Below, in pieces: positions 1-64,000 of a DNA stretch of 64,000 nt. The notes under the pieces are model-generated. The model was not told the DNA's origin. It did no database searches and saw only the letters and a program-made list of their open reading frames with translations. Numbering within the stretch: position 1 is the first letter of the stretch; every line of letters begins with the position of its first letter. This DNA comes from Alphaproteobacteria bacterium (GTDB lineage Bacteria; Pseudomonadota; Alphaproteobacteria; RF32; CAG-239). The stretch is taken from NCBI GenBank assembly GCA_015062285.1, contig SUUY01000001.1:296880-360879 (forward strand), read 5' to 3'. Made by a program: the position numbers and the translations under genes.

Positions 1-258
1 TACCACTAACTCCGGCACGATGCCTTCGCCTTTTCCGGTGATGTAGAGACCACCGTAGAATATCCCATTAAATGTCACAGGAATCTCTTCCTTGATCACG
101 ACAGTGATGGTGTCGTGGATTGTTATGACATCTGAGATGGTATACGTCATCTCACTATTGATCTCAGCTTTGGCTGTTGTGAGGTAATCACTACAGCTGC
201 AAATGCAGAAGCAGAAAGTGAAACATATTGCCATGATGATTGATTGAATCCTTGTCAT
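1..258 (-). CDS. Putative exported lipoprotein, truncated by the left window edge
   Basis: The frame opens at an ATG at 258 on the minus strand and stays open to base 1, giving 86 codons with no stop, so the C-terminus lies outside the window. The N-terminus has a short hydrophobic stretch with several cysteines ending in C-S-C-S-D, which resembles a lipoprotein signal peptide. The rest looks beta-rich with many Thr, Ile and Val residues. I recognise no family. The codons look richer in G and C than in neighbouring genes, which may mean transfer or a different expression class. The start is the first ATG before the hydrophobic segment. Confidence 0.6.
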   Translation of the reverse strand, partial: MTRIQSIIMAICFTFCFCICSCSDYLTTAKAEINSEMTYTISDVITIHDTITVVIKEEIPVTFNGIFYGGLYITGKGEGIVPELVV

Positions 259-745
259 GGTGTTTTTCTTTGAGTGCATCAGAAATCCGGTAGTATCGGA
301 GTTCCTTCTCTCTTTAGTTCCCGCCACATCGTAAAAATCATTTAAAAAACAAAACCAATACAAAAAACATGTAATGTTCAGGAAATGGCATTTCACCAAC
401 AAGCCTTGCTTGTCCTGATCGTCATGGCAAACGAGAATTACATTTTTTTGTTTGAATTTGATAATTAAATCTGGTGATTTTCAGATATTTTGGGGAAATT
501 TATATTTTTTACTACTCTTTATCTCTTTTTCAGCATAACGCTATATGCTGATCGCCTTACCTAATGCAAAAAGTCAATTTTCAAAATTCTATGAACGCTA
601 TCATAGTAACTATATGAAAAAGCTTAAAATTTATAATTATAAGCATAATTTTATACAAAAGATATATGGCATTATTGATTATAGCATAAATATAAGAAAC
701 TGCAAGAAAAAATGATGCTTTGGACGAAAATTTTAAAAACAACAT
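259..745. other. Gene-poor stretch, nothing recognised
   Basis: About 490 bases separate the left-edge lipoprotein gene from the terminator of the next minus-strand gene. It is very AT-rich. The only longer frame, on the minus strand from about 856, overlaps the real gene end and terminator and has no protein-like composition. The promoter of the left-edge gene must lie in its first part, but I see no convincing motif. Confidence 0.5.
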
Positions 746-779
746 AAAAAAAGCTCCTGTTGGCGAGGCCAAAAGGAGC
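746..779 (-). terminator. Rho-independent terminator of the 786-1412 gene
   Basis: On the minus strand a GCTCCT/AGGAGC stem with an inner TGGC/GCCA pairing is followed by a run of seven T. It sits directly after the stop codon of the lipoprotein gene. Confidence 0.8.
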
Positions 780-785
780 AAAAAG

Positions 786-1412
786 TCAGAAAACATCAAA
801 CGCAACCGGAAATTCCAGAGCATCGTCTGAAGATTCGCCATGTGAAGCAAAAACAAGATACATTGTACCTTTTAAGACATTGTTGTCATATTCGCTAAAT
901 GTGAGCGAAATAGGCAATAACTCGCAACATTGCAGTTCAGGCTGCGAAAAAGTAATCTTTTGGTTGTTGATGGTGAATGAAACATCATCAAAAGATTCAA
1001 TCTCGCTTTTTATCCAAACAGTGTTGTCGGCAAACTTAAATCCGTCTTGATAAGCAAAGGTTTTTCCTAGCAGATCTTGCGGTGAAGATAGGCTTAGTTG
1101 CTTGTTGTAGCTGACATTGTGGCAAATTTCAAAAACCTTGTAATTTGAAGATCCGCCGTCGCTATAAACAAGCCACGCAACATGCACATCGACAAACCGA
1201 TATTGTTCAGGCGGTTGTTGGTCTGAACCTAAAACAATAGTGTGAATGATTTGTCGTAGGCTGGTGAAATGATCTTGTTTGAGTTCGTATGAAAGATCAG
1301 CAGAACGAGATTTGTTTTCTGTTGAGGATATCTGTTCGGGAGCAATGTCCGGAACACAAGATGTTGCTCGAAGCGCTAGCAATGAGACAACAAGTAAAAT
1401 AATTTTTTTCAT
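786..1412 (-). CDS. Putative lipoprotein of unknown function
   Basis: The predicted protein has 208 residues. It starts with MKK and a hydrophobic signal segment ending near A-T-S-C at about residue 19, which could be a weak lipobox, so the product is probably exported and perhaps lipid-anchored. The remainder is polar, without membrane segments or any motif I recognise. A longer frame exists upstream to 1490. The ATG at 1412 is preferred because it puts the signal peptide at the N-terminus. The gene is monocistronic: a terminator follows, and the 82-bp repeat array lies upstream. Confidence 0.65.
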   Translation of the reverse strand: MKKIILLVVSLLALRATSCVPDIAPEQISSTENKSRSADLSYELKQDHFTSLRQIIHTIVLGSDQQPPEQYRFVDVHVAWLVYSDGGSSNYKVFEICHNVSYNKQLSLSSPQDLLGKTFAYQDGFKFADNTVWIKSEIESFDDVSFTINNQKITFSQPELQCCELLPISLTFSEYDNNVLKGTMYLVFASHGESSDDALEFPVAFDVF

Positions 1413-1549
1413 AGTATGCGGTTTTATAATTATATGTTTCTTGTCGTTTACTATAATTAGAAAATAATTAATTGGCAAGGAGTAAGTCATTAGTTATTAG
1501 GGGGCTTTCATTTTGAGAGGGGAGGTTAGGATAAGGGGGGGATTTTTAC

Positions 1550-1947
1550 TGTCACTCTGAGCCTGTCGAGGGATCTCAATATAGATGTTTCGACTTCGCT
1601 ATCGCTCCGCTCAACATGACAAAGTAGGAAGTGTCATCCTGAGCCTGTCGAGGGATCTTAATGTAGATGTTTCGACTACGCTATCGCTTCGCTCAACATG
1701 ACAAAGTAGGAAATGTCATCCCGAGCCTGTCGAGGGATCTTAATGTAGATGTTTCGACTTCGCTATCGCTCCGCTCAACATGACAAAGTAGGAAGTGTCA
1801 TCCCGAGTTTGTCGAGGGATCTCAATATAGATGTTTTGACTTCGCTATCGCTCCGCTCAACATGACAAAGTAGGAAATGTCATCCCGAATCTGTCGAAGA
1901 GTCTCAATAGATGTTTCTACTTCGCTACCGCTCCGCTCAACATGACA
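1550..1947. repeat. 82-bp minisatellite, five copies, each an imperfect palindrome
   Basis: Units begin at 1550, 1632, 1714, 1796 and 1878, an exact 82-bp period. Each starts with TGTCA, contains GTCGAGGGATCT followed by AGATGTTTCGAC, and ends with GCTCAACATGACA, so roughly 70 bases fold back on themselves, joined by a short AAGTAGGAA linker. The first four copies are nearly identical; the fifth is diverged and shorter. There is no plausible coding frame and there are no unique spacers, so this is not a CRISPR array. It resembles dispersed palindromic intergenic repeats (REP- or MITE-like). It lies between the lipoprotein gene and ppdK. Confidence 0.9.
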
Positions 1948-2148
1948 TTGATTTTGTTGTTTGAGTCAGATATTCGGGGCAAGTCTAAGGGTGACAGTAG
2001 AAAAGATATATAAGAGGGAGTTATTAGATAAGAAAATACTTTTTTCTTGTAGAATCGGAATCAATAGTATAACGTATTGACGAATAAATTTATCGTCAGG
2101 CGGAATCTCTGCTTGATTTAATGTTAACTAAAAGGAGAAACTTAAACC

Positions 2149-4848
2149 ATGAGTAAATGGGTTTATACATTTGGAGACGGCAAAGCCGAAGGTGATGCCA
2201 GCATGCGTAACCTCCTTGGTGGTAAAGGTGCTAACTTGGCCGAAATGAATGTGGTCGGTATGCCTGTGCCTCCGGGATTTACTGTTACAACAGAAGTATG
2301 TACATACTACTATGATAACAACAAAACTTATCCTGCAGATCTGAAAGATCAGGTTCGTGCTGCTGTGGCAGAAGTTGAAAAAATTATGGGCAAAAAATTT
2401 GCTGATGCTAATAACCCGTTGCTCTTCTCTGTTCGTTCCGGTGCAAGAGTTTCTATGCCCGGTATGATGGATACCGTTTTGAACTTGGGTTTGAACGATG
2501 AAACAGTTCAAGCTTTGGCTAAAGCTTCAGGATCTGAAAGATTTGCTTATGACTCTTATCGTCGTTTCTTGCAAATGTTCTCTGACGTGGTTTTGGGTGC
2601 AGATATTGACCTCTACGAAGAAGCTTTGGAAAATATGAAGAAATCTAAAGGCTACAAATCTGATACAGATTTGACAGCTGATGATCTAAAAGAATTGGTT
2701 AAAGAATACAAAGAAATCGGTGCAAAATTGGGTAAAGTTGTACCACAAGATCCATGGGATCAATTGTGGGCAGGTATTGGTGCCGTGTTTGGTTCTTGGA
2801 TGGCTGCTCGTGCTATTACATATCGTAAACTCAACAATATTCCGGGTGACTGGGGTACAGCCGTTAACGTTCAAACCATGGTATTTGGTAATGCCGGCGA
2901 TGATTGTGCTACCGGTGTTTGCTTCTCTCGTGACCCTGCAACAGGTGAAAATGTTTACTATGGTGAATATTTGATCAATGCTCAAGGTGAAGACGTTGTG
3001 GCAGGTATTCGTACTCCGCAACCAATGGCTTCTAAGGGTGATGGTACTTCTTTGGAAGAAAAATGGCCACACCTCTATCAACAATTGGTTGATGTTCGCA
3101 ATAAGTTGGAAGCTCACTACAAAGACATGCAAGATATGGAATTTACTATTGAACATGGTAAACTTTGGATGTTGCAATGCCGTAATGGTAAGAGAACCGC
3201 TGCAGCTGCTGTTCGTATGGCTGTTGAGATGGTTGAAGAAGGTATGCTTACCAAAGAAGAAGCTATTATGCGTGTTGGTGCAGATCAATTAGACCAATTG
3301 TTGCACCCAATGTTGGATCCTAAAGCTAAGAAAAATGTTATTGCTACCGGTTTGCCTGCTTCTCCGGGTGCTGCCGTTGGTCGTGCAGTATTTAACGCCG
3401 AAGATGCAGAAGCTTGGGCTAACAGAGGCGAAAAAGTTATCTTGATTCGTAACGAAACTTCTCCGGAAGATATCGGCGGTATGCATGCTTCTCAAGGTGT
3501 GATTACTGCTCGTGGCGGTATGACATCTCACGCTGCCGTTGTGGCTCGTGGTATGGGTACTCCTTGCGTTTCAGGCTCTAACGATATTACAATCAACTAT
3601 GCTAACAAAACCATGGCTACAAAATCAGGTGTTGTTATTAAAGAAGGTGATTGGGTATCTTTGGACGGTGCTAAAGGTCAGATTATTGAAGGCGAAATTC
3701 CAACCGTTAAGGCCGATACAAATACCGGTAACTTCGGTAAGTTGATGAGCTGGGTTGATGAAATCCGCGTATTGAAGGTTCGTGCTAATGCCGAAACACC
3801 AAAAGATGCTCAAACAGCTCGTGATTTTGGTGCTCAAGGTATTGGTTTGGCTCGTACCGAACATATGTTCTTTGATGCAAACAGAATCGGCGATATGCGT
3901 GCTATGATCTTGTCTGACAACGAAGCTGGTCGTCGTGCTGCTTTGGCTAAATTGTTGCCTTACCAAAAGCAAGACTTTAAAGATTTGTTCAAAATTATGG
4001 ACGGTCTGCCGGTTACTGTTCGTTTGCTTGACCCACCATTGCACGAATTCTTGCCTCATACTGAAGCAGAAATGCAAGAATTGGCAAACAAGTTGGGTGT
4101 AAGTTTAGAGCAAGTTAAGACACGTGCTGCTTCATTGCACGAAGCTAACCCAATGTTGGGTCATCGTGGTTGCCGTTTGGCTGTTACATATCCTGAAATT
4201 GCCGAGATGCAAGCTCGTGCTATTTTGGAAGCAGCTTTAGAATGCCAAGCAGAAGGTGTTAAAGTAACTCCTGAAATCGAAGTTCCGTTAACTGGTTCTA
4301 AGAAAGAGTTAGACTTGGTTAAAGATGTTATTGATACCACAGCTAAGCAAGTATTTGCAGAAAAAGGTGCAACAGTTAACTACATTGTTGGTACAATGAT
4401 TGAGTTGCCTAGAGCTGCCCTTATGGCTGAAGAAATTGCTCAATCTGCAGCATTCTTCGGTTTTGGTACAAACGACCTCACTCAAACAACTTTGGGTATG
4501 AGCCGTGATGATACCGGTGCAATCTTGGATGAATACAGAGCAAAAGGCGTTTATGTTGCAGATCCGTTTGCATCTATCGATGTTGATGGTGTTGGTAAAC
4601 TCGTTGCTCGTGCTTGCCGTAAAGGTCGTGAAACCAATGCAGACATCCACTTGGGTGTTTGTGGTGAACATGGTGGTGATCCAAAATCTATTGAATTCTT
4701 CCACCAAGTTGGTTTGGACTATGTATCTTGTTCACCATACCGTGTACCTGTTGCTCGCTTGGCTGCAGCTCAAGCTGCCGTTAAGTTCGGCACAGCTCGC
4801 ACAGTTGGCGGAAATGAAGGTGGTTGTTGCTGCCGTAAAGCAAGCTAA
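2149..4848 (+). CDS. ppdK: Pyruvate, phosphate dikinase
   Basis: This cytosolic enzyme interconverts pyruvate, ATP and phosphate with phosphoenolpyruvate, AMP and PPi. In anaerobes it often serves PPi-dependent glycolysis. The 899-residue length matches the family. The N-terminal ATP-grasp domain starts near residue 20 (LLGGKGANLAEM). The swivelling phosphohistidine domain carries GGMTSHAAVVARGMGTPC near 456-473, with the phosphorylated His. The C-terminal TIM barrel holds the PEP site, including VCGEHGGDP near 837 with the catalytic Cys. AAAGGAG lies just upstream of the ATG. The tail GGCCCRKAS is unusually cysteine-rich. A strong terminator follows, so the gene is probably monocistronic. 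Confidence 0.98.
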   Translation: MSKWVYTFGDGKAEGDASMRNLLGGKGANLAEMNVVGMPVPPGFTVTTEVCTYYYDNNKTYPADLKDQVRAAVAEVEKIMGKKFADANNPLLFSVRSGARVSMPGMMDTVLNLGLNDETVQALAKASGSERFAYDSYRRFLQMFSDVVLGADIDLYEEALENMKKSKGYKSDTDLTADDLKELVKEYKEIGAKLGKVVPQDPWDQLWAGIGAVFGSWMAARAITYRKLNNIPGDWGTAVNVQTMVFGNAGDDCATGVCFSRDPATGENVYYGEYLINAQGEDVVAGIRTPQPMASKGDGTSLEEKWPHLYQQLVDVRNKLEAHYKDMQDMEFTIEHGKLWMLQCRNGKRTAAAAVRMAVEMVEEGMLTKEEAIMRVGADQLDQLLHPMLDPKAKKNVIATGLPASPGAAVGRAVFNAEDAEAWANRGEKVILIRNETSPEDIGGMHASQGVITARGGMTSHAAVVARGMGTPCVSGSNDITINYANKTMATKSGVVIKEGDWVSLDGAKGQIIEGEIPTVKADTNTGNFGKLMSWVDEIRVLKVRANAETPKDAQTARDFGAQGIGLARTEHMFFDANRIGDMRAMILSDNEAGRRAALAKLLPYQKQDFKDLFKIMDGLPVTVRLLDPPLHEFLPHTEAEMQELANKLGVSLEQVKTRAASLHEANPMLGHRGCRLAVTYPEIAEMQARAILEAALECQAEGVKVTPEIEVPLTGSKKELDLVKDVIDTTAKQVFAEKGATVNYIVGTMIELPRAALMAEEIAQSAAFFGFGTNDLTQTTLGMSRDDTGAILDEYRAKGVYVADPFASIDVDGVGKLVARACRKGRETNADIHLGVCGEHGGDPKSIEFFHQVGLDYVSCSPYRVPVARLAAAQAAVKFGTARTVGGNEGGCCCRKAS

Positions 4849-4885
4849 AACCGCATATAACAAGCTCATCTAGAGCAAAAATTGT

Positions 4886-4918
4886 AAAAGACCGAATGTT
4901 TTTCACATTCGGTCTTTT
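4886..4918. terminator. Terminator after ppdK
   Basis: A 14-bp perfect stem AAAAGACCGAATGT/ACATTCGGTCTTTT with a short T-rich loop. Its flanking A and T runs let it work in both directions, serving ppdK and possibly the convergent kinase gene. Confidence 0.9.
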
Positions 4919-4988
4919 AATTTTCACTCTATCTAAACTGTTCTCTGTGGTTTTAGATTATATTTGCAGGTTGATATGATGAAATTTA

Positions 4989-6419
4989 TTATTCCTGTGA
5001 GATGCTTAACGGGATGTAGATTGTAAATGTTGTTCCGTTATAGCTATTTGATTTGACTGTAAGATTACCACGATGTCGCATGACTATGTGTTTGACAATG
5101 GCAAGGCCTAAGCCAGTTCCTTTGATGTTTAAATCTTTGTGTTCTTGCAGGCGATAAAATCTTTCTGTCAGACGAGCTAGATTTTCCGGTTCTATTTTGG
5201 GGCCTTTATTATTTACGGATATGGCAATCGCCGGTCCGGTAGCAATATTTTCACTGATAGAATTGGGAATTTCTTCTACGTCTTTTATTTTTAGAGTGAT
5301 ATCTGTTCCGGAAAGACCATATTTAATTGCATTATCAGTCAAATTTTGCACCACTTGTTTTATTTGTGCTCGGTCACAGGTGATTTTTTCGTTATCAGTT
5401 TCAAAAATAGTTTTAATTTTCATCTCACGTTCAGAAGCTTTGATAGTTAAACTTTGAGCTACTTCTTCGATGATCTCTTTAGCATTGTGTTTGCCTTCCG
5501 GAGCTTGGTCTTGATTTAATTCAATGCGTGATAATGATAGCAGGTTTTCAATGAGTGCAGACATATATTCAGCTTGTTCACTCATTATTTTTAAGAACTT
5601 GTCTTGAGCTTCAGGGTCGTCTTTGGCAGATGTTTGCAATGTTTCAATAAATCCGGAGATAATAGACAATGGTGTGCGAAGTTCATGACTGGCGTTAGCT
5701 ACAAAATCTGATTGCATTTTTTCGATTTTTAGTGATTTGGTCAGATCATATATCGAAACAACAGCTACGGCTTTTCCTTTAGAAAGCCATGGAAGTTGTT
5801 TGATATGAGCATAAAGCTTTTGATCAATTGGTTTGTCAACATAGAAAATAAGATTCTCGGCCTCGCTTTCTTTGTTTAAGACCTTGCTTGTGGCTCGCAA
5901 AAAGCTATGTGAATTAAATAGCTTATCAATGTTTTTATCAGTAATGTTTTTGCCAAAACTATTACGGGCAGCCAAATTCGCTCCAATAATATAACCAACT
6001 TGGTCTAGCATAAGGATAGGATCTGGCAGGCTGTCGAGCACAGCGGTATCTGAAATTGTTTGAGCTTCCAGAGTATTGGTTTTTTCTGCCCAAAAGCGGT
6101 GCATAGCATTTACAGCATCGACAATATCTTTTGTTTCTTCTTCTGAAAGCTGCATGGCTTTGTTTTCAATGTTTTCTCCTTTTGACATGGCCATGATATA
6201 GTGCTTTATTTGTTGGAGCTGAATAGTCATGGGAAGAAGCAAAATTATGTTAAATCCGACAACAGTGGCCATGGATAAAACAGCAAGTAGAGGATCTACC
6301 ATTTTAAACATTGATAAAATTAAAAAAATCAGCGCTGTGGGAAAGCTTAAAACTAATACTTTAGTGGCAAATTGGGAGCTTTTTTCAAAACCGAGGGATT
6401 TTCCGATTTTTTTGAACAT
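4989..6419 (-). CDS. phoR: PhoR-like sensor histidine kinase
   Basis: The 476-residue membrane kinase has two adjacent N-terminal membrane segments (about residues 22-65), a PAS region (about 115-220), a HisKA domain with the phosphoacceptor His in ASHELRTPL near 246, and a HATPase domain with an N box (DNAIKYG, near 365) and GTGLGLAIVKHI near 440. The sequence after the His box (SGFIETLQ) is typical of alphaproteobacterial PhoR, the phosphate-starvation sensor that acts on PhoB. No phoB or pst genes lie next to it, so the assignment rests on the domain motif alone. It is divergent from mutS and shares a 94-bp intergenic region. Confidence 0.8.
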   Translation of the reverse strand: MFKKIGKSLGFEKSSQFATKVLVLSFPTALIFLILSMFKMVDPLLAVLSMATVVGFNIILLLPMTIQLQQIKHYIMAMSKGENIENKAMQLSEEETKDIVDAVNAMHRFWAEKTNTLEAQTISDTAVLDSLPDPILMLDQVGYIIGANLAARNSFGKNITDKNIDKLFNSHSFLRATSKVLNKESEAENLIFYVDKPIDQKLYAHIKQLPWLSKGKAVAVVSIYDLTKSLKIEKMQSDFVANASHELRTPLSIISGFIETLQTSAKDDPEAQDKFLKIMSEQAEYMSALIENLLSLSRIELNQDQAPEGKHNAKEIIEEVAQSLTIKASEREMKIKTIFETDNEKITCDRAQIKQVVQNLTDNAIKYGLSGTDITLKIKDVEEIPNSISENIATGPAIAISVNNKGPKIEPENLARLTERFYRLQEHKDLNIKGTGLGLAIVKHIVMRHRGNLTVKSNSYNGTTFTIYIPLSISQE

Positions 6420-6513
6420 GTTTGTTGTCCTATATCTTATAAAAAAAACTAGACTGATTTTTTTATTATACTAATATATAACAAGTTTAAAAATACTAAA
6501 TTTTTGGAAGCAG

Positions 6514-9174
6514 ATGACTAATAATACCGCAATGACACCTTTGATGACTCAGTATAAGCAAATTAAGTCTGAACATGAGGATTATTTGCTGTTTTATCGT
6601 ATGGGCGATTTTTATGAGCTTTTTTTTGATGATGCGGTAAAAGCATCGAAAGCATTGGACATTGCTTTGACCAAGCGCGGAAAATGCGAAGGCGAAGATA
6701 TTCCTATGTGCGGAGTTCCGTTTCATGCTTATGAAAGTTATTTGGCACGTCTTATCAGACAAGGTTTTAAGGTTGCTATTTGTGAACAGGTTGAAGATCC
6801 TAAAGAAGCTAAAAAACGAGGATATAAAGCAATTGTTAAAAGAGAAGTTATCAGGTTGGTTACGCCGGGAACTTTAACCGAAGAGCCATTACTAGATGCA
6901 AAAAAGAATAACTTTTTACTTTCTTTGGCTAAAATTCATGATTGTCTGGGAATTTCGTGGTTGGATATTTCTACCGGTGATTTTTTGTTGCAAGAAATTA
7001 TTTTGAAAGACAGGGAGGAAGCTGTTTTGCTTTCAAGTCTTATTTCTCGTTTGAATCCGGTAGAAATAATTGTTTCTGATGCATATTTGCAAAATCCGCA
7101 AATATTCAATGTTCTTAATTCTTGTCGTGATAGATTGTCTGTTCTACCGCAAGCTCGCTTTAACAGTGAAAATTCAGCCAAAAGGCTCAAAGACATATTT
7201 AAGGTTGATAGCTTGGATTCATTTGGTAATTTTTCTCGAGCAGAAGTTTGTGCCGCCGGAGTATTGTTGGACTATGTTGAAGTAACACAGAAAGGTAAAT
7301 TGCCTCTTATTCAGCATCCGCAAAAAGTTACCGAAGGGCAAATTATGGAAATTGATGGAGCTACAAGAAGGTCATTGGAGCTCATAGAATCTATTAATGG
7401 TGATAAATCATCTTCTTTGTTGGGAACAATAGATTATACCGTTAGCGGATCAGGAGGACGTTTGCTTGCTGCAAGAGTAGCAAACCCACTAAAAGATGTG
7501 GGTGAGATTAACAGACGTTTAGATGTTGTTGAATTTTTTGTTTCCAATCACACTATAAGAACAGATTTAAGACAAATATTGAAATCTTATCCGGATATTG
7601 AACGAGCTGTTTCTCGTTTGTGTGTAGGAAGAGGCGGACCTCGAGATTTGGCAAACATAAAAACGGCTTTAATGCTTGTGTATCCGATAAGAAATTTATT
7701 GTCCGCCGGTGATTTCGGGGCTCCTAATTCTTTGCAACAAATATTAAAAAGTATGGGAGAACATTCTCATTTGGTGGCAGAGTTAGATTCAGCCTTGGCT
7801 GATGAATTGCCTTTATTAGCCAGAGACGGGGGATTTGTAAGAGAAGGATTTTCTCCGGCACTTGACGAAGTAAAAAGAATAAAGAACGACAGTCATAATG
7901 TTATTTTGGAATTTCAGGCAAAATATGCAGAGACTACGGGAATCGCTAATCTTAAAATCAAGTTTAATAATGTAATAGGGTATTTTATTGAGGTGCCAAG
8001 CAAATTTGCAACTCAGTTACTGGAGGACAAAAGATTTATTCATCGCCAATCAGTTTTAAATGCGTCCAGATTTACAACCGTAGAACTGACAGAACTTGAA
8101 AATAAGATTAGTGGTGCTTCAGATAAAGCTCTGGCTTTGGAGTTGGAAATATTTGAGCAATTGGTTAAATCGGTGAGAACCTATTGCGATGATATATTAA
8201 AAGCGGCAAAGAGCTTTGCTGAACTTGATGTGGCTTCGGCTTTGGCAGAGTTGGCGGTGGAGAATAATTATTGTCGTCCGCAAATTGATGATAGTTTGGC
8301 TTTTGATATTCGTGAAGGTAGACATCCGGTAGTGGAAGCTGCTATTTGTAAAAACGGAGAAAGTTCTTTTGTAGCAAATAATTGTGATTTAGGAGGGGAA
8401 AAAGGCTGTTTATGGTTGCTCACAGGTCCTAATATGGCAGGTAAATCTACATTTTTGCGGCAAAATGCCATAATTGCAATTATGGCACAGATGGGATCTT
8501 TTGTTCCTTGTGCGTATGCTCATATCGGTATTATCAATAAGGTGTTTTCTCGAGTTGGTGCAAGTGATGACTTGGCAAAAGGGCGTTCTACGTTTATGGT
8601 GGAAATGGTGGAAACAGCCAGTATTTTGAACCAAGCCGATGAACGCTCCTTTGTTATATTAGATGAAATAGGTCGAGGAACCGCAACTTTTGACGGGCTT
8701 TCGATTGCTTGGGCAGTAGTGGAAAATTTGCACGAGGTTAATAAATGTAGGACGTTGTTTGCCACCCATTATCATGAGTTGACCGCGTTAGCATCAAAAA
8801 TGCCTAAGATGTCTTTACATTGTATGAAAATTAAAGAATTTAATGATGAAGTGATCTTTTTACACGAAGTGATCGACGGCGCAGCAGACAGAAGTTATGG
8901 TATTCATGTTGCTAAGTTGGCCGGACTTCCAAAGTCGGTTATAAAGCGTTCGGAGCAAGTTTTGGAACATTTGGAAAAGAACGGAAAAGGAAACTCTATC
9001 AGTAAGCTGGCTGATGATTTGCCTCTGTTTGCAGTTTTAAGGGAAAAAGATGATAAGAGCCAAGAAAAGAATCCGGCATTAGAAGCTTTAGAAGCGGTTA
9101 ATCCAGATGAATTAACTCCGAGAGAAGCCCTAGAAAAGCTTTATGAATTAAAAAAAATGCAAAATAAAAACTAA
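6514..9174 (+). CDS. mutS: DNA mismatch repair ATPase MutS
   Basis: MutS recognises mismatches and starts methyl-independent or MutL-directed repair. At 886 residues it is full length. The mismatch-binding motif GDFYELF is near residue 31, the connector and lever domains follow, and the ATPase has a Walker A GPNMAGKST near 638, a Walker B ILDEIGRGT near 715 and THYHEL further on. The C-terminus ends in a short helical tail with NPDELTPREALEKLYELKK, the usual dimer/tetramer helix. A GGAAG Shine-Dalgarno-like sequence lies before the ATG. No mutL is in the window. The gene appears monocistronic. Confidence 0.98.
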   Translation: MTNNTAMTPLMTQYKQIKSEHEDYLLFYRMGDFYELFFDDAVKASKALDIALTKRGKCEGEDIPMCGVPFHAYESYLARLIRQGFKVAICEQVEDPKEAKKRGYKAIVKREVIRLVTPGTLTEEPLLDAKKNNFLLSLAKIHDCLGISWLDISTGDFLLQEIILKDREEAVLLSSLISRLNPVEIIVSDAYLQNPQIFNVLNSCRDRLSVLPQARFNSENSAKRLKDIFKVDSLDSFGNFSRAEVCAAGVLLDYVEVTQKGKLPLIQHPQKVTEGQIMEIDGATRRSLELIESINGDKSSSLLGTIDYTVSGSGGRLLAARVANPLKDVGEINRRLDVVEFFVSNHTIRTDLRQILKSYPDIERAVSRLCVGRGGPRDLANIKTALMLVYPIRNLLSAGDFGAPNSLQQILKSMGEHSHLVAELDSALADELPLLARDGGFVREGFSPALDEVKRIKNDSHNVILEFQAKYAETTGIANLKIKFNNVIGYFIEVPSKFATQLLEDKRFIHRQSVLNASRFTTVELTELENKISGASDKALALELEIFEQLVKSVRTYCDDILKAAKSFAELDVASALAELAVENNYCRPQIDDSLAFDIREGRHPVVEAAICKNGESSFVANNCDLGGEKGCLWLLTGPNMAGKSTFLRQNAIIAIMAQMGSFVPCAYAHIGIINKVFSRVGASDDLAKGRSTFMVEMVETASILNQADERSFVILDEIGRGTATFDGLSIAWAVVENLHEVNKCRTLFATHYHELTALASKMPKMSLHCMKIKEFNDEVIFLHEVIDGAADRSYGIHVAKLAGLPKSVIKRSEQVLEHLEKNGKGNSISKLADDLPLFAVLREKDDKSQEKNPALEALEAVNPDELTPREALEKLYELKKMQNKN

Positions 9175-9276
9175 TTTACTTTTGAAAATATATAATAATT
9201 GTTGAAAATCAATAAGATACTTTATGGTAATATGTTACCGCTATATAAACCCCTGAATTTGCTTGTTAAATTGTTG

Positions 9277-9304
9277 TTGACAATGAGCTTTTTTAATGTA
9301 TATT
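9277..9304 (+). promoter_or_regulatory. Sigma-70-type promoter of rplM-rpsI
   Basis: TTGACA at 9277-9282, a 16-nt spacer and TATATT at 9299-9304, placed about 45 bases before the rplM start. This is a near-consensus housekeeping promoter, as expected for ribosomal protein genes. Confidence 0.75.
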
Positions 9305-9347
9305 CAGCTCGAATGATTTAACTATCTTTATATAAGAGAGAAAACAC

Positions 9348-9812
9348 ATGAATACATATTCTACTAAACCCTCAGATATTGAGAGAAAATGGTATGTAGT
9401 TGATGCTCAAGGTGTTGTGTTGGGCCGTTTGTCTGCTCAGATCGCTAAGATCTTGCAAGGTAAAAATAAGCCTAATTATGTTAGTAACCTTGATTGCGGT
9501 GACTATGTAGTTGTTATTAATGCTGATAAGGTTAAACTTACCGGCCGTAAGTTGGCAGATAAAAAATATTTCCATCACACAGGTTGGGCCGGTGGTATTA
9601 AAGAAACCACAGCTGGCAAAATCTTGGCTGGAAGATTTCCGGAAAGAGTTATTATCAAAGCTGTTGAACGCATGATTTCTCGTAATCCTATGGGGCGTCA
9701 ACAAATGACAAAGCTCAAGGTTTATGCCGGAGAAAATCACCCTCATACAGCTCAAAATCCAATTGTGTTGGATATGGAAGCTATGAACCCAAAGAATAAG
9801 AGGAGCAAATAA
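9348..9812 (+). CDS. rplM: 50S ribosomal protein L13
   Basis: L13 is an early-assembling large-subunit protein. The 154 residues match the alphaproteobacterial length. Typical features are the N-terminal [20 protein letters not shown] segment and the conserved [19 protein letters not shown] segment. A GAGAG Shine-Dalgarno sequence precedes the ATG. It is co-transcribed with rpsI, 2 bp downstream, the universal L13-S9 pair. Confidence 0.98.
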
Positions 9813-9814
9813 TT

Positions 9815-10306
9815 ATGGCTGAGAAATTAGAATCTTTGAAGGACCTTAAAAAAGCCTCAGCTAATGTTGAAGCTACTTCTGCTGAAACAGCTGTTGTTCG
9901 CAAACCAAAGAAGGATAAATTGGGTCGTTCTTATGCAACAGGAAAACGTAAAGATGCTGTTGCTCGCGTTTGGATTAAGCCGGGTAAAGGTAATATCACT
10001 ATCAATGATAAGTCTATTGACCAATATTTTGCACGTCCGGTATTGAAAATGATCATTAATCAACCTTTTGAAATTGCAAATCGCGTTAATGAGTTTGATG
10101 TTGTTTGTACTGTTAAAGGTGGAGGTTTGTCAGGACAAGCCGGTGCTATTAAACATGGTATTTCTAAGGCTTTGAATGAATATGAACCGGAATTGCGTGC
10201 TGTTTTGAAAAAAGCAGGTTTCTTGACACGTGATGACAGAACAGTTGAACGTAAGAAATATGGTCGTGCAAAAGCCCGTCGTTCTTATCAATTTAGTAAA
10301 CGTTAA
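9815..10306 (+). CDS. rpsI: 30S ribosomal protein S9
   Basis: S9 binds the head of the small subunit, and its C-terminal tail reaches the P-site tRNA. At 163 residues it has an N-terminal extension of about 35 residues compared with the 130-residue E. coli protein, as is usual in Alphaproteobacteria. The core begins at [17 protein letters not shown], and the basic tail ends in SYQFSKR with the invariant C-terminal K-R. It is the second gene of the rplM-rpsI operon and is followed by a strong terminator. Confidence 0.98.
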
Positions 10307-10330
10307 TATTTACGTTTGGCAAATATCAAA

Positions 10331-10358
10331 AAAAGGAAGGTTTTACCTTCCTTTTTTT
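10331..10358. terminator. Terminator after rpsI
   Basis: Stem AAAAGGAAGG/CCTTCCTTTT with a TTTTA loop, followed by T residues. It ends the rplM-rpsI operon. Confidence 0.9.
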
Positions 10359-10421
10359 GTTGCAATATAAAAATAATTATATTAGAAGTGTATTTACTTA
10401 TGAATTATGATGTAAAACAAA

Positions 10422-10440
10422 TTAAAACCCTATTTTTATG
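10422..10440 (+). promoter_or_regulatory. Shared leader immediately before an orphan start codon (copy 1)
   Basis: The 19 bases TTAAAACCCTATTTTTATG, including the ATG of the gene at 10438, recur exactly at 26867-26885 in front of an unrelated orphan. The last ten bases (TATTTTTATG) also precede the gene at 10868. There is no Shine-Dalgarno sequence. The role in transcription or translation is unknown. Confidence 0.6.
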
Positions 10441-10860
10441 GAAGAAAAAAAATACTATGCAGAGGTAATAAAAACCTTTGTTAAAGATCATTCGATGGTT
10501 TCTTGTTGGTTCTACAATAGAGGAATAGGTCCGAACCTTTACGAAATTCAGAGAATGTATGAGGTGATTAAAACTATGTGGTTTGATTACCGTGATATTT
10601 TCCCGAATAAGGGAACGTATAAGACTGTGCGACGTTTGTTTATCAAATGGACAGTGGAGTATTTTTCTATTAAGATGCCGGTGTTAGGCGGGTTATCTCA
10701 AGACTTTCTGCTGGAGATTGTTTATAAAGCAAGACAAGGTTGGTTTTCTCATGATGTGGTAGATGATTTAAGAAATTATCTTGAATTGTCATATACATTG
10801 GAGCACAAAACAGAAGAGCAAAAGTTTTTGAAATTGCTTGTTGTTGAACTAAACAAATAG
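10438..10860 (+). CDS. Orphan protein, paralogue of its neighbour
   Basis: I do not recognise the family. The 140-residue protein has no signal peptide or membrane segment and is rich in aromatic and basic residues. The central block MYEVIKTMWFDYRDIFPNKG plus TYKTVRRLFIKW (about residues 40-71) is almost identical to the same block in the next gene, while the flanks have diverged. The shared block could be a compact helical nucleic-acid- or protein-binding module, but that is a guess. The start has no Shine-Dalgarno sequence and directly follows the shared 19-nt leader. The two paralogues are 7 bp apart and probably co-transcribed. Confidence 0.75.
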   Translation: MEEKKYYAEVIKTFVKDHSMVSCWFYNRGIGPNLYEIQRMYEVIKTMWFDYRDIFPNKGTYKTVRRLFIKWTVEYFSIKMPVLGGLSQDFLLEIVYKARQGWFSHDVVDDLRNYLELSYTLEHKTEEQKFLKLLVVELNK

Positions 10861-10867
10861 TATTTTT

Positions 10868-11287
10868 ATGTGTGAAACTGATTACAGAAGGGTCATAGAA
10901 TCCTTTGTTAAGGATCACTATCAGGTTTGTCGGTGGTTCTTAAATCTGAAAAACGGAAAGGAAGAAATTCCGAAAATGTACGAAGTAATCAAGACCATGT
11001 GGTTTGATTATCGTGATCTTTTCCCGAACAAGGGAACATACAAGACTGTGAGGCGTCTGTTTATCAAATGGTCTGCATCTTATTATGCAGATGACATGAG
11101 AGGTTGGCGCAATATGCCTGTTGATCTTTTTCAGGAAATTATCTTCAAGGCAAGGCAGAAATGGCTTTCGAGATGTTTTGTAGATGCTATTATAAGGTAT
11201 GTATTGAAGTCGATTGCTACAGAGCAGCAAGACAGAGAACACTTATTGGCATTGCGAAATGTCTATCGAGATGAGTATTATTTTTAA
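10868..11287 (+). CDS. Orphan protein, tandem paralogue of the upstream gene
   Basis: The protein has 139 residues and is of unknown function. It shares the 32-residue block with the upstream gene (one I/L difference), the preceding FVKDH motif and a following K-A-R-Q-x-W motif, so the pair arose by tandem duplication. Conservation of the block against diverged flanks suggests a constrained interaction surface. The start is preceded by TATTTTTATG, a truncated version of the shared leader, and again no Shine-Dalgarno sequence. A terminator follows at 11291. Confidence 0.75.
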   Translation: MCETDYRRVIESFVKDHYQVCRWFLNLKNGKEEIPKMYEVIKTMWFDYRDLFPNKGTYKTVRRLFIKWSASYYADDMRGWRNMPVDLFQEIIFKARQKWLSRCFVDAIIRYVLKSIATEQQDREHLLALRNVYRDEYYF

Positions 11288-11290
11288 GAG

Positions 11291-11319
11291 AAAGAGTCGC
11301 AAGAAATTGCGACTCTTTT
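11291..11319 (+). terminator. Terminator after the orphan pair
   Basis: A 10-bp stem AAAGAGTCGC/GCGACTCTTT with an eight-base loop, ending in T residues. It separates the orphan pair from the pyrophosphatase-like gene, whose Shine-Dalgarno sequence begins a few bases later. Confidence 0.85.
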
Positions 11320-11337
11320 GCATAGAAGGGAGAAAAA

Positions 11338-11673
11338 ATGAATACAAAAGATTATATAGGAAAATCAGTAAAAGTAACTATGGATAGACCATTGGGTAGT
11401 AAACATCCCAAACATGGTTTTATTTATGAATGTAATTATGGTTATATAGCCGGAACAATATCTGGTGATGGAGAGGAGTTAGATGCTTATGTGCTGGGCA
11501 TAAACAAAGCAATTAATGAATTTGACGGCGAATGTATTGCCGTTATTCATCGGACAAACGATGATGATGATAAGCTTGTTGTAGTGCCTAAAGGAGCAAA
11601 AATATCTGATGCGGAGATTGAAGAGAAAATCGCTTTTCAGGAAAAATGGTTTGAGCACAAAATAATAAGATAA
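11338..11673 (+). CDS. Short inorganic pyrophosphatase-like protein
   Basis: The 111-residue protein resembles short pyrophosphatase-family proteins common in Firmicutes. It has DRPLGSKHPKHGFIYECNYG near the N-terminus, then GTISGDGEELDAYVLG and a C-terminal FQEKWFEHKIIR. The segment DGEELDA corresponds to the soluble pyrophosphatase signature D-x-D-[PE]-x-D but has Glu for the second Asp, and the protein is much shorter than the usual roughly 170 residues. Hydrolysis of PPi is therefore not assured. It has a GGGAG Shine-Dalgarno sequence. The similarity and its location among orphans suggest horizontal acquisition. PPi turnover could interact with ppdK, but this is speculative. Confidence 0.75.
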   Translation: MNTKDYIGKSVKVTMDRPLGSKHPKHGFIYECNYGYIAGTISGDGEELDAYVLGINKAINEFDGECIAVIHRTNDDDDKLVVVPKGAKISDAEIEEKIAFQEKWFEHKIIR

Positions 11674-11780
11674 CTTTTTTGTCTAATTCATATAAATAGT
11701 TATTGTATTATGGCAGTATTTGTGGTATAACAATACTAATTGTATAGTATTGTGGATTTATTGTTTAACTATATAGAAAA

Positions 11781-12185
11781 ATGGAAAAGACTAAAAAAGA
11801 GCGACTTGCAGCAGTACGCGCAGAGCTTGAAAAATCAGTTATGGGCAATGGATTTGTCAAGAACGTAGGTAAGGTATTTTTTAATAAAGGAGCAACCGGA
11901 TATGTCCTTAGAGATGTTGTCTATCACGGTAGCATCAGATATGGGATTGAATTTGAACTTCTTTCCCTTGATGGTTGGTACTTTGCCGGTTCAAAGGATC
12001 ATGCTGAGGCTTTGAAAGAAGCTTTTGGCGGAAGGGTGTATCCTTCGGAATTCTGTCATCTATGCAAAAACGCCAGAGAGCTTTATATTTGGGAAAAAGA
12101 TGTAAAGTGGCAGAATGTCGGTGATCATTGTATTAATCCGATGCCGATTGAATTCGAAGAAGCAGTTGAGGCTATTTTTAGCTAA
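11781..12185 (+). CDS. Orphan protein of unknown function
   Basis: The 134-residue soluble protein has no signal peptide and no family I recognise. The N-terminus is a basic helix (KTKKERLAAVRAELEKS). The middle looks like an alpha/beta domain. Four cysteine or histidine positions occur late, including EFCHLCKNA near residue 94 and GDHC near residue 118. The C-x-x-C plus H/C pair could bind a metal, but this is a guess. The start ATG follows TATAGAAAA without a Shine-Dalgarno sequence, like several other orphans here. A terminator follows. Confidence 0.65.
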   Translation: MEKTKKERLAAVRAELEKSVMGNGFVKNVGKVFFNKGATGYVLRDVVYHGSIRYGIEFELLSLDGWYFAGSKDHAEALKEAFGGRVYPSEFCHLCKNARELYIWEKDVKWQNVGDHCINPMPIEFEEAVEAIFS

Positions 12186-12204
12186 ATTGCTTACCGTGAA
12201 GTGA

Positions 12205-12235
12205 AAAGGTTTGCTTGGAAAGCAAACCTTTTTTT
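12205..12235 (+). terminator. Terminator after the 11781 orphan
   Basis: Stem AAAGGTTTGCT/AGCAAACCTTT with a short GG-containing loop and a run of T residues. Confidence 0.9.
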
Positions 12236-12343
12236 GCAGTTGATTAAAAAAGAGCTGATTGTGGAGAAATTGCAATCAAATTTAGACATCATAAATATAT
12301 AGTTGTTATAATTTATGTGATTTTGCCGTGCTAGGAGAAAAAA

Positions 12344-14017
12344 ATGAAAATAGCAGAATATGATATTAATGCAGCTGAAGGGGTACATGTTTTTGCAGAA
12401 TATAATTTGGACAACAGGTATTATCCGCAGGGTTCGGTGTTGACGGCAGAAGATATTATTATATTTAAAATGTTTGGAATAAGAAAAGTTTATGGTGCAT
12501 TGATGGAAAATAATGATGTAATTAAATCAACAGCACTGGGTATGATTGCGGCAAAGATTTGTGGTGAAAATACGGCATATTATATTAATGACACAGGTGA
12601 AGCTATAATTGTGGCTGATGCTGACGGAGTATTGGCAGTATCAGAAGAGCGAGTGCGAAAATTTAATCATTTGCACGCAAATTTAAGACTTAATACGATT
12701 GGTGAATATAATAAAGTGGTAAAAGGAGAGGTTATAGCAAAATTAGATATAGCCTCTCCTTTAATGAGCCAAGATGATGTTGATACGATATTGTTTAGTC
12801 TTTCAGGTAATACGTCTCTTTTGCGGATTGCTATGATTGGCTTGAAAAAAACAGCCCTAATATATAGTAAAATATTAGGCAATGAGAAAGAAAATGAGCA
12901 TTTTACCAAAAATGTTAAGATGTTGCTTACTTCTATGAATGAATATGGTTTGGAGTTTGGTGGGGAATACAATGTCAAATATCAAAAAGATGCGGTTGCA
13001 GATGTTCTGCAAGATGTAATGAAAGCAGGATATGAAGTTGTGTTTATGCTGGGAGGAACAAGATCGGTTTGTGATAAAGATGTCTTTCCGGCTGCATTAA
13101 ACTCAGTTTGTGACGATGTTGTTGGAGCAATATTGCCTCAAGTCGGAAACGATGATTTGTTTTTGGCGCAACAAAAACAAACCAAGATAATTGGTTTGCC
13201 TTTTAATTATGCCAGTGTTTTTACAGGAGTAAGCAATAAGATTATTAGGCAGTTTTTGTTTAGCGAGAATCTGCTGGAAAATGATTTTACTTGGGTGCGA
13301 GCAGTTCCTCTGTCAACAAAAGAAGTACTGAGTGAAGAAACACAAAAGCAGTTGATTTGTGCAAATTCAACCGGAGGATCAGATAAAAAAGCAAATATTG
13401 CGGCAGTAGTTTTGGCTGCAGGAATCGGAAGCCGTAGCGGAAGAAATAAATTGATGGTTGAAACTAAGAATGGAGAGCCGTTGTTTATGAAAGCGGTTAG
13501 GGCTGCAGTGGGCAGTGATGCTTGTCCGGTGTTTGTTATTACCGGGCATCACGATCAGGAAATGGCGGATATTCTGAGTAAATTTGACGTTAATATAATT
13601 TACAATCCGGCATATCGATCTGGTGTTAAAACTTCACTGAGCTTGGGATTAAAGTCTGTACCTGATTTTTGTGACGGAGCAGTGATAATTCCGGCCGACA
13701 TGCCTAATATAACTTCAGCAGTTATAAATAAGTTGATAGCAAAATTTGATAAAAAACAAAAAAAACAAGTTTGCGTATTGTCATACAAGGGGATTAAATC
13801 GAATCCGATTGTTTGGAGTAGAGAACTTTATGCAAAAGCTGATATTGTGCCTGAAAATGCCAATTTGCGTCCAGTGTTTATGGAGCATGCTGATTATACA
13901 AATTTGATTGATATTAAAGATAAAAGTAAGCTTTTGGATGTAAATTTTCCAAGCGATATTGAAAAAATAATTAAACAAAATAAAAATAGCAATTCAGATG
14001 ATATTAGCCGAAAGTAG
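12344..14017 (+). CDS. Molybdopterin-binding / MocA-like nucleotidyltransferase fusion
   Basis: The 557-residue protein appears to combine two parts. Residues 1 to about 340 resemble a MoeA/MogA-type molybdopterin-binding protein (for example MLGGTRSVCDKDVFPAAL near 235). Residues about 350-540 form a MobA/MocA-like nucleotidyltransferase with AAVVLAAGIGSRSGRNKLM near 350 and IIPADMPNI near 450. Fusions of this kind are known in Alphaproteobacteria and are linked to cytidylyl-molybdopterin cofactor formation or related sugar-nucleotide transfer. No molybdoenzyme genes lie nearby, so the actual product is uncertain. A good AGGAG Shine-Dalgarno sequence precedes the ATG. It appears to be transcribed alone. 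Confidence 0.8.
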   Translation: MKIAEYDINAAEGVHVFAEYNLDNRYYPQGSVLTAEDIIIFKMFGIRKVYGALMENNDVIKSTALGMIAAKICGENTAYYINDTGEAIIVADADGVLAVSEERVRKFNHLHANLRLNTIGEYNKVVKGEVIAKLDIASPLMSQDDVDTILFSLSGNTSLLRIAMIGLKKTALIYSKILGNEKENEHFTKNVKMLLTSMNEYGLEFGGEYNVKYQKDAVADVLQDVMKAGYEVVFMLGGTRSVCDKDVFPAALNSVCDDVVGAILPQVGNDDLFLAQQKQTKIIGLPFNYASVFTGVSNKIIRQFLFSENLLENDFTWVRAVPLSTKEVLSEETQKQLICANSTGGSDKKANIAAVVLAAGIGSRSGRNKLMVETKNGEPLFMKAVRAAVGSDACPVFVITGHHDQEMADILSKFDVNIIYNPAYRSGVKTSLSLGLKSVPDFCDGAVIIPADMPNITSAVINKLIAKFDKKQKKQVCVLSYKGIKSNPIVWSRELYAKADIVPENANLRPVFMEHADYTNLIDIKDKSKLLDVNFPSDIEKIIKQNKNSNSDDISRK

Positions 14018-14223
14018 TATTTAAGAATCGATAATGATACTTATCTATTTTATATAATTTGATTCTTAATAAGAACGGCCAAGTATAAAAAAAAGCAAAA
14101 AGATGTGTATTTTTCTTGTGTATTTGGTTTTTGTTATTGAAAATTAAATTTTTATTGCTTAAGTTAATGCTGTATTAGTTTTTTAACGATTACAAATTTT
14201 AAAACCCATATGGAGATAATAAA

Positions 14224-14685
14224 ATGAAAAAACTATTGAGTTTATTCTGTGCCGTTATTGCTCTTTCTGGCTGTTCTGCTTTGAGCGAAAGCTCTTTGTT
14301 CGGCGGTAGCGAGTGCGAATCTAAAATGGCTCGTGACTTTATGGAACATGCAGAAGACAGAGTATTCTTTGCTTTTGATAGCTCTGCAATCAGTGCTGAT
14401 TCAGCAGAAATCTTGAATACTCAAGTTAAATGGTTGAAAAAACATCATAATGTAAATGTTGTTGTTCAAGGTTATTGCGATGAACGCGGTACTCGTGAAT
14501 ACAACTTGGCTTTGGGTGAGCGTCGTGCCAATGCTGTAAAACAGTTCTTGGTATCTCATGGTGTTGCTGCTGATCGTATCTCTACTATTTCTTATGGTAA
14601 AGAACGTCCGGCTGTATTGGGCAACAATGAAGCTGCTTGGGCTCAAAACCGTCGTGCCGTTACCGTTATCAAGGCCGGTAACTAA
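14224..14685 (+). CDS. pal: Peptidoglycan-associated lipoprotein Pal
   Basis: Pal anchors the outer membrane to peptidoglycan and works with TolB and TolQRA during constriction. The 153-residue precursor has a lipoprotein signal with lipobox LSGC (Cys at about 17) and an OmpA-like domain from about residue 48. That domain carries FAFDSSAI, then VVVQGYCDERGTREYN (the diaminopimelate-binding region), LGERRANAVKQFL and a C-terminal NRRAV. A GGAG Shine-Dalgarno sequence precedes the ATG. It is followed by a terminator and then cpoB-tilS. No tolB is upstream, unlike the usual alphaproteobacterial order. Confidence 0.96.
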   Translation: MKKLLSLFCAVIALSGCSALSESSLFGGSECESKMARDFMEHAEDRVFFAFDSSAISADSAEILNTQVKWLKKHHNVNVVVQGYCDERGTREYNLALGERRANAVKQFLVSHGVAADRISTISYGKERPAVLGNNEAAWAQNRRAVTVIKAGN

Positions 14686-14708
14686 TTCACGATTGATGAG
14701 TTGAAATT

Positions 14709-14738
14709 AGTGCACCTTATTAAAGGTGCACTTTTTTT
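14709..14738 (+). terminator. Terminator after pal
   Basis: Stem AGTGCACCTT/AAGGTGCACT with an ATTA-type loop, then seven T residues. It may be leaky, since cpoB follows in the same direction. Confidence 0.9.
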
Positions 14739-14804
14739 GTGCTTGTTATTATATAAAACTTGAACTAAATTAATGATGATTTTGATTTTTTATGAGAGGT
14801 AGAA

Positions 14805-15653
14805 ATGAATTTTTTAAAATTTTTGCTTTTTATTGGTGTAGTAATGAGTTTTACTATAGAAGCAAAAGCACAAACGGCATTGCATATGGAGTTGGAGCAG
14901 TTAAGAGAAGATGTTGTTGTGTTGCAACGCCAATTATATAGAGAACAGCAAAATGGAATTTCTCCGGCATCGGCTCAAGATGTGGCGGTAAAAATCACTC
15001 AATTTGATGAGGATCTGCGTAAAGCTGTGGGTAAAATTGATGAGATGGAATATAAAATCAAAATGCTCAACGAACGTATGGATGTTATGAATAAAGATTT
15101 TGATATCAGATTTAAGATGATAGAAGGGAGTTCTTTAGAAAATTTAAGAGGGGCTAACCAAAATGCTGAGCCGAAGCTTCATGATGCTCCGGTGGCTAAA
15201 GGAGCTCCGGCATCAATAGTTGGAGCTTCTATCTCTAAAGGAGATGATCTGCCGGCTATTAAGACCAAATCAGCAGATGATTTGTATAAGGAAGCAATGG
15301 ATAATATTAGTGCACAAAAATATGATGATGCAGCGAATCTCTTTACATTTTTGATGACTAAGTTTCCGGAACACAAATTGGCAGGTAATGCTCAGTATTG
15401 GTTAGGTGAAGCATATTATGGTAAAAAAGATTATGCTAAGGCGGCGGTTGCTTTTGGAAAAGGTTTAGAAAAATATAAAAATGGTAATAAAGGTGCAGAT
15501 AGTTTGCTAAAGCTTGGAATGTCTATGCGTGAACTTGGTAAAAAAGAAGAAGCATGTACAGCATTTAAGACACTACCTGATGAATTTGCAAATGCATCTG
15601 ATGAATTAAAAACAAAAGCTGCTGATTTTGCCAAGGCATTGGAGTGCAAATAA
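14805..15653 (+). CDS. cpoB: Cell division coordinator CpoB (YbgF)
   Basis: CpoB is periplasmic and links Tol-Pal function with peptidoglycan synthesis at the septum. The 282-residue precursor has a signal peptide ending near A-K-A-Q (about residue 23), an N-terminal coiled coil (about 25-110) for trimerisation, a linker rich in Ala and Pro, and C-terminal TPR repeats from about 160 (DDLYKEAMDNISAQKYDDAA and YWLGEAYYGKKDYAKAA). A GAGAGG Shine-Dalgarno sequence precedes the ATG. Its stop codon directly abuts the GTG start of tilS, indicating translational coupling. Confidence 0.92.
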   Translation: MNFLKFLLFIGVVMSFTIEAKAQTALHMELEQLREDVVVLQRQLYREQQNGISPASAQDVAVKITQFDEDLRKAVGKIDEMEYKIKMLNERMDVMNKDFDIRFKMIEGSSLENLRGANQNAEPKLHDAPVAKGAPASIVGASISKGDDLPAIKTKSADDLYKEAMDNISAQKYDDAANLFTFLMTKFPEHKLAGNAQYWLGEAYYGKKDYAKAAVAFGKGLEKYKNGNKGADSLLKLGMSMRELGKKEEACTAFKTLPDEFANASDELKTKAADFAKALECK

Positions 15654-16715
15654 GTGAAAAACTTTTTTTTGCAGTATGATTTATCTGATGAGGTTATTGC
15701 CGCCGGAGTTTCCGGCGGTGCTGACTCTTTAGCTTTAGTGCTGCGTTTAAAAAAATATTGTAAAAAAGTTGTTGCATTGAGTGTTGATCATAAGCTGAGA
15801 GAAGAATCAGCTGCCGAAGCAGAATATGTTGCAGGATTAATGAAAAAAGAAGGAATAGAGCATCATATTTTGGTATGGGAAGGAGAAAAACCTAAAACCG
15901 GAATTGAGGCAGCAGCTCGAGAAGCAAGATATAATTTGCTTTGTGGTTGGTGTAAAAACAACAAAATAAAATATTTGGCGGTGGGGCATCATCGAAGAGA
16001 TCAAGCTGAGACTTTTTTATTACGTTTGCAAAGAGGGAGCGGTTTGAGTGGGTTGTGTGGAATGTTGCCAATATTTGAACAAAACGAAATTTTTATTATT
16101 CGTCCTCAGTTAAATGATGATCCGCAAGAGTTAAAAGCTTATCTTCAGCAAAGAAATATAAAATGGGTTGAAGATCCATCTAACCAGAGTGATGATTTTT
16201 TACGAGTAAAGGTCAGAAAATTTTTGCCTGAATTGGAAAAGAAAATAGGAATTAGCGAAGAACGATTAAGTGAGACTGCTAACGTGCTACAAAGAACGAG
16301 AAGTTATTTTGCCGAAGAAGTGGATAAAAGAATTAGAAATCAGGTGAGGAAGTGGGGAAGTAGTATTTTTTCTTTTTCATCAATGGTTTTTGCCGGGTGG
16401 CATAGTGAAATAGCTTATCGAGTACTGGCGGAAATTTTACGTAAGGTGAGCAAAAAAAATTATGCTCCTGAATCTGACGAAATTTTGCACTTAATAAAGG
16501 TATTGAATCAACCCAATTTTAAGGGGTGTACTTTAAATGGTTGTGAGGTGTTTGCTGCAAAAAAAAGATTATGGGTTATACCTGAAATCAGAAAAAACCA
16601 AATTATGAAAAAATTACAATGGGAAGAATATTTGCAAAAGTTTCCGCAATATGCTAAAGCTGATTTACCATATAAAGTTCGTAGAGCACTATATAATGAG
16701 TCACAAGGGGTGTAA
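15654..16715 (+). CDS. tilS: tRNA(Ile)-lysidine synthase TilS
   Basis: TilS attaches lysine to the wobble cytidine of the AUA-decoding tRNA-Ile, making it an essential specificity factor. The PP-loop SGGADSLAL is at about residues 20-28, and the GHHRRDQAETFLLRLQRGSG stretch near 117 is characteristic. At 353 residues it is shorter than the E. coli enzyme (about 430), with a reduced C-terminal domain, as in many Alphaproteobacteria. The start is GTG, immediately after the cpoB stop. smpB starts directly after its stop. The usual downstream neighbour ftsH is absent. Confidence 0.95.
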   Translation: MKNFFLQYDLSDEVIAAGVSGGADSLALVLRLKKYCKKVVALSVDHKLREESAAEAEYVAGLMKKEGIEHHILVWEGEKPKTGIEAAAREARYNLLCGWCKNNKIKYLAVGHHRRDQAETFLLRLQRGSGLSGLCGMLPIFEQNEIFIIRPQLNDDPQELKAYLQQRNIKWVEDPSNQSDDFLRVKVRKFLPELEKKIGISEERLSETANVLQRTRSYFAEEVDKRIRNQVRKWGSSIFSFSSMVFAGWHSEIAYRVLAEILRKVSKKNYAPESDEILHLIKVLNQPNFKGCTLNGCEVFAAKKRLWVIPEIRKNQIMKKLQWEEYLQKFPQYAKADLPYKVRRALYNESQGV

Positions 16716-17192
16716 ATGGCAAAAAAAAATAAAATTGAATATATATCAAAAGGTTTAGTTGCTCATAATCGTCGAGCAAATTTTGATTATTTGATTGAAG
16801 AAAAATTTGTTGCAGGATTACAATTGAGCGGCACAGAGGTTAAATCGTTACGTTTGGGACATGCTAATATCAATGATGCTTTTGGCGTAGAAAAAGATGG
16901 AGAGCTATATATTTCTAATATGTTTATTGCGGAATACACAAATAAAGGTTATACCTCGCATGCAGAAAAAAGAGAGCGTAAATTGTTGTTGAAGAAAAAA
17001 GAAATTACAGACATTATAAATGCGTTGTCGCGCAAAGGGGCAACACTTGTGGCGATGCGTCTGTTTTTTGATAACAACGGACTGGCCAAACTTGAAGTTG
17101 GTTTGGGTAGGGGTAAAAAACTTTATGATAAGCGAGAAACAATCAAAGAAAGAGATTGGAAAATCCAAAAGGCTCGGTTGCTTGCTAATTAA
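16716..17192 (+). CDS. smpB: SsrA-binding protein SmpB
   Basis: SmpB carries tmRNA to stalled ribosomes for trans-translation. The 158-residue protein has the expected order: NRRANFDYLIEEKFVAGLQLSGTEVKSLR near residue 18, then the conserved GHANINDAFG, the VGLGRGKKLYDKRETIKERD motif near 128, and a basic tail that folds in the decoding centre. The ATG abuts the tilS stop, so it is probably the last gene of cpoB-tilS-smpB. Its final 8 bases overlap the convergent ArsR gene. No ssrA gene was identified in the window. Confidence 0.97.
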   Translation: MAKKNKIEYISKGLVAHNRRANFDYLIEEKFVAGLQLSGTEVKSLRLGHANINDAFGVEKDGELYISNMFIAEYTNKGYTSHAEKRERKLLLKKKEITDIINALSRKGATLVAMRLFFDNNGLAKLEVGLGRGKKLYDKRETIKERDWKIQKARLLAN

Positions 17193-17460
17193 AGTTTTTT
17201 ATCAGATTCAGAATTTTTATTACATTTTCATCTTTGATTGAATAATATATGGTTTGAGCCGACCTCTTGGTTTTGACTATATTTTTGTTGCGCAAAACAG
17301 CAAGGTGTTGCGATAGAGCTGATTGACTGAGATCTAATTTGTTTTCTAGCTCTCCTACGCTATGCTCTTTTTGTTGTAGTATGTATAAAATTTCTAATCT
17401 TTTTATATTTGCCATTGCTTTTAGTAATTTGGCACAAATATCTATGTTGGGTTTTGACAT
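17185..17460 (-). CDS. ArsR-family transcriptional regulator
   Basis: The 91-residue winged-helix protein has the ArsR/SmtB fold: helices before KRLEILYIL near residue 19 and a recognition helix in DLSQSALSQHLAVLRN at about 43-58, followed by the wing (KTKRSAQTIYYSI). It lacks the CxC metal site of classical ArsR, and the only cysteine is at residue 9. The LSQSALSQHLAVLR helix is also typical of BigR/HlyU-like redox regulators. No transporter or enzyme gene is beside it, so its target is unknown. AGGAGAT precedes the ATG. It converges on smpB. Confidence 0.88.
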   Translation of the reverse strand: MSKPNIDICAKLLKAMANIKRLEILYILQQKEHSVGELENKLDLSQSALSQHLAVLRNKNIVKTKRSAQTIYYSIKDENVIKILNLIKNFN

Positions 17461-17611
17461 AATTAATCTCCTTTTACTATATGTTTTATATAATCATTGT
17501 TAAAGCAAATACATCGGCTGAAAATATTTTTTGTTATGAAAATATGTGGAGGCTTGAACTTATTTTTACGATATAATATTATTGAACAAAATTATGAACA
17601 GGAGCGTGATT

Positions 17612-17857
17612 ATGGAAAAAGAAGAATTAGAAAAACTTAGTTTTGAGGACGCATTAGCTCATTTGGAAAATATTGTACGTGAGCTTGAAGGAGGAAGAAT
17701 AAAACTTGATGATGCTGTTAGTGCATATGAGCAGGCAATGCAATTAAAAAAAATATGTGAGTGCAAGCTTGAAACGGCAAAACTTAAAATAGAAAAGATT
17801 GAAAAAGTTGCAAATGGAGAAGTAGTTACTACTGATTTTGTTGTTCCGGAGGAGTAA
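17612..17857 (+). CDS. xseB: Exodeoxyribonuclease VII small subunit
   Basis: XseB is the small helical subunit of exonuclease VII, which binds the XseA catalytic subunit. The 81-residue protein has the typical LSFEDALAHLENIVRELEGG motif and a second helix LDDAVSAYEQAMQLKKICE. The ATG at 17612 is chosen because AGGAGCG lies at the right distance. Two earlier in-frame ATGs (17582, 17594) would overlap that site. It is 1 bp upstream of ispA, the common xseB-ispA pair. The usual third gene dxs is not here. Confidence 0.95.
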   Translation: MEKEELEKLSFEDALAHLENIVRELEGGRIKLDDAVSAYEQAMQLKKICECKLETAKLKIEKIEKVANGEVVTTDFVVPEE

Positions 17858-17858
17858 A

Positions 17859-18758
17859 ATGCAATATTTTGCGCAAAAGCTAAAGGTTTTTTCTGATGAA
17901 TTTAATTCTAAGCTCAAAGATTTGTTTCCTTTGCCTGAGGGAAACGAAAAGAAAGTTGTGGAAGCTATGTATTATTCGGTAGCAAATGGCGGAAAAAGAT
18001 TGCGGCCATATTTGGTAACCAAAACTGCAGAACTTTTTGACGTGTCTGCAGATAGAGCATTTATAACAGCGGCAGCTTTAGAGTGTTTGCATACGTATTC
18101 TTTGATTCATGATGATTTGCCGGCGATGGATAATGATGATTTGCGTAGAGGAAAGCCTACTTGTCATAAGCAATTTGATGAAGCAACTGCAATATTGGCG
18201 GGTGACGGATTGCTTACGTATGCTTTTGAGTTGATAAGTAGTAAAAAAAATGAGTTTTCTGAAAATGTAAAGTGTCGTTTAGTTAATCTTTTGGCTCAAG
18301 GTGCTGGATCGTTTGGTGGAATGGTTGCCGGTCAGATGCTGGATTTGGATAGCGAAAAAAATGAAAATGTACTTTTCCCGGAAATGATAATTAAAAGAAT
18401 AGAAGAAATGAAGACAGGGAGACTTTTACGTTTTGCATGTGAAGCTGGTGCGGTTATGGGAAATGCTTCACAAGATAAATATAATTCCTTGGTTATGTAT
18501 GCTAAAAAGATAGGAATTGCATTTCAAATTGCCGATGATGTTTTAGATGTAGAAGGAAAAGAAGAAGAAATGGGTAAAACATTGGGCAAAGATTGTGAAC
18601 AAAATAAGCTTACATTTGTTAAGTTGTATGGGTTAGATAAAGCTAAACAAATGGCTAAAGATTATATTTATGAGGCAAAAGATGCTTTAGCTATTTTTGG
18701 TGCTGAAGCAAATGATTTGTATGATTTAGCAGATTTTATTATCGAACGCAAAAATTAA
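17859..18758 (+). CDS. ispA: Farnesyl diphosphate synthase
   Basis: The enzyme condenses dimethylallyl and isopentenyl diphosphates into geranyl and farnesyl diphosphate for quinones and undecaprenyl carriers. The 299-residue protein has GGKRLRPYL near 44, the first aspartate-rich motif DDLPAMDNDDLRRGKP near 78, and the second motif in QIADDVLDVEG near 222. Starting at the ATG at 17859 (GGAGGAG upstream) gives the family length. A frame from 17838 would overlap xseB. Its end overlaps the convergent zinc-ribbon gene by 4 bp. Confidence 0.96.
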   Translation: MQYFAQKLKVFSDEFNSKLKDLFPLPEGNEKKVVEAMYYSVANGGKRLRPYLVTKTAELFDVSADRAFITAAALECLHTYSLIHDDLPAMDNDDLRRGKPTCHKQFDEATAILAGDGLLTYAFELISSKKNEFSENVKCRLVNLLAQGAGSFGGMVAGQMLDLDSEKNENVLFPEMIIKRIEEMKTGRLLRFACEAGAVMGNASQDKYNSLVMYAKKIGIAFQIADDVLDVEGKEEEMGKTLGKDCEQNKLTFVKLYGLDKAKQMAKDYIYEAKDALAIFGAEANDLYDLADFIIERKN

Positions 18759-19561
18759 TCTGTTTCTATAAAAGTTAAGTGAACGTACTTGGCGGATATT
18801 GATGGTGTTTTTATTATTATATTGATGCCAATACGTCCGTCCGGCTTTAGGGTTTGCACGGTAGGTTTTTGGTTGAAGCTTTGTAATAGCATGGTGTTTT
18901 TATCTAAAAGCTCGATGTGAACCGTAGGTATATCTATTTCTCTTGAGGTTGAGTTGCTGATAAAGCCCTTTATTTCAAGAAGACGAATCCCTTCGTTTTC
19001 GATATAGTTCCAATTGATATTTTGAAATTCTAATCCTTTGCCAGGTACTTGTGCAGTTATACCAAAAATACGGTATATATAATTTGTAAAAGGTATAGTA
19101 TCAACAATTTCATAGCGATGATTATATAGCATTAAACAAGTAAAAACAGCAAAAACACCACCTATTAATTTGAAATTTAATTTGCGATTTAGTCCAAGCA
19201 TGGTTTTAAGCATTAATGTAATGCGTTGCTTGGGGGAGAGTTTTTGTTCCTCTTGAAAAAGATGCTCGCTTTGGGCAGATAATCGCTCGTATATATCGGA
19301 TATATCAACAGATGTGTCTTCGTCCTCTTTTTCTGGTTTTTCAGGAGAAATAGGTGCTTCTTGTTGTTCAACGTTTTCTTGAGAATCGGGTGTGGCTTCT
19401 TCGCTTTGTGGGGTTTCTTCCAAGACAAGACGAGAATCACCGCTTTTATCAAAATAAAAAATCTCTCCGCAACTGCTGCAACGTACTTTGCGGCCACTTT
19501 GCGGAATTAACAGATCATCAACATTATAGCCAATATGGCATTTAGGACAATATATAAGCAT
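18755..19561 (-). CDS. MJ0042-type zinc-ribbon, DUF3426-like membrane protein
   Basis: The 268-residue protein starts with a zinc ribbon with cysteines at 5, 8, 28 and 31. An acidic, Pro/Glu/Gln-rich linker runs over about 42-100. A single membrane segment (LIGGVFAVFTCLMLYNHR, about 135-153) leads to a C-terminal beta-rich domain resembling DUF3426, probably periplasmic. Proteins of this type are frequent in Proteobacteria, but their function is not established. It is divergent from ftsE, a gene order common in Alphaproteobacteria. AGGTGATTT precedes the start. Confidence 0.85.
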   Translation of the reverse strand: MLIYCPKCHIGYNVDDLLIPQSGRKVRCSSCGEIFYFDKSGDSRLVLEETPQSEEATPDSQENVEQQEAPISPEKPEKEDEDTSVDISDIYERLSAQSEHLFQEEQKLSPKQRITLMLKTMLGLNRKLNFKLIGGVFAVFTCLMLYNHRYEIVDTIPFTNYIYRIFGITAQVPGKGLEFQNINWNYIENEGIRLLEIKGFISNSTSREIDIPTVHIELLDKNTMLLQSFNQKPTVQTLKPDGRIGINIIIKTPSISAKYVHLTFIETD

Positions 19562-19678
19562 AAATCACCTCTTGAATTAATATAGAATGAAAAAGTGTTT
19601 AATCAAACTAAAAAAACACTTTATTAAAAAGATAATTATGTTTATTCTTGAATAAACTTTTTTTTAGGGAGATTAATT

Positions 19679-20395
19679 GTGCCAGAAGATATCAACAATA
19701 TTATAGAAATGCAGAATGTTGGTATTAGATATGGTCAGGGTGCCGAGGTTTTGAGCGATGTTAAATTAGCTTTAAAACGCGGATCTTTTCATTTTTTGAC
19801 AGGAAAAAGTGGTGCCGGAAAAACTTCTCTGTTAAGTATGATGTATTTAGCGCAGAGACCAAGCCGCGGTAAGATGATGGTATTTGGCCGAGATATTAAT
19901 TTTACAAACCGAGATGCTTTGTCTTCACTTAGGCGTAGAATTGGAGTTGTTTTTCAAGATTTTAGACTACTTGACCATTTGAGTGCATTTGATAATGTGG
20001 CCCTACCGCTTAGAGTCTGCGGAATGGATGAGCGAGAAATAAGAAAAAGAGTTAGTGAACTGTTGACTTGGGTCGAACTGGATAATCATATGTTAGATGC
20101 AACAGCTACATTATCTGGGGGTGAAAAACAAAGGGTTGCAATAGCGAGAGCGGTAATAAATCGTCCGGAATTATTATTGGCTGATGAACCAACCGGAAAT
20201 GTGGATAATTTTATTGCACCAAAGTTAATGAAGTTGTTTGTGGAGTTGAACAAACTGGGAACGACGGTGGTTATTGCAACGCATAGCGAAAAGTTGATTA
20301 ATGATTTTGCATATCCCCGTTTGCATTTGCAAAACAGAAGCCTCCAGACTTTATACCCAAATAATTATTCTGATTTGGGAGGTTTGAATGTCTAG
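19679..20395 (+). CDS. ftsE: Cell division ATP-binding protein FtsE
   Basis: FtsE is the ATPase of the FtsEX complex that controls septal peptidoglycan hydrolases and divisome assembly. The 238-residue protein has a Walker A (TGKSGAGKTS, near residue 41), a Q-loop (VVFQDFRLLDHL), the signature LSGGEKQR near 142 and a Walker B (LLLADEPTGNVD) near 163. The start is GTG with AGGGAGA upstream. It overlaps ftsX by 8 bp, indicating coupled expression. Confidence 0.96.
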   Translation: MPEDINNIIEMQNVGIRYGQGAEVLSDVKLALKRGSFHFLTGKSGAGKTSLLSMMYLAQRPSRGKMMVFGRDINFTNRDALSSLRRRIGVVFQDFRLLDHLSAFDNVALPLRVCGMDEREIRKRVSELLTWVELDNHMLDATATLSGGEKQRVAIARAVINRPELLLADEPTGNVDNFIAPKLMKLFVELNKLGTTVVIATHSEKLINDFAYPRLHLQNRSLQTLYPNNYSDLGGLNV

Positions 20396-21302
20396 GCCTC
20401 CATATATTGTCAGAAAACAAGAATTGCCATTAAAAGGTGATTCAACCAGTCTGTTTTTACAGGTAATTATTTCTATAGCTGTATTTATTTTTGCAATTAC
20501 TTTGTCCGGAGTATTGGCAATTAATTCAATGTTAGAAAATTGGAATCAGAGTATTTTAGGATCTTTAACCGTACAAATTATGCCGGTGAATGATACCAAC
20601 CAAGAAAAAGCAATGTCTGAAACTCTTGCATATCAGGAAAAAGCTGTCGAATTTTTGCAAAATGTAAAAGGAATTTTGAGAGTTGTTCCATTGAAAGATG
20701 AACAGCTTAAAATGTTGGTTCAGCCTTGGTTGGGAGATGGAGTTAATATTGAGAATCTGCCTATGCCTAGGATTATTGATGTCAAACTAGATACTGATGC
20801 TGATATTGATTTTTTACAATTAGCAAAAGATTTGGTTGTGGCATCGCCGCAGGCATCATTGGACAATCATAAATTGTGGTTATCTAAGCTGATAAGATTT
20901 GCAGATGGATTGAAGATGATAGCAACGACAGTGCTGATTTTGGTGGTTGGTATTTCTGCCGGAGCAATATTTTATACGACACAAATGAGTTTAGGATTGC
21001 ATAAATATATTATTGAAATTTTGCATGTTATGGGTGCAAAAGATGCGTATATTGCTCAACAGTATGCAAAAAGAATGGCTTTTTTAGGTATTAGCGGAAG
21101 CTTGTTCGGAATATTGTTGGCGATTCCGACAATATTTTTTATAGGATCATTAGCCGTGCAAATTGAGGGAGGGATTATTAGTGAAGCAAATTTGGGCATT
21201 GTAGACTGGCTAATTATTTTAAGCCTTCCTATATTTGCAACAACAATAGCTGTTTGGACGGCATATTATACAGTAAAAAGAACTTTGCAGAAGATGTTGT
21301 AA
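20388..21302 (+). CDS. ftsX: Cell division protein FtsX
   Basis: FtsX is the permease-like partner of FtsE in the inner membrane. The 304-residue protein has an N-terminal membrane segment near residues 25-45, a periplasmic domain of about 130 residues, and three more membrane segments from about 180 onward (one near 180-205, one near 225-250, one near 270-295). Its start lies within the end of ftsE, and its stop codon overlaps the next ATG (TAATG). Confidence 0.93.
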   Translation: MSRPPYIVRKQELPLKGDSTSLFLQVIISIAVFIFAITLSGVLAINSMLENWNQSILGSLTVQIMPVNDTNQEKAMSETLAYQEKAVEFLQNVKGILRVVPLKDEQLKMLVQPWLGDGVNIENLPMPRIIDVKLDTDADIDFLQLAKDLVVASPQASLDNHKLWLSKLIRFADGLKMIATTVLILVVGISAGAIFYTTQMSLGLHKYIIEILHVMGAKDAYIAQQYAKRMAFLGISGSLFGILLAIPTIFFIGSLAVQIEGGIISEANLGIVDWLIILSLPIFATTIAVWTAYYTVKRTLQKML

Positions 21303-21871
21303 TGAAAAATTTAGTGTGTTTTATTTGCTTATTTTTATTCGGGCTATGGGGAGGAGGCTTTATCTTGTTTGCTGACAAGATAAATGCTTATGAAGAAAAT
21401 TATAGCTTGAAGGCAGATGCCATTGTTGCATTAACCGGTGGTAGAAATAGAATCGCAAAAGCAGTGGAGATTTTAAATAAAAATAAAGCCGATGTTTTGT
21501 TTGTGTCCGGAGTTGATGAGTTTTCTTCGTGGGAGAGCATTAAGAAAAAACAAAATATAAAAACGTCAAATAATGAAAAAGTTGTATTGGGTAAAAAGGC
21601 TAAGAATACCTTAGAAAATGCAAAAGAAGCATTAGATTGGATACATAAAAATAAGATAACCTCAATATACTTGGTTACTTCAAATTACCATCTCGCTCGT
21701 AGTGTGAGTGAATTTAGGGCTCTGGATAAAGATTTAATTATTATACCTTTTCCTGTATATTCAGAAAAAGTGCAAAAAAAATGGTGGAAAAGTTGGCGTA
21801 CGTTCTCGCTGATTTTTAAGGAATATAATAAATTTTTATGTGTTTGTGTCAGATGTTATTTGAATAAGTGA
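21302..21871 (+). CDS. YdcF/DUF218-family envelope protein
   Basis: The 189-residue protein has an N-terminal membrane segment (about 4-22) followed by a DUF218 domain: DAIVALTGGRNRIAKAVEIL near 37, a VSGV motif, TLENAKEAL near 101, and LVTSNYHLARS near 122. DUF218 proteins such as SanA and YdcF are linked to envelope integrity, but no enzymatic activity is firmly assigned. The ATG at 21302 overlaps the ftsX stop. A frame beginning at 21254 would run deep into ftsX and bury the membrane segment. Confidence 0.88.
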   Translation: MKNLVCFICLFLFGLWGGGFILFADKINAYEENYSLKADAIVALTGGRNRIAKAVEILNKNKADVLFVSGVDEFSSWESIKKKQNIKTSNNEKVVLGKKAKNTLENAKEALDWIHKNKITSIYLVTSNYHLARSVSEFRALDKDLIIIPFPVYSEKVQKKWWKSWRTFSLIFKEYNKFLCVCVRCYLNK

Positions 21872-21879
21872 GGCTCAAT

Positions 21880-22635
21880 ATGTTATACATACGATCTTTA
21901 TTGTTTAATATTTTCGGATATGCAACTTTAATTGTAGGTTGTGTGGTTAATTCAATAGTTGGTGTTTTTTCTCCAAAGGCTACAATATATGTGTGGAATT
22001 ATTGTTTAATCCCCTTTTTTGTTTGGTGCTTGAAATATATTGCCGGTATTAAAATTGAAATTCGTGGAGCTCAATATATTAAACAAGAAAATGTTATATA
22101 TGCAGGAAAGCATGAGTCTGCGATGGAAACATATGTACTTACTAATTTTTTGAAAAAAGCGGCTTTTATTTTAAAGAAAGAACTTACTTATATTCCTATT
22201 TTTGGATGGGCTCAGTTTTTTTATGGTATGATTCCGGTAGATAGGTCAGCAGGATCTGCGGCTATGAAAAATATGCTCAGACATGCTCAAGATAGAGTTA
22301 AACAAGGAAGACCAATAATTATTTTTCCAGAAGGAACCAGAAAGCAACCGGGACAAGATCCCGATTATAAACCAGGGGTTGCACTTCTTTATCAACACTT
22401 AAATCTTCCTGTTATACCTGTTGCTACGAACACAGGAATGTTTTGGAAAAGAAATTCATTTTTGCGCTATCCGGGAACTGTTGTTTTTGAATTTTTAGAG
22501 CCAATGCCTGTAGGTCTTGATAAGAAGCAATTTATGAGAGAACTGGAAGAAAGAATTGAAGAAAAATGTAATGAGCTTAATATTGAAACTATGGACAAAT
22601 ATCCGTATACTAAAAAAATGATGTATAAAAAATAG
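21880..22635 (+). CDS. plsC: 1-acyl-sn-glycerol-3-phosphate acyltransferase
   Basis: PlsC makes phosphatidic acid from lysophosphatidic acid at the inner membrane. The 251-residue protein has hydrophobic N-terminal segments, the catalytic box KHESAMET near 70 (an H-x4-E form of the usual H-x4-D, seen in some proteobacterial PlsC), and the substrate-binding IIFPEGTRKQPGQ near 147. The ATG at 21880 has GAGG six bases upstream. A GTG at 21868 would overlap the previous stop. It belongs to the ftsEX-ydcF-plsC run. Confidence 0.9.
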   Translation: MLYIRSLLFNIFGYATLIVGCVVNSIVGVFSPKATIYVWNYCLIPFFVWCLKYIAGIKIEIRGAQYIKQENVIYAGKHESAMETYVLTNFLKKAAFILKKELTYIPIFGWAQFFYGMIPVDRSAGSAAMKNMLRHAQDRVKQGRPIIIFPEGTRKQPGQDPDYKPGVALLYQHLNLPVIPVATNTGMFWKRNSFLRYPGTVVFEFLEPMPVGLDKKQFMRELEERIEEKCNELNIETMDKYPYTKKMMYKK

Positions 22636-22643
22636 GTATTAGA

Positions 22644-23744
22644 ATGTCAGATATAAAAGCATACATGCAAAGAATAGTGGCGAAGTTTTCATATGCCAAT
22701 GAATTTGTTGCGACAAGAAAACTTGGTTTTTTTTCCTTTTTGTTTTCATTTGCTTGTATGTTTATGTTTATTCAGGTGACAGTTAGCCGAAACAATATTA
22801 TCAGAACTATGCAAAATGATTTTGCAAAGGCAATATCTGATTTGAATGAGATCGGTTTGGATGTTGCTTATGATAATTTAGAATTTGATAGCATTTTTAT
22901 TTTTCCTTTGCTTAAAATTGAGAATTTACGCCTTTATAATTTGAAGGGTACTTCTTTATGGAACTTGTCTGTTAATAATATTTACGCGCGTCCCAGATTT
23001 TTTAGAAGCAGAGGTGTTCGTTTTGTATCAGACGGTGGTGCTGTTTTTAGTATTGATGGAAATGATTATAATATTAAGTCTGAGGGTGCGGAGCTAATGC
23101 TTGCGTATGAAAAAGATATGCAATTTTCTGATGCTGAGTTGTATTTAAATAGGGTAGATATAAAAAATTGGGCTAAAATAGATGATATTGTTTGGGTGGC
23201 CAGAAAAGTTAAAGAAAAAAAATCTGTTTTAAATTTGAGAACTCCAAATGTTGAGAGCCATTTAGAAATTAAAAATGTAAATTTAAACGGACTTTTGGAT
23301 TATCCTCTAACATCTCATATCAGAAAAATATATGCTCAATTTAATTTGATTGGAGATTTGTTTGGCACTGAGCCGTTTATGATTACTGCAGAGAAATGGT
23401 TGCATGAAGGTGGTTTTATCGACGTTCCAACTATTACGGTCAGCTGGGATCCATTATTACTGGTTGGAAAAGGATATGTTCGTTTTAACGAAAAATTTGA
23501 ACCGATAGTTCAGATAAAGACATCATCAAAAGCTATTATAAATTTGCTTAACGATCTTAAGAATAATAAGTTTTTGGATAAAAAAGGTGTGTTTGTTGCT
23601 AATATTCTATTAGCTGCAAAAGGTTTTAAGATGAAAGATGATGATGAATATTTAACTATAAGTACACCTATCGCATATAGGGATAATAAATTGACGGTAG
23701 AAAATATAACAGTTAAGACAGTTGCCCCAAAAACTGAACAATAA
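22644..23744 (+). CDS. DUF2125-like protein of unknown function
   Basis: The 366-residue protein has one N-terminal membrane segment (about residues 28-48, LGFFSFLFSFACMFMFIQV) and a long, probably periplasmic, beta-rich domain with AsmA-like features, including repeated strands such as LKIENLRLYN and IKNVNLNGLLDYP. Its size, topology and place after plsC fit the alphaproteobacterial DUF2125 family, whose role is unknown. The gene starts 8 bp after plsC. Its end overlaps the convergent rsmD gene by 32 bp. Confidence 0.7.
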   Translation: MSDIKAYMQRIVAKFSYANEFVATRKLGFFSFLFSFACMFMFIQVTVSRNNIIRTMQNDFAKAISDLNEIGLDVAYDNLEFDSIFIFPLLKIENLRLYNLKGTSLWNLSVNNIYARPRFFRSRGVRFVSDGGAVFSIDGNDYNIKSEGAELMLAYEKDMQFSDAELYLNRVDIKNWAKIDDIVWVARKVKEKKSVLNLRTPNVESHLEIKNVNLNGLLDYPLTSHIRKIYAQFNLIGDLFGTEPFMITAEKWLHEGGFIDVPTITVSWDPLLLVGKGYVRFNEKFEPIVQIKTSSKAIINLLNDLKNNKFLDKKGVFVANILLAAKGFKMKDDDEYLTISTPIAYRDNKLTVENITVKTVAPKTEQ

Positions 23745-24261
23745 TTATTTGAGCAGTGCCATATTTGCGTTTATCTATAACAGAAAAGTTTAGCGGTAAA
23801 TCTATTGTTTCGTCCTTATGAGTTTCAATCAAGCATATTGCTCCAGAGCTTAAATTAGGGATGATATTTATAAGTGCTTTGGAGCTAAGCCCTTTATTGT
23901 AAGGAGCATCCATAAACAAAACATCAAATTTAGTGTTGGTTGGAATTTTTCGAGTGGCATCGGCTTTGATGATTTTTATTTTGTTTGTTTCGTTAGGGAA
24001 GAGGGAGGCATTTTTTTGTATAAGAGTAGTATCAATATCTACGGAACAAACTAAGGAAAATCCTTGAGATATTGCTTCCAGTGAAAAAGCTCCGGTTCCG
24101 CAAAAAAGGTCAACGAGCTTAAATTGGGAAAAATTTGATCCCAAACGTGAACGAAGAATATTAAATATAGCCTCACGTGTCCTATCAGAGGTAGGCCTGA
24201 TATTATCGGAGCTTGGAGTGAAAAGTTTTTTTCCTCGATATGTACCGCCAATTATTCTCAT
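23713..24261 (-). CDS. rsmD: 16S rRNA (guanine-966-N2)-methyltransferase RsmD
   Basis: RsmD methylates G966 of 16S rRNA. The 182-residue protein begins MRIIGGTYRGKKL and has RPTSDRTREAIFNIL near 26, the SAM-binding LVDLFCGTGAFSLEAISQG near 48, and the catalytic DVLFMDAPYNKGL near 110. The usual catalytic motif is (D/N)PPY. Here it reads DAPY, a small deviation. It overlaps the rluB stop by 4 bp (ATGA), so the two RNA-modification genes are coupled. Confidence 0.93.
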   Translation of the reverse strand: MRIIGGTYRGKKLFTPSSDNIRPTSDRTREAIFNILRSRLGSNFSQFKLVDLFCGTGAFSLEAISQGFSLVCSVDIDTTLIQKNASLFPNETNKIKIIKADATRKIPTNTKFDVLFMDAPYNKGLSSKALINIIPNLSSGAICLIETHKDETIDLPLNFSVIDKRKYGTAQIIIVQFLGQLS

Positions 24262-24980
24262 AGCTCAAACTTGCTTCCTAACTGTTCTTTTAATATTTTG
24301 GTCGGAATTTCCTTTACTTCTCCTTTTTTTAGGGATCCCAGTTGAAAAGGTCCGTATGACAGACGAATTAGCCTCGAGACTTCTAAGCCAATAGATTTCA
24401 TTACTTTTCTGACTTCTCGATTTTTCCCTTCACAGAGAGTTACAAGAAGCCAAGTGTTGGTGCCTTGCTTGCTTTCGATTACAGCAGAGATGGGGCCATA
24501 GTTAATGCCGTCTATGGTTGTTCCGTGCTGGAGTGATTTTAGTTTTTGCTCATCGACATAGCCATGAACTCTTACTTTGTAGCGTCGTGTCCAAGCATTG
24601 GAAGGGAGCTCTAATTTACGAGATAATTCACCATTGTTGGTGAGGAGAAGTAACCCTTCAGAGTTGAGGTCTAGTCTGCCTATAGATATTACTCGGGGCA
24701 GTGTAGGCGGAAGATTAGCAAAAACAGTAGGACGATTTTTTTCGTCTTTATGTGATGTAACCAACCCAGTGGGTTTGTGGTATAGCCACAAACGAGTGAT
24801 ATCTTTAGAAGGTAATTTCTCGCCATCAACGAGGATTTTTTCCGTGCCATTTACATTATATGCGGGAGTATCTATAATTTCGTCATTTACGCTGACACGC
24901 TTTTGAGAAATAAGTTCTTCAGCTGTTCGGCGTGAACATACTCCGGATCGGGCAATAAATTTTGCTAGTCTTTCACTCAT
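24258..24980 (-). CDS. rluB: Pseudouridine synthase of the RsuA/RluB family
   Basis: The 240-residue protein has an N-terminal S4 domain (RLAKFIARSGVCSRRTAEELI) and a pseudouridylase domain with the catalytic Asp in SIGRLDLNSEGLLLLTNNGEL near 92. It most likely modifies 23S rRNA U2605, though RsuA or RluE/F specificity cannot be excluded. It is compact and lacks the long charged tail common in alphaproteobacterial RluB. The ATG at 24980, with AAAGGAAAG upstream, is preferred over an earlier frame at 25019. It is divergent from tadA. Confidence 0.9.
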   Translation of the reverse strand: MSERLAKFIARSGVCSRRTAEELISQKRVSVNDEIIDTPAYNVNGTEKILVDGEKLPSKDITRLWLYHKPTGLVTSHKDEKNRPTVFANLPPTLPRVISIGRLDLNSEGLLLLTNNGELSRKLELPSNAWTRRYKVRVHGYVDEQKLKSLQHGTTIDGINYGPISAVIESKQGTNTWLLVTLCEGKNREVRKVMKSIGLEVSRLIRLSYGPFQLGSLKKGEVKEIPTKILKEQLGSKFEL

Positions 24981-25046
24981 TTTAAACTTTCCTTTTTGTT
25001 TTAGATTTAGCATAATCAAACAAAATTACAACAAAAAAGGAAAAAT

Positions 25047-25529
25047 ATGGAAGCTAAAGACTATATGCAAAAGGCCTTAAATTTGGCAAAGGAGGCTTTT
25101 GCGAAAGATGAAGTACCAATCGGTTGTGTTATTGTTGATCCCAATACCGAAGAAATTGTTGCTGAAGCTTATAATTTGAGTCAGCATGTGGAAGATGCAA
25201 CGGCACATGCTGAAATTAAGGCAATACAGCAGGCTTGTTTAAAATTAAAGACGAATCGATTACGTGGATTAGATATGTATGTGACATTGGAACCATGTAC
25301 AATGTGTGCGGCAGCAATATCCTTTGCCCGAATAGAAAGATTGTTTTTTGGTGCCAAAGATGAAAAAGGCGGTGCTGTAGTATCAGGGGTGATGTTTTAT
25401 GAACAAAAAACATGTCATCACCGTCCTCAGGTTTTTGGCTGCATTCTAGAAAATGAGTGTTCACAGATATTAAAAGATTTTTTTCAGAATAAAAGAGAGG
25501 CTAATCGGAAGGGTGGTCAACCTCAATAA
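25047..25529 (+). CDS. tadA: tRNA adenosine-34 deaminase
   Basis: TadA converts the wobble adenosine of tRNA-Arg(ACG) to inosine. The 160-residue protein has the zinc-deaminase motifs TAHAEIKAI near 54 (zinc His, catalytic Glu) and LEPCTMCAAAI near 86 (two zinc Cys), and an N-terminal DEVPIGCVIVD typical of TadA. AAAGGAAAAAT precedes the ATG. The 3' end overlaps the convergent rnd gene by 29 bp. Confidence 0.94.
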   Translation: MEAKDYMQKALNLAKEAFAKDEVPIGCVIVDPNTEEIVAEAYNLSQHVEDATAHAEIKAIQQACLKLKTNRLRGLDMYVTLEPCTMCAAAISFARIERLFFGAKDEKGGAVVSGVMFYEQKTCHHRPQVFGCILENECSQILKDFFQNKREANRKGGQPQ

Positions 25530-26661
25530 CTCTTGTTTTAGGATTATAGCTTATAGATGTTTTTCCTTCTCTTAGGTCAAGAGCATGGCGACCAAATATT
25601 TGGTATCTCCAACCGGATAGAATAGGGTTGTCTTGATCTTTGTGTGCGGCAAAGGAGTGTAAATCGGCATCGGTTGCAATAAGGCGAGCTACAATATTTT
25701 CTTGGATGCTGATTATTTTTAGTAAAAGTTTTAATAACTCAAATAAGGCTGATGATTTATCGGTAATATCTTTGAATTTTGGAGGAGTAACATAATCGCA
25801 TTCAGGAATATTGCGACAATGATCTAAAACGGCAATTATTTCATCTCCGAGTTTGCCGGAAGCGATATCATTTCTGAGATTTCTTATTTGGCAAAGCTCG
25901 TCTTTGGTTTTAGGATTAGCGGCACATATGTTAAGGAGTATATCGTCTTTTATGTAGCTTTGGCGAGGTGTGTTTTTGGTTTGAGATCTACGCTCGCGCC
26001 ATGCTGCCAGTTCTTTTAACAGAGTTAAAAAGTGTGCATTATGTGAACGGTGTTTAATGCGTAGCCACGCATCTTCCGGTTTTATATCATACGTATCGGG
26101 ATTAGAAAGTATTTCCATTTCTTCCGCAATCCATTCTCGGCGTGATTTTTCATCAAGTTTTTGAGAGAGGTACTGATAAATGTCAATTAGGTGGGTGACA
26201 TCGGAAAGGGCATAATTTAACTGAGAATCGCTTAAAGGTCGCTTGCTCCAGTCAGAAAGACGATTAGTTTTATCCAGATGGCGGTGCAAAATATGTACAA
26301 CCAAATTTTCATAGCTTATAGATTCTCCATATCCTAAAACCATTGCGGCAATTTGAGTATCAAATAGTGGTGTAGGAATTTTTCCGCAGAGATTGTATAT
26401 AATTTCAATATCTTGTCTGGCTGAATGAAATACTTTGGTGATTTGGTGATTTTGCATTAACTCAAAAAAAGGAGCAAGATTGATTTCTGAAGATAGAGGA
26501 TCAATAATGGCACAACGGTCTTGAGACCCTATTTGAATCAGGCATAATTTTGCGTAGTAGTGATGATCCCTTAAAAATTCCAAATCAACAGTAACAAAAG
26601 GTTGTAAAGATAATTGTTGGCATAGAATTTCAAGTTCTGAAGTTGTGGTTATTAATTGCAT
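25501..26661 (-). CDS. rnd: Ribonuclease D
   Basis: RNase D trims tRNA 3' precursors and other small RNAs. The 386-residue protein has DEDD exonuclease motifs: TVDLEFLRDHHYYAKLCLIQ near 23 (D-x-E), VFHSARQDIEIIYNL near 76, and YALSDVTHLIDIY near 150 (Y-x3-D). HRDC-type helices follow, for example LKELAAWRERRSQ near 215. The ATG at 26661, preceded by AGAG, begins directly at the conserved N-terminus. A frame from 26721 would add an unrelated stretch. Confidence 0.94.
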   Translation of the reverse strand: MQLITTTSELEILCQQLSLQPFVTVDLEFLRDHHYYAKLCLIQIGSQDRCAIIDPLSSEINLAPFFELMQNHQITKVFHSARQDIEIIYNLCGKIPTPLFDTQIAAMVLGYGESISYENLVVHILHRHLDKTNRLSDWSKRPLSDSQLNYALSDVTHLIDIYQYLSQKLDEKSRREWIAEEMEILSNPDTYDIKPEDAWLRIKHRSHNAHFLTLLKELAAWRERRSQTKNTPRQSYIKDDILLNICAANPKTKDELCQIRNLRNDIASGKLGDEIIAVLDHCRNIPECDYVTPPKFKDITDKSSALFELLKLLLKIISIQENIVARLIATDADLHSFAAHKDQDNPILSGWRYQIFGRHALDLREGKTSISYNPKTRVIEVDHPSD

Positions 26662-26866
26662 TATAATCTCTTTTGTTTGAGTGTTATTATGCAAATAAGC
26701 AAAATATTGTTTAAAAATCAAGTAAATTGTCTGTAGTTATGAAATTTTGCTTGATATTATGTAAAAAAAGAAATATACCACCAACACTTTATTACAATTT
26801 TAGATAAGAATTATGTAGCGTTTTCGGTTGGTGGTGCTTCCGAATAACGTATTATAAATACCAAAC

Positions 26867-26885
26867 TTAAAACCCTATTTTTATG
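26867..26885 (+). promoter_or_regulatory. Shared leader immediately before an orphan start codon (copy 2)
   Basis: The 19 bases are identical to 10422-10440, with the ATG in the same place, although the proteins behind them are unrelated. No Shine-Dalgarno sequence is present. This suggests a common 5' element for accessory genes. Confidence 0.6.
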
Positions 26886-27491
26886 TTAAAAAACCCAAAC
26901 AACCGTCTGTATGCCATTGTGGATGCTACAGACGAAAGAGCAGTGGGTGCTTTGAAAACAGCACTGATGCCCTATGAACCAAAGTATCGCGAAGGTAAAA
27001 CCGTAGTTATCGGTGGATTTAATGATGTCTTGTTTGTGGAGTTCTGCAAACGTGAAGGTCCAATCTTCGACATTATGAAAAATTTGGCCAATAGCTACAA
27101 TTTTTATCCGTTTTATGTGATTGAAGAAGGAAAGTCTTCTCATCCGAAGAAGGATAAGTTTGGCCATTCTCTTAAGTATTTTGTAGTTGAGGCTGCAATT
27201 GCAGATTTTGCAATTCCGACACAAGGATTTGATGAATGGCTGAAGGAGTTTCGAGCAGTGGCAAAGGCTATTCACCATGATGACAGTGTTTTTCTGAAGC
27301 TGCATGGTTATTTGCGAAACGAGGATGGAACGATCCATGTTCTAATGGCAAATACCGAAAGTGTGAATCGCCAGGCTAAGGCTGACGGAGTGAAGCTCGG
27401 AGAAAAAGGTTGGAAAGAAGCTGTGCTGAAAATGGCATCCTTATTGAAGATTGAAGTAGAGTTTAAGAAGATACGCTACAAGTATCTTTAA
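26883..27491 (+). CDS. Orphan protein of unknown function
   Basis: The 202-residue soluble protein shows no family I recognise. It looks like an alpha/beta fold with strands such as LYAIVDATDE, TVVIGGFNDVLFVEFCK and FYPFYVIEEGKSS. The C-terminal half is basic and helical. Features such as KSSHPKKDKFGHSLKYFVVEAA near 80 could be functional but match no known motif. It starts directly after the shared 19-nt leader without a Shine-Dalgarno sequence and is followed by a terminator. It lies between rnd and aspS as a single-gene insertion. Confidence 0.7.
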   Translation: MLKNPNNRLYAIVDATDERAVGALKTALMPYEPKYREGKTVVIGGFNDVLFVEFCKREGPIFDIMKNLANSYNFYPFYVIEEGKSSHPKKDKFGHSLKYFVVEAAIADFAIPTQGFDEWLKEFRAVAKAIHHDDSVFLKLHGYLRNEDGTIHVLMANTESVNRQAKADGVKLGEKGWKEAVLKMASLLKIEVEFKKIRYKYL

Positions 27492-27498
27492 TTCTCAC

Positions 27499-27530
27499 AA
27501 AAAAAGACAGCAGTGATGTTGTCTTTTTTT
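27499..27530 (+). terminator. Terminator after the 26883 orphan
   Basis: Stem AAAAAGACAGCA paired with TGTTGTCTTTTTT (one G-T pair), with a GTGA loop. Confidence 0.85.
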
Positions 27531-27620
27531 TGTAATATTAAAGTGAGAATAATTGTTGATTTTGTGTGTATTTAGTAATAAAAAAGATAGGAATTAAATT
27601 TTTAGATCAAAGGATTAACA

Positions 27621-29384
27621 ATGCAAAACTATCGAACACATACCTGCGGAGAACTTAGAGCCGCAGATATTAATAAAGAAGTAAAACTCGCCGGTTGGAT
27701 ACATCGTAAACGTAATTTAGGAAATTTATGTTTTGTTGACTTGCGAGATCATTATGGAATTACACAGTGTGTGGTAGATAGCAGTTCGGATTTATTTGCA
27801 AAAGTTGAGAATTTGCGTCCGGAATCGGTAGTAGGATTCAGTGGTGTGGTTATTGCCAGAGAAAGTGTTAATAAAAATATGCCTACCGGTGATATTGAAA
27901 TAAAAGTTAGTGCTTTAGAAGTTTATTCCGAAGCTGAAGTTCTTCCGTTTCAGGTGGCAATAGAAGATGATGCTCCGGAGGAGTTACGTCTTAAATATCG
28001 TTTTTTGGATTTGAGAAAAGAGCGAATCCATAATAATATGTTGGTTAGGTCTAAAGTGATTGAGCGTTCTCGTCAGTTGATGAGAGAACAAGGTTTTGTT
28101 GAATATCAAACCCCGATTTTGACATCTTCTTCACCTGAAGGGGCAAGAGATTTTTTGGTTCCTTCTCGCTTGAATCCGGGAAAGTTTTATGCTTTACCTC
28201 AGGCTCCGCAACAGTTTAAGCAGTTGCTCATGGTTTCCGGTTTTGATAAATATTTTCAAATAGCTCCATGTTTTAGAGATGAAGACCCTCGAGCAGATAG
28301 AAGTCCGGGTGAGTTTTATCAGATGGATATGGAAATGAGCTTTGTTACTCAAGAAGAAGTTTTTGCGGTTATAGAGCATACATTGGGCACAATTTTTAAT
28401 GAATTTGCTTGGGGAAGAACGGTTGATCAGGCCCCGTTTATCAGAATTCCGTTCCGTACATCTATGTTTGATTATGGTTCGGATAAACCTGATTTAAGAA
28501 ACCCGCTTAAATGGCAAAAAGCAACAGAGTTTTTTGGAGAATCCGGATTTGGAGTATATGACACAAGAGTGAAAGAAGGCGATGTTGTTAAGGCGATGGT
28601 TGTTACCAAAGCCGGTGATAAACCACGCTCATTCTTTGATAAAATTGACGCTATGGCCAAAGAAGAAGGTATGGGCGGAGTTGCTTATATTGCATTGGCT
28701 GAAGCAGGAGCAAAAGGGATAGCTAAATTCTTTAGTCCTGAAAAATTATCTGAACTTACAAATAAATTGGGTGCAAACAATGGCGATGCTATTTTGTTTG
28801 TAGTTGGTAAGGGTGTCAAATTTGATAAATTTAGCGGTCGTTTGCGTAACAAAGTAGGTGAAGATTTAGACTTGGTTGATAAAAAATCATTTAAGATGTG
28901 CTGGATTGTAGATTTTCCGTTTTATGAAGAAAATGAAGAAACCGGTGCGGTTGAATTTTCGCATAATCCGTTTTCTATGCCACAAGGCGGTATGGAGGCA
29001 TTGCTTAATAAGAATCCGTTGGATATTTTGGCATATCAATACGATTTTGTTTGTAATGGTGCCGAACTCCTTTCAGGTGCAGTCCGCAACCACAGTCCTG
29101 AGATTATGTACAAGGCATTTGAAATTGCCGGTTATGATCATTCGGTTGTTGATGAAAAATTTGGCGGTATGATCAGTGCCTTTAAGTTTGGAGCTCCTCC
29201 TCACGCCGGATCAGCTTTTGGAGTTGATAGGCTGGTAATGTTGATTTTAGAGGAATCAATTATTCGTGATGTAATCTTATTTCCTCTAAACGGAAAGGCT
29301 CAAGATTTGTTGATGCAAGCTCCTAATTATGTTACGGAGCAGCAGCTCAAAGAATTACACTTGAACTTAAAACCGACAGAATAA
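27621..29384 (+). CDS. aspS: Aspartyl-tRNA synthetase
   Basis: This class II synthetase charges tRNA-Asp. The 587-residue, bacterial-type protein has an N-terminal OB-fold anticodon domain ([19 protein letters not shown], near 25), motif 2 ([27 protein letters not shown], near 212), a GAD insertion domain in the middle and motif 3 ([13 protein letters not shown], near 530). Whether it is discriminating or also charges tRNA-Asn cannot be told, since gatCAB and asnS are not visible. An AAAGGA Shine-Dalgarno sequence precedes the ATG. A terminator follows. Confidence 0.97.
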
Positions 29385-29390
29385 AAATGG

Positions 29391-29418
29391 CCCCTTGTTT
29401 GCAAAAGCAAGGGGTTTT
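29391..29418. terminator. Terminator between aspS and the convergent CxxC protein gene
   Basis: Stem CCCCTTG/CAAGGGG with a TTTGCAAAAG-type loop and a short T tract, placed directly after the aspS stop. Confidence 0.75.
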
Positions 29419-29866
29419 AATTATAGAAGAATCCTTCTACTTCGGCAACAAAATAGTTGGCAAGGTCGGTAGGGTCTGAAGTCATGGTTTGTAGGTTTTC
29501 TAATTTACGGTAGCCAAATCTTACACCGTCATCATAACGTGCTAGAACTACTTCCAGTGGTCTGTATAAATTATAGGTTTGGATAAAGTTGTTTTCGTTA
29601 TCATTTTGATAATTGATAATAAACATATTATATTCATCAATAAAGTTTTGATTATATGCTTGTTCGATTATTGATATTGCATCGGCACAAGTATAGCATG
29701 GCTCATTGTTATAAAATACATAAATTATTGATTTGTTATAGGCAGTGTTATCGGCGTTCAGATATTCCGGTGTGTATTGCGAAGGCATATAGCCGTCCAT
29801 GTTTTGAACTTGAGCTTGAGTTTGTACGCTTAATAATAGTGATAAAGCGAATATTATAATGCGCAT
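29417..29866 (-). CDS. Exported CxxC protein, thioredoxin-like candidate
   Basis: The 149-residue precursor has a signal peptide (MRIIIFALSLLLSVQTQAQ, cleavage near 19) and one CxxC site in EPCYTCADAISIIEQAY near residue 57, preceded by a strand (SIIYVFYNN). That arrangement resembles a short thioredoxin-like fold with an active-site CxxC, so a periplasmic thiol-disulfide role is possible but unproven. It lies 21 bp downstream of the aminopeptidase P gene and may be co-transcribed with it. AGGAGAAA precedes the ATG. Confidence 0.7.
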   Translation of the reverse strand: MRIIIFALSLLLSVQTQAQVQNMDGYMPSQYTPEYLNADNTAYNKSIIYVFYNNEPCYTCADAISIIEQAYNQNFIDEYNMFIINYQNDNENNFIQTYNLYRPLEVVLARYDDGVRFGYRKLENLQTMTSDPTDLANYFVAEVEGFFYN

Positions 29867-29887
29867 GATTTTTCTCCTAACCTAAAA

Positions 29888-31570
29888 TCAGATTGGAGCT
29901 GTTGCCTCTATCAACCAGTTTTGCACTTCTTTTGAAAGCAAGGGGTGAATTTTCTCCAATACCAATTTGTGATAATTATTAATCCAATTTATTTCGTCTT
30001 GATTTAAGAGATATTTATTGATTAATGATTTATCAATAGGTACAAGGGTTAGGGGTTCAAATTTTAGCATCGGAGTTGCTAAATCAGAAGCCAAATCATC
30101 AGCAATATAATAGAGGTTTTCTATCCTGATGCCATATTTTCCTTCGACATAATATCCGGGTTCAATTGATGTTACTTGACCTGTTTCCAGAATGTTTGGG
30201 TTTTTGTATGAAGAGAGTGAAAATGGTCCTTCGTGTACGTTGAGGTGGTGGCCGACACCGTGTCCGGTACCATGTTTGTAGTCCTTGCCATATTTCCAAA
30301 GAACTGATCTGCTTATTATATCTATGGTGTTTCCGGTTACTGATTGCGGAAAACGTGCCGATGCCGCGGCAATATGAGCTTTTAATACTTGGGTGTAGCT
30401 ATCAATAATATTAGGGTCAGATATTTTTCCGATAGCAACAGTGCGGGTAATATCGGTAGTTCCGTCCAAGTACTGGGCTCCACTATCAAGCAATAGTAGT
30501 GATTCGTCATTTAAATTTTGGTTGGTGTCAGAATTTGGTTGATAGTGAACGATGGCACCATTTGCGTTTACACCGGCGATTGTTTCAAAGCTGTTGCTCT
30601 GAAATAATTGTTGTTGAGATCTGTATTCATAGAGTTTTTGTACTATGGATAATTCTGTTTGATTATGCCAATTTGTTTGCAACCAACACAAAAAATTACA
30701 CATGGCAACAGCATCTCTGATGTGGGCATTTTTGAAACCGGAAAGCTCAATAGGGTTTTTCTTGGCTTTGATTTTTTGTATTGGATTCATATGGTTGTGA
30801 AGCCATATTTTGTGTTTTTTAGCTAAAGTTAAAATTGTTTTAGGGGTGGAGTTAGGTGAAACACCTATGGTTTTATCTTTGTATTTTGCTATTTCTGCTT
30901 CAATTTTATCAATATTATTGGTAAATAAACTTATTTCACCATTTTTATCGATCAGGGCAAAGGCTCTTAAAATTGGGGTGCATTTTAAGCAGTTTGATCT
31001 AAGGTTGAGGAGCCATGAAACAGCATCACAATCAGTTAGAAAATAGGCATCAAGATTGTTTTTTAGCATAAATGATGTGAGGTAAGAAACTTTTTCTTCG
31101 ACTGATATGCCACTGTATTCAATGTTATGCTCAAAAATATCTACTTCTTTTTTAGAAAGTCTATTCCCAAGAATATGATTTTGGTCTTCTACAAAAATAT
31201 GATGTTTTAATATACGGTGCCAAAAATCTGTTTCGTTTATACTGTGGCATAAGGGATCGTAAGCAACGACGGAGTTTTGTGCAATATTTTGTGCTATCCA
31301 AGATCCAATACTATCAGAAGTACAAATAACTTTTATAACTGAAGGATCGGTTTCTTGAGCTGCTTGAATTTCATATCTGCCATCAACTAATAAGTATGAT
31401 GTTTCAGGCGTTATCAGTAAGGTACCTGCCGATCCGCTAAAACCACACAATTCTTTTATTTTGTTTTCTTCTTCTAAAACATCTTGGCCGATAAACATAT
31501 TATTGCGAGTTACAATATAGGCATTCCAGTTGTTTTTGGTGATTTGTTTTTGCAATTCTGATATGGTCAT
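29888..31570 (-). CDS. Aminopeptidase P family protein (M24B metallopeptidase)
   Basis: The 560-residue cytosolic enzyme probably removes N-terminal residues before proline. It has two creatinase-like N-terminal domains (about 1-300) and a C-terminal pita-bread domain with metal ligands in LDSGAQYLDGTTDITRT near 358 (two Asp), GTGHGVGHHLNVHEGP near 440 (His), SIEPGYYVEGKYGIRIEN near 478 (Glu), then the last Glu. Its length matches the long, eukaryote-like aminopeptidase P branch found in Alphaproteobacteria rather than E. coli PepP (about 440). It is 5 bp after prmA, in the same direction. Confidence 0.92.
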   Translation of the reverse strand: MTISELQKQITKNNWNAYIVTRNNMFIGQDVLEEENKIKELCGFSGSAGTLLITPETSYLLVDGRYEIQAAQETDPSVIKVICTSDSIGSWIAQNIAQNSVVAYDPLCHSINETDFWHRILKHHIFVEDQNHILGNRLSKKEVDIFEHNIEYSGISVEEKVSYLTSFMLKNNLDAYFLTDCDAVSWLLNLRSNCLKCTPILRAFALIDKNGEISLFTNNIDKIEAEIAKYKDKTIGVSPNSTPKTILTLAKKHKIWLHNHMNPIQKIKAKKNPIELSGFKNAHIRDAVAMCNFLCWLQTNWHNQTELSIVQKLYEYRSQQQLFQSNSFETIAGVNANGAIVHYQPNSDTNQNLNDESLLLLDSGAQYLDGTTDITRTVAIGKISDPNIIDSYTQVLKAHIAAASARFPQSVTGNTIDIISRSVLWKYGKDYKHGTGHGVGHHLNVHEGPFSLSSYKNPNILETGQVTSIEPGYYVEGKYGIRIENLYYIADDLASDLATPMLKFEPLTLVPIDKSLINKYLLNQDEINWINNYHKLVLEKIHPLLSKEVQNWLIEATAPI

Positions 31571-31575
31571 CCTCT

Positions 31576-32433
31576 TTATTCCTTTTGCATTAATGCTGCT
31601 CGCCAGTTATCGAGTTTATATAGTTTTGATAGACTGAAATTGTGTTTTTGATGTTCGGAAATGATCCAATTTTCTTGGTCTTCTACGAATCCGGAAAAAA
31701 TAGCATAACCTCCTTTTTTGAGGCTTGATGCTGCGTGTGGAGCCATTTCCAACAATGGGCGAGCTAAAATGTTGGCTAGAATTAGGTCATAGGGGGTATT
31801 TTGTGCAACTATGGGAGATTGGTATCCATTACTTTGTGCGGTAATAATATGCGAATCGAGATGATTATTTGTGGCATTGCTATTGGTAACCAGTACGGCT
31901 TCATCATCAATATCGACTGCGGTAATTTGTGCTTGAGGCCACAAACTTGCAGCCGCTAAAGATAAAATTCCAGATCCGGTACCAACATCCAATATCTTTT
32001 GGGGGACAAAGCCATTATGGTATAATTCGCTGATAGCTAGAAGGCATGACCGGGTGGTTTGATGATCAGAGCCAAAAGCGGTGGCGGCATATATTTGAAG
32101 AGGAATTTTATCGGTTTTTGGGGTAGAAGTTTCATGTATACCATAAATCATGAAGTCTGCAATTTCAAAAGGATCAAATTTGATTACATAGTCTTTGAGC
32201 CAATTTGAACTTTCCAGTTTTTCAACAGAATAAGGTGGAAGATTAATTCCTTTAGCAGCCAAAAGCATGGATTGTTCATCAAAATTTCCGGAGCAGTATC
32301 CGATGTATTCATCATTACCTTCATCATCGTAATTTTGGGCGTATACTTCAAAGTAGTTTTCTAAAAAAACTTCAAAATCGGGATTAATTGTTCCATCGGT
32401 TTTAAAGGTTATTTGCCAACAACTGCTCATCAT
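31576..32433 (-). CDS. prmA: Ribosomal protein L11 methyltransferase
   Basis: PrmA methylates several residues of ribosomal protein L11. The 285-residue protein has a divergent N-terminal substrate domain and a SAM-binding Rossmann domain with KILDVGTGSGILSLAAASL near 143, AVDIDDEAVLVTNSNA near 170 and the LILANILARPLLEMAP motif near 215, a typical PrmA feature. It has two adjacent ATGs at its start. It leads the operon with the aminopeptidase P gene and possibly the CxxC protein. Confidence 0.93.
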   Translation of the reverse strand: MMSSCWQITFKTDGTINPDFEVFLENYFEVYAQNYDDEGNDEYIGYCSGNFDEQSMLLAAKGINLPPYSVEKLESSNWLKDYVIKFDPFEIADFMIYGIHETSTPKTDKIPLQIYAATAFGSDHQTTRSCLLAISELYHNGFVPQKILDVGTGSGILSLAAASLWPQAQITAVDIDDEAVLVTNSNATNNHLDSHIITAQSNGYQSPIVAQNTPYDLILANILARPLLEMAPHAASSLKKGGYAIFSGFVEDQENWIISEHQKHNFSLSKLYKLDNWRAALMQKE

Positions 32434-32529
32434 GAAAGACTTATCCCAATAGTTATAAATTTATTTACTAAAATCAGTTTATAGTATAATAATTAAAAAT
32501 AAACAGAATCTAAACAAGAAGAGGTTTTT

Positions 32530-33294
32530 ATGAAAAAAATATGTTTGTTTGTTTCCGTAATGTTACTTTCTGCGTGTTTTAGAGCAGGAAGTTATGATGT
32601 TTTGAGCCAAAGAAATGATATTTTTACAATATGGAATGGCTATAGAATTACATATTATAATAATGAACCTCAGTTGCTTAAAACAGAAGTTGTTGAAGAA
32701 AATAATTTTAATTTGAATGTTGCCCAAACAGTGTATAAGGGCAATTCGATATTGTCTTCAAAATCGTATACTAGAGACTATTATTCGGAGCTTTTTGTTA
32801 AAGCAAATAAGAAAGGTGTCCTGAATAGTTCATCACTTCCGATTACGATATCTGCGGATAAGACTTATGAAGTAATCGGACAGATAACAATAGAAGGCAA
32901 GGTGTATCGTTTATTACCGGCAGCGATGGAAGACTATGTTACTTTGATTGATGCAGAAGGATATTTTTATAATAAAATGGGGCAGATTCGTTCAGGATAT
33001 GTGGTTTTGCTTGATACAGAAATATTTTCATATCCTGCTGATTTGAGAATGATTGAGGTTGCTTTATCAAAAACAGAAGAAACAACTGCCGTTAAAGGAT
33101 TCGATGTTCGTTATGATGGGGTTAAGTTAGACCGAGTTTGGTTTACTTACATGGATTATGATGATGTTGAAGCCGGTACTTTTAAGGAAATTAGTTTTCC
33201 TAATAAACCGGGGTTGATAACTATAAATGATATTGGACTTAGGGTTTTGAAAGCCGATAGCGAAAAAATTACATATATGGTTATTAGTTATTAG
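32530..33294 (+). CDS. Putative lipoprotein of unknown function
   Basis: The 254-residue precursor has a lipoprotein signal peptide with the lipobox LLSAC (Cys at about 16). The mature part is soluble and beta-rich without a motif I recognise. The last codons, coding for V-I-S-Y and the stop, lie within a heptamer repeat that continues past the gene, so the C-terminus may have changed by slippage. AAGAGG precedes the ATG. It is divergent from prmA. Confidence 0.75.
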   Translation: MKKICLFVSVMLLSACFRAGSYDVLSQRNDIFTIWNGYRITYYNNEPQLLKTEVVEENNFNLNVAQTVYKGNSILSSKSYTRDYYSELFVKANKKGVLNSSSLPITISADKTYEVIGQITIEGKVYRLLPAAMEDYVTLIDAEGYFYNKMGQIRSGYVVLLDTEIFSYPADLRMIEVALSKTEETTAVKGFDVRYDGVKLDRVWFTYMDYDDVEAGTFKEISFPNKPGLITINDIGLRVLKADSEKITYMVISY

Positions 33295-33322
33295 TCATTA
33301 GTCATTAGTTATTAGTCATTAG
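33281..33322. repeat. Heptamer tandem repeat T(T/C)ATTAG, six copies
   Basis: Six consecutive seven-base units of TTATTAG or TCATTAG, with a degenerate seventh (TCATAGG), overlap the end of the lipoprotein gene and supply its stop codon. Two more units are present at 1487-1500, so the motif occurs elsewhere in the window. Confidence 0.85.
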
Positions 33323-33445
33323 TCATAGGTGAGTAGTTTAATTTGTAATAATCTATAACTATCAGTTTTTGTGAAAAATTGCTTGCAAGCAAATATGGCT
33401 TGTTGTATAAAAACTTCGAATTAAAGTTTTTTAGGAGTAAATAAG

Positions 33446-34192
33446 ATGGCTGGACACTCCCAGTTTAAGAATATTATGTACCGTAAAGGTGCTCAAGATG
33501 CAAAAAAGGCAAAAATGTTTGCTAAGTTAGCTCGTGATATTACCATTGCCGCTAAAAGCGGTTTGCCGGAACCCGATAAGAATCCTCGTTTGCGTTTGGC
33601 AATTCAGGCGGCTCGTGCAGAAAGCATGCCCAAAGATAATATTGAACGTGCAATAGCAAAGGCTACTCAAACGGCCGGAGGCGCAGATTTTGTTTCTGTT
33701 CGCTATGAGGGTTTCGGACCGGGGAAAGTTGCGGTTATTGTGGAAGCAATGACCGATAATAAGAATCGTACAGCCGGTAATATTCGTACCATTTTCGGAA
33801 AACGAGGCGGTGCTATGGGAGAAAACGGTTCTGTATCATTTAATTTTGAACGTATAGGTTTTATCGAGTATCCTCTTTCTGTGGCTGATGCCGATAAGGT
33901 GTTTGAGAGTGCTTTAGAAGCAGGTGCAAATGATGTGATAACAGATGATGAGCATCATGATATAGAAACTTTGCCTGATGATTTGGGATTGGTAACCGAA
34001 GCTTTAGAAAAAGTTTTTGGTACTCCTTCTGCATCTCGTTTGGATTGGAAACCAATGGTAAAAACAGATATTACCGATACAGAAACAGCACAAAAGCTTT
34101 TAGACTTTATTGATGCTCTGGAAGATGATGATGATGTTCAGCGTGTATATCATAATGCTGAAATATCTGAAGATGTTCTTTCTAAGCTTTAG
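33446..34192 (+). CDS. yebC: YebC/PmpR-family protein
   Basis: YebC proteins act on ribosome stalling or as transcriptional regulators, depending on the branch. The 248-residue protein has the hallmark [21 protein letters not shown] start, then [18 protein letters not shown] near 66 and [24 protein letters not shown] near 88. AGGAG precedes the ATG. It opens the yebC-ruvC-ruvA-ruvB-ybgC-tolQRA series, the classical alphaproteobacterial order. ruvC starts 9 bp later. Confidence 0.97.
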
Positions 34193-34201
34193 AGAAATTT
34201 G

Positions 34202-34690
34202 ATGGTTCGAATTTTAGGTCTTGATCCGAGTTTATCTTCAACAGGTTGGGGAATAATTGAAGCCGAAAATAATCGGGTACGTTATGTGGCAGACGGATTT
34301 ATTCCCACAGATGCAAAAGCTCCGATTGCAGAACGTTTGGCTTTAATTAATAAATCACTTTGTGATGTAATTGACCTATACAAACCGGATGAAGCCGCAA
34401 TAGAACAAGTTTTTCTAAACTCCAATGCAGTATCAACAATTAAACTCGGTATGGCACGAGGTGTAGTGATTATGGCTCCGGCCATGTTTCATATTCCGGT
34501 TACGGAATATGAACCGAACAAAGTAAAAAAAGCGGTAGTAGGGGTTGGAAAAGCAGAAAAAAATCAAGTTGAAACTATGGTAAAAATCTTGCTTCCGGGG
34601 TGCAAACCTAAAAATAACGACGCATCCGATGCATTGGCAATTGCATTATGTCATAATTCTTTTAGAAAAATGCATATTAGCGTAAAATAA
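34202..34690 (+). CDS. ruvC: Holliday junction endonuclease RuvC
   Basis: RuvC resolves Holliday junctions by symmetric cleavage. The 162-residue protein shows the catalytic acidic residues: Asp in ILGLDPSLSSTGWG near residue 7, Glu in AAIEQVFLNSNAVS near 66, and Asp in NNDASDALAIALCH near 140. The ATG at 34202 is preferred. A TTG directly before it (34199) would only add one residue. Its partners ruvA and ruvB follow after a 125-bp gap. Confidence 0.96.
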   Translation: MVRILGLDPSLSSTGWGIIEAENNRVRYVADGFIPTDAKAPIAERLALINKSLCDVIDLYKPDEAAIEQVFLNSNAVSTIKLGMARGVVIMAPAMFHIPVTEYEPNKVKKAVVGVGKAEKNQVETMVKILLPGCKPKNNDASDALAIALCHNSFRKMHISVK

Positions 34691-34815
34691 TCGGCATTGG
34701 CAAAATTTATGTCAGCTAATAAGTTCTATTTTTGTTCTTAAATTTTAAAAAGGACTTGTATATATATATCTTTTTGTTTAATCTGTTGCTATGGTATAAA
34801 TAAGGAATTACATAA

Positions 34816-35472
34816 ATGATAGCAAAGTTACGAGGAATAGTTGACGGGCATGGCGAAGATTATGCTATTGTAGATGTTAATGGTGTGGGATATTTGGTTT
34901 ATGCCTCAGCCAAAACATTGGGTAAGTTGATTAATGGAGCAGAAGTTTCTTTGTTGGTAGAGACTGTAGTACGTGAGGATAGTATTACTCTTTTTGGTTT
35001 TGCCGACGCTTGGGAAAAAGAATGGTTTAATACCTTAACCAAAGTTCAGGGAGTAGGTGCAAAAGTTTGCTTGGCAATACTTTCGGTGCTTTCGCCTTTG
35101 CAACTTTCTCAAGCGATATCGGCACAAGATAAAAATTCTTTCACCAGAGCAAATGGGGTTGGTCCTAAGCTTGCTGCAAGAATCGTAACAGAGCTAAAAG
35201 ATAAAATTGTAACAATACCCGCATTTGATATGGCAAAAAATTTAGATGATAATATAAATTCGCAGGAAGATGTAAATGCTGTTGCCGATGTTGTGATTGC
35301 TCAAGAAGGTGATCCTAACAAGATGGAAGATGCGATTTCTGCTTTGGTTAATCTTGGCTACCAAAGATTAGAGGCCTATAAGGTTGTTAGTCAGGTGTCT
35401 TTAAATAACCCTGGTGCTGATATGGCAACCTTAATCAGATTAGCATTAAAAGAATTTGCTAAAAAGGACTAG
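34816..35472 (+). CDS. ruvA: Holliday junction branch migration protein RuvA
   Basis: RuvA tetramers bind the four-way junction and load RuvB. The 218-residue protein has an N-terminal OB domain (MIAKLRGIVDGHGEDYAIVDVNGVGY), two helix-hairpin-helix motifs (LTKVQGVGAKVCLAIL near 73; RANGVGPKLAARIV near 113) and a C-terminal RuvB-binding domain (AISALVNLGYQRLEAYKVV). It starts after a short AT-rich spacer and is 5 bp upstream of ruvB. Confidence 0.97.
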   Translation: MIAKLRGIVDGHGEDYAIVDVNGVGYLVYASAKTLGKLINGAEVSLLVETVVREDSITLFGFADAWEKEWFNTLTKVQGVGAKVCLAILSVLSPLQLSQAISAQDKNSFTRANGVGPKLAARIVTELKDKIVTIPAFDMAKNLDDNINSQEDVNAVADVVIAQEGDPNKMEDAISALVNLGYQRLEAYKVVSQVSLNNPGADMATLIRLALKEFAKKD

Positions 35473-35477
35473 TTTAG

Positions 35478-36527
35478 ATGATAGAAGAACGTATTGTCAG
35501 CCCGCAAAAACAAACAGACGACGAAAATACAAACGGAGCTCCTATAAATTTGCGTCCGCAGTGCTTGGCAGACTTTGTCGGGCAAAAAATGGTATGTGAA
35601 AACTTGAAAGTATTTATTGATGCAGCTAGGGCCAGAGGAGAAGCTCTTGATCATGTGTTGTTGTTTGGTCCTCCGGGACTTGGTAAGACAACCTTGGCAT
35701 CTATTGTTGCGAAGGAGTTGGGGGTCGGATTTCGGGCAACCTCGGCTCCTATGATTTCAAAATCAGGAGATTTGGCTGCTATACTTACTAATTTAGAACG
35801 TAATGATGTGCTTTTTATCGATGAAATTCATCGTCTTAATCCGGCAATAGAAGAAGTTCTTTATTCGGCCATGGAGGATTTTCAGCTTGATTTAATTATT
35901 GGTGAAGGTCCTTCGGCTCGATCGGTTAGAATCGATTTGCAACCATTTACATTGGTAGGGGCGACAACCAGGTCGGGGATGTTGTCTACTCCTTTGCGTG
36001 AACGTTTTGGAATCCCATTGCGCTTAGATTTTTATTCTCCGGAAGAGTTGAAAAAAATTGTTTTGCGAGGTGCAAGGTTGCTGGATATGCCTCTTTCTGA
36101 TGTTGGTGCTTTAGAAATAGCAAAACGTTCTCGAGGTACTCCCCGTGTGGCAGGAAGATTGTTGCGTAGAGTGAGGGATTTTGGGGCAGTATGCGGAGCA
36201 ATGGAAGTTGATAATAAAATTGCCGATAATGCTTTGCGTCGTTTAGATGTTGACGACTATGGATTAGATGCGTTTGATCGTCGCTATCTTAATTGCATTG
36301 TGCAAAATTATGGCGGTGGTCCGGTTGGAGCTGATACATTGGCAGCCGCACTTTCAGAAGAAAGAGATACCATAGAAGAAGTGATTGAACCGTTTTTGCT
36401 TAAATTAGGGTTTTTACAGCGTACTCCTCGGGGAAGAGTTATTTCTGATTTGGGGTGCCGTTATTTGGGCGTGCCACAGATGAAAAAAGATAAAGCTTCG
36501 CCACAGTTAGATTTATTGAATGATTAA
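35478..36527 (+). CDS. ruvB: Holliday junction helicase RuvB
   Basis: RuvB is the hexameric AAA+ motor of branch migration. The 349-residue protein has a Walker A ([14 protein letters not shown] near 57), a Walker B ([12 protein letters not shown] near 112), sensor 1 ([19 protein letters not shown] near 159) and a C-terminal winged helix ([17 protein letters not shown] near 300). It follows ruvA closely and ends 10 bp before ybgC. Confidence 0.98.
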
Positions 36528-36537
36528 AGGAAAAAAA

Positions 36538-36978
36538 ATGATAATTAAACCTATTTCTGCAGTTGCAGGTGAAATTAAAGATAATAAGTTTTTATTTCCG
36601 GTAAGAGTGTATTATGAAGATACCGATGCCGGTGGTGTGGTTTATTATGCAAACTATTTGAAGTTTGCTGAAAGAGCTAGAACCGAATATATTAGGGCTC
36701 TTGGAGTTCGCCAACAAGATGCTTTAGAACAAGAAGATAAATTTGCTTTTATGGTGCGTCATTGTGAGGCAGATTATCAAGCTCCGGCAGTGTTAGATGA
36801 TGAGTTGGTGGTTTCTTGTCAGGTAACAGAAATAGGTGGTGCTACTTGTACCATGCATCAGGAAATAACCAGAGGGGATCAACTTCTTGTTTCAATAGAT
36901 GTTAAAGCTGTTTATGTATCACTGAGGGCTAGAAGACCGGTAAGGATACCTAAAGACTTGGTGGCAAAGTTTGTATAA
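36538..36978 (+). CDS. ybgC: Tol-Pal-associated acyl-CoA thioesterase YbgC
   Basis: YbgC is a hotdog-fold thioesterase associated with the Tol-Pal operon and phospholipid metabolism. The 146-residue protein has the 4-hydroxybenzoyl-CoA thioesterase motif VYYEDTDAGGVVYYANYLKFAERARTEYI (from about residue 22; the catalytic Asp is in EDTDAGG). The ATG at 36538 has AAAGGA upstream. An in-frame ATG at 36520 would overlap ruvB. It precedes tolQRA, as in other proteobacteria. Confidence 0.94.
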   Translation: MIIKPISAVAGEIKDNKFLFPVRVYYEDTDAGGVVYYANYLKFAERARTEYIRALGVRQQDALEQEDKFAFMVRHCEADYQAPAVLDDELVVSCQVTEIGGATCTMHQEITRGDQLLVSIDVKAVYVSLRARRPVRIPKDLVAKFV

Positions 36979-37130
36979 TGGCTTATTCAGAGCCGTTATC
37001 TACTGTTGCAGAAAATTTATGTATTTTAATTTTTACTTGATGTTGAAAAGGTTCAATATTAATTGAATCTTTATCTTTGTATGCTAGATTGTCGGCAAAA
37101 TGTTGTTTTTACAATTACAAAGGGTTAAAA

Positions 37131-37868
37131 ATGGAAACAGAAGTTATTAAAGAAGTTGCTAATCAAATGTCGATGTGGGATTTGGTTTGGGCATCGGATA
37201 TGGTTACCAAAGTGGTGATGATTGGCTTGATTGCAGCATCAGTTTGGTCTTGGGCAATTATTTTTGAAAAAATGGGAACACTTCGTCAACTCAAAACTCG
37301 TTCAATGAAATTTGAGGAAAAGTTTTGGTCCGGAGGATCTTTGGATCGTTTGTATGATTCAATCGGCAATCATCCCAATGACCCAATGGCAGCAATGTTT
37401 GTGGCTGCTATGCGTGAGTGGAAACGCACTAATATTTTGAAGTCTAAAACGGATCGTGGATTGCGAGGAGTTTCTTTGCAACAGCGTATAGAAAAAGCAA
37501 TGACTGTTTCAATGGATAAAGATCTTGATGCAATGGATACCAGAATGGGCTTTTTGGCTTCTACCGGATCAGTAGCTCCTTTAGTGGGGTTGTTTGGTAC
37601 GGTTTGGGGTATTATCAACAGTTTTAATGCAATCGCTTCAACACAAAGTAACTCTTTGGCGGCAATGGCTCCGGGTATTGCCGAGGCTTTGTTTACGACA
37701 GCTTTTGGTTTGATTGCGGCAATTCCGGCAGTAGTGGCTTATAATAAAATTTCTTCAGATATTGACAGATATGCTAAGAAACTAGAAAACTTTATGGCAG
37801 AGTTTTCAAGCATATTATCTCGTGAAATTGATGATACCGCTATTAAGGCGGAAATGGCTGGAGAATAA
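37131..37868 (+). CDS. tolQ: Tol-Pal proton channel subunit TolQ
   Basis: TolQ and TolR form the proton-driven inner-membrane motor that energises TolA. The 245-residue protein has an N-terminal membrane segment (about 25-48), a cytoplasmic loop, and the paired C-terminal segments of the MotA/TolQ/ExbB family (TGSVAPLVGLFGTVWGIINSF near 145 and EALFTTAFGLIAAIPAVVAYN near 185). The ATG at 37131 is chosen for AAAGGG upstream. A longer frame from 37077 adds an unrelated stretch. It is 2 bp before tolR. Confidence 0.96.
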   Translation: METEVIKEVANQMSMWDLVWASDMVTKVVMIGLIAASVWSWAIIFEKMGTLRQLKTRSMKFEEKFWSGGSLDRLYDSIGNHPNDPMAAMFVAAMREWKRTNILKSKTDRGLRGVSLQQRIEKAMTVSMDKDLDAMDTRMGFLASTGSVAPLVGLFGTVWGIINSFNAIASTQSNSLAAMAPGIAEALFTTAFGLIAAIPAVVAYNKISSDIDRYAKKLENFMAEFSSILSREIDDTAIKAEMAGE

Positions 37869-37870
37869 TT

Positions 37871-38311
37871 ATGTTTGCAAAAAATATTACTCGTCGTCAT
37901 TCATTACGTTATCATAGAAATGCTGATGTAAATATTACAAACCTGATGGATGTAATGATGGTGCTGTTGGTAGTATTTATGGTTGCGGCTCCATTGATGA
38001 CATCGGGCATAGCGCTTGATTTACCAAAGGTGGGAGGTAAAGCAATGGAAGGCGAAGAAACTTCAATCAATATCAGCGTGGACAAAGAAGGGTATTATTA
38101 TATCGGAGAAACAGAAATTCCGGCAGATAAGGTTGTAGCTAAGCTTAACGCTCTTAAAGAGGCAAATTCTGCACTTAGTGTAACTATATCTGGTGATACG
38201 GGCGCAGAATACGGAAGGGTCATCGGTTTGATGGCGATATTGAAAGAAGCCGGATTTGATAAGGTTGGTTTGAAGACAGAACCAAAACCTTTGAATCAGA
38301 GAAAGAAGTAG
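37871..38311 (+). CDS. tolR: Tol-Pal motor subunit TolR
   Basis: The 146-residue ExbD/TolR-family protein has one N-terminal membrane helix (NITNLMDVMMVLLVVFMVAAPL, about 22-44) with the conserved Asp of the proton path, followed by a periplasmic domain that binds peptidoglycan. It lies between tolQ and tolA with gaps of 2 and 4 bp. Confidence 0.95.
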   Translation: MFAKNITRRHSLRYHRNADVNITNLMDVMMVLLVVFMVAAPLMTSGIALDLPKVGGKAMEGEETSINISVDKEGYYYIGETEIPADKVVAKLNALKEANSALSVTISGDTGAEYGRVIGLMAILKEAGFDKVGLKTEPKPLNQRKK

Positions 38312-38315
38312 TTAG

Positions 38316-39272
38316 ATGCTAAATACTCCACTCAAAAAATCAATAGCGTTACACTTGATAGTTTTTGTACTATGCGTGGTGGATTTGCCATTGTTTTTTT
38401 GGAATCGTAATAATATAGGGCAAGTGCCGATTATTGTTGATTTGAAAGATGTCAAGATATCAGAAATGACAAATCTTCCACCAAAAGCAAAAATGGGTAA
38501 AGAGAATAAAGCGGCTAGCCAAGTCAAAAGAAAAATAGAAAAGAAATATACTAAAGAAGAGCCTAAGGAACAACCTAAGTCAGAAGTAAAAAAGGTTGAG
38601 CCCAAGCAGGAAAAGAAGATAGATCCTCCGACTGCAAAACCGGAACCTCCAAAACGAGATCACTTGGTTGCTCCTCAACCTAAAAAGCCAACGCCTAAAC
38701 CGGAAAAGAAAAAGGAAGTTGCTAAACCAACACCTAAACCGGAGCCAAAAAAAGAACAGCCCAAAAAAGAAGAGGCAAAAAAAGATGAGAGTAAACCGGA
38801 ATTGGCTAATCCGTTGAAAAGTTTGTTAGCCTCGGTTGATGCCTTGGAAAAAGCTGAAGGTCCTAAAGAGACAACAGCAACAATCAAAGAAGGTACAAAA
38901 GTGCAAAACATGGGAATAGAAGGCGGAACCGGAGGGTCTTATTTTAGTGAGCTTTCAATTTCTGAGATAGATGCTATTGCCGGAAGGCTTCGTGCTTGTT
39001 GGAATCTTGATCCCGGAGCAATGGGAATTGAAGATATGATTGTTGAAATTAGAGCGGAACTTAATCAAGACGGAACAGTCAGGAAAGTTGAAATATTGGA
39101 TAGTTCCAGATATGAAAATGACAATCATTTCAGATCTGTTGCAAATAGTGCAAGGCGTGCAGTATATATTTGTCAGCCATATTCTATTTTAGCTGATAAG
39201 TACGCAGAAAAATACGATTTATGGAAAGAGTTGCGATTGCGCTTTAATCCGCTCGACAACTCTGTACAATAG
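38316..39272 (+). CDS. tolA: TolA, envelope-spanning Tol-Pal protein
   Basis: TolA transmits motor energy across the periplasm to TolB-Pal. The 318-residue protein has an N-terminal membrane anchor (about 8-26), a long Lys/Pro/Glu-rich extended region (about 55-180; encoded at roughly 38500-38850, low-complexity DNA), and a C-terminal TonB-like domain with RLRACWNLDPGAMGIEDMIVEIRAEL near 228. Gap to the next gene: 9 bp. That next gene is a membrane protein and not tolB. Confidence 0.93.
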   Translation: MLNTPLKKSIALHLIVFVLCVVDLPLFFWNRNNIGQVPIIVDLKDVKISEMTNLPPKAKMGKENKAASQVKRKIEKKYTKEEPKEQPKSEVKKVEPKQEKKIDPPTAKPEPPKRDHLVAPQPKKPTPKPEKKKEVAKPTPKPEPKKEQPKKEEAKKDESKPELANPLKSLLASVDALEKAEGPKETTATIKEGTKVQNMGIEGGTGGSYFSELSISEIDAIAGRLRACWNLDPGAMGIEDMIVEIRAELNQDGTVRKVEILDSSRYENDNHFRSVANSARRAVYICQPYSILADKYAEKYDLWKELRLRFNPLDNSVQ

Positions 39273-39281
39273 GAAAGCGTT

Positions 39282-40004
39282 ATGTGCAATACTGAAGTAA
39301 AAAAAATAAGACTAGGATCTATTTTAAGAGGGGCTTTTGAATATTGTAGTAAAACTCCAAAGATGGTTTTATTATTTGTAGTTTTGAATTATATGTTATG
39401 TTCCGCAATGGTTTATAGCTGGAAAACATTTTGGCTGTGGGCGTTGTTATTGGTAATGTATGTTTTATGGGGGGGATTGTTCAGATATTATTTTGAACGT
39501 AAGCCATATTTTGAATATAGTGTTTTGTTTTATTCAATGATACCTTCGACTAAAATTGTTGTTTTGTCAGTGATAGTTGTTTCTTTGATATTTTTATTTC
39601 CGGTAATGATCTTATTTATTCCAAATTTGCCGGATGCATTTGCAGCGAATTATGCACATTTTTTGAAAGTAACAATGCAGCAAACAGATATTTTAGATGC
39701 TGTTGTAAATTTGGTAGTAGTATTGTTTTCTCCGGTAATATTATATCGTCCGATGCTGGCTTGGATTGCTGCGCTGTTGGGGCGTAGCGGTTCATTGCGT
39801 TTTGCTTGGGAAAAAACTCAAGGAAATTATTGGGAATTTTTGTTACTAGCAATTATTATTAATTTGAGCGTGGCTTTTTTATATAATGGAATTTTGTGGA
39901 TTGGCGGAAATATTTATATCGCTTTAGTTCCTATATCTGTTTTGGTGGTATATTTTAATGTTGTTATTGCTAAATTGTACGAGCATTTCTTTTTGGATAT
40001 ATAA
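39282..40004 (+). CDS. Polytopic membrane protein in the tolB position
   Basis: The 240-residue protein has about five or six hydrophobic helices (near 28-45, 47-65, 88-115, 140-160, 185-210 and 212-230). I recognise no family or motif. AGGAAAGCGTT precedes the ATG. It follows tolA by 9 bp and is probably in the same operon. This is where tolB would be expected, so it may have replaced or displaced tolB, though nothing in the sequence suggests a beta-propeller or a TolB-like function. Confidence 0.7.
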   Translation: MCNTEVKKIRLGSILRGAFEYCSKTPKMVLLFVVLNYMLCSAMVYSWKTFWLWALLLVMYVLWGGLFRYYFERKPYFEYSVLFYSMIPSTKIVVLSVIVVSLIFLFPVMILFIPNLPDAFAANYAHFLKVTMQQTDILDAVVNLVVVLFSPVILYRPMLAWIAALLGRSGSLRFAWEKTQGNYWEFLLLAIIINLSVAFLYNGILWIGGNIYIALVPISVLVVYFNVVIAKLYEHFFLDI

Positions 40005-40032
40005 TAGCAATAATTAGGAGGTTTATTTAGCA

Positions 40033-40155
40033 TTATGTTTTTAGCATGAATTCATCATGAGTAAAACGAATGGCAGGAAGATCTTTTTCCAGTTGCTTGG
40101 CCAAAGTTGTTTTTCCAAAACCTATAAAACCACAAATTAAGTGTATTTCTGCCAT
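40033..40155 (-). pseudogene. Truncated P-loop kinase / AAA ATPase remnant
   Basis: A 40-codon frame begins MAEIHLICGFIGFGKTTLAK and continues to RFTHDEFMLKT and a stop. It has a Walker A (GFIGFGKTT) followed by the F-T-x-D-E-x-M motif usual after the P-loop in AAA/zeta-like kinases of about 150-180 residues. Everything beyond the first strand-helix-strand is missing, so it is a fragment. It starts 2 bp after the Mur-ligase stop, in the same direction, which suggests the intact gene was once last in that operon. Deletion or replacement by the convergent tolA-region end is likely. Confidence 0.7.
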
Positions 40156-40157
40156 AA

Positions 40158-41519
40158 TTAGATTGCTTTTAGGATTTCCTTACTGAAATCTGCCAACGAG
40201 TTGTCATGAGCCCCCATAATTACAATACGGTCTCCTGGTTTGACGTTTTCTAATACGAATTTTTTGGTATCTGCCTTGTGAGGCAAAAATAGAGCATTAG
40301 AGTGTCCGTTGGCTTTGATTTGCTTGATAATGTTGGCCGAGGATATGCCAACATCTTGAGGCGTTAATTCATAAATTTCTTGCATGATCATAATATCTTC
40401 CGGAGCCAATACTTTAGCAACGGCAGCGGCAACCTCATCTCCGGTATTTACGGCAGAGAAAGGAGTGTGCGGTTGGTACATGGCAATAATTCGTCCCGGA
40501 TAATCTTTGAGAGCTTGTAAAGAAGCTTCAATTTTGCTTGGATTATGTGCAAAATCGTTGTATACAGTTACATTTTTATTGGTACCGATTTTTTCTAATC
40601 TTACTTTGATACCAGTAAATCCTTCCAAAGCTTTTGCTGCTTCAAATTTATCGATACCCGCCATGTGGCAAGCAGATATGGCGGCGAGAGCATTTGAAAC
40701 ATTAAATTTTCCAATTAGGTTGAGCTTAAAGGTATGCCCTTCTATTTGGTATTCAATACCATCGGCAACAGCATTTACTTCGCTGGCGACCAAATCTGCA
40801 TTTGTGTTACCTATGGAATATGTGAATATTTTAGCAGTTGTTTTAAGATTGCGCGCATTGGGGCAATCGTAGTTTACTACCAATGCACCGGTTATGTGAG
40901 ATGCAAAAACAGAAAAGTATTCTATTAGTTTTTCCATACTGGTGTGATCGTGAGAAATATTATTAACCAATCCAATGTATGGGTGATATTTGCGGATTGA
41001 GCCATCACTTTCATCGGCTTCTATAACACAGTATTCTCCGTCATTATAAAGATAGTTAGGAAGTCCGGCTCGATCTTCATAATTGCAAAGCATTCCACCA
41101 TTAATCATGGTCGGTTTATAACCTAAGACATCTAATATATAGCCAATCATTGCTGTTGTGGTAGTCTTTCCTGCAGTTCCGCCGATGGCGATTCCTTTGG
41201 GGTATTCTGAAAATATCTCGCTTAAAAGGTCTGAACGACTTTTAATTGTAAGGCCAAGGTCAAGAGCTGCTTTTATATCAGGATTCTTATCATTTAGGGC
41301 TGCAGAGGTGTATAGGCAACTAATGTCAGGCGTGATTCCGCTACCATCTTGAGGTATTATTTTGATACCTACTGCTTCTAAAGCGGCTTTGCGGTTGGTG
41401 TCTTTTCCTTCGTCAAAGCTTTTGTCCGAGCCATATACATCAAAGCCTTTTTTGACCATTATCTGTTCTAACGGGCTAATGCCATTGCCGGCAGCTCCAC
41501 AAAATACAATCTTCGTCAT
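40158..41519 (-). CDS. Mur ligase family protein (MurC/Mpl-like)
   Basis: The 453-residue protein has a Rossmann-like N-terminal domain (IVFCGAAGNGISPLEQIM), a P-loop IGGTAGKTTTTAMIGY near 113, EADESDGSIRKY near 167 and a C-terminal ligase domain with NDFAHNPSKIEASLQAL near 316. These features are shared by MurC, which adds L-alanine to UDP-MurNAc, and Mpl, which recycles murein tripeptide. The EADESDGS box is MurC-like, but the C-terminal NDFAHNP motif and the N-terminus are closer to Mpl. No other mur genes lie nearby. I leave the choice open. It follows the exported protein gene in the same direction. Confidence 0.85.
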   Translation of the reverse strand: MTKIVFCGAAGNGISPLEQIMVKKGFDVYGSDKSFDEGKDTNRKAALEAVGIKIIPQDGSGITPDISCLYTSAALNDKNPDIKAALDLGLTIKSRSDLLSEIFSEYPKGIAIGGTAGKTTTTAMIGYILDVLGYKPTMINGGMLCNYEDRAGLPNYLYNDGEYCVIEADESDGSIRKYHPYIGLVNNISHDHTSMEKLIEYFSVFASHITGALVVNYDCPNARNLKTTAKIFTYSIGNTNADLVASEVNAVADGIEYQIEGHTFKLNLIGKFNVSNALAAISACHMAGIDKFEAAKALEGFTGIKVRLEKIGTNKNVTVYNDFAHNPSKIEASLQALKDYPGRIIAMYQPHTPFSAVNTGDEVAAAVAKVLAPEDIMIMQEIYELTPQDVGISSANIIKQIKANGHSNALFLPHKADTKKFVLENVKPGDRIVIMGAHDNSLADFSKEILKAI

Positions 41520-41536
41520 TAGTTGCTAGTCCTTAT

Positions 41537-42370
41537 TTATAGAGCATCTAAAGTTTGTTGCTCTTGTTTATTTAAAATTATTAGGTTTTTGTAGTCGATA
41601 ACTATATAACTTTTTCCGTCGCCGTCAACATTTACTGCCAAAGCAGCCCCAACTTCTTTGTTTTGATAGGTGGAATATAGTACGGCTTCTCCGCTTTGTA
41701 GTTGTGATAAAAATTTAGAGTTGCCAATAGGGGCATCTTCTTTGATAACAATATCTTTTCCTCTTTCATCTTTTTTAGTTATGTCTATTTGTGCTGGTGT
41801 AAAAAATTCTTGCTTGTTTCCATATTTTTTTTCAAGCAACGTTGAGTATGTATTATACATTTTTAGCACTTTTGAAGCATTAGGGGTATCGTCAATTAAC
41901 TTGCCGTAGGCTAAAATACGCCAAAGTTGATTGTTTTCGCCAAAGGATATATCGACCCTAGTAATATCTGATACCTCTTTGGGAAGTTTTGAAGCTGAAA
42001 AACTATTAGGGTTATCCTTTAGTTCAATCTTTCGGAGCTCAATACCTTGACGACGTGTTTCATCAATGGTTGAACCCCATGCAAGTCCGAAAGGTGCAGA
42101 TTGGTTGTTTATGTTTATTATTTTTTTATCTGTCGGTTTTGACATGCTTCTTAAAGATGGAAAGCTTTGCTTGCGAAGATGTTTGGGGCGTTGGTTTAAT
42201 AGTTGGCGAGCCGATTCCTCTGCTTTTTGTATTGCATCTTTATCTGAGGGTATATTCTTTAAGGCTTCTTTATCAAGTAGAAAGTCTTGAGTTAAATAAT
42301 TGTTTTGGGCAATAACAGGTGATATATAGCAAAAAATAACGCCAATTAATGTAAGAAAAATGTTTTTCAT
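41537..42370 (-). CDS. Exported protein of unknown function
   Basis: The 277-residue precursor has a signal peptide (KNIFLTLIGVIFCYISPVIAQ) with likely cleavage after IAQ. A charged helical region (about 25-60) precedes a mixed alpha/beta domain containing APFGLAWGSTIDETRRQGIEL near 92, reminiscent of small periplasmic domains, but I recognise no family. The ATG at 42370 is preferred, as a TTG at 42385 would dilute the signal peptide. GAGG lies upstream. It precedes the Mur-ligase gene by 17 bp and is divergent from the TetR gene. Confidence 0.75.
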   Translation of the reverse strand: MKNIFLTLIGVIFCYISPVIAQNNYLTQDFLLDKEALKNIPSDKDAIQKAEESARQLLNQRPKHLRKQSFPSLRSMSKPTDKKIININNQSAPFGLAWGSTIDETRRQGIELRKIELKDNPNSFSASKLPKEVSDITRVDISFGENNQLWRILAYGKLIDDTPNASKVLKMYNTYSTLLEKKYGNKQEFFTPAQIDITKKDERGKDIVIKEDAPIGNSKFLSQLQSGEAVLYSTYQNKEVGAALAVNVDGDGKSYIVIDYKNLIILNKQEQQTLDAL

Positions 42371-42487
42371 CACCAAATTCCTCAAGTTTTTAAAAAATTA
42401 AATTGAACACGAACTAACTTTTGTTTATTGTATATCTATAATTGCAAATATTTTATTAAATATATATGTTTTTTAGAGCAATAAACA

Positions 42488-43120
42488 ATGGTAGAAGATT
42501 TGAGCAAAAGTATACGTCTTAAAAAGTTTATAAAAGAACAAATGCGACAATCCTTGCTTAAGGTTGGACGAAGACTTGTGGTTGAAAAAGGTGTTGATTA
42601 TTTAACAGCACGAAAATTATCTGATGCAGCTAATGCTTCGATAGGTGTAATATATAATACATTTTCAACAATGGATAACTTTATCATTGAACAAAATATT
42701 CAAACATTTGATGAGCTGTATAAGGATTTGTCTTCTGTAGTTTTGCACGAAAATCCATATGTTAATTTGAATTATTATGCCGATGTTTTCGGAAGATTTG
42801 TTTTGGCTAATAAAAATTTGTGGATGCTACTATATAAAGACATGTTATTGTTGGCAAAATCATCAATTAAATATCGTCGTAAAATAATATTGATAGAGGC
42901 ATTGTTGTATAATCAGTTAGGACAGATGTTTGGCGGAATGAAAAAAGCTGAAAGAAAAATTGCATTGCAAATATTGGCTTTATCAATATTTGCTGTTAGC
43001 GGATTCTTGGTTGCTGATAGTGATAATAATTTATACAAACTGAGCAAGCTTAATATTTGCAAGTTATTGTTGAATACTTATTTGGCGGGTTTACAAGGGT
43101 TAAAAAAGGTGAACAAATGA
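42488..43120 (+). CDS. TetR-family transcriptional regulator
   Basis: The 210-residue protein has an N-terminal helix-turn-helix with LLKVGRRLVVEKGVDYLTARKLSDAANASIGVIYNTF (about 20-57) and a helical ligand/dimer domain. The HTH is typical of TetR/AcrR. It overlaps the following membrane protein by 4 bp (ATGA), so the regulator and the membrane protein are probably co-transcribed, and the regulator may control that unit. The signal is unknown. Confidence 0.88.
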   Translation: MVEDLSKSIRLKKFIKEQMRQSLLKVGRRLVVEKGVDYLTARKLSDAANASIGVIYNTFSTMDNFIIEQNIQTFDELYKDLSSVVLHENPYVNLNYYADVFGRFVLANKNLWMLLYKDMLLLAKSSIKYRRKIILIEALLYNQLGQMFGGMKKAERKIALQILALSIFAVSGFLVADSDNNLYKLSKLNICKLLLNTYLAGLQGLKKVNK

Positions 43121-43668
43121 TAGCAGATGCGTATTATAAATTCTTAGGGATAATAAATTCGCAGGAATTTTTACGAAGTTTTTTTGATAATAGATTTTAT
43201 TTAATACTCTTAGTAATTCTGCTGTTAAGAATAAAATATACAACTTATAAATCCATGTGGCTGAGTGCATTGGTTAATATTCCCGGAACTATTTTGCATG
43301 AATTTATGCATTTTTTTGTCGGGTTGGTTTTGAATGCTCGTCCATGTAATTTTACTGTTTTCCCTCGCAGAAGTAACGATGGCGGATATGTTATGGGTAG
43401 TGTTTGTTTTAGAAATGTTACTTTTTACAATGCTGTTCCGGCATCGATGGCACCATTGATGCTTTTGCCGATAGGTTTTTATATAAATAGGTATTTATTA
43501 CCTTATTTAACACCAACGTTTATGAATTATATTCTTTATGTGTTGTTACAAACCGTTATTATTGAGAATGCGGTTCCGTCTAGAGCTGATTTTCGAGTTG
43601 CAGGGACACATTTTTCCGGTGTGATATTGTATGGAATAGTGTTTTTGAGCTTGTTCTTGGTGATATAA
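43117..43668 (+). CDS. Membrane protein with HExxH motif, possible M50-like protease
   Basis: The 183-residue protein has about four or five hydrophobic segments. One membrane segment carries ILHEFMHFFVGLVL, an HExxH zinc motif near residue 66-70. A distal N-A-V-P-S-R-A-D segment (near 150) lies in the position where M50 intramembrane metalloproteases carry their conserved N-x-P-x4-D. No family is certain, and the size is small. The start at 43117 overlaps the TetR stop, with GGTGA upstream. A longer frame from 43057 lies inside the tetR gene. It ends at a bidirectional terminator. Confidence 0.7.
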   Translation: MIADAYYKFLGIINSQEFLRSFFDNRFYLILLVILLLRIKYTTYKSMWLSALVNIPGTILHEFMHFFVGLVLNARPCNFTVFPRRSNDGGYVMGSVCFRNVTFYNAVPASMAPLMLLPIGFYINRYLLPYLTPTFMNYILYVLLQTVIIENAVPSRADFRVAGTHFSGVILYGIVFLSLFLVI

Positions 43669-43672
43669 TAAA

Positions 43673-43699
43673 AAAAACCACCTTATGGTGGTTTTTTTT
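43673..43699. terminator. Bidirectional terminator between the HExxH gene and infA
   Basis: Stem AAAAACCACC/GGTGGTTTTT with a TTAT loop, with A residues on one side and T residues on the other. It serves both convergent genes. Confidence 0.9.
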
Positions 43700-43700
43700 A

Positions 43701-43922
43701 TTAATCTTTGTGACGAAAGGTTATGCGTCCTTTGGTCAAATCGTATGGTGTCATTTCAATATCTACTTTATCTCCAACCATAACTCTGATTCTGAATTTA
43801 CGCATCTTTCCTGCGGTGTGAGCTAAAATTTCAACACCATTTTCCAGTTTGACTCTGAACATGGCATTGGGTAATTTTTCAATCACATCTCCAGTAAATT
43901 CTAAAAGCTCTTCTTTACTCAT
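43701..43922 (-). CDS. infA: Translation initiation factor IF-1
   Basis: IF-1 blocks the A site during initiation. The 73-residue protein is a single OB fold: [23 protein letters not shown] then [41 protein letters not shown] precedes the ATG. It lies 45 bp after the histidine kinase, so it may have its own promoter within the end of that gene. It stands apart from the ribosomal operons, as is common in Alphaproteobacteria. Confidence 0.98.
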
Positions 43923-43967
43923 AAAATAATCCTTTTTTGTTAATTTTACTTATTAATAAACCTTGAT

Positions 43968-45650
43968 TTATTTTTTTGCAACATTTTTTATTGAAGGAAA
44001 GGATAAGGTAAAACAGCTTCCAGATCCTATTGTGCTGCTGACACTAATACTGCCGTTGTATTTTTCGACCAAACTTTTAGTTATTGATAGTCCTAAACCG
44101 GCTCCTTTTTTTATGTTATCTTTACCTTCGGAAAAAAATGGGTCAAAGATACGAGGCATGTTTTCCGGAGATATTCCTACACCAGTATCACTAAAAGATA
44201 TTATAGTTTGTTTTTTTGCATTTTGTTTTATGCTTATGGTGAGGATACCTTTGTTGTCCATTGCTTTTATAGCATTTAGAATAATGTTTATGGCAACCAT
44301 TTTGAAATCAGAACTGTTTCCTTGAATGAATATATCCTTATTAGGAAATTTATATTCGATGCTGATGCCGTTGCGTTTTGCTTCGTAGTCTAAAAGACAA
44401 ATAACGTCATTTAGGTTTTCTTTCACATTTATTTTTTTTGCATCGGAGCTAGATTGTGTTAATTTTAGAAGTCTTTCCGGAACAGCGATACTATTTATGA
44501 GCTCATTGTATATGAGCATTATATTTTGTTTTTCTTCGTCATTATCATCACGGTTAATATAAAATCTGTCAATTTGCCTTTCTAGTAGCATTCTTAATGC
44601 TCCAAGATGATTTTTTATTTCGTGGGCTATTGATGTTGATAAGAAACCGAGTGATGAAAGTTTTTGCTGGTGCGAAAAATTAATGTCATCACTTAAGTCA
44701 CGAATAGCCTCAACAACATATTGATTCTTTCCTTGATAATTCATGGGGGCGGCATTTATGGAAAGATGCTTTTGCGGAAAGGCAGAAAATTGTTGAACTA
44801 ACTTAATGTTTTTTTTGCGATTTTGAAGTATTTCTTTAACCGGACAATGAAATACCTCAGAAGGGCATGGTGTTTTGATGTTTTGAGATGATTCATAGCA
44901 TTTGATGCAATTACGATTATTGCTGCCAACTTGTTTATAATACGCTTTATTTGCAATTATTATGTTATGTTTTTTATCAATTACCCTGATTCCATCGGGG
45001 ATGCTATCAATTAATGATTGTAAAAATGCTTCTTTGTCTTGTACCTCAGAAATGGTTTGTTGCAGAGTGTCAAGCATTGAATTGAATGTCTGTATAAGGT
45101 AATCAAGCTCATCAACAAAATGAGATTGTCTGGTGTTTTTTATTCTGACAGAGAGATTTCCTAAAGATACTTCGGAAGAAGTTTTTGAAATATTATTGAT
45201 TGGATTTAATATCCATTTGGTTATGAGCAGCCCAAGTAATAAAATTGATGTTATTAGTAATAATGTGCTTATAATAAATATTCTTAGGCTTTCTTGAATG
45301 GCTTTATAACGTTGGTCGTAGCTTTGGCGCATTTGTGCGATTTGCTTTTGTTCGTTGTTCAGTTGTGCTATTCTATCTTCTTCAGTATCACTTAAGTAGA
45401 GATTTTTATATAATGTTTCATCAATTTTAATGTTTGGATTGTTGTGTAAAATGTTTCTAAATTCTCTAATAACATTAATGTTTTTAAATAGCAGATCGAT
45501 ATATTGTTGGTTTCTTTGAATGCTGTAGAGCTGTTCATTTTGAATCTTATTTCCATAAATCAAATAAAAAGTGTATCCAAAGATGAGTGAGGTCACTAGA
45601 AATAGTGATAATATGGTATATATAATTTTACGGTTTAGGCTTACGAACAT
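43968..45650 (-). CDS. PAS-containing sensor histidine kinase
   Basis: The 560-residue membrane kinase has two membrane segments (about 9-28 and 128-148) around a periplasmic helical region, a HAMP domain (about 150-205), a PAS domain (about 215-320), HisKA with phosphoacceptor His in SIAHEIKNHLGALRMLLE near 342, and HATPase with DTGVGIS and GAGLGLSITKSL near 520. HEIKN is NtrB/AtoS-like, with His in place of the usual following Pro. The PAS region carries a cysteine cluster, CIKC then PCPSEVFHCPV, which could bind a metal or sense redox state. No response regulator is adjacent. A sigma-54 partner is possible since rpoN is 1.5 kb upstream. Confidence 0.9.
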   Translation of the reverse strand: MFVSLNRKIIYTILSLFLVTSLIFGYTFYLIYGNKIQNEQLYSIQRNQQYIDLLFKNINVIREFRNILHNNPNIKIDETLYKNLYLSDTEEDRIAQLNNEQKQIAQMRQSYDQRYKAIQESLRIFIISTLLLITSILLLGLLITKWILNPINNISKTSSEVSLGNLSVRIKNTRQSHFVDELDYLIQTFNSMLDTLQQTISEVQDKEAFLQSLIDSIPDGIRVIDKKHNIIIANKAYYKQVGSNNRNCIKCYESSQNIKTPCPSEVFHCPVKEILQNRKKNIKLVQQFSAFPQKHLSINAAPMNYQGKNQYVVEAIRDLSDDINFSHQQKLSSLGFLSTSIAHEIKNHLGALRMLLERQIDRFYINRDDNDEEKQNIMLIYNELINSIAVPERLLKLTQSSSDAKKINVKENLNDVICLLDYEAKRNGISIEYKFPNKDIFIQGNSSDFKMVAINIILNAIKAMDNKGILTISIKQNAKKQTIISFSDTGVGISPENMPRIFDPFFSEGKDNIKKGAGLGLSITKSLVEKYNGSISVSSTIGSGSCFTLSFPSIKNVAKK

Positions 45651-45736
45651 GATTTTTTACCTTTTAAGTGTTTGTTAGTTATTGATTAACATTATATATA
45701 TAAAATGTTTCTAAATGATAAATGGGGAAAACAAAA

Positions 45737-45949
45737 ATGATAATGAATAGATTAAGTTTGTTAACAGATCCGAATTTTCAGCTTTGGAATGATGAGAATC
45801 TTGCGTTTATAAAAAAGGACATGTACGAAGGAAAACCTGCGTGGATTATATATGATTCTTGCGGAGAGAAAATAGCAGCGACAGAAACCAAGGAGTTTGC
45901 TTTTTTTGTTGCCGAACAAAATAATTTGCAGCCGTGTTGCGTGAGTTAA
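45737..45949 (+). CDS. Small protein of unknown function
   Basis: The 70-residue protein (MIMNRLSLLTDPNFQLW start) is soluble, with a likely beta-rich core (PAWIIYDSCGEKIAATETKEFAFFVAEQNNLQP). No known motif was recognised. The start at 45737 has a GGGGA sequence eight bases upstream. A frame from 45722 would include it. It is divergent from the histidine kinase and ends at a bidirectional terminator before the convergent ptsN, so it is a self-contained transcription unit. Confidence 0.55.
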   Translation: MIMNRLSLLTDPNFQLWNDENLAFIKKDMYEGKPAWIIYDSCGEKIAATETKEFAFFVAEQNNLQPCCVS

Positions 45950-45988
45950 AAAAATCCCCAAATCTTGATTAGGATTTGGGGATTTTTT
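45950..45988. terminator. Bidirectional terminator before ptsN
   Basis: A strong 15-bp stem AAAATCCCCAAATCC/GGATTTGGGGATTTT (the loop contains TTGATTA, with one base shifted at the inner edge), flanked by A and T runs. It ends the 45737 gene and ptsN. Confidence 0.92.
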
Positions 45989-46434
45989 TAGTTGTTATTC
46001 AGTAGAGCATATAGTTCTACCGGTCTATTTATATGACGAAGTTTGTTACACAGGGTTTCATCCTTGAGGATACGAGATAATTTTGCCAGTGCAGTAAGAT
46101 GATCTGCTCCATTTCCTTCCGGAGAAACGAGAGCAAAAACCAAATCTACAGGTTTGCCATCGACGGCATCAAAGTCTAAGTTTGCAGTTGGTTTTGCAAA
46201 AAAAGCTTGAACTTTGTTTAAGCCTTCAAATCTTCCATGAGGAAGGGCTGTTCCGCCTCCAAAACCTGTGGAGCCAAGATTTTCTCTTTCCATGAATGTG
46301 TCAAACACTGTTCTGGTATCTAAATCAGTGGCCTCAGCAATCTGAGAAGCAAATTCCATTAGAAATTCTCGTTTGCTATTTGATCGAACACCAACAAAAA
46401 TGTTTCTTTCGGTCATAATGTCTGAAATATTCAT
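45988..46434 (-). CDS. ptsN: Nitrogen PTS EIIA component PtsN
   Basis: PtsN is the terminal phosphoacceptor of the nitrogen-related phosphotransferase system, regulating potassium transport and other processes. The 148-residue protein carries GFGGGTALPHGRFEGLN near 58 with the phosphorylated His, and VFALVSPEGNGADHLTALAKLSRIL near 100. It sits downstream of rpoN and hpf, the typical cluster order. ptsP and ptsO are not seen here. Confidence 0.95.
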   Translation of the reverse strand: MNISDIMTERNIFVGVRSNSKREFLMEFASQIAEATDLDTRTVFDTFMERENLGSTGFGGGTALPHGRFEGLNKVQAFFAKPTANLDFDAVDGKPVDLVFALVSPEGNGADHLTALAKLSRILKDETLCNKLRHINRPVELYALLNNN

Positions 46435-46456
46435 GAGATTATACCCTGATTAAATA

Positions 46457-47020
46457 TTAATTTTCTGATTTTGGCTCAACCCAACCAATGTTACCATCTT
46501 TACGACGGTACACCATGTTGAATTTTTCGGTAGCTGCGTTTTTGAACATTAGGGCTACTTCATCATTCAAATCCATGTACATTACAGCCTCGGATACGGT
46601 GCATACAGGAATATTTGCTTCCAACTCTGCAATTGTGAGAGGAGCATCATCAATGTCAATTTCTTCGGCATCCTCATTGAATGAAAATACAGCTTCATTT
46701 GCAATTTCAGTCATGCCTGTTTTGCCTTTGTGATCATTTAGTTTGGTTTTATGACGGCGCAGACGTGTGGCAATATGTTGATTTGCATCATCAAATGCAG
46801 AATAAGGATCTCCGGCAGTTCCGGTTCCTTTTAAGATGATGTTTTTAGCAGGATGAACGGTTACTTCGGCATTGAAGCTGTCTTTAATCTTAGTAAATGT
46901 GACGTTACAGCTAATCGGAGCCGGAAAATATTTGTTTACGGCATTTAAAACGTTTTCTTCAACATGGCTGCGGAGTCTGTCTCCAATATCAACCTGATTA
47001 CCTGATAATGTAATGTTCAT
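46457..47020 (-). CDS. hpf: Ribosome hibernation promoting factor (long form)
   Basis: HPF dimerises and inactivates ribosomes in stationary phase. At 187 residues it is the long form, with an N-terminal sigma-54 modulation/YfiA domain (MNITLSGNQVDIGDRLRSHVE) and a C-terminal dimerisation domain (EAVMYMDLNDEVALMFKNAA then YRRKDGNIGWVEP). The ATG at 47020, with AAGGAAAA upstream, fits the family start. An in-frame ATG at 47071 would add an unrelated stretch. It lies between rpoN and ptsN. Confidence 0.95.
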   Translation of the reverse strand: MNITLSGNQVDIGDRLRSHVEENVLNAVNKYFPAPISCNVTFTKIKDSFNAEVTVHPAKNIILKGTGTAGDPYSAFDDANQHIATRLRRHKTKLNDHKGKTGMTEIANEAVFSFNEDAEEIDIDDAPLTIAELEANIPVCTVSEAVMYMDLNDEVALMFKNAATEKFNMVYRRKDGNIGWVEPKSEN

Positions 47021-47169
47021 AATTTTTCCTTGCAAAATATAATTAAACTCTAGAGATGTATTATACCTCATTGAAAATTGAAATACAGTTTTATTTTAAT
47101 AAAGTCAACATAAATGTCAATCTATTCCTATGAACTATAATTTAATATTGTGATATTGTTTTTAATATT

Positions 47170-48648
47170 TTAAATTTTTTGGCGGTGTAGCCTTTTGCGT
47201 TCTGCAGATGTAGGGATATTTAATGATTCTCTATATTTTGCTACTGTGCGGCGAGCTATTTTTATGCCCTCAGTTGCCAGTAATTCGCCAATTTTATCAT
47301 CGGATAAGACGTGTTTGGGGTCTTCTTGAGAAATAAGGTTCTTGATTTTGTGTTTGATTGTTAAAGTAGAAACATCTTCCTTACCAATGTAGCTACCGGC
47401 AGCTGCCGAAAAAAAGAATTTCAATTCAAAGATGCCTCGCGGAGTATGCATATATTTATTGCTTGTTACTCTGCTTATAGTACTCTCATGCATTTCTAAA
47501 TTATAGGCGATGTCTTTTAAGCTTAGAGGTTTTAAGTGATCTATTCCATATTCTAAAAAATTTTGTTGAGTGCGAATTATCTCTTCACTTACTCTTAAGA
47601 TGGTTGTAGCTCTTTGATGCATGGCCTTAAGCAAAAAATTTGCCGAATTAAGGTTTTCATTTAAAAAGCGCTTTGCTGATTTGTCTTTTTGCAATAAATC
47701 AGAGTAATATTTGTGATTAATAAGAAGTCGAGGCAAGGTATCGTTATTTAGCTCAACAATGTAATTCCCGTTTTTTTTACGACGAACAAAAACATCTGGA
47801 ATAATATATGTTGCAGGATCCAAATCCCAACCTAAAGCAGGTTTGGGGTTTAGAGATTTTATGTCGGATATCATGGAAAATAAATCTTCGGCATCGGCAT
47901 GGCACAAACGTTGCAGCTCTTTATATTTTCCTTCTGCAAGCAAGGGAAGATTATCTAACAGAATAGCTATTGCCGGATCATATCGGTTTATGTCCTGAAG
48001 CTGGATTTTTAAGCATTCACTCAAGCTTTCGGCAAAAATACCGGCAGGTTCAAAATTTTTTAATTGTTCTAGTACATGTGATATCTGATCTTGCCCACAT
48101 TTCAGATTGTTTGCTATTTGCTGTATGTCTCCGCGAAAGTAACCGGCTTGATCTAAATGTTCGGTTAATTGCCAGGCTATTATTTTTTGCTTTGTATCTG
48201 TGAAAATTTGGCTTATTTGCTCGCTTATATATACATACAATGATTTTTTAGATGATAAACGTTGAGAGCAATAGTCAAAATCAGGATCCGAAATATTATT
48301 AATCTTAGATTTTTCTTGCGTTGACCAACTGTAATCAGACTCAGACTGGTAATCTTGGCTGTCACTTCCGTAGTCGTCAAATGATGTTTCGAGATCGAAA
48401 TCAGCTATAAATTCTTCTTCAGAATCAGGCGGTGAAGTAAGGTCATCTATTGTAGGAGATGAAACATCGAGTTGGTTTGATAAGTGTTCTTCTTCTTTTT
48501 CCAATAAGGGGTTTTGCGCTAATTCTTGATTTATAATATCATTTAGCTCAATGTTATTCATTTGAAGGAGATTAATAGCCTGACGTAACTGTTGTGTCAT
48601 CAACAGAGATTGAGTTTGTTTTATTTCAAGCCTTGGTGTAATGGCCAT
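47170..48648 (-). CDS. rpoN: RNA polymerase sigma-54 factor
   Basis: RpoN directs transcription from -24/-12 promoters with the help of AAA+ activators. The 492-residue protein has the glutamine-rich region I (KQTQSLLMTQQLRQAINLLQMNN), an acidic linker (about 55-115), the core-binding domain, the HTH region (TISRVTSNKYMHTPRGIFELKFFFS near 383) and the RpoN box ARRTVAKYRESLNIPTSAERKR near 465. It follows lptB by 17 bp in the envelope-gene cluster. No clear sigma-54 activator gene is in the window. Confidence 0.97.
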   Translation of the reverse strand: MAITPRLEIKQTQSLLMTQQLRQAINLLQMNNIELNDIINQELAQNPLLEKEEEHLSNQLDVSSPTIDDLTSPPDSEEEFIADFDLETSFDDYGSDSQDYQSESDYSWSTQEKSKINNISDPDFDYCSQRLSSKKSLYVYISEQISQIFTDTKQKIIAWQLTEHLDQAGYFRGDIQQIANNLKCGQDQISHVLEQLKNFEPAGIFAESLSECLKIQLQDINRYDPAIAILLDNLPLLAEGKYKELQRLCHADAEDLFSMISDIKSLNPKPALGWDLDPATYIIPDVFVRRKKNGNYIVELNNDTLPRLLINHKYYSDLLQKDKSAKRFLNENLNSANFLLKAMHQRATTILRVSEEIIRTQQNFLEYGIDHLKPLSLKDIAYNLEMHESTISRVTSNKYMHTPRGIFELKFFFSAAAGSYIGKEDVSTLTIKHKIKNLISQEDPKHVLSDDKIGELLATEGIKIARRTVAKYRESLNIPTSAERKRLHRQKI

Positions 48649-48665
48649 AATAAGCCGCCTTTTTG

Positions 48666-49409
48666 CTACATTGAAAAGTTATCACCGAGATATACTTTTC
48701 TAACTTCTTTGCTGGCAACAATCTCTTCCGGGCTGCCTTCCATTAGAACTGTTCCACCATGTAATATATAAGCTCGATCAGTAATATCCAATGTTTCTCT
48801 AACATTATGATCGGTGATAAGAACACCAAGTCCTCTATGTTTTAGTTGAGATACGAGATTTCTGATTTCACCCACAGCAATAGGATCAATCCCGGCTAAT
48901 GGTTCGTCCAATAAAATGTAATGAGGTTGAGAGGCTAATGCTCTTGCTATCTCCAAACGACGTCTTTCTCCTCCGGATAAGGCAAGGGCAGGCGATTTGC
49001 GCAAATGTGCTATTGAAAATTCGTCCAATAATTCTTCAAGCATATTTTCGCGACGACTTTCATCTTCTATAACAATTTCTAATATAGCTTTAATGTTGTC
49101 TTCAACGCTTAACGATCTGAATATAGATGCTTCTTGCGGCAGATATCCTATCCCCATTCGTGCTCTACGGTACATAGGCATATCGGTTATGTCTTGTCCG
49201 TCGATATGAACATCTCCATAATCTGGGGTTATGAGCCCGGTTACGCAATAAAAACAAGTAGTTTTTCCGGCGCCGTTGGGCCCAAGTAATCCAACAGCTT
49301 CTCCCCGCTTAACATTGAGGGATACATTACGCAGTACCGGACGATTTTTATATTTCTTTCCGATATTAAAGACTTCTAATTTTGCTTCCTGATTATATAA
49401 GTTATTCAT
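48666..49409 (-). CDS. lptB: Lipopolysaccharide export ATPase LptB
   Basis: LptB powers LPS extraction from the inner membrane. The 247-residue ABC ATPase has a Walker A (LLGPNGAGKTTCFYCVTGL near 40), YLPQEASIFRSL near 94, the signature ALSGGERRRLEIARAL near 143 and a Walker B (ILLDEPLAGIDPIAV near 165). It starts 3 bp after lptA. Order: lptC-lptA-lptB-rpoN. Confidence 0.97.
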   Translation of the reverse strand: MNNLYNQEAKLEVFNIGKKYKNRPVLRNVSLNVKRGEAVGLLGPNGAGKTTCFYCVTGLITPDYGDVHIDGQDITDMPMYRRARMGIGYLPQEASIFRSLSVEDNIKAILEIVIEDESRRENMLEELLDEFSIAHLRKSPALALSGGERRRLEIARALASQPHYILLDEPLAGIDPIAVGEIRNLVSQLKHRGLGVLITDHNVRETLDITDRAYILHGGTVLMEGSPEEIVASKEVRKVYLGDNFSM

Positions 49410-49412
49410 GGT

Positions 49413-50177
49413 TTATTTCTTTTCTTTAAAAACACCCTTTACACGTCCGAGTTTGTTGCCGGATAATAATTTGCTTATTCCGGTGTTAATGTTGGTTTCG
49501 GCTTTATCTCCTCGAAGAATGTTGCCTTGTTGATTGATTGTAACATTGTTAAATAATTTAATTAATCCTGATTGGGGCAAATATGTGCCTTTTTCTGCGG
49601 TAACTTCTGCATCTTTAGTAATGATTTTTACATTTCCAAAGATATCTACTTTATCTAATGTCATATTTTGTTTTGTAGTGTTTGATTTTGTAAAGTAGGC
49701 AATCATTTTATCTGAATGCAGATTGTTGTTTTGTTGATCCGTTACATGAACGTTGCCTGAGGCTACAGCCTTTTGTTTTGAAGGATAATAAATGATATTA
49801 TCTTTGGCTGTTAGTGTTTCTTTAGCCGTTTTAATTGTTGCAGGTTTGCCGACAAGAATAGCTCGATCTTCTGTTAGGTCATAATCTAAGTTATCGCCAA
49901 ATGCGTCAGCTTGAGAAGAGTGCATTTTTACATTGCCGTCTGCAACGACCCTATTTATCTGTCCTTTAGATTGTCCTTTTTTAGGTTTGTAATATCCGCT
50001 TAAAGTAGACGAACTGATGCTCATGTCTCCTTTAGTGGCTATGGCTTTGCCTATAGCAACAATTTTTTGTTCTTTTTGGTGCCATTCAACCTTTTCTTCT
50101 GCTGTTATATCTATATCTTCTGCGTGAACTTGAGTGCAGAAAAATAAGAATAGGAAAAGAACCACAATTCGTGTCAT
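49413..50177 (-). CDS. lptA: Periplasmic LPS transport protein LptA
   Basis: LptA forms the periplasmic bridge that carries LPS to the outer membrane. The 254-residue precursor has a signal peptide (MTRIVVLFLFLFFCTQVHA) followed by OstA-type repeats with alternating strands (for example IAIGKAIATKGDMSISSSTLSG near 40). The start overlaps the lptC stop by 4 bp. It is longer than E. coli LptA (185), as in many Alphaproteobacteria. Confidence 0.92.
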   Translation of the reverse strand: MTRIVVLFLFLFFCTQVHAEDIDITAEEKVEWHQKEQKIVAIGKAIATKGDMSISSSTLSGYYKPKKGQSKGQINRVVADGNVKMHSSQADAFGDNLDYDLTEDRAILVGKPATIKTAKETLTAKDNIIYYPSKQKAVASGNVHVTDQQNNNLHSDKMIAYFTKSNTTKQNMTLDKVDIFGNVKIITKDAEVTAEKGTYLPQSGLIKLFNNVTINQQGNILRGDKAETNINTGISKLLSGNKLGRVKGVFKEKK

Positions 50178-50866
50178 TTTGTTATACTCTCTTCGTTTAT
50201 TGTGATATGGGCAGGACCGGTAAAAGTCAGTATATGAGTGCTTGATGAATAATTAAATCCCGTTGCCTTTATTTTTCCTAAAAAACCTTGCCCAATTATA
50301 GGTTTTTTACCATAGCTGTACGATTTATTAAAATCAAAAAACGCTGAAGATGTTGTAATATTCATTCCCTCACTATAAAAAAGTTCTATGTCTTTTTGTA
50401 ATTCTAACAAATTTATTTTTTGATTGAAAAATCCTACCGGAGCTTTGATGTTGACCCAGCGATTATCATCCAAAGGTAATAATCCTTCCGGTTTTGTCAG
50501 CTTAACTAATTTTGATCCGGGAGATGTTTCATCAATATTTAATGCTACAAAATTATTGACCTTATTATCTTTGTCTGTGATATAAAATACGGTATTTTCA
50601 ATATGTAATTTTTCTAGTTCACCTTTTTTGGGACGAGTGATATCAAGCCTAAAATCTTTAGAATTATCTTTTAGAGAGGGAAAAATTAGCAAAACAGCAA
50701 TTAAAACAGCAGCAATGCTGGGAAGAGCTAATTTTGCCAACTTAACAAAACGGGAATAACGACTTTCAGGCAACTTGTTTTTGGAAGTTGCCTGAGAGGT
50801 TGTATTAAAGTAGTTGTCAAGTTGGTGAGGATCTAGCACGTTTAGGCGACTCCTGCACGTAGGCAA
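50174..50866 (-). CDS. lptC: LPS export protein LptC
   Basis: LptC is the bitopic inner-membrane protein that hands LPS from LptBFG to LptA. The 230-residue protein has an unusual N-terminal stretch of about 50 residues, a membrane segment (LALPSIAAVLIAVLLIFPSL, about 49-68) and a periplasmic beta-jellyroll domain ending in SSSTHILTFTGPAHITI. Its start lies 25 bp inside the end of kdsD. A shorter N-terminus is possible. Confidence 0.85.
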   Translation of the reverse strand: MPTCRSRLNVLDPHQLDNYFNTTSQATSKNKLPESRYSRFVKLAKLALPSIAAVLIAVLLIFPSLKDNSKDFRLDITRPKKGELEKLHIENTVFYITDKDNKVNNFVALNIDETSPGSKLVKLTKPEGLLPLDDNRWVNIKAPVGFFNQKINLLELQKDIELFYSEGMNITTSSAFFDFNKSYSYGKKPIIGQGFLGKIKATGFNYSSSTHILTFTGPAHITINEESITK

Positions 50867-51810
50867 TCGTGAATATGAATAACGCCAACTGGTTTTTGAT
50901 CTTCATCTAACACAAATAGTTGAGTAATACCTTTACCTGTATTATTCATAGTGTTTAGAGCTTCTGCAGCTAAAACTTCCGGAGATATGGTCTTGGGATT
51001 TTCAGTCATGACCTCTGTAACTTTTTTGGCTAGTATGTCTGATGACATTGCGCGGCGCAAATCTCCATCGGTAATAATTCCTATTAATTTACCGAATGTA
51101 TCTACAACACCTACGCAGCCTAACATTTTAGAAGACATGGTTAACATAGCTTCTTGCATAAAGGTGTTTTCTGTAACTATTGGTATCTCATCGCCTCTGT
51201 GCATGAGATCGGAAACTTTTTGGAGCATTGCTCCAAGTTTTCCGCCCGGGTGACGACGTTTGTAATCAAGTTTAGAGAATCCTTTGCGCTCCATTAAGCA
51301 AACAGCCAAAACATCGCCAAGCATTAAAGTTGCTGTGGTTGATGTGGTGGGTGCCATTCCCAATGGACAAGCCTCGCGGTAATCCGGAAGTTTGAGAAGA
51401 ATGTCTCCGGCTCTGCCTAAAGAACTGTCCGGATTTTTAGTTATAGCAATTAAAGGTATGCCATAGCGTTTACAATAAATAATGATGTCTGATAATTCTT
51501 TTGATTCACCACCGTTAGAAATAGCTAAAACAACATCATCCTCAGTTAACATACCAAGGTCACCGTGGCTTGCTTCTGCCGGGTGAATGAAGAATGATGG
51601 TGTTCCGGTTGATGCTAATGTAGCTGCAATTTTGGTGCCGATGTGTCCGGATTTTCCCATACCGGTTACAATAACGCGGCCGGTTGCTTTTTGCATAATA
51701 TCTAGGGCATCGGATAAGGATTTATCAAGAGAATTTTCCATTGCGCGTATAGCTTCGATTTCGCTATTTATTGTGCGTTTTGCGCAATCGATATCTTGTT
51801 CTGTAGTCAT
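50842..51810 (-). CDS. kdsD: D-arabinose 5-phosphate isomerase (KdsD/KpsF)
   Basis: KdsD makes arabinose 5-phosphate, the first precursor of Kdo in LPS. The 322-residue protein has a SIS domain (VIVTGMGKSGHIGTKIAATLASTG near 47; ASHGDLGML near 86) and two CBS domains (about 205-320). AGGAG precedes the ATG. It heads the minus-strand cluster kdsD-lptC-lptA-lptB-rpoN-hpf-ptsN, combining LPS synthesis and transport. Confidence 0.95.
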   Translation of the reverse strand: MTTEQDIDCAKRTINSEIEAIRAMENSLDKSLSDALDIMQKATGRVIVTGMGKSGHIGTKIAATLASTGTPSFFIHPAEASHGDLGMLTEDDVVLAISNGGESKELSDIIIYCKRYGIPLIAITKNPDSSLGRAGDILLKLPDYREACPLGMAPTTSTTATLMLGDVLAVCLMERKGFSKLDYKRRHPGGKLGAMLQKVSDLMHRGDEIPIVTENTFMQEAMLTMSSKMLGCVGVVDTFGKLIGIITDGDLRRAMSSDILAKKVTEVMTENPKTISPEVLAAEALNTMNNTGKGITQLFVLDEDQKPVGVIHIHDCLRAGVA

Positions 51811-51997
51811 TATATAGAATCTCCTATGAATTATAACATGAGGTAAATCCTAAAATTTTATTTTTAAAAGGCAAGTTTTTTTTGTTTGTTATACAAATTA
51901 GAAAACTATTGCAAATAAAAATTTAAGAATTATAACTCGTTATGTTTTTCTAAGTATATGTTCAATGTATATGTTCAATTTATTAAATTATTTTGTT

Positions 51998-52429
51998 ATG
52001 AAGTGGAATTGGCTTTTTCTTTTGTTTCCCGTTGTTCTTATTGTGTTGGTAGTAACTGATGTCCCCGTAGTCGGATCTTATCAGAAGGTTGAACTGCAAT
52101 ATGATGAGGGTGCAAATCGCTATTTTGCAGTTGTTGGCGGACAAGAAGTTGATGTTCTTGCTTTTGATAGGGCGGACACAACAAAAATGCAGGCCGGAAT
52201 GCCGGTTTATTGCTTGCAGGCTTCAAGAGACAGCTGGATTAAAATTTGGGAATATTATTTTAGCCCGACAGAAGTTGATCCGGAGAAATGGGTCAAAGAT
52301 ATCTATCCTGAAGCAGGTGCGGGAAAAGGGCCGAGCATATTTATTTGCGTTTTGACGTTTTTGATAATACTTATGCTCCTTTGTTTTCAGCCGAAGAAAA
52401 TGGTTGTTATTTATGCGGATAGTGATTAA
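51998..52429 (+). CDS. Small two-helix membrane protein, orphan
   Basis: The 143-residue protein has an N-terminal membrane segment (about 4-22, WLFLLFPVVLIVLVVTDVP), an acidic, aromatic-rich external domain (about 25-110, ending KDIYPEAGAGKGP) and a second membrane helix (about 112-130). I recognise no family. The ATG at 51998 follows TTGTT with no Shine-Dalgarno sequence, and the same TTGTTATGAA context precedes the next gene at 52441. It is divergent from kdsD, with a 187-bp AT-rich region. In-frame ATGs at 51965 and 51971 cannot be excluded. Confidence 0.6.
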   Translation: MKWNWLFLLFPVVLIVLVVTDVPVVGSYQKVELQYDEGANRYFAVVGGQEVDVLAFDRADTTKMQAGMPVYCLQASRDSWIKIWEYYFSPTEVDPEKWVKDIYPEAGAGKGPSIFICVLTFLIILMLLCFQPKKMVVIYADSD

Positions 52430-52440
52430 ATCTGATTGTT

Positions 52441-52629
52441 ATGAAAGTTAGGAGCAAAAAAATCATTTGTAACGCTTTAATAGTGTTGCTTATCGCGATT
52501 GCAATTATGTGTTTCGTGTTTGCCCTTTCAGGAGTGGGTGATGTTGCAAATTGGTTGTGCTGGGCAGCATTGGTATGCATGTTTGTTATTCCACTGGATT
52601 TTTGGCGCGAAAAGCTGAAAAAAATGTAA
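52441..52629 (+). CDS. Small membrane protein, two helices, orphan
   Basis: The 62-residue protein has two hydrophobic helices (about 9-29 and 37-52) and charged ends (MKVRSKK, WREKLKKM). No family is recognised. It follows the previous orphan by 11 bp and shares its TTGTTATGAA start context, without a Shine-Dalgarno sequence. The two probably form one unit, since a terminator follows only this gene. Confidence 0.6.
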   Translation: MKVRSKKIICNALIVLLIAIAIMCFVFALSGVGDVANWLCWAALVCMFVIPLDFWREKLKKM

Positions 52630-52660
52630 AAAGAGAGGTTCGTTTTGAACCTCTTTTTTT
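52628..52660 (+). terminator. Terminator after the small membrane protein pair
   Basis: Stem AAAGAGAGGTTC paired with GAACCTCTTTTTT, followed by T residues. It insulates the orphan pair from rpsL. Confidence 0.9.
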
Positions 52661-52791
52661 TGTGGAATAGACTCATTTGGACTCAAAAACTGTGGGTGTA
52701 TGAATTTTAAGTGAGAATCGTAGATTGATTGAAAGGGCAAAGGTAAATATAAGGTTAATGTTTTTTAGACTCAAATTTATGCAAAAAAGTG

Positions 52792-52820
52792 TTGACTTTA
52801 TGGGTTTATCGTTCTATTGT
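52792..52820 (+). promoter_or_regulatory. Sigma-70-type promoter of the str operon
   Basis: TTGACT at 52792-52797, a 17-nt spacer and TATTGT at 52815-52820. This leaves a leader of about 95 bases before the rpsL ATG. Near-consensus, as expected for a ribosomal operon. Confidence 0.75.
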
Positions 52821-52919
52821 GCCGAGACTCAATTAAAGAAGTTGAGGTGCTTTGTGTGCCTTAAATACACGGCTTTGATGAGTATTTTTGTTAATAATCA
52901 ATACTTTAAGGAAATTGTG

Positions 52920-53291
52920 ATGCCTACAATTAATCAGTTAATTCGTAAATCACGAACACCAAAAGTGAAGAGAAACAAAGTTCCGGCTTTGAAAGCTTGT
53001 CCACAAAAACGCGGTGTTTGTACAAGGGTTTATACTACAACCCCTAAAAAACCTAACTCCGCTTTGCGTAAAGTGGCTCGCGTTCGTCTTACCAACGGCT
53101 TTGAAGTAATCAGTTATATCCCTGGTGAAGGTCATAATCTTCAAGAACACTCAGTGGTACTGATTAAAGGCGGCCGTGTAAAAGACTTACCTGGTGTTCG
53201 TTATCATATTATTCGTGGTACCTTGGATACTCAGGGTATTTCAAAACGTCGTCAACGTCGTTCTTTATACGGCGCTAAGAGACCGAAATAA
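52920..53291 (+). CDS. rpsL: 30S ribosomal protein S12
   Basis: S12 is part of the decoding centre and helps set accuracy. The 123 residues match the universal length. [11 protein letters not shown] begins the protein, and [11 protein letters not shown] contains the lysine (K43-equivalent) where streptomycin resistance changes occur. It is wild-type here. The ATG at 52920 is preceded by AAGGAAAT. Frames extending upstream are not S12. It begins rpsL-rpsG-fusA-tuf. Confidence 0.99.
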
Positions 53292-53774
<483 letters not shown>

Positions 53775-53795
53775 TGCAGCATAGGGAAAATTAAC

Positions 53796-55871
53796 ATGGC
53801 TCGTACACATAAATTAGAATTGTACAGAAACATCGGTATTATGGCTCATATTGATGCCGGTAAGACTACCACTACCGAACGTATTTTGTTTTATACCGGT
53901 GTAAACCACAAAGTTGGTGAAACACACGATGGTGCTGCCACAATGGACTGGATGGAGCAAGAACAGGAGCGTGGTATTACCATTACTTCTGCTGCTACCA
54001 CATGTTATTGGAAAGGACACCGTATAAACATTATCGATACTCCGGGACACGTTGACTTTACTGTTGAAGTTGAACGTTCTTTGCGTGTATTGGATGGTGC
54101 TGTTACCGTATTTGACTCAGTTGCCGGTGTTGAACCGCAATCTGAAACTGTTTGGAGACAAGCAGATAAGTACGGTGTACCTAGAATTTGTTTCTGCAAC
54201 AAGATGGATAGAATCGGTGCAAACTTCTATCGTTGTTTGGATATGATTAAAGATCGATTGGGTGCTCGTCCGATGGCATTACAATTGCCTATCGGTGCAG
54301 AAGCTGAGTTCAAAGGTGTGGTAGATTTGTTGAATATGAATGCTATCGTATACACCGGTGATACTCCCGATGCTCCAATCGAAATTCAAGAAATTCCAGC
54401 TGATTTGAAAGATAAGGCTGAACAATATCGCAATGAATTAGTTGAAATGGCTGTTGAAGAAGATGAACAAGCTATGGAAGACTATTTGGAAGGAAAAGAA
54501 ATATCTGTTGAAACTTTGAAAAAATGTATTCGTAAGGGTACTATTGCTCAAAGTTTTGTTCCTGTATTTTGCGGTACTGCTTTCAAAAATAAGGGTGTTC
54601 AACCTTTATTGGATGCCGTTATTGACTATCTTCCTTCTCCAATGGATATTCCTGCTACCAAAGGTCTTAAACCTGGTACAGAAACAGAGATTGAGAGAAA
54701 AACAGCTGATAACGAGCCATTGGCTGCATTAGCATTTAAAATTATGAACGATCCTTTTGTAGGATCTTTGACATTTACCCGTATTTATTCCGGTACAATG
54801 ACTGCAGGTTCTTATATCTATAACTCTGTTAAAGATAAGAAAGAACGTGTTGGTCGTATGCTTTTGATGCATTCTAACAAACGTGAAGATTTGAAAGAAG
54901 CTCATGCCGGAGATATTGTTGCTTTGGCTGGTTTGAAAGATACCACTACCGGTGATACTCTTTGTGATCAGTTCAATCCGATTGTTTTGGAAAACATGGT
55001 ATTCCCAGATCCGGTTATTGAATTGGCTGTTGAACCCAAAACCAAAGTTGACGTAGAAAAAATGGGCTTGGCTTTGTCCAGATTAGCTATGGAAGATCCT
55101 TCTTTCAAGGTTTCATCTGATCCGGATAGCGGTCAAACCATTATCCGTGGTATGGGTGAATTGCACTTGGAAATTATCGTTGATCGTTTGAAACGTGAAT
55201 TTAAGGTTGAGTGTAATGTTGGTGAGCCTCAAGTTGCTTATCGTGAAACCATTACCAAACCTTGTGATATTGAATACACCCACAAGAAACAATCCGGTGG
55301 TGCCGGTCAGTTCGCTAAAGTTAAGATTAAATTTGAGCCGATTGAAGGTTACTCCGGATTTGAATTTGAAAACACTGTTGTTGGTGGTAATGTTCCAAAA
55401 GAATATATCCCCGGTGTTGAAAAAGGTTTGCGTAGTGCTATGGATGCCGGTGTTATTGCCGGATATCCGGTTACCGGTGTTAAGTGCAACCTTTATGATG
55501 GTGCTTATCACGAAGTTGACTCTAACGTTATGTGCTTTGAAATTGCTGCTCGTGCTGCCTTCCGTGAAGGTATGCGTCAAGCCAATCCGAAACTGCTTGA
55601 ACCAATTATGAAGGTTGAAGTCGTTACTCCGGAAGAGTACATGGGCGATATTATCGGAGATTTGAACTCTCGTCGTGGTTTGGTAAACGGTATGGATCAA
55701 CGTGCAAATGCTCGTGTGATTGATGCTCAAGTTCCATTAGCCAATATGTTTGGCTATGTAAACACATTGCGTTCATTGTCTCAAGGACGTGCACAGTTTA
55801 CAATGGAATTCCATCACTATGCTGAAGTTCCAAAGGATGTGGCTGAGAAAGTGAAAGCCAAAAACGCATAA
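53796..55871 (+). CDS. fusA: Elongation factor G
   Basis: EF-G drives tRNA-mRNA translocation and ribosome recycling. The 691-residue protein has G1 ([14 protein letters not shown] near 17), switch residues [10 protein letters not shown] near 61, G3 (DTPGHVDF near 82), G4 (NKMD near 137) and the four following domains. It sits 21 bp after rpsG. A long structured region separates it from tuf. Confidence 0.99.
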
Positions 55872-55879
55872 TTTTTCGT

Positions 55880-55997
55880 TTTTAAGGGAAATCTAAAGCG
55901 GTTTTACGTGGTCGATGAAAATTCATGTACTGTTTTGTATACTGAAATTTTCATCGCCACTAGAAACCACTCCGTATTTCTCCTTAAAAATAAAAAC
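55880..55997. repeat. Palindromic spacer between fusA and tuf (hairpin A)
   Basis: The fusA-tuf gap contains an 11-bp perfect stem CGATGAAAATT/AATTTTCATCG (55913-55956), enclosing ATTCATGTACTG...GTATAC. A weaker outer pairing, TTTTTAAGG/CCTTAAAAA, joins its ends. The core resembles the hairpin after tuf (57283-57327), so a pair of related structures flanks the gene. It may act as an attenuator, processing site or terminator. Confidence 0.7.
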
Positions 55998-56042
55998 TTA
56001 ATATTTAATGTATAACAAAACTAAATTTTATTGGAGAATAAA

Positions 56043-57233
56043 ATGGCAAAAGAGAAGTTTGAGCGCACAAAGCCTCACTGTAACATTGGAACCATTGGTC
56101 ACGTAGACCATGGTAAGACCACCTTGACAGCAGCAATTACCAAGACATTGGCAACCCAAGGTGGAGCAACATTTACTGCATATGATCAAATTGATAAAGC
56201 CCCTGAAGAGAAGGCACGCGGTATCACCATTTCTACTTCACACGTAGAATATGAGACAACAAATCGTCACTATGCTCACGTAGACTGCCCGGGCCACGCC
56301 GACTATGTTAAGAACATGATTACCGGTGCTGCACAAATGGACGGAGCTATCTTGGTTGTATCTGCAGCCGATGGTCCGATGCCTCAAACTCGTGAACACA
56401 TCTTGTTGGCACGTCAAGTAGGTGTTCCGGCATTGGTAGTATTCATGAACAAATGTGACCAAGTAGATGATCCGGAATTGTTGGAATTGGTAGAAATGGA
56501 AATTCGTGACTTGTTAAGTTCATATGAATTCCCGGGCGATGAAATTCCAATCGTAAAAGGATCTGCATTGGTAGCCTTGGAAGATGGTGACAAAGCAATG
56601 GGTCATGACGCAATTTTGAAATTGATGGAAGAAGTAGACAGATACATTCCACAACCAGAGCGTCCAAAAGATCAACCATTCTTGATGCCGATTGAAGACG
56701 TATTCTCAATTTCTGGCCGTGGTACAGTTGTAACCGGTCGTGTAGAGCGTGGTGTATTGAAGGTTGGTGACGAAATCGAGATCGTAGGTATTCGTCCGAC
56801 AGCTAAGACAACATGTACCGGTATCGAAATGTTCCGTAAATTGTTGGATAGCGGTGAAGCCGGTGATAACATCGGTGTATTGCTCCGCGGAACTAAGAGA
56901 GAAGAAGTTGAACGTGGACAAGTATTGGCAGCCCCTGGCACCATTACTCCGCACACAGACTTCACATGTGAATGCTATATTTTGACAAAAGAAGAAGGTG
57001 GTCGTCATACTCCATTCTTCTCTAACTATCGTCCACAATTCTATTTCCGTACCACAGACGTAACCGGAGCTATCGAGTTACCTGAGGGAACAGAAATGGT
57101 AATGCCTGGCGATAACATCACCATGACAGCAAAATTGATCAACCCGATTGCAATGAACGAAGGTTTGCGTTTCGCTATTCGTGAAGGTGGTCATACAGTT
57201 GGTGCTGGTGTGGTTGCTAAGATTTTGAAGTAA
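56043..57233 (+). CDS. tuf: Elongation factor Tu
   Basis: EF-Tu delivers aminoacyl-tRNA to the ribosome. The 396-residue protein has G1 ([17 protein letters not shown] near 14), the effector RGITI near 58, G3 (DCPGHADY near 80), G4 (NKCD near 135), and the two beta domains ending in [19 protein letters not shown] precedes the ATG at 56043. An in-frame ATG at 56031 lies before that site. The expected downstream S10 ribosomal protein operon is absent: tuf is followed by a hairpin and orphan genes. Confidence 0.99.
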
Positions 57234-57282
57234 TCCACGATTAAAATCCGTTTTACGGGTTACTAATCGTAAAAATTAAAAC

Positions 57283-57340
57283 AGAGAGAAAATTCATGTA
57301 CTGATTTGTACACTAGGATTTTCTCTCTTTTTATTTTTAC
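57283..57340 (+). terminator. Terminator after tuf (hairpin B, related to hairpin A)
   Basis: Stem AGAGAGAAAAT/ATTTTCTCTCT, with an inner TGTAC/GTACA pairing and a T-rich tail. The region ATTCATGTACTG(T/A)TTTGTA is shared with the hairpin upstream of tuf. Confidence 0.8.
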
Positions 57341-57475
57341 TTCTATTAACCTCGTATAACGAATTTTAATGATAGTGCTAATAATGAGATAGAGGTTATT
57401 TTTGTATTTTTGTCTAAAAAGATGTTTACTTAATGTTAAAAATATGGTAGTATTGTTTTCATAAGGAGAAGAAAG

Positions 57476-57586
<111 letters not shown>

Positions 57587-57605
57587 GAAATATTTTTTAA
57601 TCAAG

Positions 57606-57640
57606 TCCTTAAAGGAAGTGGATTCCTTTAAGGATTTTTT
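57606..57640 (+). terminator. Terminator just upstream of the 663-residue orphan
   Basis: A 12-bp perfect stem TCCTTAAAGGAA/TTCCTTTAAGGA with a GTGGA loop and T6. It ends a short transcript from the microsatellite region, 26 bp before the 57666 gene. Confidence 0.9.
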
Positions 57641-57665
57641 GTGCTTTAAATAAACGGAGGGTAAG

Positions 57666-59657
57666 ATGAAAAAATTAACTAATAATGAAATTAATGAAGC
57701 TTTTTTGCAAGAAGAGTTATCTTTAGAAGAAAATAATGTTACTACTGAAGATTATGGTTCTTATTTGTATAATGAACAGACGGCTCATGAAAGAAGAGTT
57801 CCTGATGTTATAGATAAGCTTCCAATACAAGATGAAGAGATCATTGAATTAACTGAACCTAAGTTTGTTTCTGGTATTGAAGGAAATGTTGAGCAGGAAG
57901 ATAAAGAAAGAGGTGTTGTTGTTACAACTATCTATAATGCAAAAGAAGGATATTCTTTTAATCGACTTTATGATGTTTCTGGAGAGAAACCTGTTCTATT
58001 AGCAAGCGGCCGAAATTTAGAGTATAAAGATGGTTATTTTATAGTTCATTATCCAAACAAGCAATTATATGATGATAGAGGAGATTATTTGAATAATATG
58101 CAATCTGCTTTATATAAGTTAGATGAAAACAATAGCCCGAAATTTGTGGCTAATAATGTTCTTAACATAGTAAAAAGTGGGTGGTTTGAAAAGCCAACGG
58201 GTAACAGTTATGAGGTTTATTTATGTAGGGATAATGGAGATAATAGTTATCAAAGAATAATGAAATTTGGAGCAGATATGTCTGGTCATAGGGAAGTTAC
58301 TGATGACGGTATAATTATTGATGAATTGGATAGAACAGATTGGTACCATAAAGACTTCTATATGTATAACTCTAATACGAATCAGGTTTTGTTTCTTAAA
58401 GGCGAAGGATATGAGCGTTTTGATGGTGATTATGAGTACGAGCATGAAAATGATGAGAGAGAGCCTGACTTAGTTATTGGTGATGCTAAAATATATTGTG
58501 GATGTAAAGAGAGTAGATTTAGAGATAGAATTTCAGGTAAATATAATTATTATTCTTATGTGCAAATTAAAGATGATAAAACAGGTGGAGACGTTCTTAA
58601 ATTAGAGAATAATCTTTCTTCGGGATTAAGAATAAAGAAAAAGGATGATCGGTTAGAAATTTTTGATAAAGAGAGTTCTAGTGTGAAGGTTTTTGAGTTT
58701 GTGCGTGATACTAAAGAGGGATTACAAGCAAGAAAGATTGACGAAAGGCCTATGTCATTGGTTGAGAAATATGCAGATCGAAGGGCATATCCTTGTAAAT
58801 ACGGTACTTTTTATGTAAGCGATGATTGTTATAGTGCAGGAACATTTGTAAGTAATGAAGGTGAAGAGAATACTAAATTTGCTTTCGGTCGTAGAGGTGA
58901 AACACATAGTTGTTCTATTCCTCTTTATAACGGTTTAAGTAATTTTGAGATAACGCATATCGGCTTTGATTCATGGAGTAAAAAAGGGGTTTATGATTTC
59001 AAACAGGGTTGTGTTAGAGATGATTTGGCAGCTGTAGTTGATTTGGGAGATAATTTTTATGCGGTAAAGAAAAATGGAGAGGAAAAATTTGGTATTTATG
59101 AAGTTGCTGATGAGGAAATGAAAAACCCATTAATTATGGTTGATAACTGTAAATTAGTTGGAAATAATGTAATATATTCGATAGGTGAAACTCAATATCG
59201 GAGTGAAATTACCTCAGAAGGAAAATTAAAACCAATTGCAATGCAAAAAGGTGAAAATAGTTTATCATTAGCATTGGGAGAACAATGGGTGGAAATACCT
59301 ATTGAAAATATGACGAAGGTGGCAATAGATAGCGAATATGGTATAACTTTGGAAAAATATGAAAAAATTCCTGGAGAAGAATATAAAGAATTTATAGGAA
59401 CACAGCGGATATCAAATGAGCAAGCTTTGAAATATGCTCGTTCTGTGGTGAAAAAATCAAAAACAGAAAAAATTGAAAAAGTTAAAGAAGGGTATCATAA
59501 TGCCAGGGAGAGAATTTTAAAAGCAAGGGAAAATATTAAAATCTCTGGAGATTCTACTTCTAAAATAGAAGCGACACCTGAAAATAGGGGCAAAGATGCT
59601 AAGTTGCCAACTGGTATTAAGCCAAGCAAAAAAATGAAGATGGCTTCAAGATCATAA
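57666..59657 (+). CDS. Large acidic orphan protein with basic C-terminal tail
   Basis: The 663-residue protein has no signal peptide or membrane segment, and I recognise no family. The N-terminal 60 residues are acidic and helical. The long middle is beta-rich with short recurring strands and loops (such as FYMYNSNTNQVLFLKGEG and DNFYAVKKNGEEKFGIYEV), suggesting a repeat or propeller-like architecture. The last 90 residues are strongly basic and coiled-coil-like, ending KKMKMASRS. CGGAGGG precedes the ATG. Its low GC content and lack of homologues I know suggest an accessory role. Host interaction is a guess. Confidence 0.7.
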   Translation: MKKLTNNEINEAFLQEELSLEENNVTTEDYGSYLYNEQTAHERRVPDVIDKLPIQDEEIIELTEPKFVSGIEGNVEQEDKERGVVVTTIYNAKEGYSFNRLYDVSGEKPVLLASGRNLEYKDGYFIVHYPNKQLYDDRGDYLNNMQSALYKLDENNSPKFVANNVLNIVKSGWFEKPTGNSYEVYLCRDNGDNSYQRIMKFGADMSGHREVTDDGIIIDELDRTDWYHKDFYMYNSNTNQVLFLKGEGYERFDGDYEYEHENDEREPDLVIGDAKIYCGCKESRFRDRISGKYNYYSYVQIKDDKTGGDVLKLENNLSSGLRIKKKDDRLEIFDKESSSVKVFEFVRDTKEGLQARKIDERPMSLVEKYADRRAYPCKYGTFYVSDDCYSAGTFVSNEGEENTKFAFGRRGETHSCSIPLYNGLSNFEITHIGFDSWSKKGVYDFKQGCVRDDLAAVVDLGDNFYAVKKNGEEKFGIYEVADEEMKNPLIMVDNCKLVGNNVIYSIGETQYRSEITSEGKLKPIAMQKGENSLSLALGEQWVEIPIENMTKVAIDSEYGITLEKYEKIPGEEYKEFIGTQRISNEQALKYARSVVKKSKTEKIEKVKEGYHNARERILKARENIKISGDSTSKIEATPENRGKDAKLPTGIKPSKKMKMASRS

Positions 59658-59689
59658 AAAAGGCATTAAAAATTACCTGTTTCTCAAAA

Positions 59690-59726
59690 GGCTTCACATG
59701 AATATTTATAAGTGAAGTCTTTTTTT
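59690..59726. terminator. Terminator after the 663-residue orphan
   Basis: Stem GGCTTCAC/GTGAAGTC with an AT-rich loop and a T7 run. It lies between two convergent genes. Confidence 0.75.
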
Positions 59727-60203
59727 AAAGAAGATGTGCTGCGGCAAGTTCCTCCTTGTTGCCTCTGTTGATTAGAGCCTCTTTGGCATCATCAGAAAGA
59801 AACTGAAGCGACTTTTCGATATAGGCCATAATCTCATCGTGGTGTCCTCTTTTGATGAGAGCTACTTCGCTGGTGTCTGAGAGGAAATCAACATTTTTTA
59901 TCATAAAAGCGATTGTTTTGTGATCTCCATTGGCAATGATTTTGAGTTCTGTATTATTACTCAAAAGACCAGCATACTGAATAGCTGCTTTGATTTCTTC
60001 GAATTCTCCTCTTTCGGCAAGGGCAACTTCTGCGTTGTCTTCGAATGCTCCATATTTTCAAGGTATGCCATGATTGTTTCATGTATTCCTCTTTTAATAA
60101 GGGCAATTTCTTCATCTTCGCTAAAACTATCCTCTTAAATAAGAGCAATAATCTCTTTGCAACTGCCGCAAGAGATTATGTTTAAATAAGATTTTTTCTT
60201 CAT
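59725..60203 (-). pseudogene. Broken repeat protein with ALIKRG/EIMAYI repeats
   Basis: On the minus strand an ATG at 60203 opens MKKKSYLNIISCGSCKEIIALI, then an in-frame TAA. The same frame continues EDSFSEDEEIALIKRGIHETIMAYLEN, after which a frameshift leads to the frame ending at 59725, with EVALAERGEFEEIKAAI, EVALIKRGHHDEIMAYI and KEALINRGNKEELAAA. These are four or five copies of a roughly 30-35-residue helical repeat. A stop plus a shift indicate a pseudogene, although the intact last 79 residues could still be made from an internal ATG at 59964. I do not know the family's function. Confidence 0.75.
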
Positions 60204-60347
60204 AATAAATATAACTAATTGGTTTGATATTGGGTAATATATAAAATTATTTAAAATAATCAATATTTTTTTGTCAAAAATCACTTGAGAATTTTATGTT
60301 GTTGTGTTACAAGGATTTTAGAGTTTAATTATTAAAAAATATAAATT

Positions 60348-60824
60348 ATGTATTACTATTCTAATTTGACGTTGGTTCGGCTCTCATTTATGCAGGACAA
60401 TGCGTTTATTGACAAAGCATGGTATAAACAGCTGCTTACAGATGTAACTAAGTCTGTTTTGGTACAGAATCTGGGAGTAAAATATTCCAGATTGGATTAT
60501 ATAGCACGAATTCAGAGAAATTATGATGTCGTGGTGAATCTCTTTAAGGCTCTGAAAGGCAAAAAAGGGGAATATAATCAAAATTTCTTCATTGCGAGAT
60601 ATCGAAGGTTGGAAAATATGGAGAATAAGTTGTCTTCAGTTCCGTTTTATCGGTTTAAGTATCGTAAAAAGATCAGAAAAGATATTGTGCTGTTGAACCA
60701 GATCAGGGTGAATAATCTTCTGCTCTTTTTGCGCGATTCTTTTATCGAAGCAAATTTGGGAACGGAAGAAGAATTTTTCTTTTTGGCTAATGAAGTAGCT
60801 GAGAAATTGTTCTTAAGAATCTGA
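60348..60824 (+). CDS. Orphan basic helical protein
   Basis: The 158-residue protein is rich in Lys, Arg, Phe and Tyr and predicted to be largely helical, for example RLDYIARIQRNYDVVVNLFKALKGKK near 46 and RFKYRKKIRKDIVLLNQIRVNNLLLFL near 101. No signal peptide, membrane segment or known motif was recognised. The ATG follows AATATAAATT with no Shine-Dalgarno sequence, as in several orphans of this window. A terminator follows, so it is a single-gene unit. Confidence 0.65.
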   Translation: MYYYSNLTLVRLSFMQDNAFIDKAWYKQLLTDVTKSVLVQNLGVKYSRLDYIARIQRNYDVVVNLFKALKGKKGEYNQNFFIARYRRLENMENKLSSVPFYRFKYRKKIRKDIVLLNQIRVNNLLLFLRDSFIEANLGTEEEFFFLANEVAEKLFLRI

Positions 60825-60830
60825 AACAAG

Positions 60831-60859
60831 AAAGGTGCTTTAAAAAAAGCACCTTTTTT
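60831..60859 (+). terminator. Terminator after the 60348 orphan
   Basis: Stem AAAGGTGCTTT/AAAGCACCTTT with a short A-rich loop and a T run. Confidence 0.88.
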
Positions 60860-60918
60860 GTTGCGTAAATTTTAGTGTTGTGTTAGTTTAGTTTGGTATT
60901 TTTATAGGAATTAATGCT

Positions 60919-61806
60919 ATGAATAAGATTAAGACAGTTGGGATTATTTCTCCTTCAATTATGTTATCTGATCGCCCTTTACACGAAGATAAGTGGCAAC
61001 CATATCTTGAAAGTTGCGGACTTAAAGTTGTTTGGTCACCTTCGGCAACTAAAGGAACATATGCTTATAATGGCTATGCTCAAGAAAAAGCAAAAGATAT
61101 TATGGATATGTATGCAAATCCGGAGATTGATGCATTGGTTTCTGCTCATGGTGGAGCAGGGGCGTTGAATGTGCTGGAATATCTTGATTTTGATTTTATT
61201 GCAAAGCATCCTAAACCAATAATAGGTTTTAGTGATAATACATCGATGCAGTTGGCGGTGTATGCTAAGACGCACCAGCCGTTTGTTACCGGTTTTTTCT
61301 TGGAATATGCATTTAGAAATGGTGATATAAATCCTCTAGTTGATGCTGATTTTCGTAAGATAATTCAAGGAGAGAAAATGAGTTATCAAAGTGGTGAAAC
61401 AGTAAATGGCGGTGTAGCAGAAGGTGTTTTGTTGGGAGAGTGTCTGAGCCCGATTAGTGATTTGAACGGAACACCATATTATCCGGATATTTCTGATGCA
61501 ATACTGTTGATAGAAGATGAGGAAGAGCAGTCCTATAAACTGGGATTGATGTTAACGCAATTGAGGTATAATCCGAACTTTAAAAAAGTGAAAGGAATTG
61601 TTTTCGGTAAATTTGCAGATTGTATAGATCATAAAACACAGGGTAGTGTAGAGAAAATCATTGCAGATTTTTGTTCTAATGTGGATGTTCCGATTGTAAA
61701 AGATTTTAATTTCGGACATTTTGCTGAGCATCATGTTTTGCCTATGGGGGTTAAATATCGCTTTGATGCGAATAATTGTTTATTAGTACAACAAGAGGAT
61801 TTATAA
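60919..61806 (+). CDS. LD-carboxypeptidase / MccF-like S66 peptidase
   Basis: The 295-residue cytosolic protein belongs to the S66 family, which trims murein tetrapeptides or inactivates peptide-nucleotide antibiotics such as microcin C. The N-terminal domain has VGIISPSIMLSDR near 7. The catalytic Ser lies in PIIGFSDNTSMQL near 105, the Glu in LLIEDEEEQSYK near 200 and the His in FGHFAEHHVLPMGVKYRF near 272. The GFSDNT and FGH motifs resemble MccF-like members. Which substrate it acts on is not clear. TAGGAATT precedes the ATG. tRNA-Trp follows. Confidence 0.9.
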   Translation: MNKIKTVGIISPSIMLSDRPLHEDKWQPYLESCGLKVVWSPSATKGTYAYNGYAQEKAKDIMDMYANPEIDALVSAHGGAGALNVLEYLDFDFIAKHPKPIIGFSDNTSMQLAVYAKTHQPFVTGFFLEYAFRNGDINPLVDADFRKIIQGEKMSYQSGETVNGGVAEGVLLGECLSPISDLNGTPYYPDISDAILLIEDEEEQSYKLGLMLTQLRYNPNFKKVKGIVFGKFADCIDHKTQGSVEKIIADFCSNVDVPIVKDFNFGHFAEHHVLPMGVKYRFDANNCLLVQQEDL

Positions 61807-61825
61807 ATAGGGTTGTAAAAAACAC

Positions 61826-61854
61826 TTGATTTATTAAATAATCTTGTGTATCAA
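61826..61854 (+). promoter_or_regulatory. Probable promoter of tRNA-Trp
   Basis: TTGATT at 61826-61831, a 17-nt spacer and TATCAA at 61849-61854, about 15 bases before the first tRNA base. Confidence 0.5.
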
Positions 61855-61868
61855 ATAATACGCAATAT

Positions 61869-61944
61869 GGGAGTATAGCTCAGTTGGTAGAGCATCGGTC
61901 TCCAAAACCGAGGGTCGTGAGTTCGAATCTTACTGCTCCTGCCA
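61869..61944 (+). tRNA. tRNA-Trp (CCA anticodon)
   Basis: A complete 76-base cloverleaf. The acceptor stem GGGAGTA pairs with TGCTCCT (two G-U pairs), the D arm is GCTCAGTTGGTAGAGC, the anticodon arm has CGGTCTCCAAAACCG with anticodon CCA, and the T arm GTGAGTTCGAATCTTAC has a normal TTCGAAT loop. The CCA end is encoded. It would read UGG with tryptophan. Its 3' end is part of the 105-bp repeat below. Confidence 0.97.
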
Positions 61945-62030
61945 CTAAATAAGGTCGCTTTAAGGCGGCCTTTTTTAGTGGCAAAAAGTAGAGTTAGGTT
62001 CGAACTCACGATAAAGTGAGTTTGACTACC
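61926..62030. repeat. 105-bp direct repeat, copy 1 (tRNA-Trp 3' end and terminator)
   Basis: It runs from the tRNA T arm through the CCA end and terminator to a palindrome ACTCACGATAAAGTGAGT. It is repeated at 62107-62211 with two mismatches, an offset of 181 bases. It includes the reverse complement of the tRNA T arm (TTCGAACTCACGA), a dispersed inverted copy. Confidence 0.95.
61942..61983. terminator. Terminator of tRNA-Trp
   Basis: An outer stem GCCACTAAA/TTTAGTGGC encloses GGTCGCTT/AAGGCGGCC and a run of T. The same structure is repeated inside the second copy at 62123-62164. Confidence 0.88.
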
Positions 62031-62106
62031 AGCGAGAGCGATACGGGGGTATCGCGGTTGGCAAATAGCCAACGAGCGCCAGTGCAACTCAAGTGTAACG
62101 CAGAGT

Positions 62107-62211
62107 AATCTTACTGCTCCTGCCACTAAATAAGGTCGCTTTAAGGCGGCCTTTTTTAGTGGCAAAAAGTAGAGTTAGGTTCGAACTCACGAGGAAGTGA
62201 GTTTGACTACC
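62107..62211. repeat. 105-bp direct repeat, copy 2 (partial tRNA-Trp)
   Basis: It contains the last 19 bases of the tRNA (AATCTTACTGCTCCTGCCA) without a 5' half, so it is not a functional tRNA. Two mismatches from copy 1. The 76 bases between copies contain hairpins GTTGGC/GCCAAC and CGATAC/GTATCG. This is the pattern left by a partial tandem duplication or by an integrated element's attachment-site remnant. Confidence 0.95.
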
Positions 62212-62358
62212 GGCTATTTATCATCAAAGTTGAGGTAAAAGGTAAAAAATGCTTCATTGAAATGGTTTATTTTTAGAATGAAAAAATTATATTGTATTTT
62301 TCTTAAATTGACGGATAATTAAGAGTTGTAAATTTGGTAATTAAATAGGGTAAGAATA

Positions 62359-63249
62359 ATGTCTGAGCATTGTCATCATCACCATCATCATGGTGAAGTA
62401 ACTGCAAAATCTGTAAAGTTATTGATTTTATCATTTGCAATTAATATGTTTTTATCTGTTGCGGAAATTATCGGCGGCATTGTTTCCGGAAGCGTTGCTT
62501 TGGTGGGAGATGCCCTACACAACACTTCTGATGCTTTATCAATTTTGATTGCCGTTATTGCGTTTAAGATAGGAAATAAGAAGGCATCGGCAAAATATAC
62601 ATATGGTTTTAAGCGAGCTGAAGTTATTGGTGGTTTTGTAAATTTGATATTGTTATTTATATCCGGTTGCTATTTGCTAATTGAAGGTATCGGACGTTTA
62701 ATTAAGCCGGAGCAAATTGAAGGAATGATAATTATTTGGATTTCTGTTTTGGCTCTGATTGTTGATTTGTTTACGGCAAAAATTTCTCACCAAGGTGCTC
62801 ATCATAATACAAATATGAAAATGGTGTTTATTCATAATTTGGCAGATGCATTCGGTTCTATCGGAGTTATTATTTCCGGACTTTGTATTGTGTGGTTTGG
62901 GGTGTATAGTGTAGATGGTATAGTTGCATTGTTGATTGCGTTTTATATGATTTTTCAATCTGTTGTATCGTTTCCTAAAATAGTTAATATCTTGATGAAT
63001 GCGGCTCCGGATAATATTGACATTGAGCAAGTGAAAAATTGTATTTTAGAAATTGAAGATGTTAGGGGTGTGCATCATCTTCATCTATGGAATATAAGCG
63101 AGCATAGTGTTGCTTTAGAATGCCATGTTGAAAGTTGTAATGTTGATATAGTGCCGATAGTGGCTGATAAACTAAAAGATAAATTCGGAATTAATCATTG
63201 CAATATTCAAGTAGAAACAACATCTTGTGGTGAATGTTGTGATTTGTGA
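62359..63249 (+). CDS. Cation diffusion facilitator, zinc exporter type
   Basis: The 296-residue protein of the CDF family is predicted to export Zn2+ by proton antiport. It starts with a His-rich tail (residues 4-11), then six membrane segments. Metal-site residues are visible in GDALHNTSDAL near 50 (H-x3-D) and IHNLADAFGS near 155 (H-x3-D). The C-terminal cytoplasmic domain has VRGVHHLHLWNISEHSVALECHV near 235 and ends in a CGECCDL tail that could bind metal. AGGGTAAGA precedes the ATG. No metal regulator lies beside it. The ArsR protein at 17185 is far away. Confidence 0.93.
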   Translation: MSEHCHHHHHHGEVTAKSVKLLILSFAINMFLSVAEIIGGIVSGSVALVGDALHNTSDALSILIAVIAFKIGNKKASAKYTYGFKRAEVIGGFVNLILLFISGCYLLIEGIGRLIKPEQIEGMIIIWISVLALIVDLFTAKISHQGAHHNTNMKMVFIHNLADAFGSIGVIISGLCIVWFGVYSVDGIVALLIAFYMIFQSVVSFPKIVNILMNAAPDNIDIEQVKNCILEIEDVRGVHHLHLWNISEHSVALECHVESCNVDIVPIVADKLKDKFGINHCNIQVETTSCGECCDL

Positions 63250-63273
63250 TAAATATTGTTTATTGGAAAGTAT

Positions 63274-63309
63274 AAAAAAACGGAAGCTTTTGGGGCTTCC
63301 GTTTTTTTT
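63274..63309. terminator. Terminator after the zinc exporter
   Basis: Stem AAAAAACGGAAGC/GCTTCCGTTTTTT with a TTTTGGG loop. It is bidirectional between convergent genes. Confidence 0.9.
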
Positions 63310-63318
63310 GAGAATTGC

Positions 63319-63519
63319 TTATCTTAGGATTAAACAGTAGATACTGCAAATAAGCATAACACAGTTAATGATTATCAGGGCGATACTTCGTATAAAGTAT
63401 TTTTCTGAATTTTTTCCATTTTCACTGCCACTTCGAAGTGCAATTGATGCAGCTAGGACTAAGCTAACTAAAGCAACAATAGCACAACACCATAAAAGAT
63501 TGATTGGGTTAAAATTCAT
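63319..63519 (-). CDS. Small two-helix membrane protein, orphan
   Basis: The 66-residue protein has two hydrophobic segments (about 8-28 and 44-64) joined by a polar loop (RSGSENGKNSEKYF). No family is recognised. The ATG has no Shine-Dalgarno sequence and follows GCAACATT. It lies 21 bp after the partial gene at the window edge and may be co-transcribed with it. Confidence 0.55.
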   Translation of the reverse strand: MNFNPINLLWCCAIVALVSLVLAASIALRSGSENGKNSEKYFIRSIALIIINCVMLICSIYCLILR

Positions 63520-63540
63520 AATGTTGCTTTTTAGTAGTTA

Positions 63541-64000
63541 TCAGGCTTCGCAAAAAAGGTGTTCCCAACCGCTGAGTTTGAGGATAAGTTTGCCTTTTAC
63601 CCTCATAGCTCTGTACATCATAGAGTGTTGGCTAATAGTCATAAAACGATTTTTGAAGTGGTTAAAAGCAACTTCAATGTCATAGTCAAAACGCTTCCAC
63701 CCGGTTGTCCAATTTGTAGTTGTATTTATACACCAAAATTGGTTTGACGGATCAATGGTTTCCAGTCCCAAGGCCTCTAAATAGACGTTGATAGCTTCAT
63801 AGTGCTTTAGCACAAATTTCAACTCGTCAGGGGTCAACAGATATCTGGCGGTGCCATTATATCCGTCTCTGGCCAAAACTAACGCTTCACGAGGGGTAAT
63901 AACTTCAAATTGTGAGACGTTTGATTCCTCTCGCTTGATGCTGAGCATAATATTTCCGACTTTTAAAATTGCCGGAAAGTCAGGATATTCCCGTTCAATC
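63541..64000 (-). CDS. Orphan protein, 5' end beyond the window
   Basis: A frame on the minus strand is open from base 64000 to a stop at 63541. An ATG at 63948 gives 135 residues, but the 17 codons upstream of it stay open to the edge and read like protein (IEREYPDFPAILKVGNI), so the true start probably lies outside the window. The visible part is soluble, with EVITPREALVLARDGYNGTARYLLTPDEL and a Phe/Trp-rich centre. No family is recognised. Confidence 0.65.
   Translation of the reverse strand, partial: IEREYPDFPAILKVGNIMLSIKREESNVSQFEVITPREALVLARDGYNGTARYLLTPDELKFVLKHYEAINVYLEALGLETIDPSNQFWCINTTTNWTTGWKRFDYDIEVAFNHFKNRFMTISQHSMMYRAMRVKGKLILKLSGWEHLFCEA

What the first reader, a model, noticed from the sequence alone, without database searches (positions are those of the whole stretch)
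61926..62211. Duplicated tRNA-Trp 3' end with terminator, 181-bp spacing
A 105-bp direct repeat reproduces the last 19 bases of the tRNA plus its terminator and a palindrome, and includes an inverted copy of the T-arm sequence. This is the usual signature of site-specific integration (attL/attR) after element loss, or of slippage. The 76 intervening bases contain two perfect hairpins but no gene.
Basis: seen in the sequence. Interest (0 to 1): 0.55.

Follow-up and report, generated by a model that had tools for sequence, protein, structure and literature searches.

The report
tRNA-tailored structured repeat cassettes
The odd repeat behind this tRNA gene is one copy of a widespread, apparently undescribed kind of small genetic insert in gut bacteria that sits behind many different tRNA genes, carries copied pieces of the tRNA it sits behind, and has a conserved folded core.

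Summary
In detail: tRNA-Trp (61869-61944) is followed by a 181-bp unit and a truncated second copy. It is not a one-off att scar. A covariance model of the unit's core gives 16 matches in the window genome and at least one in 141 of 152 genomes of its family; outside the family it hit 3 of 385 sampled class genomes and none of 398 sampled phylum genomes (12 candidates scored per genome). In 98 tRNA+unit loci of 24 tRNA kinds, most units carry three pieces of their own tRNA: 3' end, T-stem 5' half and an inverted T-arm. Between them lies an ~80-nt core of covarying hairpins with no Rfam family. Species of one genus carry or lack the insert at tRNA-Trp: 184 and 201 bp, flanks 58/60 and 59/60. 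Best reading: a gene-less mobile cassette entering at the T-loop and restoring the tRNA 3' end. The enzyme, and how tRNA-specific flanks arise, are unknown; DUF6538 tyrosine integrases beside some of these tRNAs are candidates.

The parts
61869..61944 (+). tRNA-Trp(CCA), host gene; T-stem 5' half 61917-61921, T-loop 61922-61928
   Evidence: ARAGORN; Rfam
61926..62106 (+). Unit 1 (181 bp): from tRNA position 58 to the end of the core; insertion point 61925|61926
   Evidence: direct repeat; comparison with relatives
61926..61944 (+). tRNA 3' piece (58-76, CCA) that completes the functional tRNA; recurs at 62107-62125
61947..61976 (+). Terminator-like hairpin with T run, at the tip of a long palindrome
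   Evidence: sequence; inverted repeats; fold
61977..62011 (+). Imperfect inverted copy of the tRNA 3' end and T-arm
   Evidence: I4; for relatives
62016..62025 (+). Second direct copy of the T-stem 5' half and T-loop start (GTGAGTTTGA)
   Evidence: sequence
62026..62106 (+). Structured core (model R1 hit 62016-62088, 86.5 bits)
62038..62055 (+). Core hairpin P2 (GCGATAC-GGGG-GTATCGC), the conserved signature
62057..62073 (+). Core hairpin P3 (GTTGGC-AAATA-GCCAAC), variable sequence, conserved pairing
62107..62212 (+). Truncated unit 2: 3' tRNA piece, terminator, inverted copy, T-stem copy and first core bases, then unrelated sequence

Best explanation
The feature is one copy of a family of small, gene-less (non-autonomous) mobile cassettes tailored to tRNA genes. 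SHOWN: a unit lies between tRNA position 57 and a second copy of positions 58-76. It brings a 3' tRNA piece that completes the tRNA, usually a terminator-like hairpin, an inverted T-arm copy, a second T-stem 5' half, and a core with covarying hairpins, and it is present or absent at the same tRNA in related species. INFERRED: it enters by site-specific recombination at the T-loop, with the tRNA restored each time. The core, folded as RNA or as a single DNA strand, together with the tailored T-arm copies is what the enzyme recognises. The enzyme acts in trans, most likely one of the DUF6538 tyrosine integrases that sit beside some of the same tRNA genes. NOT EXPLAINED: how the inverted and 5' T-arm copies come to match each new tRNA; copying from the target during insertion is the simplest guess.
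For: Core copies lie behind tRNA ends on the same strand: of 88 motif matches in 80 of the 100 stretches of the named-genome scan, 55 lie within 110 nt after a tRNA, 13 at 111-500 (tandem copies among them), 3 farther, 17 with none; random positions 55 of 4400. Own-tRNA match in 98 loci against other tRNAs scanned the same way: T-stem 5-mer perfect 69/98 vs 2.7%; 3' 19-mer at least 17 matches 69/98 vs 0.4%; inverted 10-mer at least 9 matches 65/98 vs 2.7%. Insertion polymorphism: L301 and L305 against the empty L309, 184 and 201 bp, flanks 58/60 and 59/60. Cores at least 0.94 identical on different tRNA kinds (5 pairs) have flanks at 0.56 on average, no more than any two kinds (0.57), while the same kind averages 0.71; the window genome's Pro-TGG and Arg-TCT units are such a pair (0.94/0.56). 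Core structure: 94.1% of cells paired, covariation 0.473 vs shuffled 0.151 and at most 0.069 for slid controls, 100 distinct rows; on the unfitted MAFFT alignment of 21 rows 0.332 vs 0.113. Copy number 0-19 per family genome, lower bounds. DUF6538 integrases lie behind tRNA-Gly and tRNA-Asn in the window genome and tRNA-Trp in G017.
Against: No unit was seen to carry an integrase, and no recombinase was shown to act on it. The two ends of the integrase island at tRNA-Gly, read by eye, lack the core and the inverted T-arm. Ordinary integrase action does not create an inverted, tRNA-specific copy. Seven named-scan loci with one gene order all have a unit at tRNA-Met, which fits retention or function as well as mobility. 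Empty sites could be deletions between the 19-bp repeats. In the window both terminators resemble the one at the empty Trp site of G003, and in 32 of 68 loci with a good right-hand copy the two terminators agree (27 clearly differ), so some terminators may be host-derived. The match to the own tRNA is not perfect in about a third of loci (own T-stem in the top 5% for only 58 of 98). Pairing in the core does not show that RNA is made.
Confidence: 0.5

Rival explanations
1. RNA- or replication-templated insertion: the tRNA transcript or its DNA strand folds back at the terminator hairpin, is extended along the tRNA 3' end to about position 46, and switches to a core-bearing template, so the tRNA-specific inverted and direct copies are made afresh from the target at each insertion.
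For: By eye in the loci printed the inverted copy tends to start soon after the terminator T run and to end near tRNA position 46-48. In folds the stretch forms one long palindrome tipped by the terminator. Cores are shared between tRNA kinds while flanks are not.
Against: No reverse transcriptase domain PF00078 in the window genome; 35 of 136 family genomes have one, and G026 and G008, with 19 and 18 core matches, have none. In 27 of 68 loci the two terminators clearly differ.
Confidence: 0.2
2. A functional RNA, not a mobile element: the unit acts in cis on its tRNA, for example in 3'-end formation or read-through, and its tRNA-matching pieces co-evolve with the tRNA because they pair with it.
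For: Strong covariation with G-U pairs on the tRNA strand; in most of 18 folds of tRNA plus unit the inverted copy pairs with the tRNA's own T-arm and the 5' acceptor strand often pairs with the unit's 3' copy (L207 is an exception); P2 starts 85-101 nt after the tRNA in 91 of 98 loci.
Against: Patchy presence at tRNA-Trp within one genus, tandem arrays and truncated copies, right-hand tRNA copy poor (at most 12 of 19) in 15 of 98 loci, related cores on many tRNA kinds.
Confidence: 0.2
3. One reading: attL/attR left after loss of an ordinary tRNA-targeting island, or slippage.
For: 3' tRNA duplication; an integrase island does sit at tRNA-Gly in the window genome and an integrase gene behind tRNA-Trp in G017.
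Against: The segment between the repeats is a conserved structured core in 141 of 152 family genomes, not an arbitrary scar.
Confidence: 0.07

Closest known systems
tRNA-targeting integrative elements and their integrase-less remnants (att-flanked, cis-mobilisable; from general knowledge)
   Same: enter at a tRNA 3' end, restore the tRNA, leave a 3' tRNA copy at the far end, can stack
   Different: unit is 157-192 bp in 93 of 98 loci, has no gene in the window copy, a conserved folded core, and tRNA-specific inverted and T-stem copies; one core family on 24 tRNA kinds
Tycheposons (Prochlorococcus; Methylophilaceae, PMC10872708, passages read)
   Same: tRNA-bordered mobile islands
   Different: those carry a tyrosine recombinase and 4-200 kb of cargo according to PMC10872708; the window unit carries no gene
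Additive islands marked by repeats of the last 20 bp of tRNA-Lys(ctt) in Methylopumilus (PMC10872708, passages read)
   Same: recurring tRNA 3' ends mark stacked insertions
   Different: no structured core or inverted T-arm copy is described in the passages seen
Integron cassettes with attC sites (from general knowledge)
   Same: small cassettes in tandem, with a site that folds as a single strand and varies in sequence but not in pairing
   Different: site here is bounded by tRNA T-arm halves; no integron integrase or attC consensus was tested
Bacterial palindromic repeats such as Rickettsia palindromic elements, REP/BIME (from general knowledge)
   Same: short, repeated, palindromic, non-coding
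   Different: linked to the 3' side of tRNA genes on the same strand and matched to the host tRNA
IS110-type bridge RNA (from general knowledge)
   Same: a structured RNA of similar length next to target-like sequences is one conceivable function of the core
   Different: no such transposase was searched for; only the resemblance in layout is noted

Membership tests
tRNA-targeting integrative element / att-flanked remnant | 3' tRNA end duplicated at both borders, tRNA left intact | tested here: met
   (3' 19-mer at least 17 matches in 69 of 98)
tRNA-targeting integrative element / att-flanked remnant | empty site in relatives | tested here: met
tRNA-targeting integrative element / att-flanked remnant | encodes or demonstrably uses a site-specific recombinase | tested here: not met
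   no gene in the window unit; use in trans could not be tested
tRNA-targeting integrative element / att-flanked remnant | excised circular form | not testable with these tools
   needs reads or PCR
Tycheposon | tyrosine recombinase plus cargo of 4-200 kb | tested here: not met
   unit of 157-192 bp in 93 of 98 loci, no gene in the window unit; definition from passages of PMC10872708
Known Rfam RNA family | match at or above gathering score | tested here: not met
   only tRNA matches in the window and 13 other loci scanned; at permissive E-values, the best non-tRNA match over the window unit has 28.3 bits against a cut-off of 130
Retroelement | reverse transcriptase in cis or in the genome | tested here: not met
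   none in the window genome; 35 of 136 family genomes
Phage or plasmid sequence | core found on phage or plasmid records | tested here: not met
   IMG/VR exact patterns: 1 chance match inside an ORF and 0; plasmids none with a composite query; phages 1 record that looks like a bacterial contig
Integron cassette | attC consensus and integron integrase | not tested
   comparison from general knowledge only
IS110 / bridge RNA | DEDD transposase with adjacent non-coding RNA | not tested
   no search spent on it

The most novel reading that the evidence does not exclude
A new kind of mobile nucleic-acid element of bacteria, seen so far mainly in gut Alphaproteobacteria. A folded ~80-nt core is copied into the T-loop context of almost any tRNA gene, and the insertion process itself writes tRNA-specific direct and inverted flanks from the target, so one core can parasitise two dozen tRNA kinds without breaking them.
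Probability: 0.25. Interest if true: 0.95.

Novelty: categorically new. Interest (0 to 1): 0.8.

Why it matters
If mobile, it would be one of the smallest tRNA-targeted mobile elements and one that adapts its flanks to each target, which no system known to me does. If it is instead a functional RNA, it would be a large class of tRNA-linked RNA domains absent from Rfam 15. Either way, 141 of 152 genomes of one bacterial family carry it. It makes testable how elements hit essential tRNA genes without harm, and how arrays of 3' tRNA ends arise.

Tried and rejected
Reverse-transcriptase-driven spread as a general rule: rejected for lack of RT genes in copy-rich genomes. Phage or plasmid carriage: not found; the one phage-collection hit looks like a bacterial contig with tRNA-Met. 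A strict rule that exactly one T-loop copy is mutated: not upheld (19 and 18 against 12 and 8 in the four main classes). A model-free test of the junction helix P1 was weak (mean longest helix 3.44 own vs 2.93 foreign, 96 units; tandem G-A pairs not counted). A first control for T-stem matching was biased because the site was chosen for its own match; one search repeats it fairly. Recurrent genes near units are mostly housekeeping synteny, and no shared recombinase stood out (74 of the 80 loci L157-L236 plus 8 others; six chance loci L157, L201, L204, L208, L218 and L223 left out). Cargo beside displaced units (type I RM subunit, DNA methylase, HTH, MORN) varies from locus to locus.

Limits: the 98 loci were picked by a regular expression for P2 at 50-140 nt after an ARAGORN tRNA among loci fetched for carrying the core or lying at a tRNA, so diverged units are missed, related species recur, and occupancy cannot be estimated from them. 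The genome search scored at most 32 first-look candidates per genome and 12, with stricter filters, so copy numbers are lower bounds and absence outside the family is only suggestive. Alignment A4 was fitted to the R1 model. L302 against L300, L307 and L315 aligned 34/60, no better than the unrelated L299 (33/60), so I do not count it.

Literature: searches returned nothing describing such an element (listings only); passages of PMC8040213, PMC12306168 and PMC10872708 were seen. PMC8040213 reports 3161 candidate RNAs whose supplements I could not open, so a bare structure listing there is not excluded.

Full report
1. The observation. The tRNA-Trp gene at 61869-61944 is followed by a direct repeat, 61926-62033 and 62107-62214, 108 nt, 97% identical, spacing 181. 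It begins at tRNA position 58 in the T-loop. It contains the last 19 tRNA bases, a terminator-like hairpin, an imperfect inverted copy of the tRNA 3' end (90% complementary over 20 nt in the T-arm), and a second T-stem 5' half. The stretch between holds two perfect hairpins and no gene. The second copy is truncated at about 62212.

2. It is one of many. A search of the window genome with the 289-bp stretch found seven partial matches elsewhere, all close behind tRNA genes. Pattern GACTACMARCNA gave 13 hits against 0 for the reversed control; one lies inside a coding gene and is chance. Model R1 gives 16 matches, of which I saw 15 by place: behind tRNA-Arg(CCT) (three full, one truncated), Pro(CGG) (one, and a second about 1.9 kb on), Arg(TCT) (two), Pro(TGG), Lys(CTT), Lys(TTT) (two), Pro(GGG) and Trp, and one alone with a tRNA-Gly-like 3' end about 22 kb from tRNA-Gly, which is followed by an integrase gene.

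3. Distribution. In 94 relatives a strict pattern hit 18 genomes, all in the window's family, control 0. Model R1 hit 141 of 152 family genomes, 16 of 16 genera, 0 to 19 matches each; 8 of 385 class genomes, 5 of them in the family, the others G338 and G508 (one family) and G340 (the G340 match lies at a contig start and its layout was not checked). Model R2 hit only the window genome among 398 of the phylum at E 1e-4. Only 32 or 12 candidates per genome were scored, so these are lower bounds. A pattern scan of named genomes stopped at 100 stretches; 89 bear titles of Alphaproteobacteria (Rhodospirillales, Azospirillum, Candidatus Enterousia and Rickettsiales among them) or 'uncultured proteobacterium', many from gut or rumen; 11 bear other titles, mostly chance as far as examined. 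Enterousia belongs to the reduced-genome order Rs-D84 according to passages of PMC12306168. The same layout was seen behind tRNA-Val in G508 and tRNA-Glu in G338 and, twice in tandem, behind tRNA-Arg in Candidatus Enterousia intestinigallinarum (L178).

4. Anatomy across 98 tRNA+unit loci and 24 tRNA kinds. In order: tRNA; usually a terminator-like hairpin; inverted 3' tRNA end with a short loop; T-stem 5' half; core; tRNA positions 58-76 again. P2 starts 85-101 nt after the tRNA in 91 of 98 and the unit is 157-192 bp in 93 of 98. With controls scanned the same way, own-tRNA matches exceed foreign ones: T-stem 5-mer perfect in 69/98 vs 2.7%, 3' 19-mer at least 17 in 69/98 vs 0.4%, inverted 10-mer at least 9 in 65/98 vs 2.7%; the own tRNA is in the top 5% in 58, 86 and 79 loci. 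Collapsed to 45 distinct tRNA-kind/T-stem combinations: 31, 33 and 26. In one search, which aligned a longer inverted region, the own tRNA was strictly best in 59 of 98.

5. The core is a structured nucleic acid. On the MAFFT alignment A3 (21 rows) 91.2% of cells pair, covariation 0.332 vs 0.113 shuffled. On A4 (100 distinct rows, fitted to R1) 94.1% pair, covariation 0.473 vs 0.151, slid controls at most 0.069, and 12 of 14 pairs have double changes. G-U at the base of P3 (61 rows G-U, 17 G-C, 19 unpaired) points to the tRNA-sense strand. Rfam gave no family other than tRNA in the window and 13 further loci. A separate helix P1 test was weak.

6. Insertion polymorphism. In G003 the same neighbourhood (tRNA-Trp then cation efflux gene) has no unit; the terminator there resembles both terminators in the window. 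Thirty tRNA-Trp loci of the genus were fetched: 9 with a full unit directly after the tRNA, 1 remnant, 14 none, 2 cut by contig ends, 4 with only a 5' tRNA half (L323 from its search row). L309 (empty) matches the sequence after the unit in L301 and L305 at 58/60 and 59/60 over inserts of 184 and 201 bp (the latter holds an extra partial repeat), and there the terminator right after the tRNA differs from the one in L309 (by eye). Over 68 loci with a good right-hand copy, the two terminators agree in 32 and clearly differ in 27. So many units bring their own terminator; the window's case is ambiguous.

7. Cores move between tRNAs. Five pairs on different tRNA kinds have cores at least 0.94 identical; their flanks average 0.56, the level of any two kinds (0.57, sd 0.06), while the same kind averages 0.71. 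The window genome's neighbours Pro(TGG) and Arg(TCT) are such a pair. At tRNA-Trp in the genus, unlike cores share Trp-like flanks (by eye). Counter-evidence: ten of the 80 examined named-scan loci have a unit within 101 nt of tRNA-Met(CAT), and seven of them (L167, L168, L179, L188, L211, L219, L235) share one gene order, so retention also occurs.

8. Candidate enzyme. The window genome has four PF00589 proteins; the two long ones carry DUF6538 and sit downstream of tRNA-Gly and tRNA-Asn. In G017 a DUF6538 protein follows tRNA-Trp (its PF00589 match is below the cut-off and the ORF runs off the locus), and in G025 a serine recombinase does. None was shown to act on units. PF00078 is absent from the window genome and present in 35 of 136 family genomes.

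9. Mechanism. I commit to a trans-mobilised, tRNA-restoring cassette (0.5). The tailored inverted and T-stem copies are the strongest unexplained fact, and they keep target-templated insertion (0.2) and a cis-acting RNA (0.2) alive. (18 loci picked) suggests that a read-through transcript could in most cases pair the inverted copy with the tRNA's own T-arm and often the 5' acceptor strand with the distal copy; L207 is an exception, and this is prediction only.

10. Novelty. Not in Rfam 15 in the loci scanned, not found in the phage and plasmid collections by the searches named, and not found in the paper searches named under Tried and rejected. Subscription papers and supplements were not searchable.

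Noticed in passing
L093 (G005:C5) after tRNA-Pro: A second class of unit with an inverted T-arm but a different, P2-less core flanks a ~5-kb restriction-modification island (methylase, AIPR protein).
   Followed up: partly
G000 C6:2487-24857 (L097, L095, L057): About 22 kb from tRNA-Gly with a DUF6538 tyrosine integrase and, judged by eye, glycosyltransferases; HipAB-like genes next to a Gly-type unit at its far end. C6:7001-9999 was not read.
   Followed up: partly
L300, L303, L307, L313, L314, L315, L326, within about 150 nt after tRNA-Trp: A conserved sequence with a hairpin like GTCCGTGTGA...TTACACGGAC follows the terminator in several species without a unit; a further possible structured element.
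   Followed up: no
L324, L325, L327: Only the first ~40 bases of tRNA-Trp, broken near the anticodon, beside a partly shared sequence; perhaps another element entering at the anticodon.
   Followed up: no
MT837473.1 (L297): Record filed as Bacteriophage sp. holds, judged by eye, MnmA-like and DsbD-like ORFs and a tRNA-Met with a unit; it looks like a bacterial contig.
   Followed up: partly
L207: Contig of a MAG labelled Lactobacillaceae carries a typical unit at tRNA-Val; perhaps mis-binned. L253 (Bacillota) and L254 (Lachnospiraceae) also hold the motif and were not examined.
   Followed up: no
window 57263-57604 -: ORF with a CVCVCV run, i.e. a dinucleotide repeat downstream of the EF-Tu gene.
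   Followed up: no
L308 (G025): A large serine recombinase gene runs up to tRNA-Trp from the opposite strand.
   Followed up: partly
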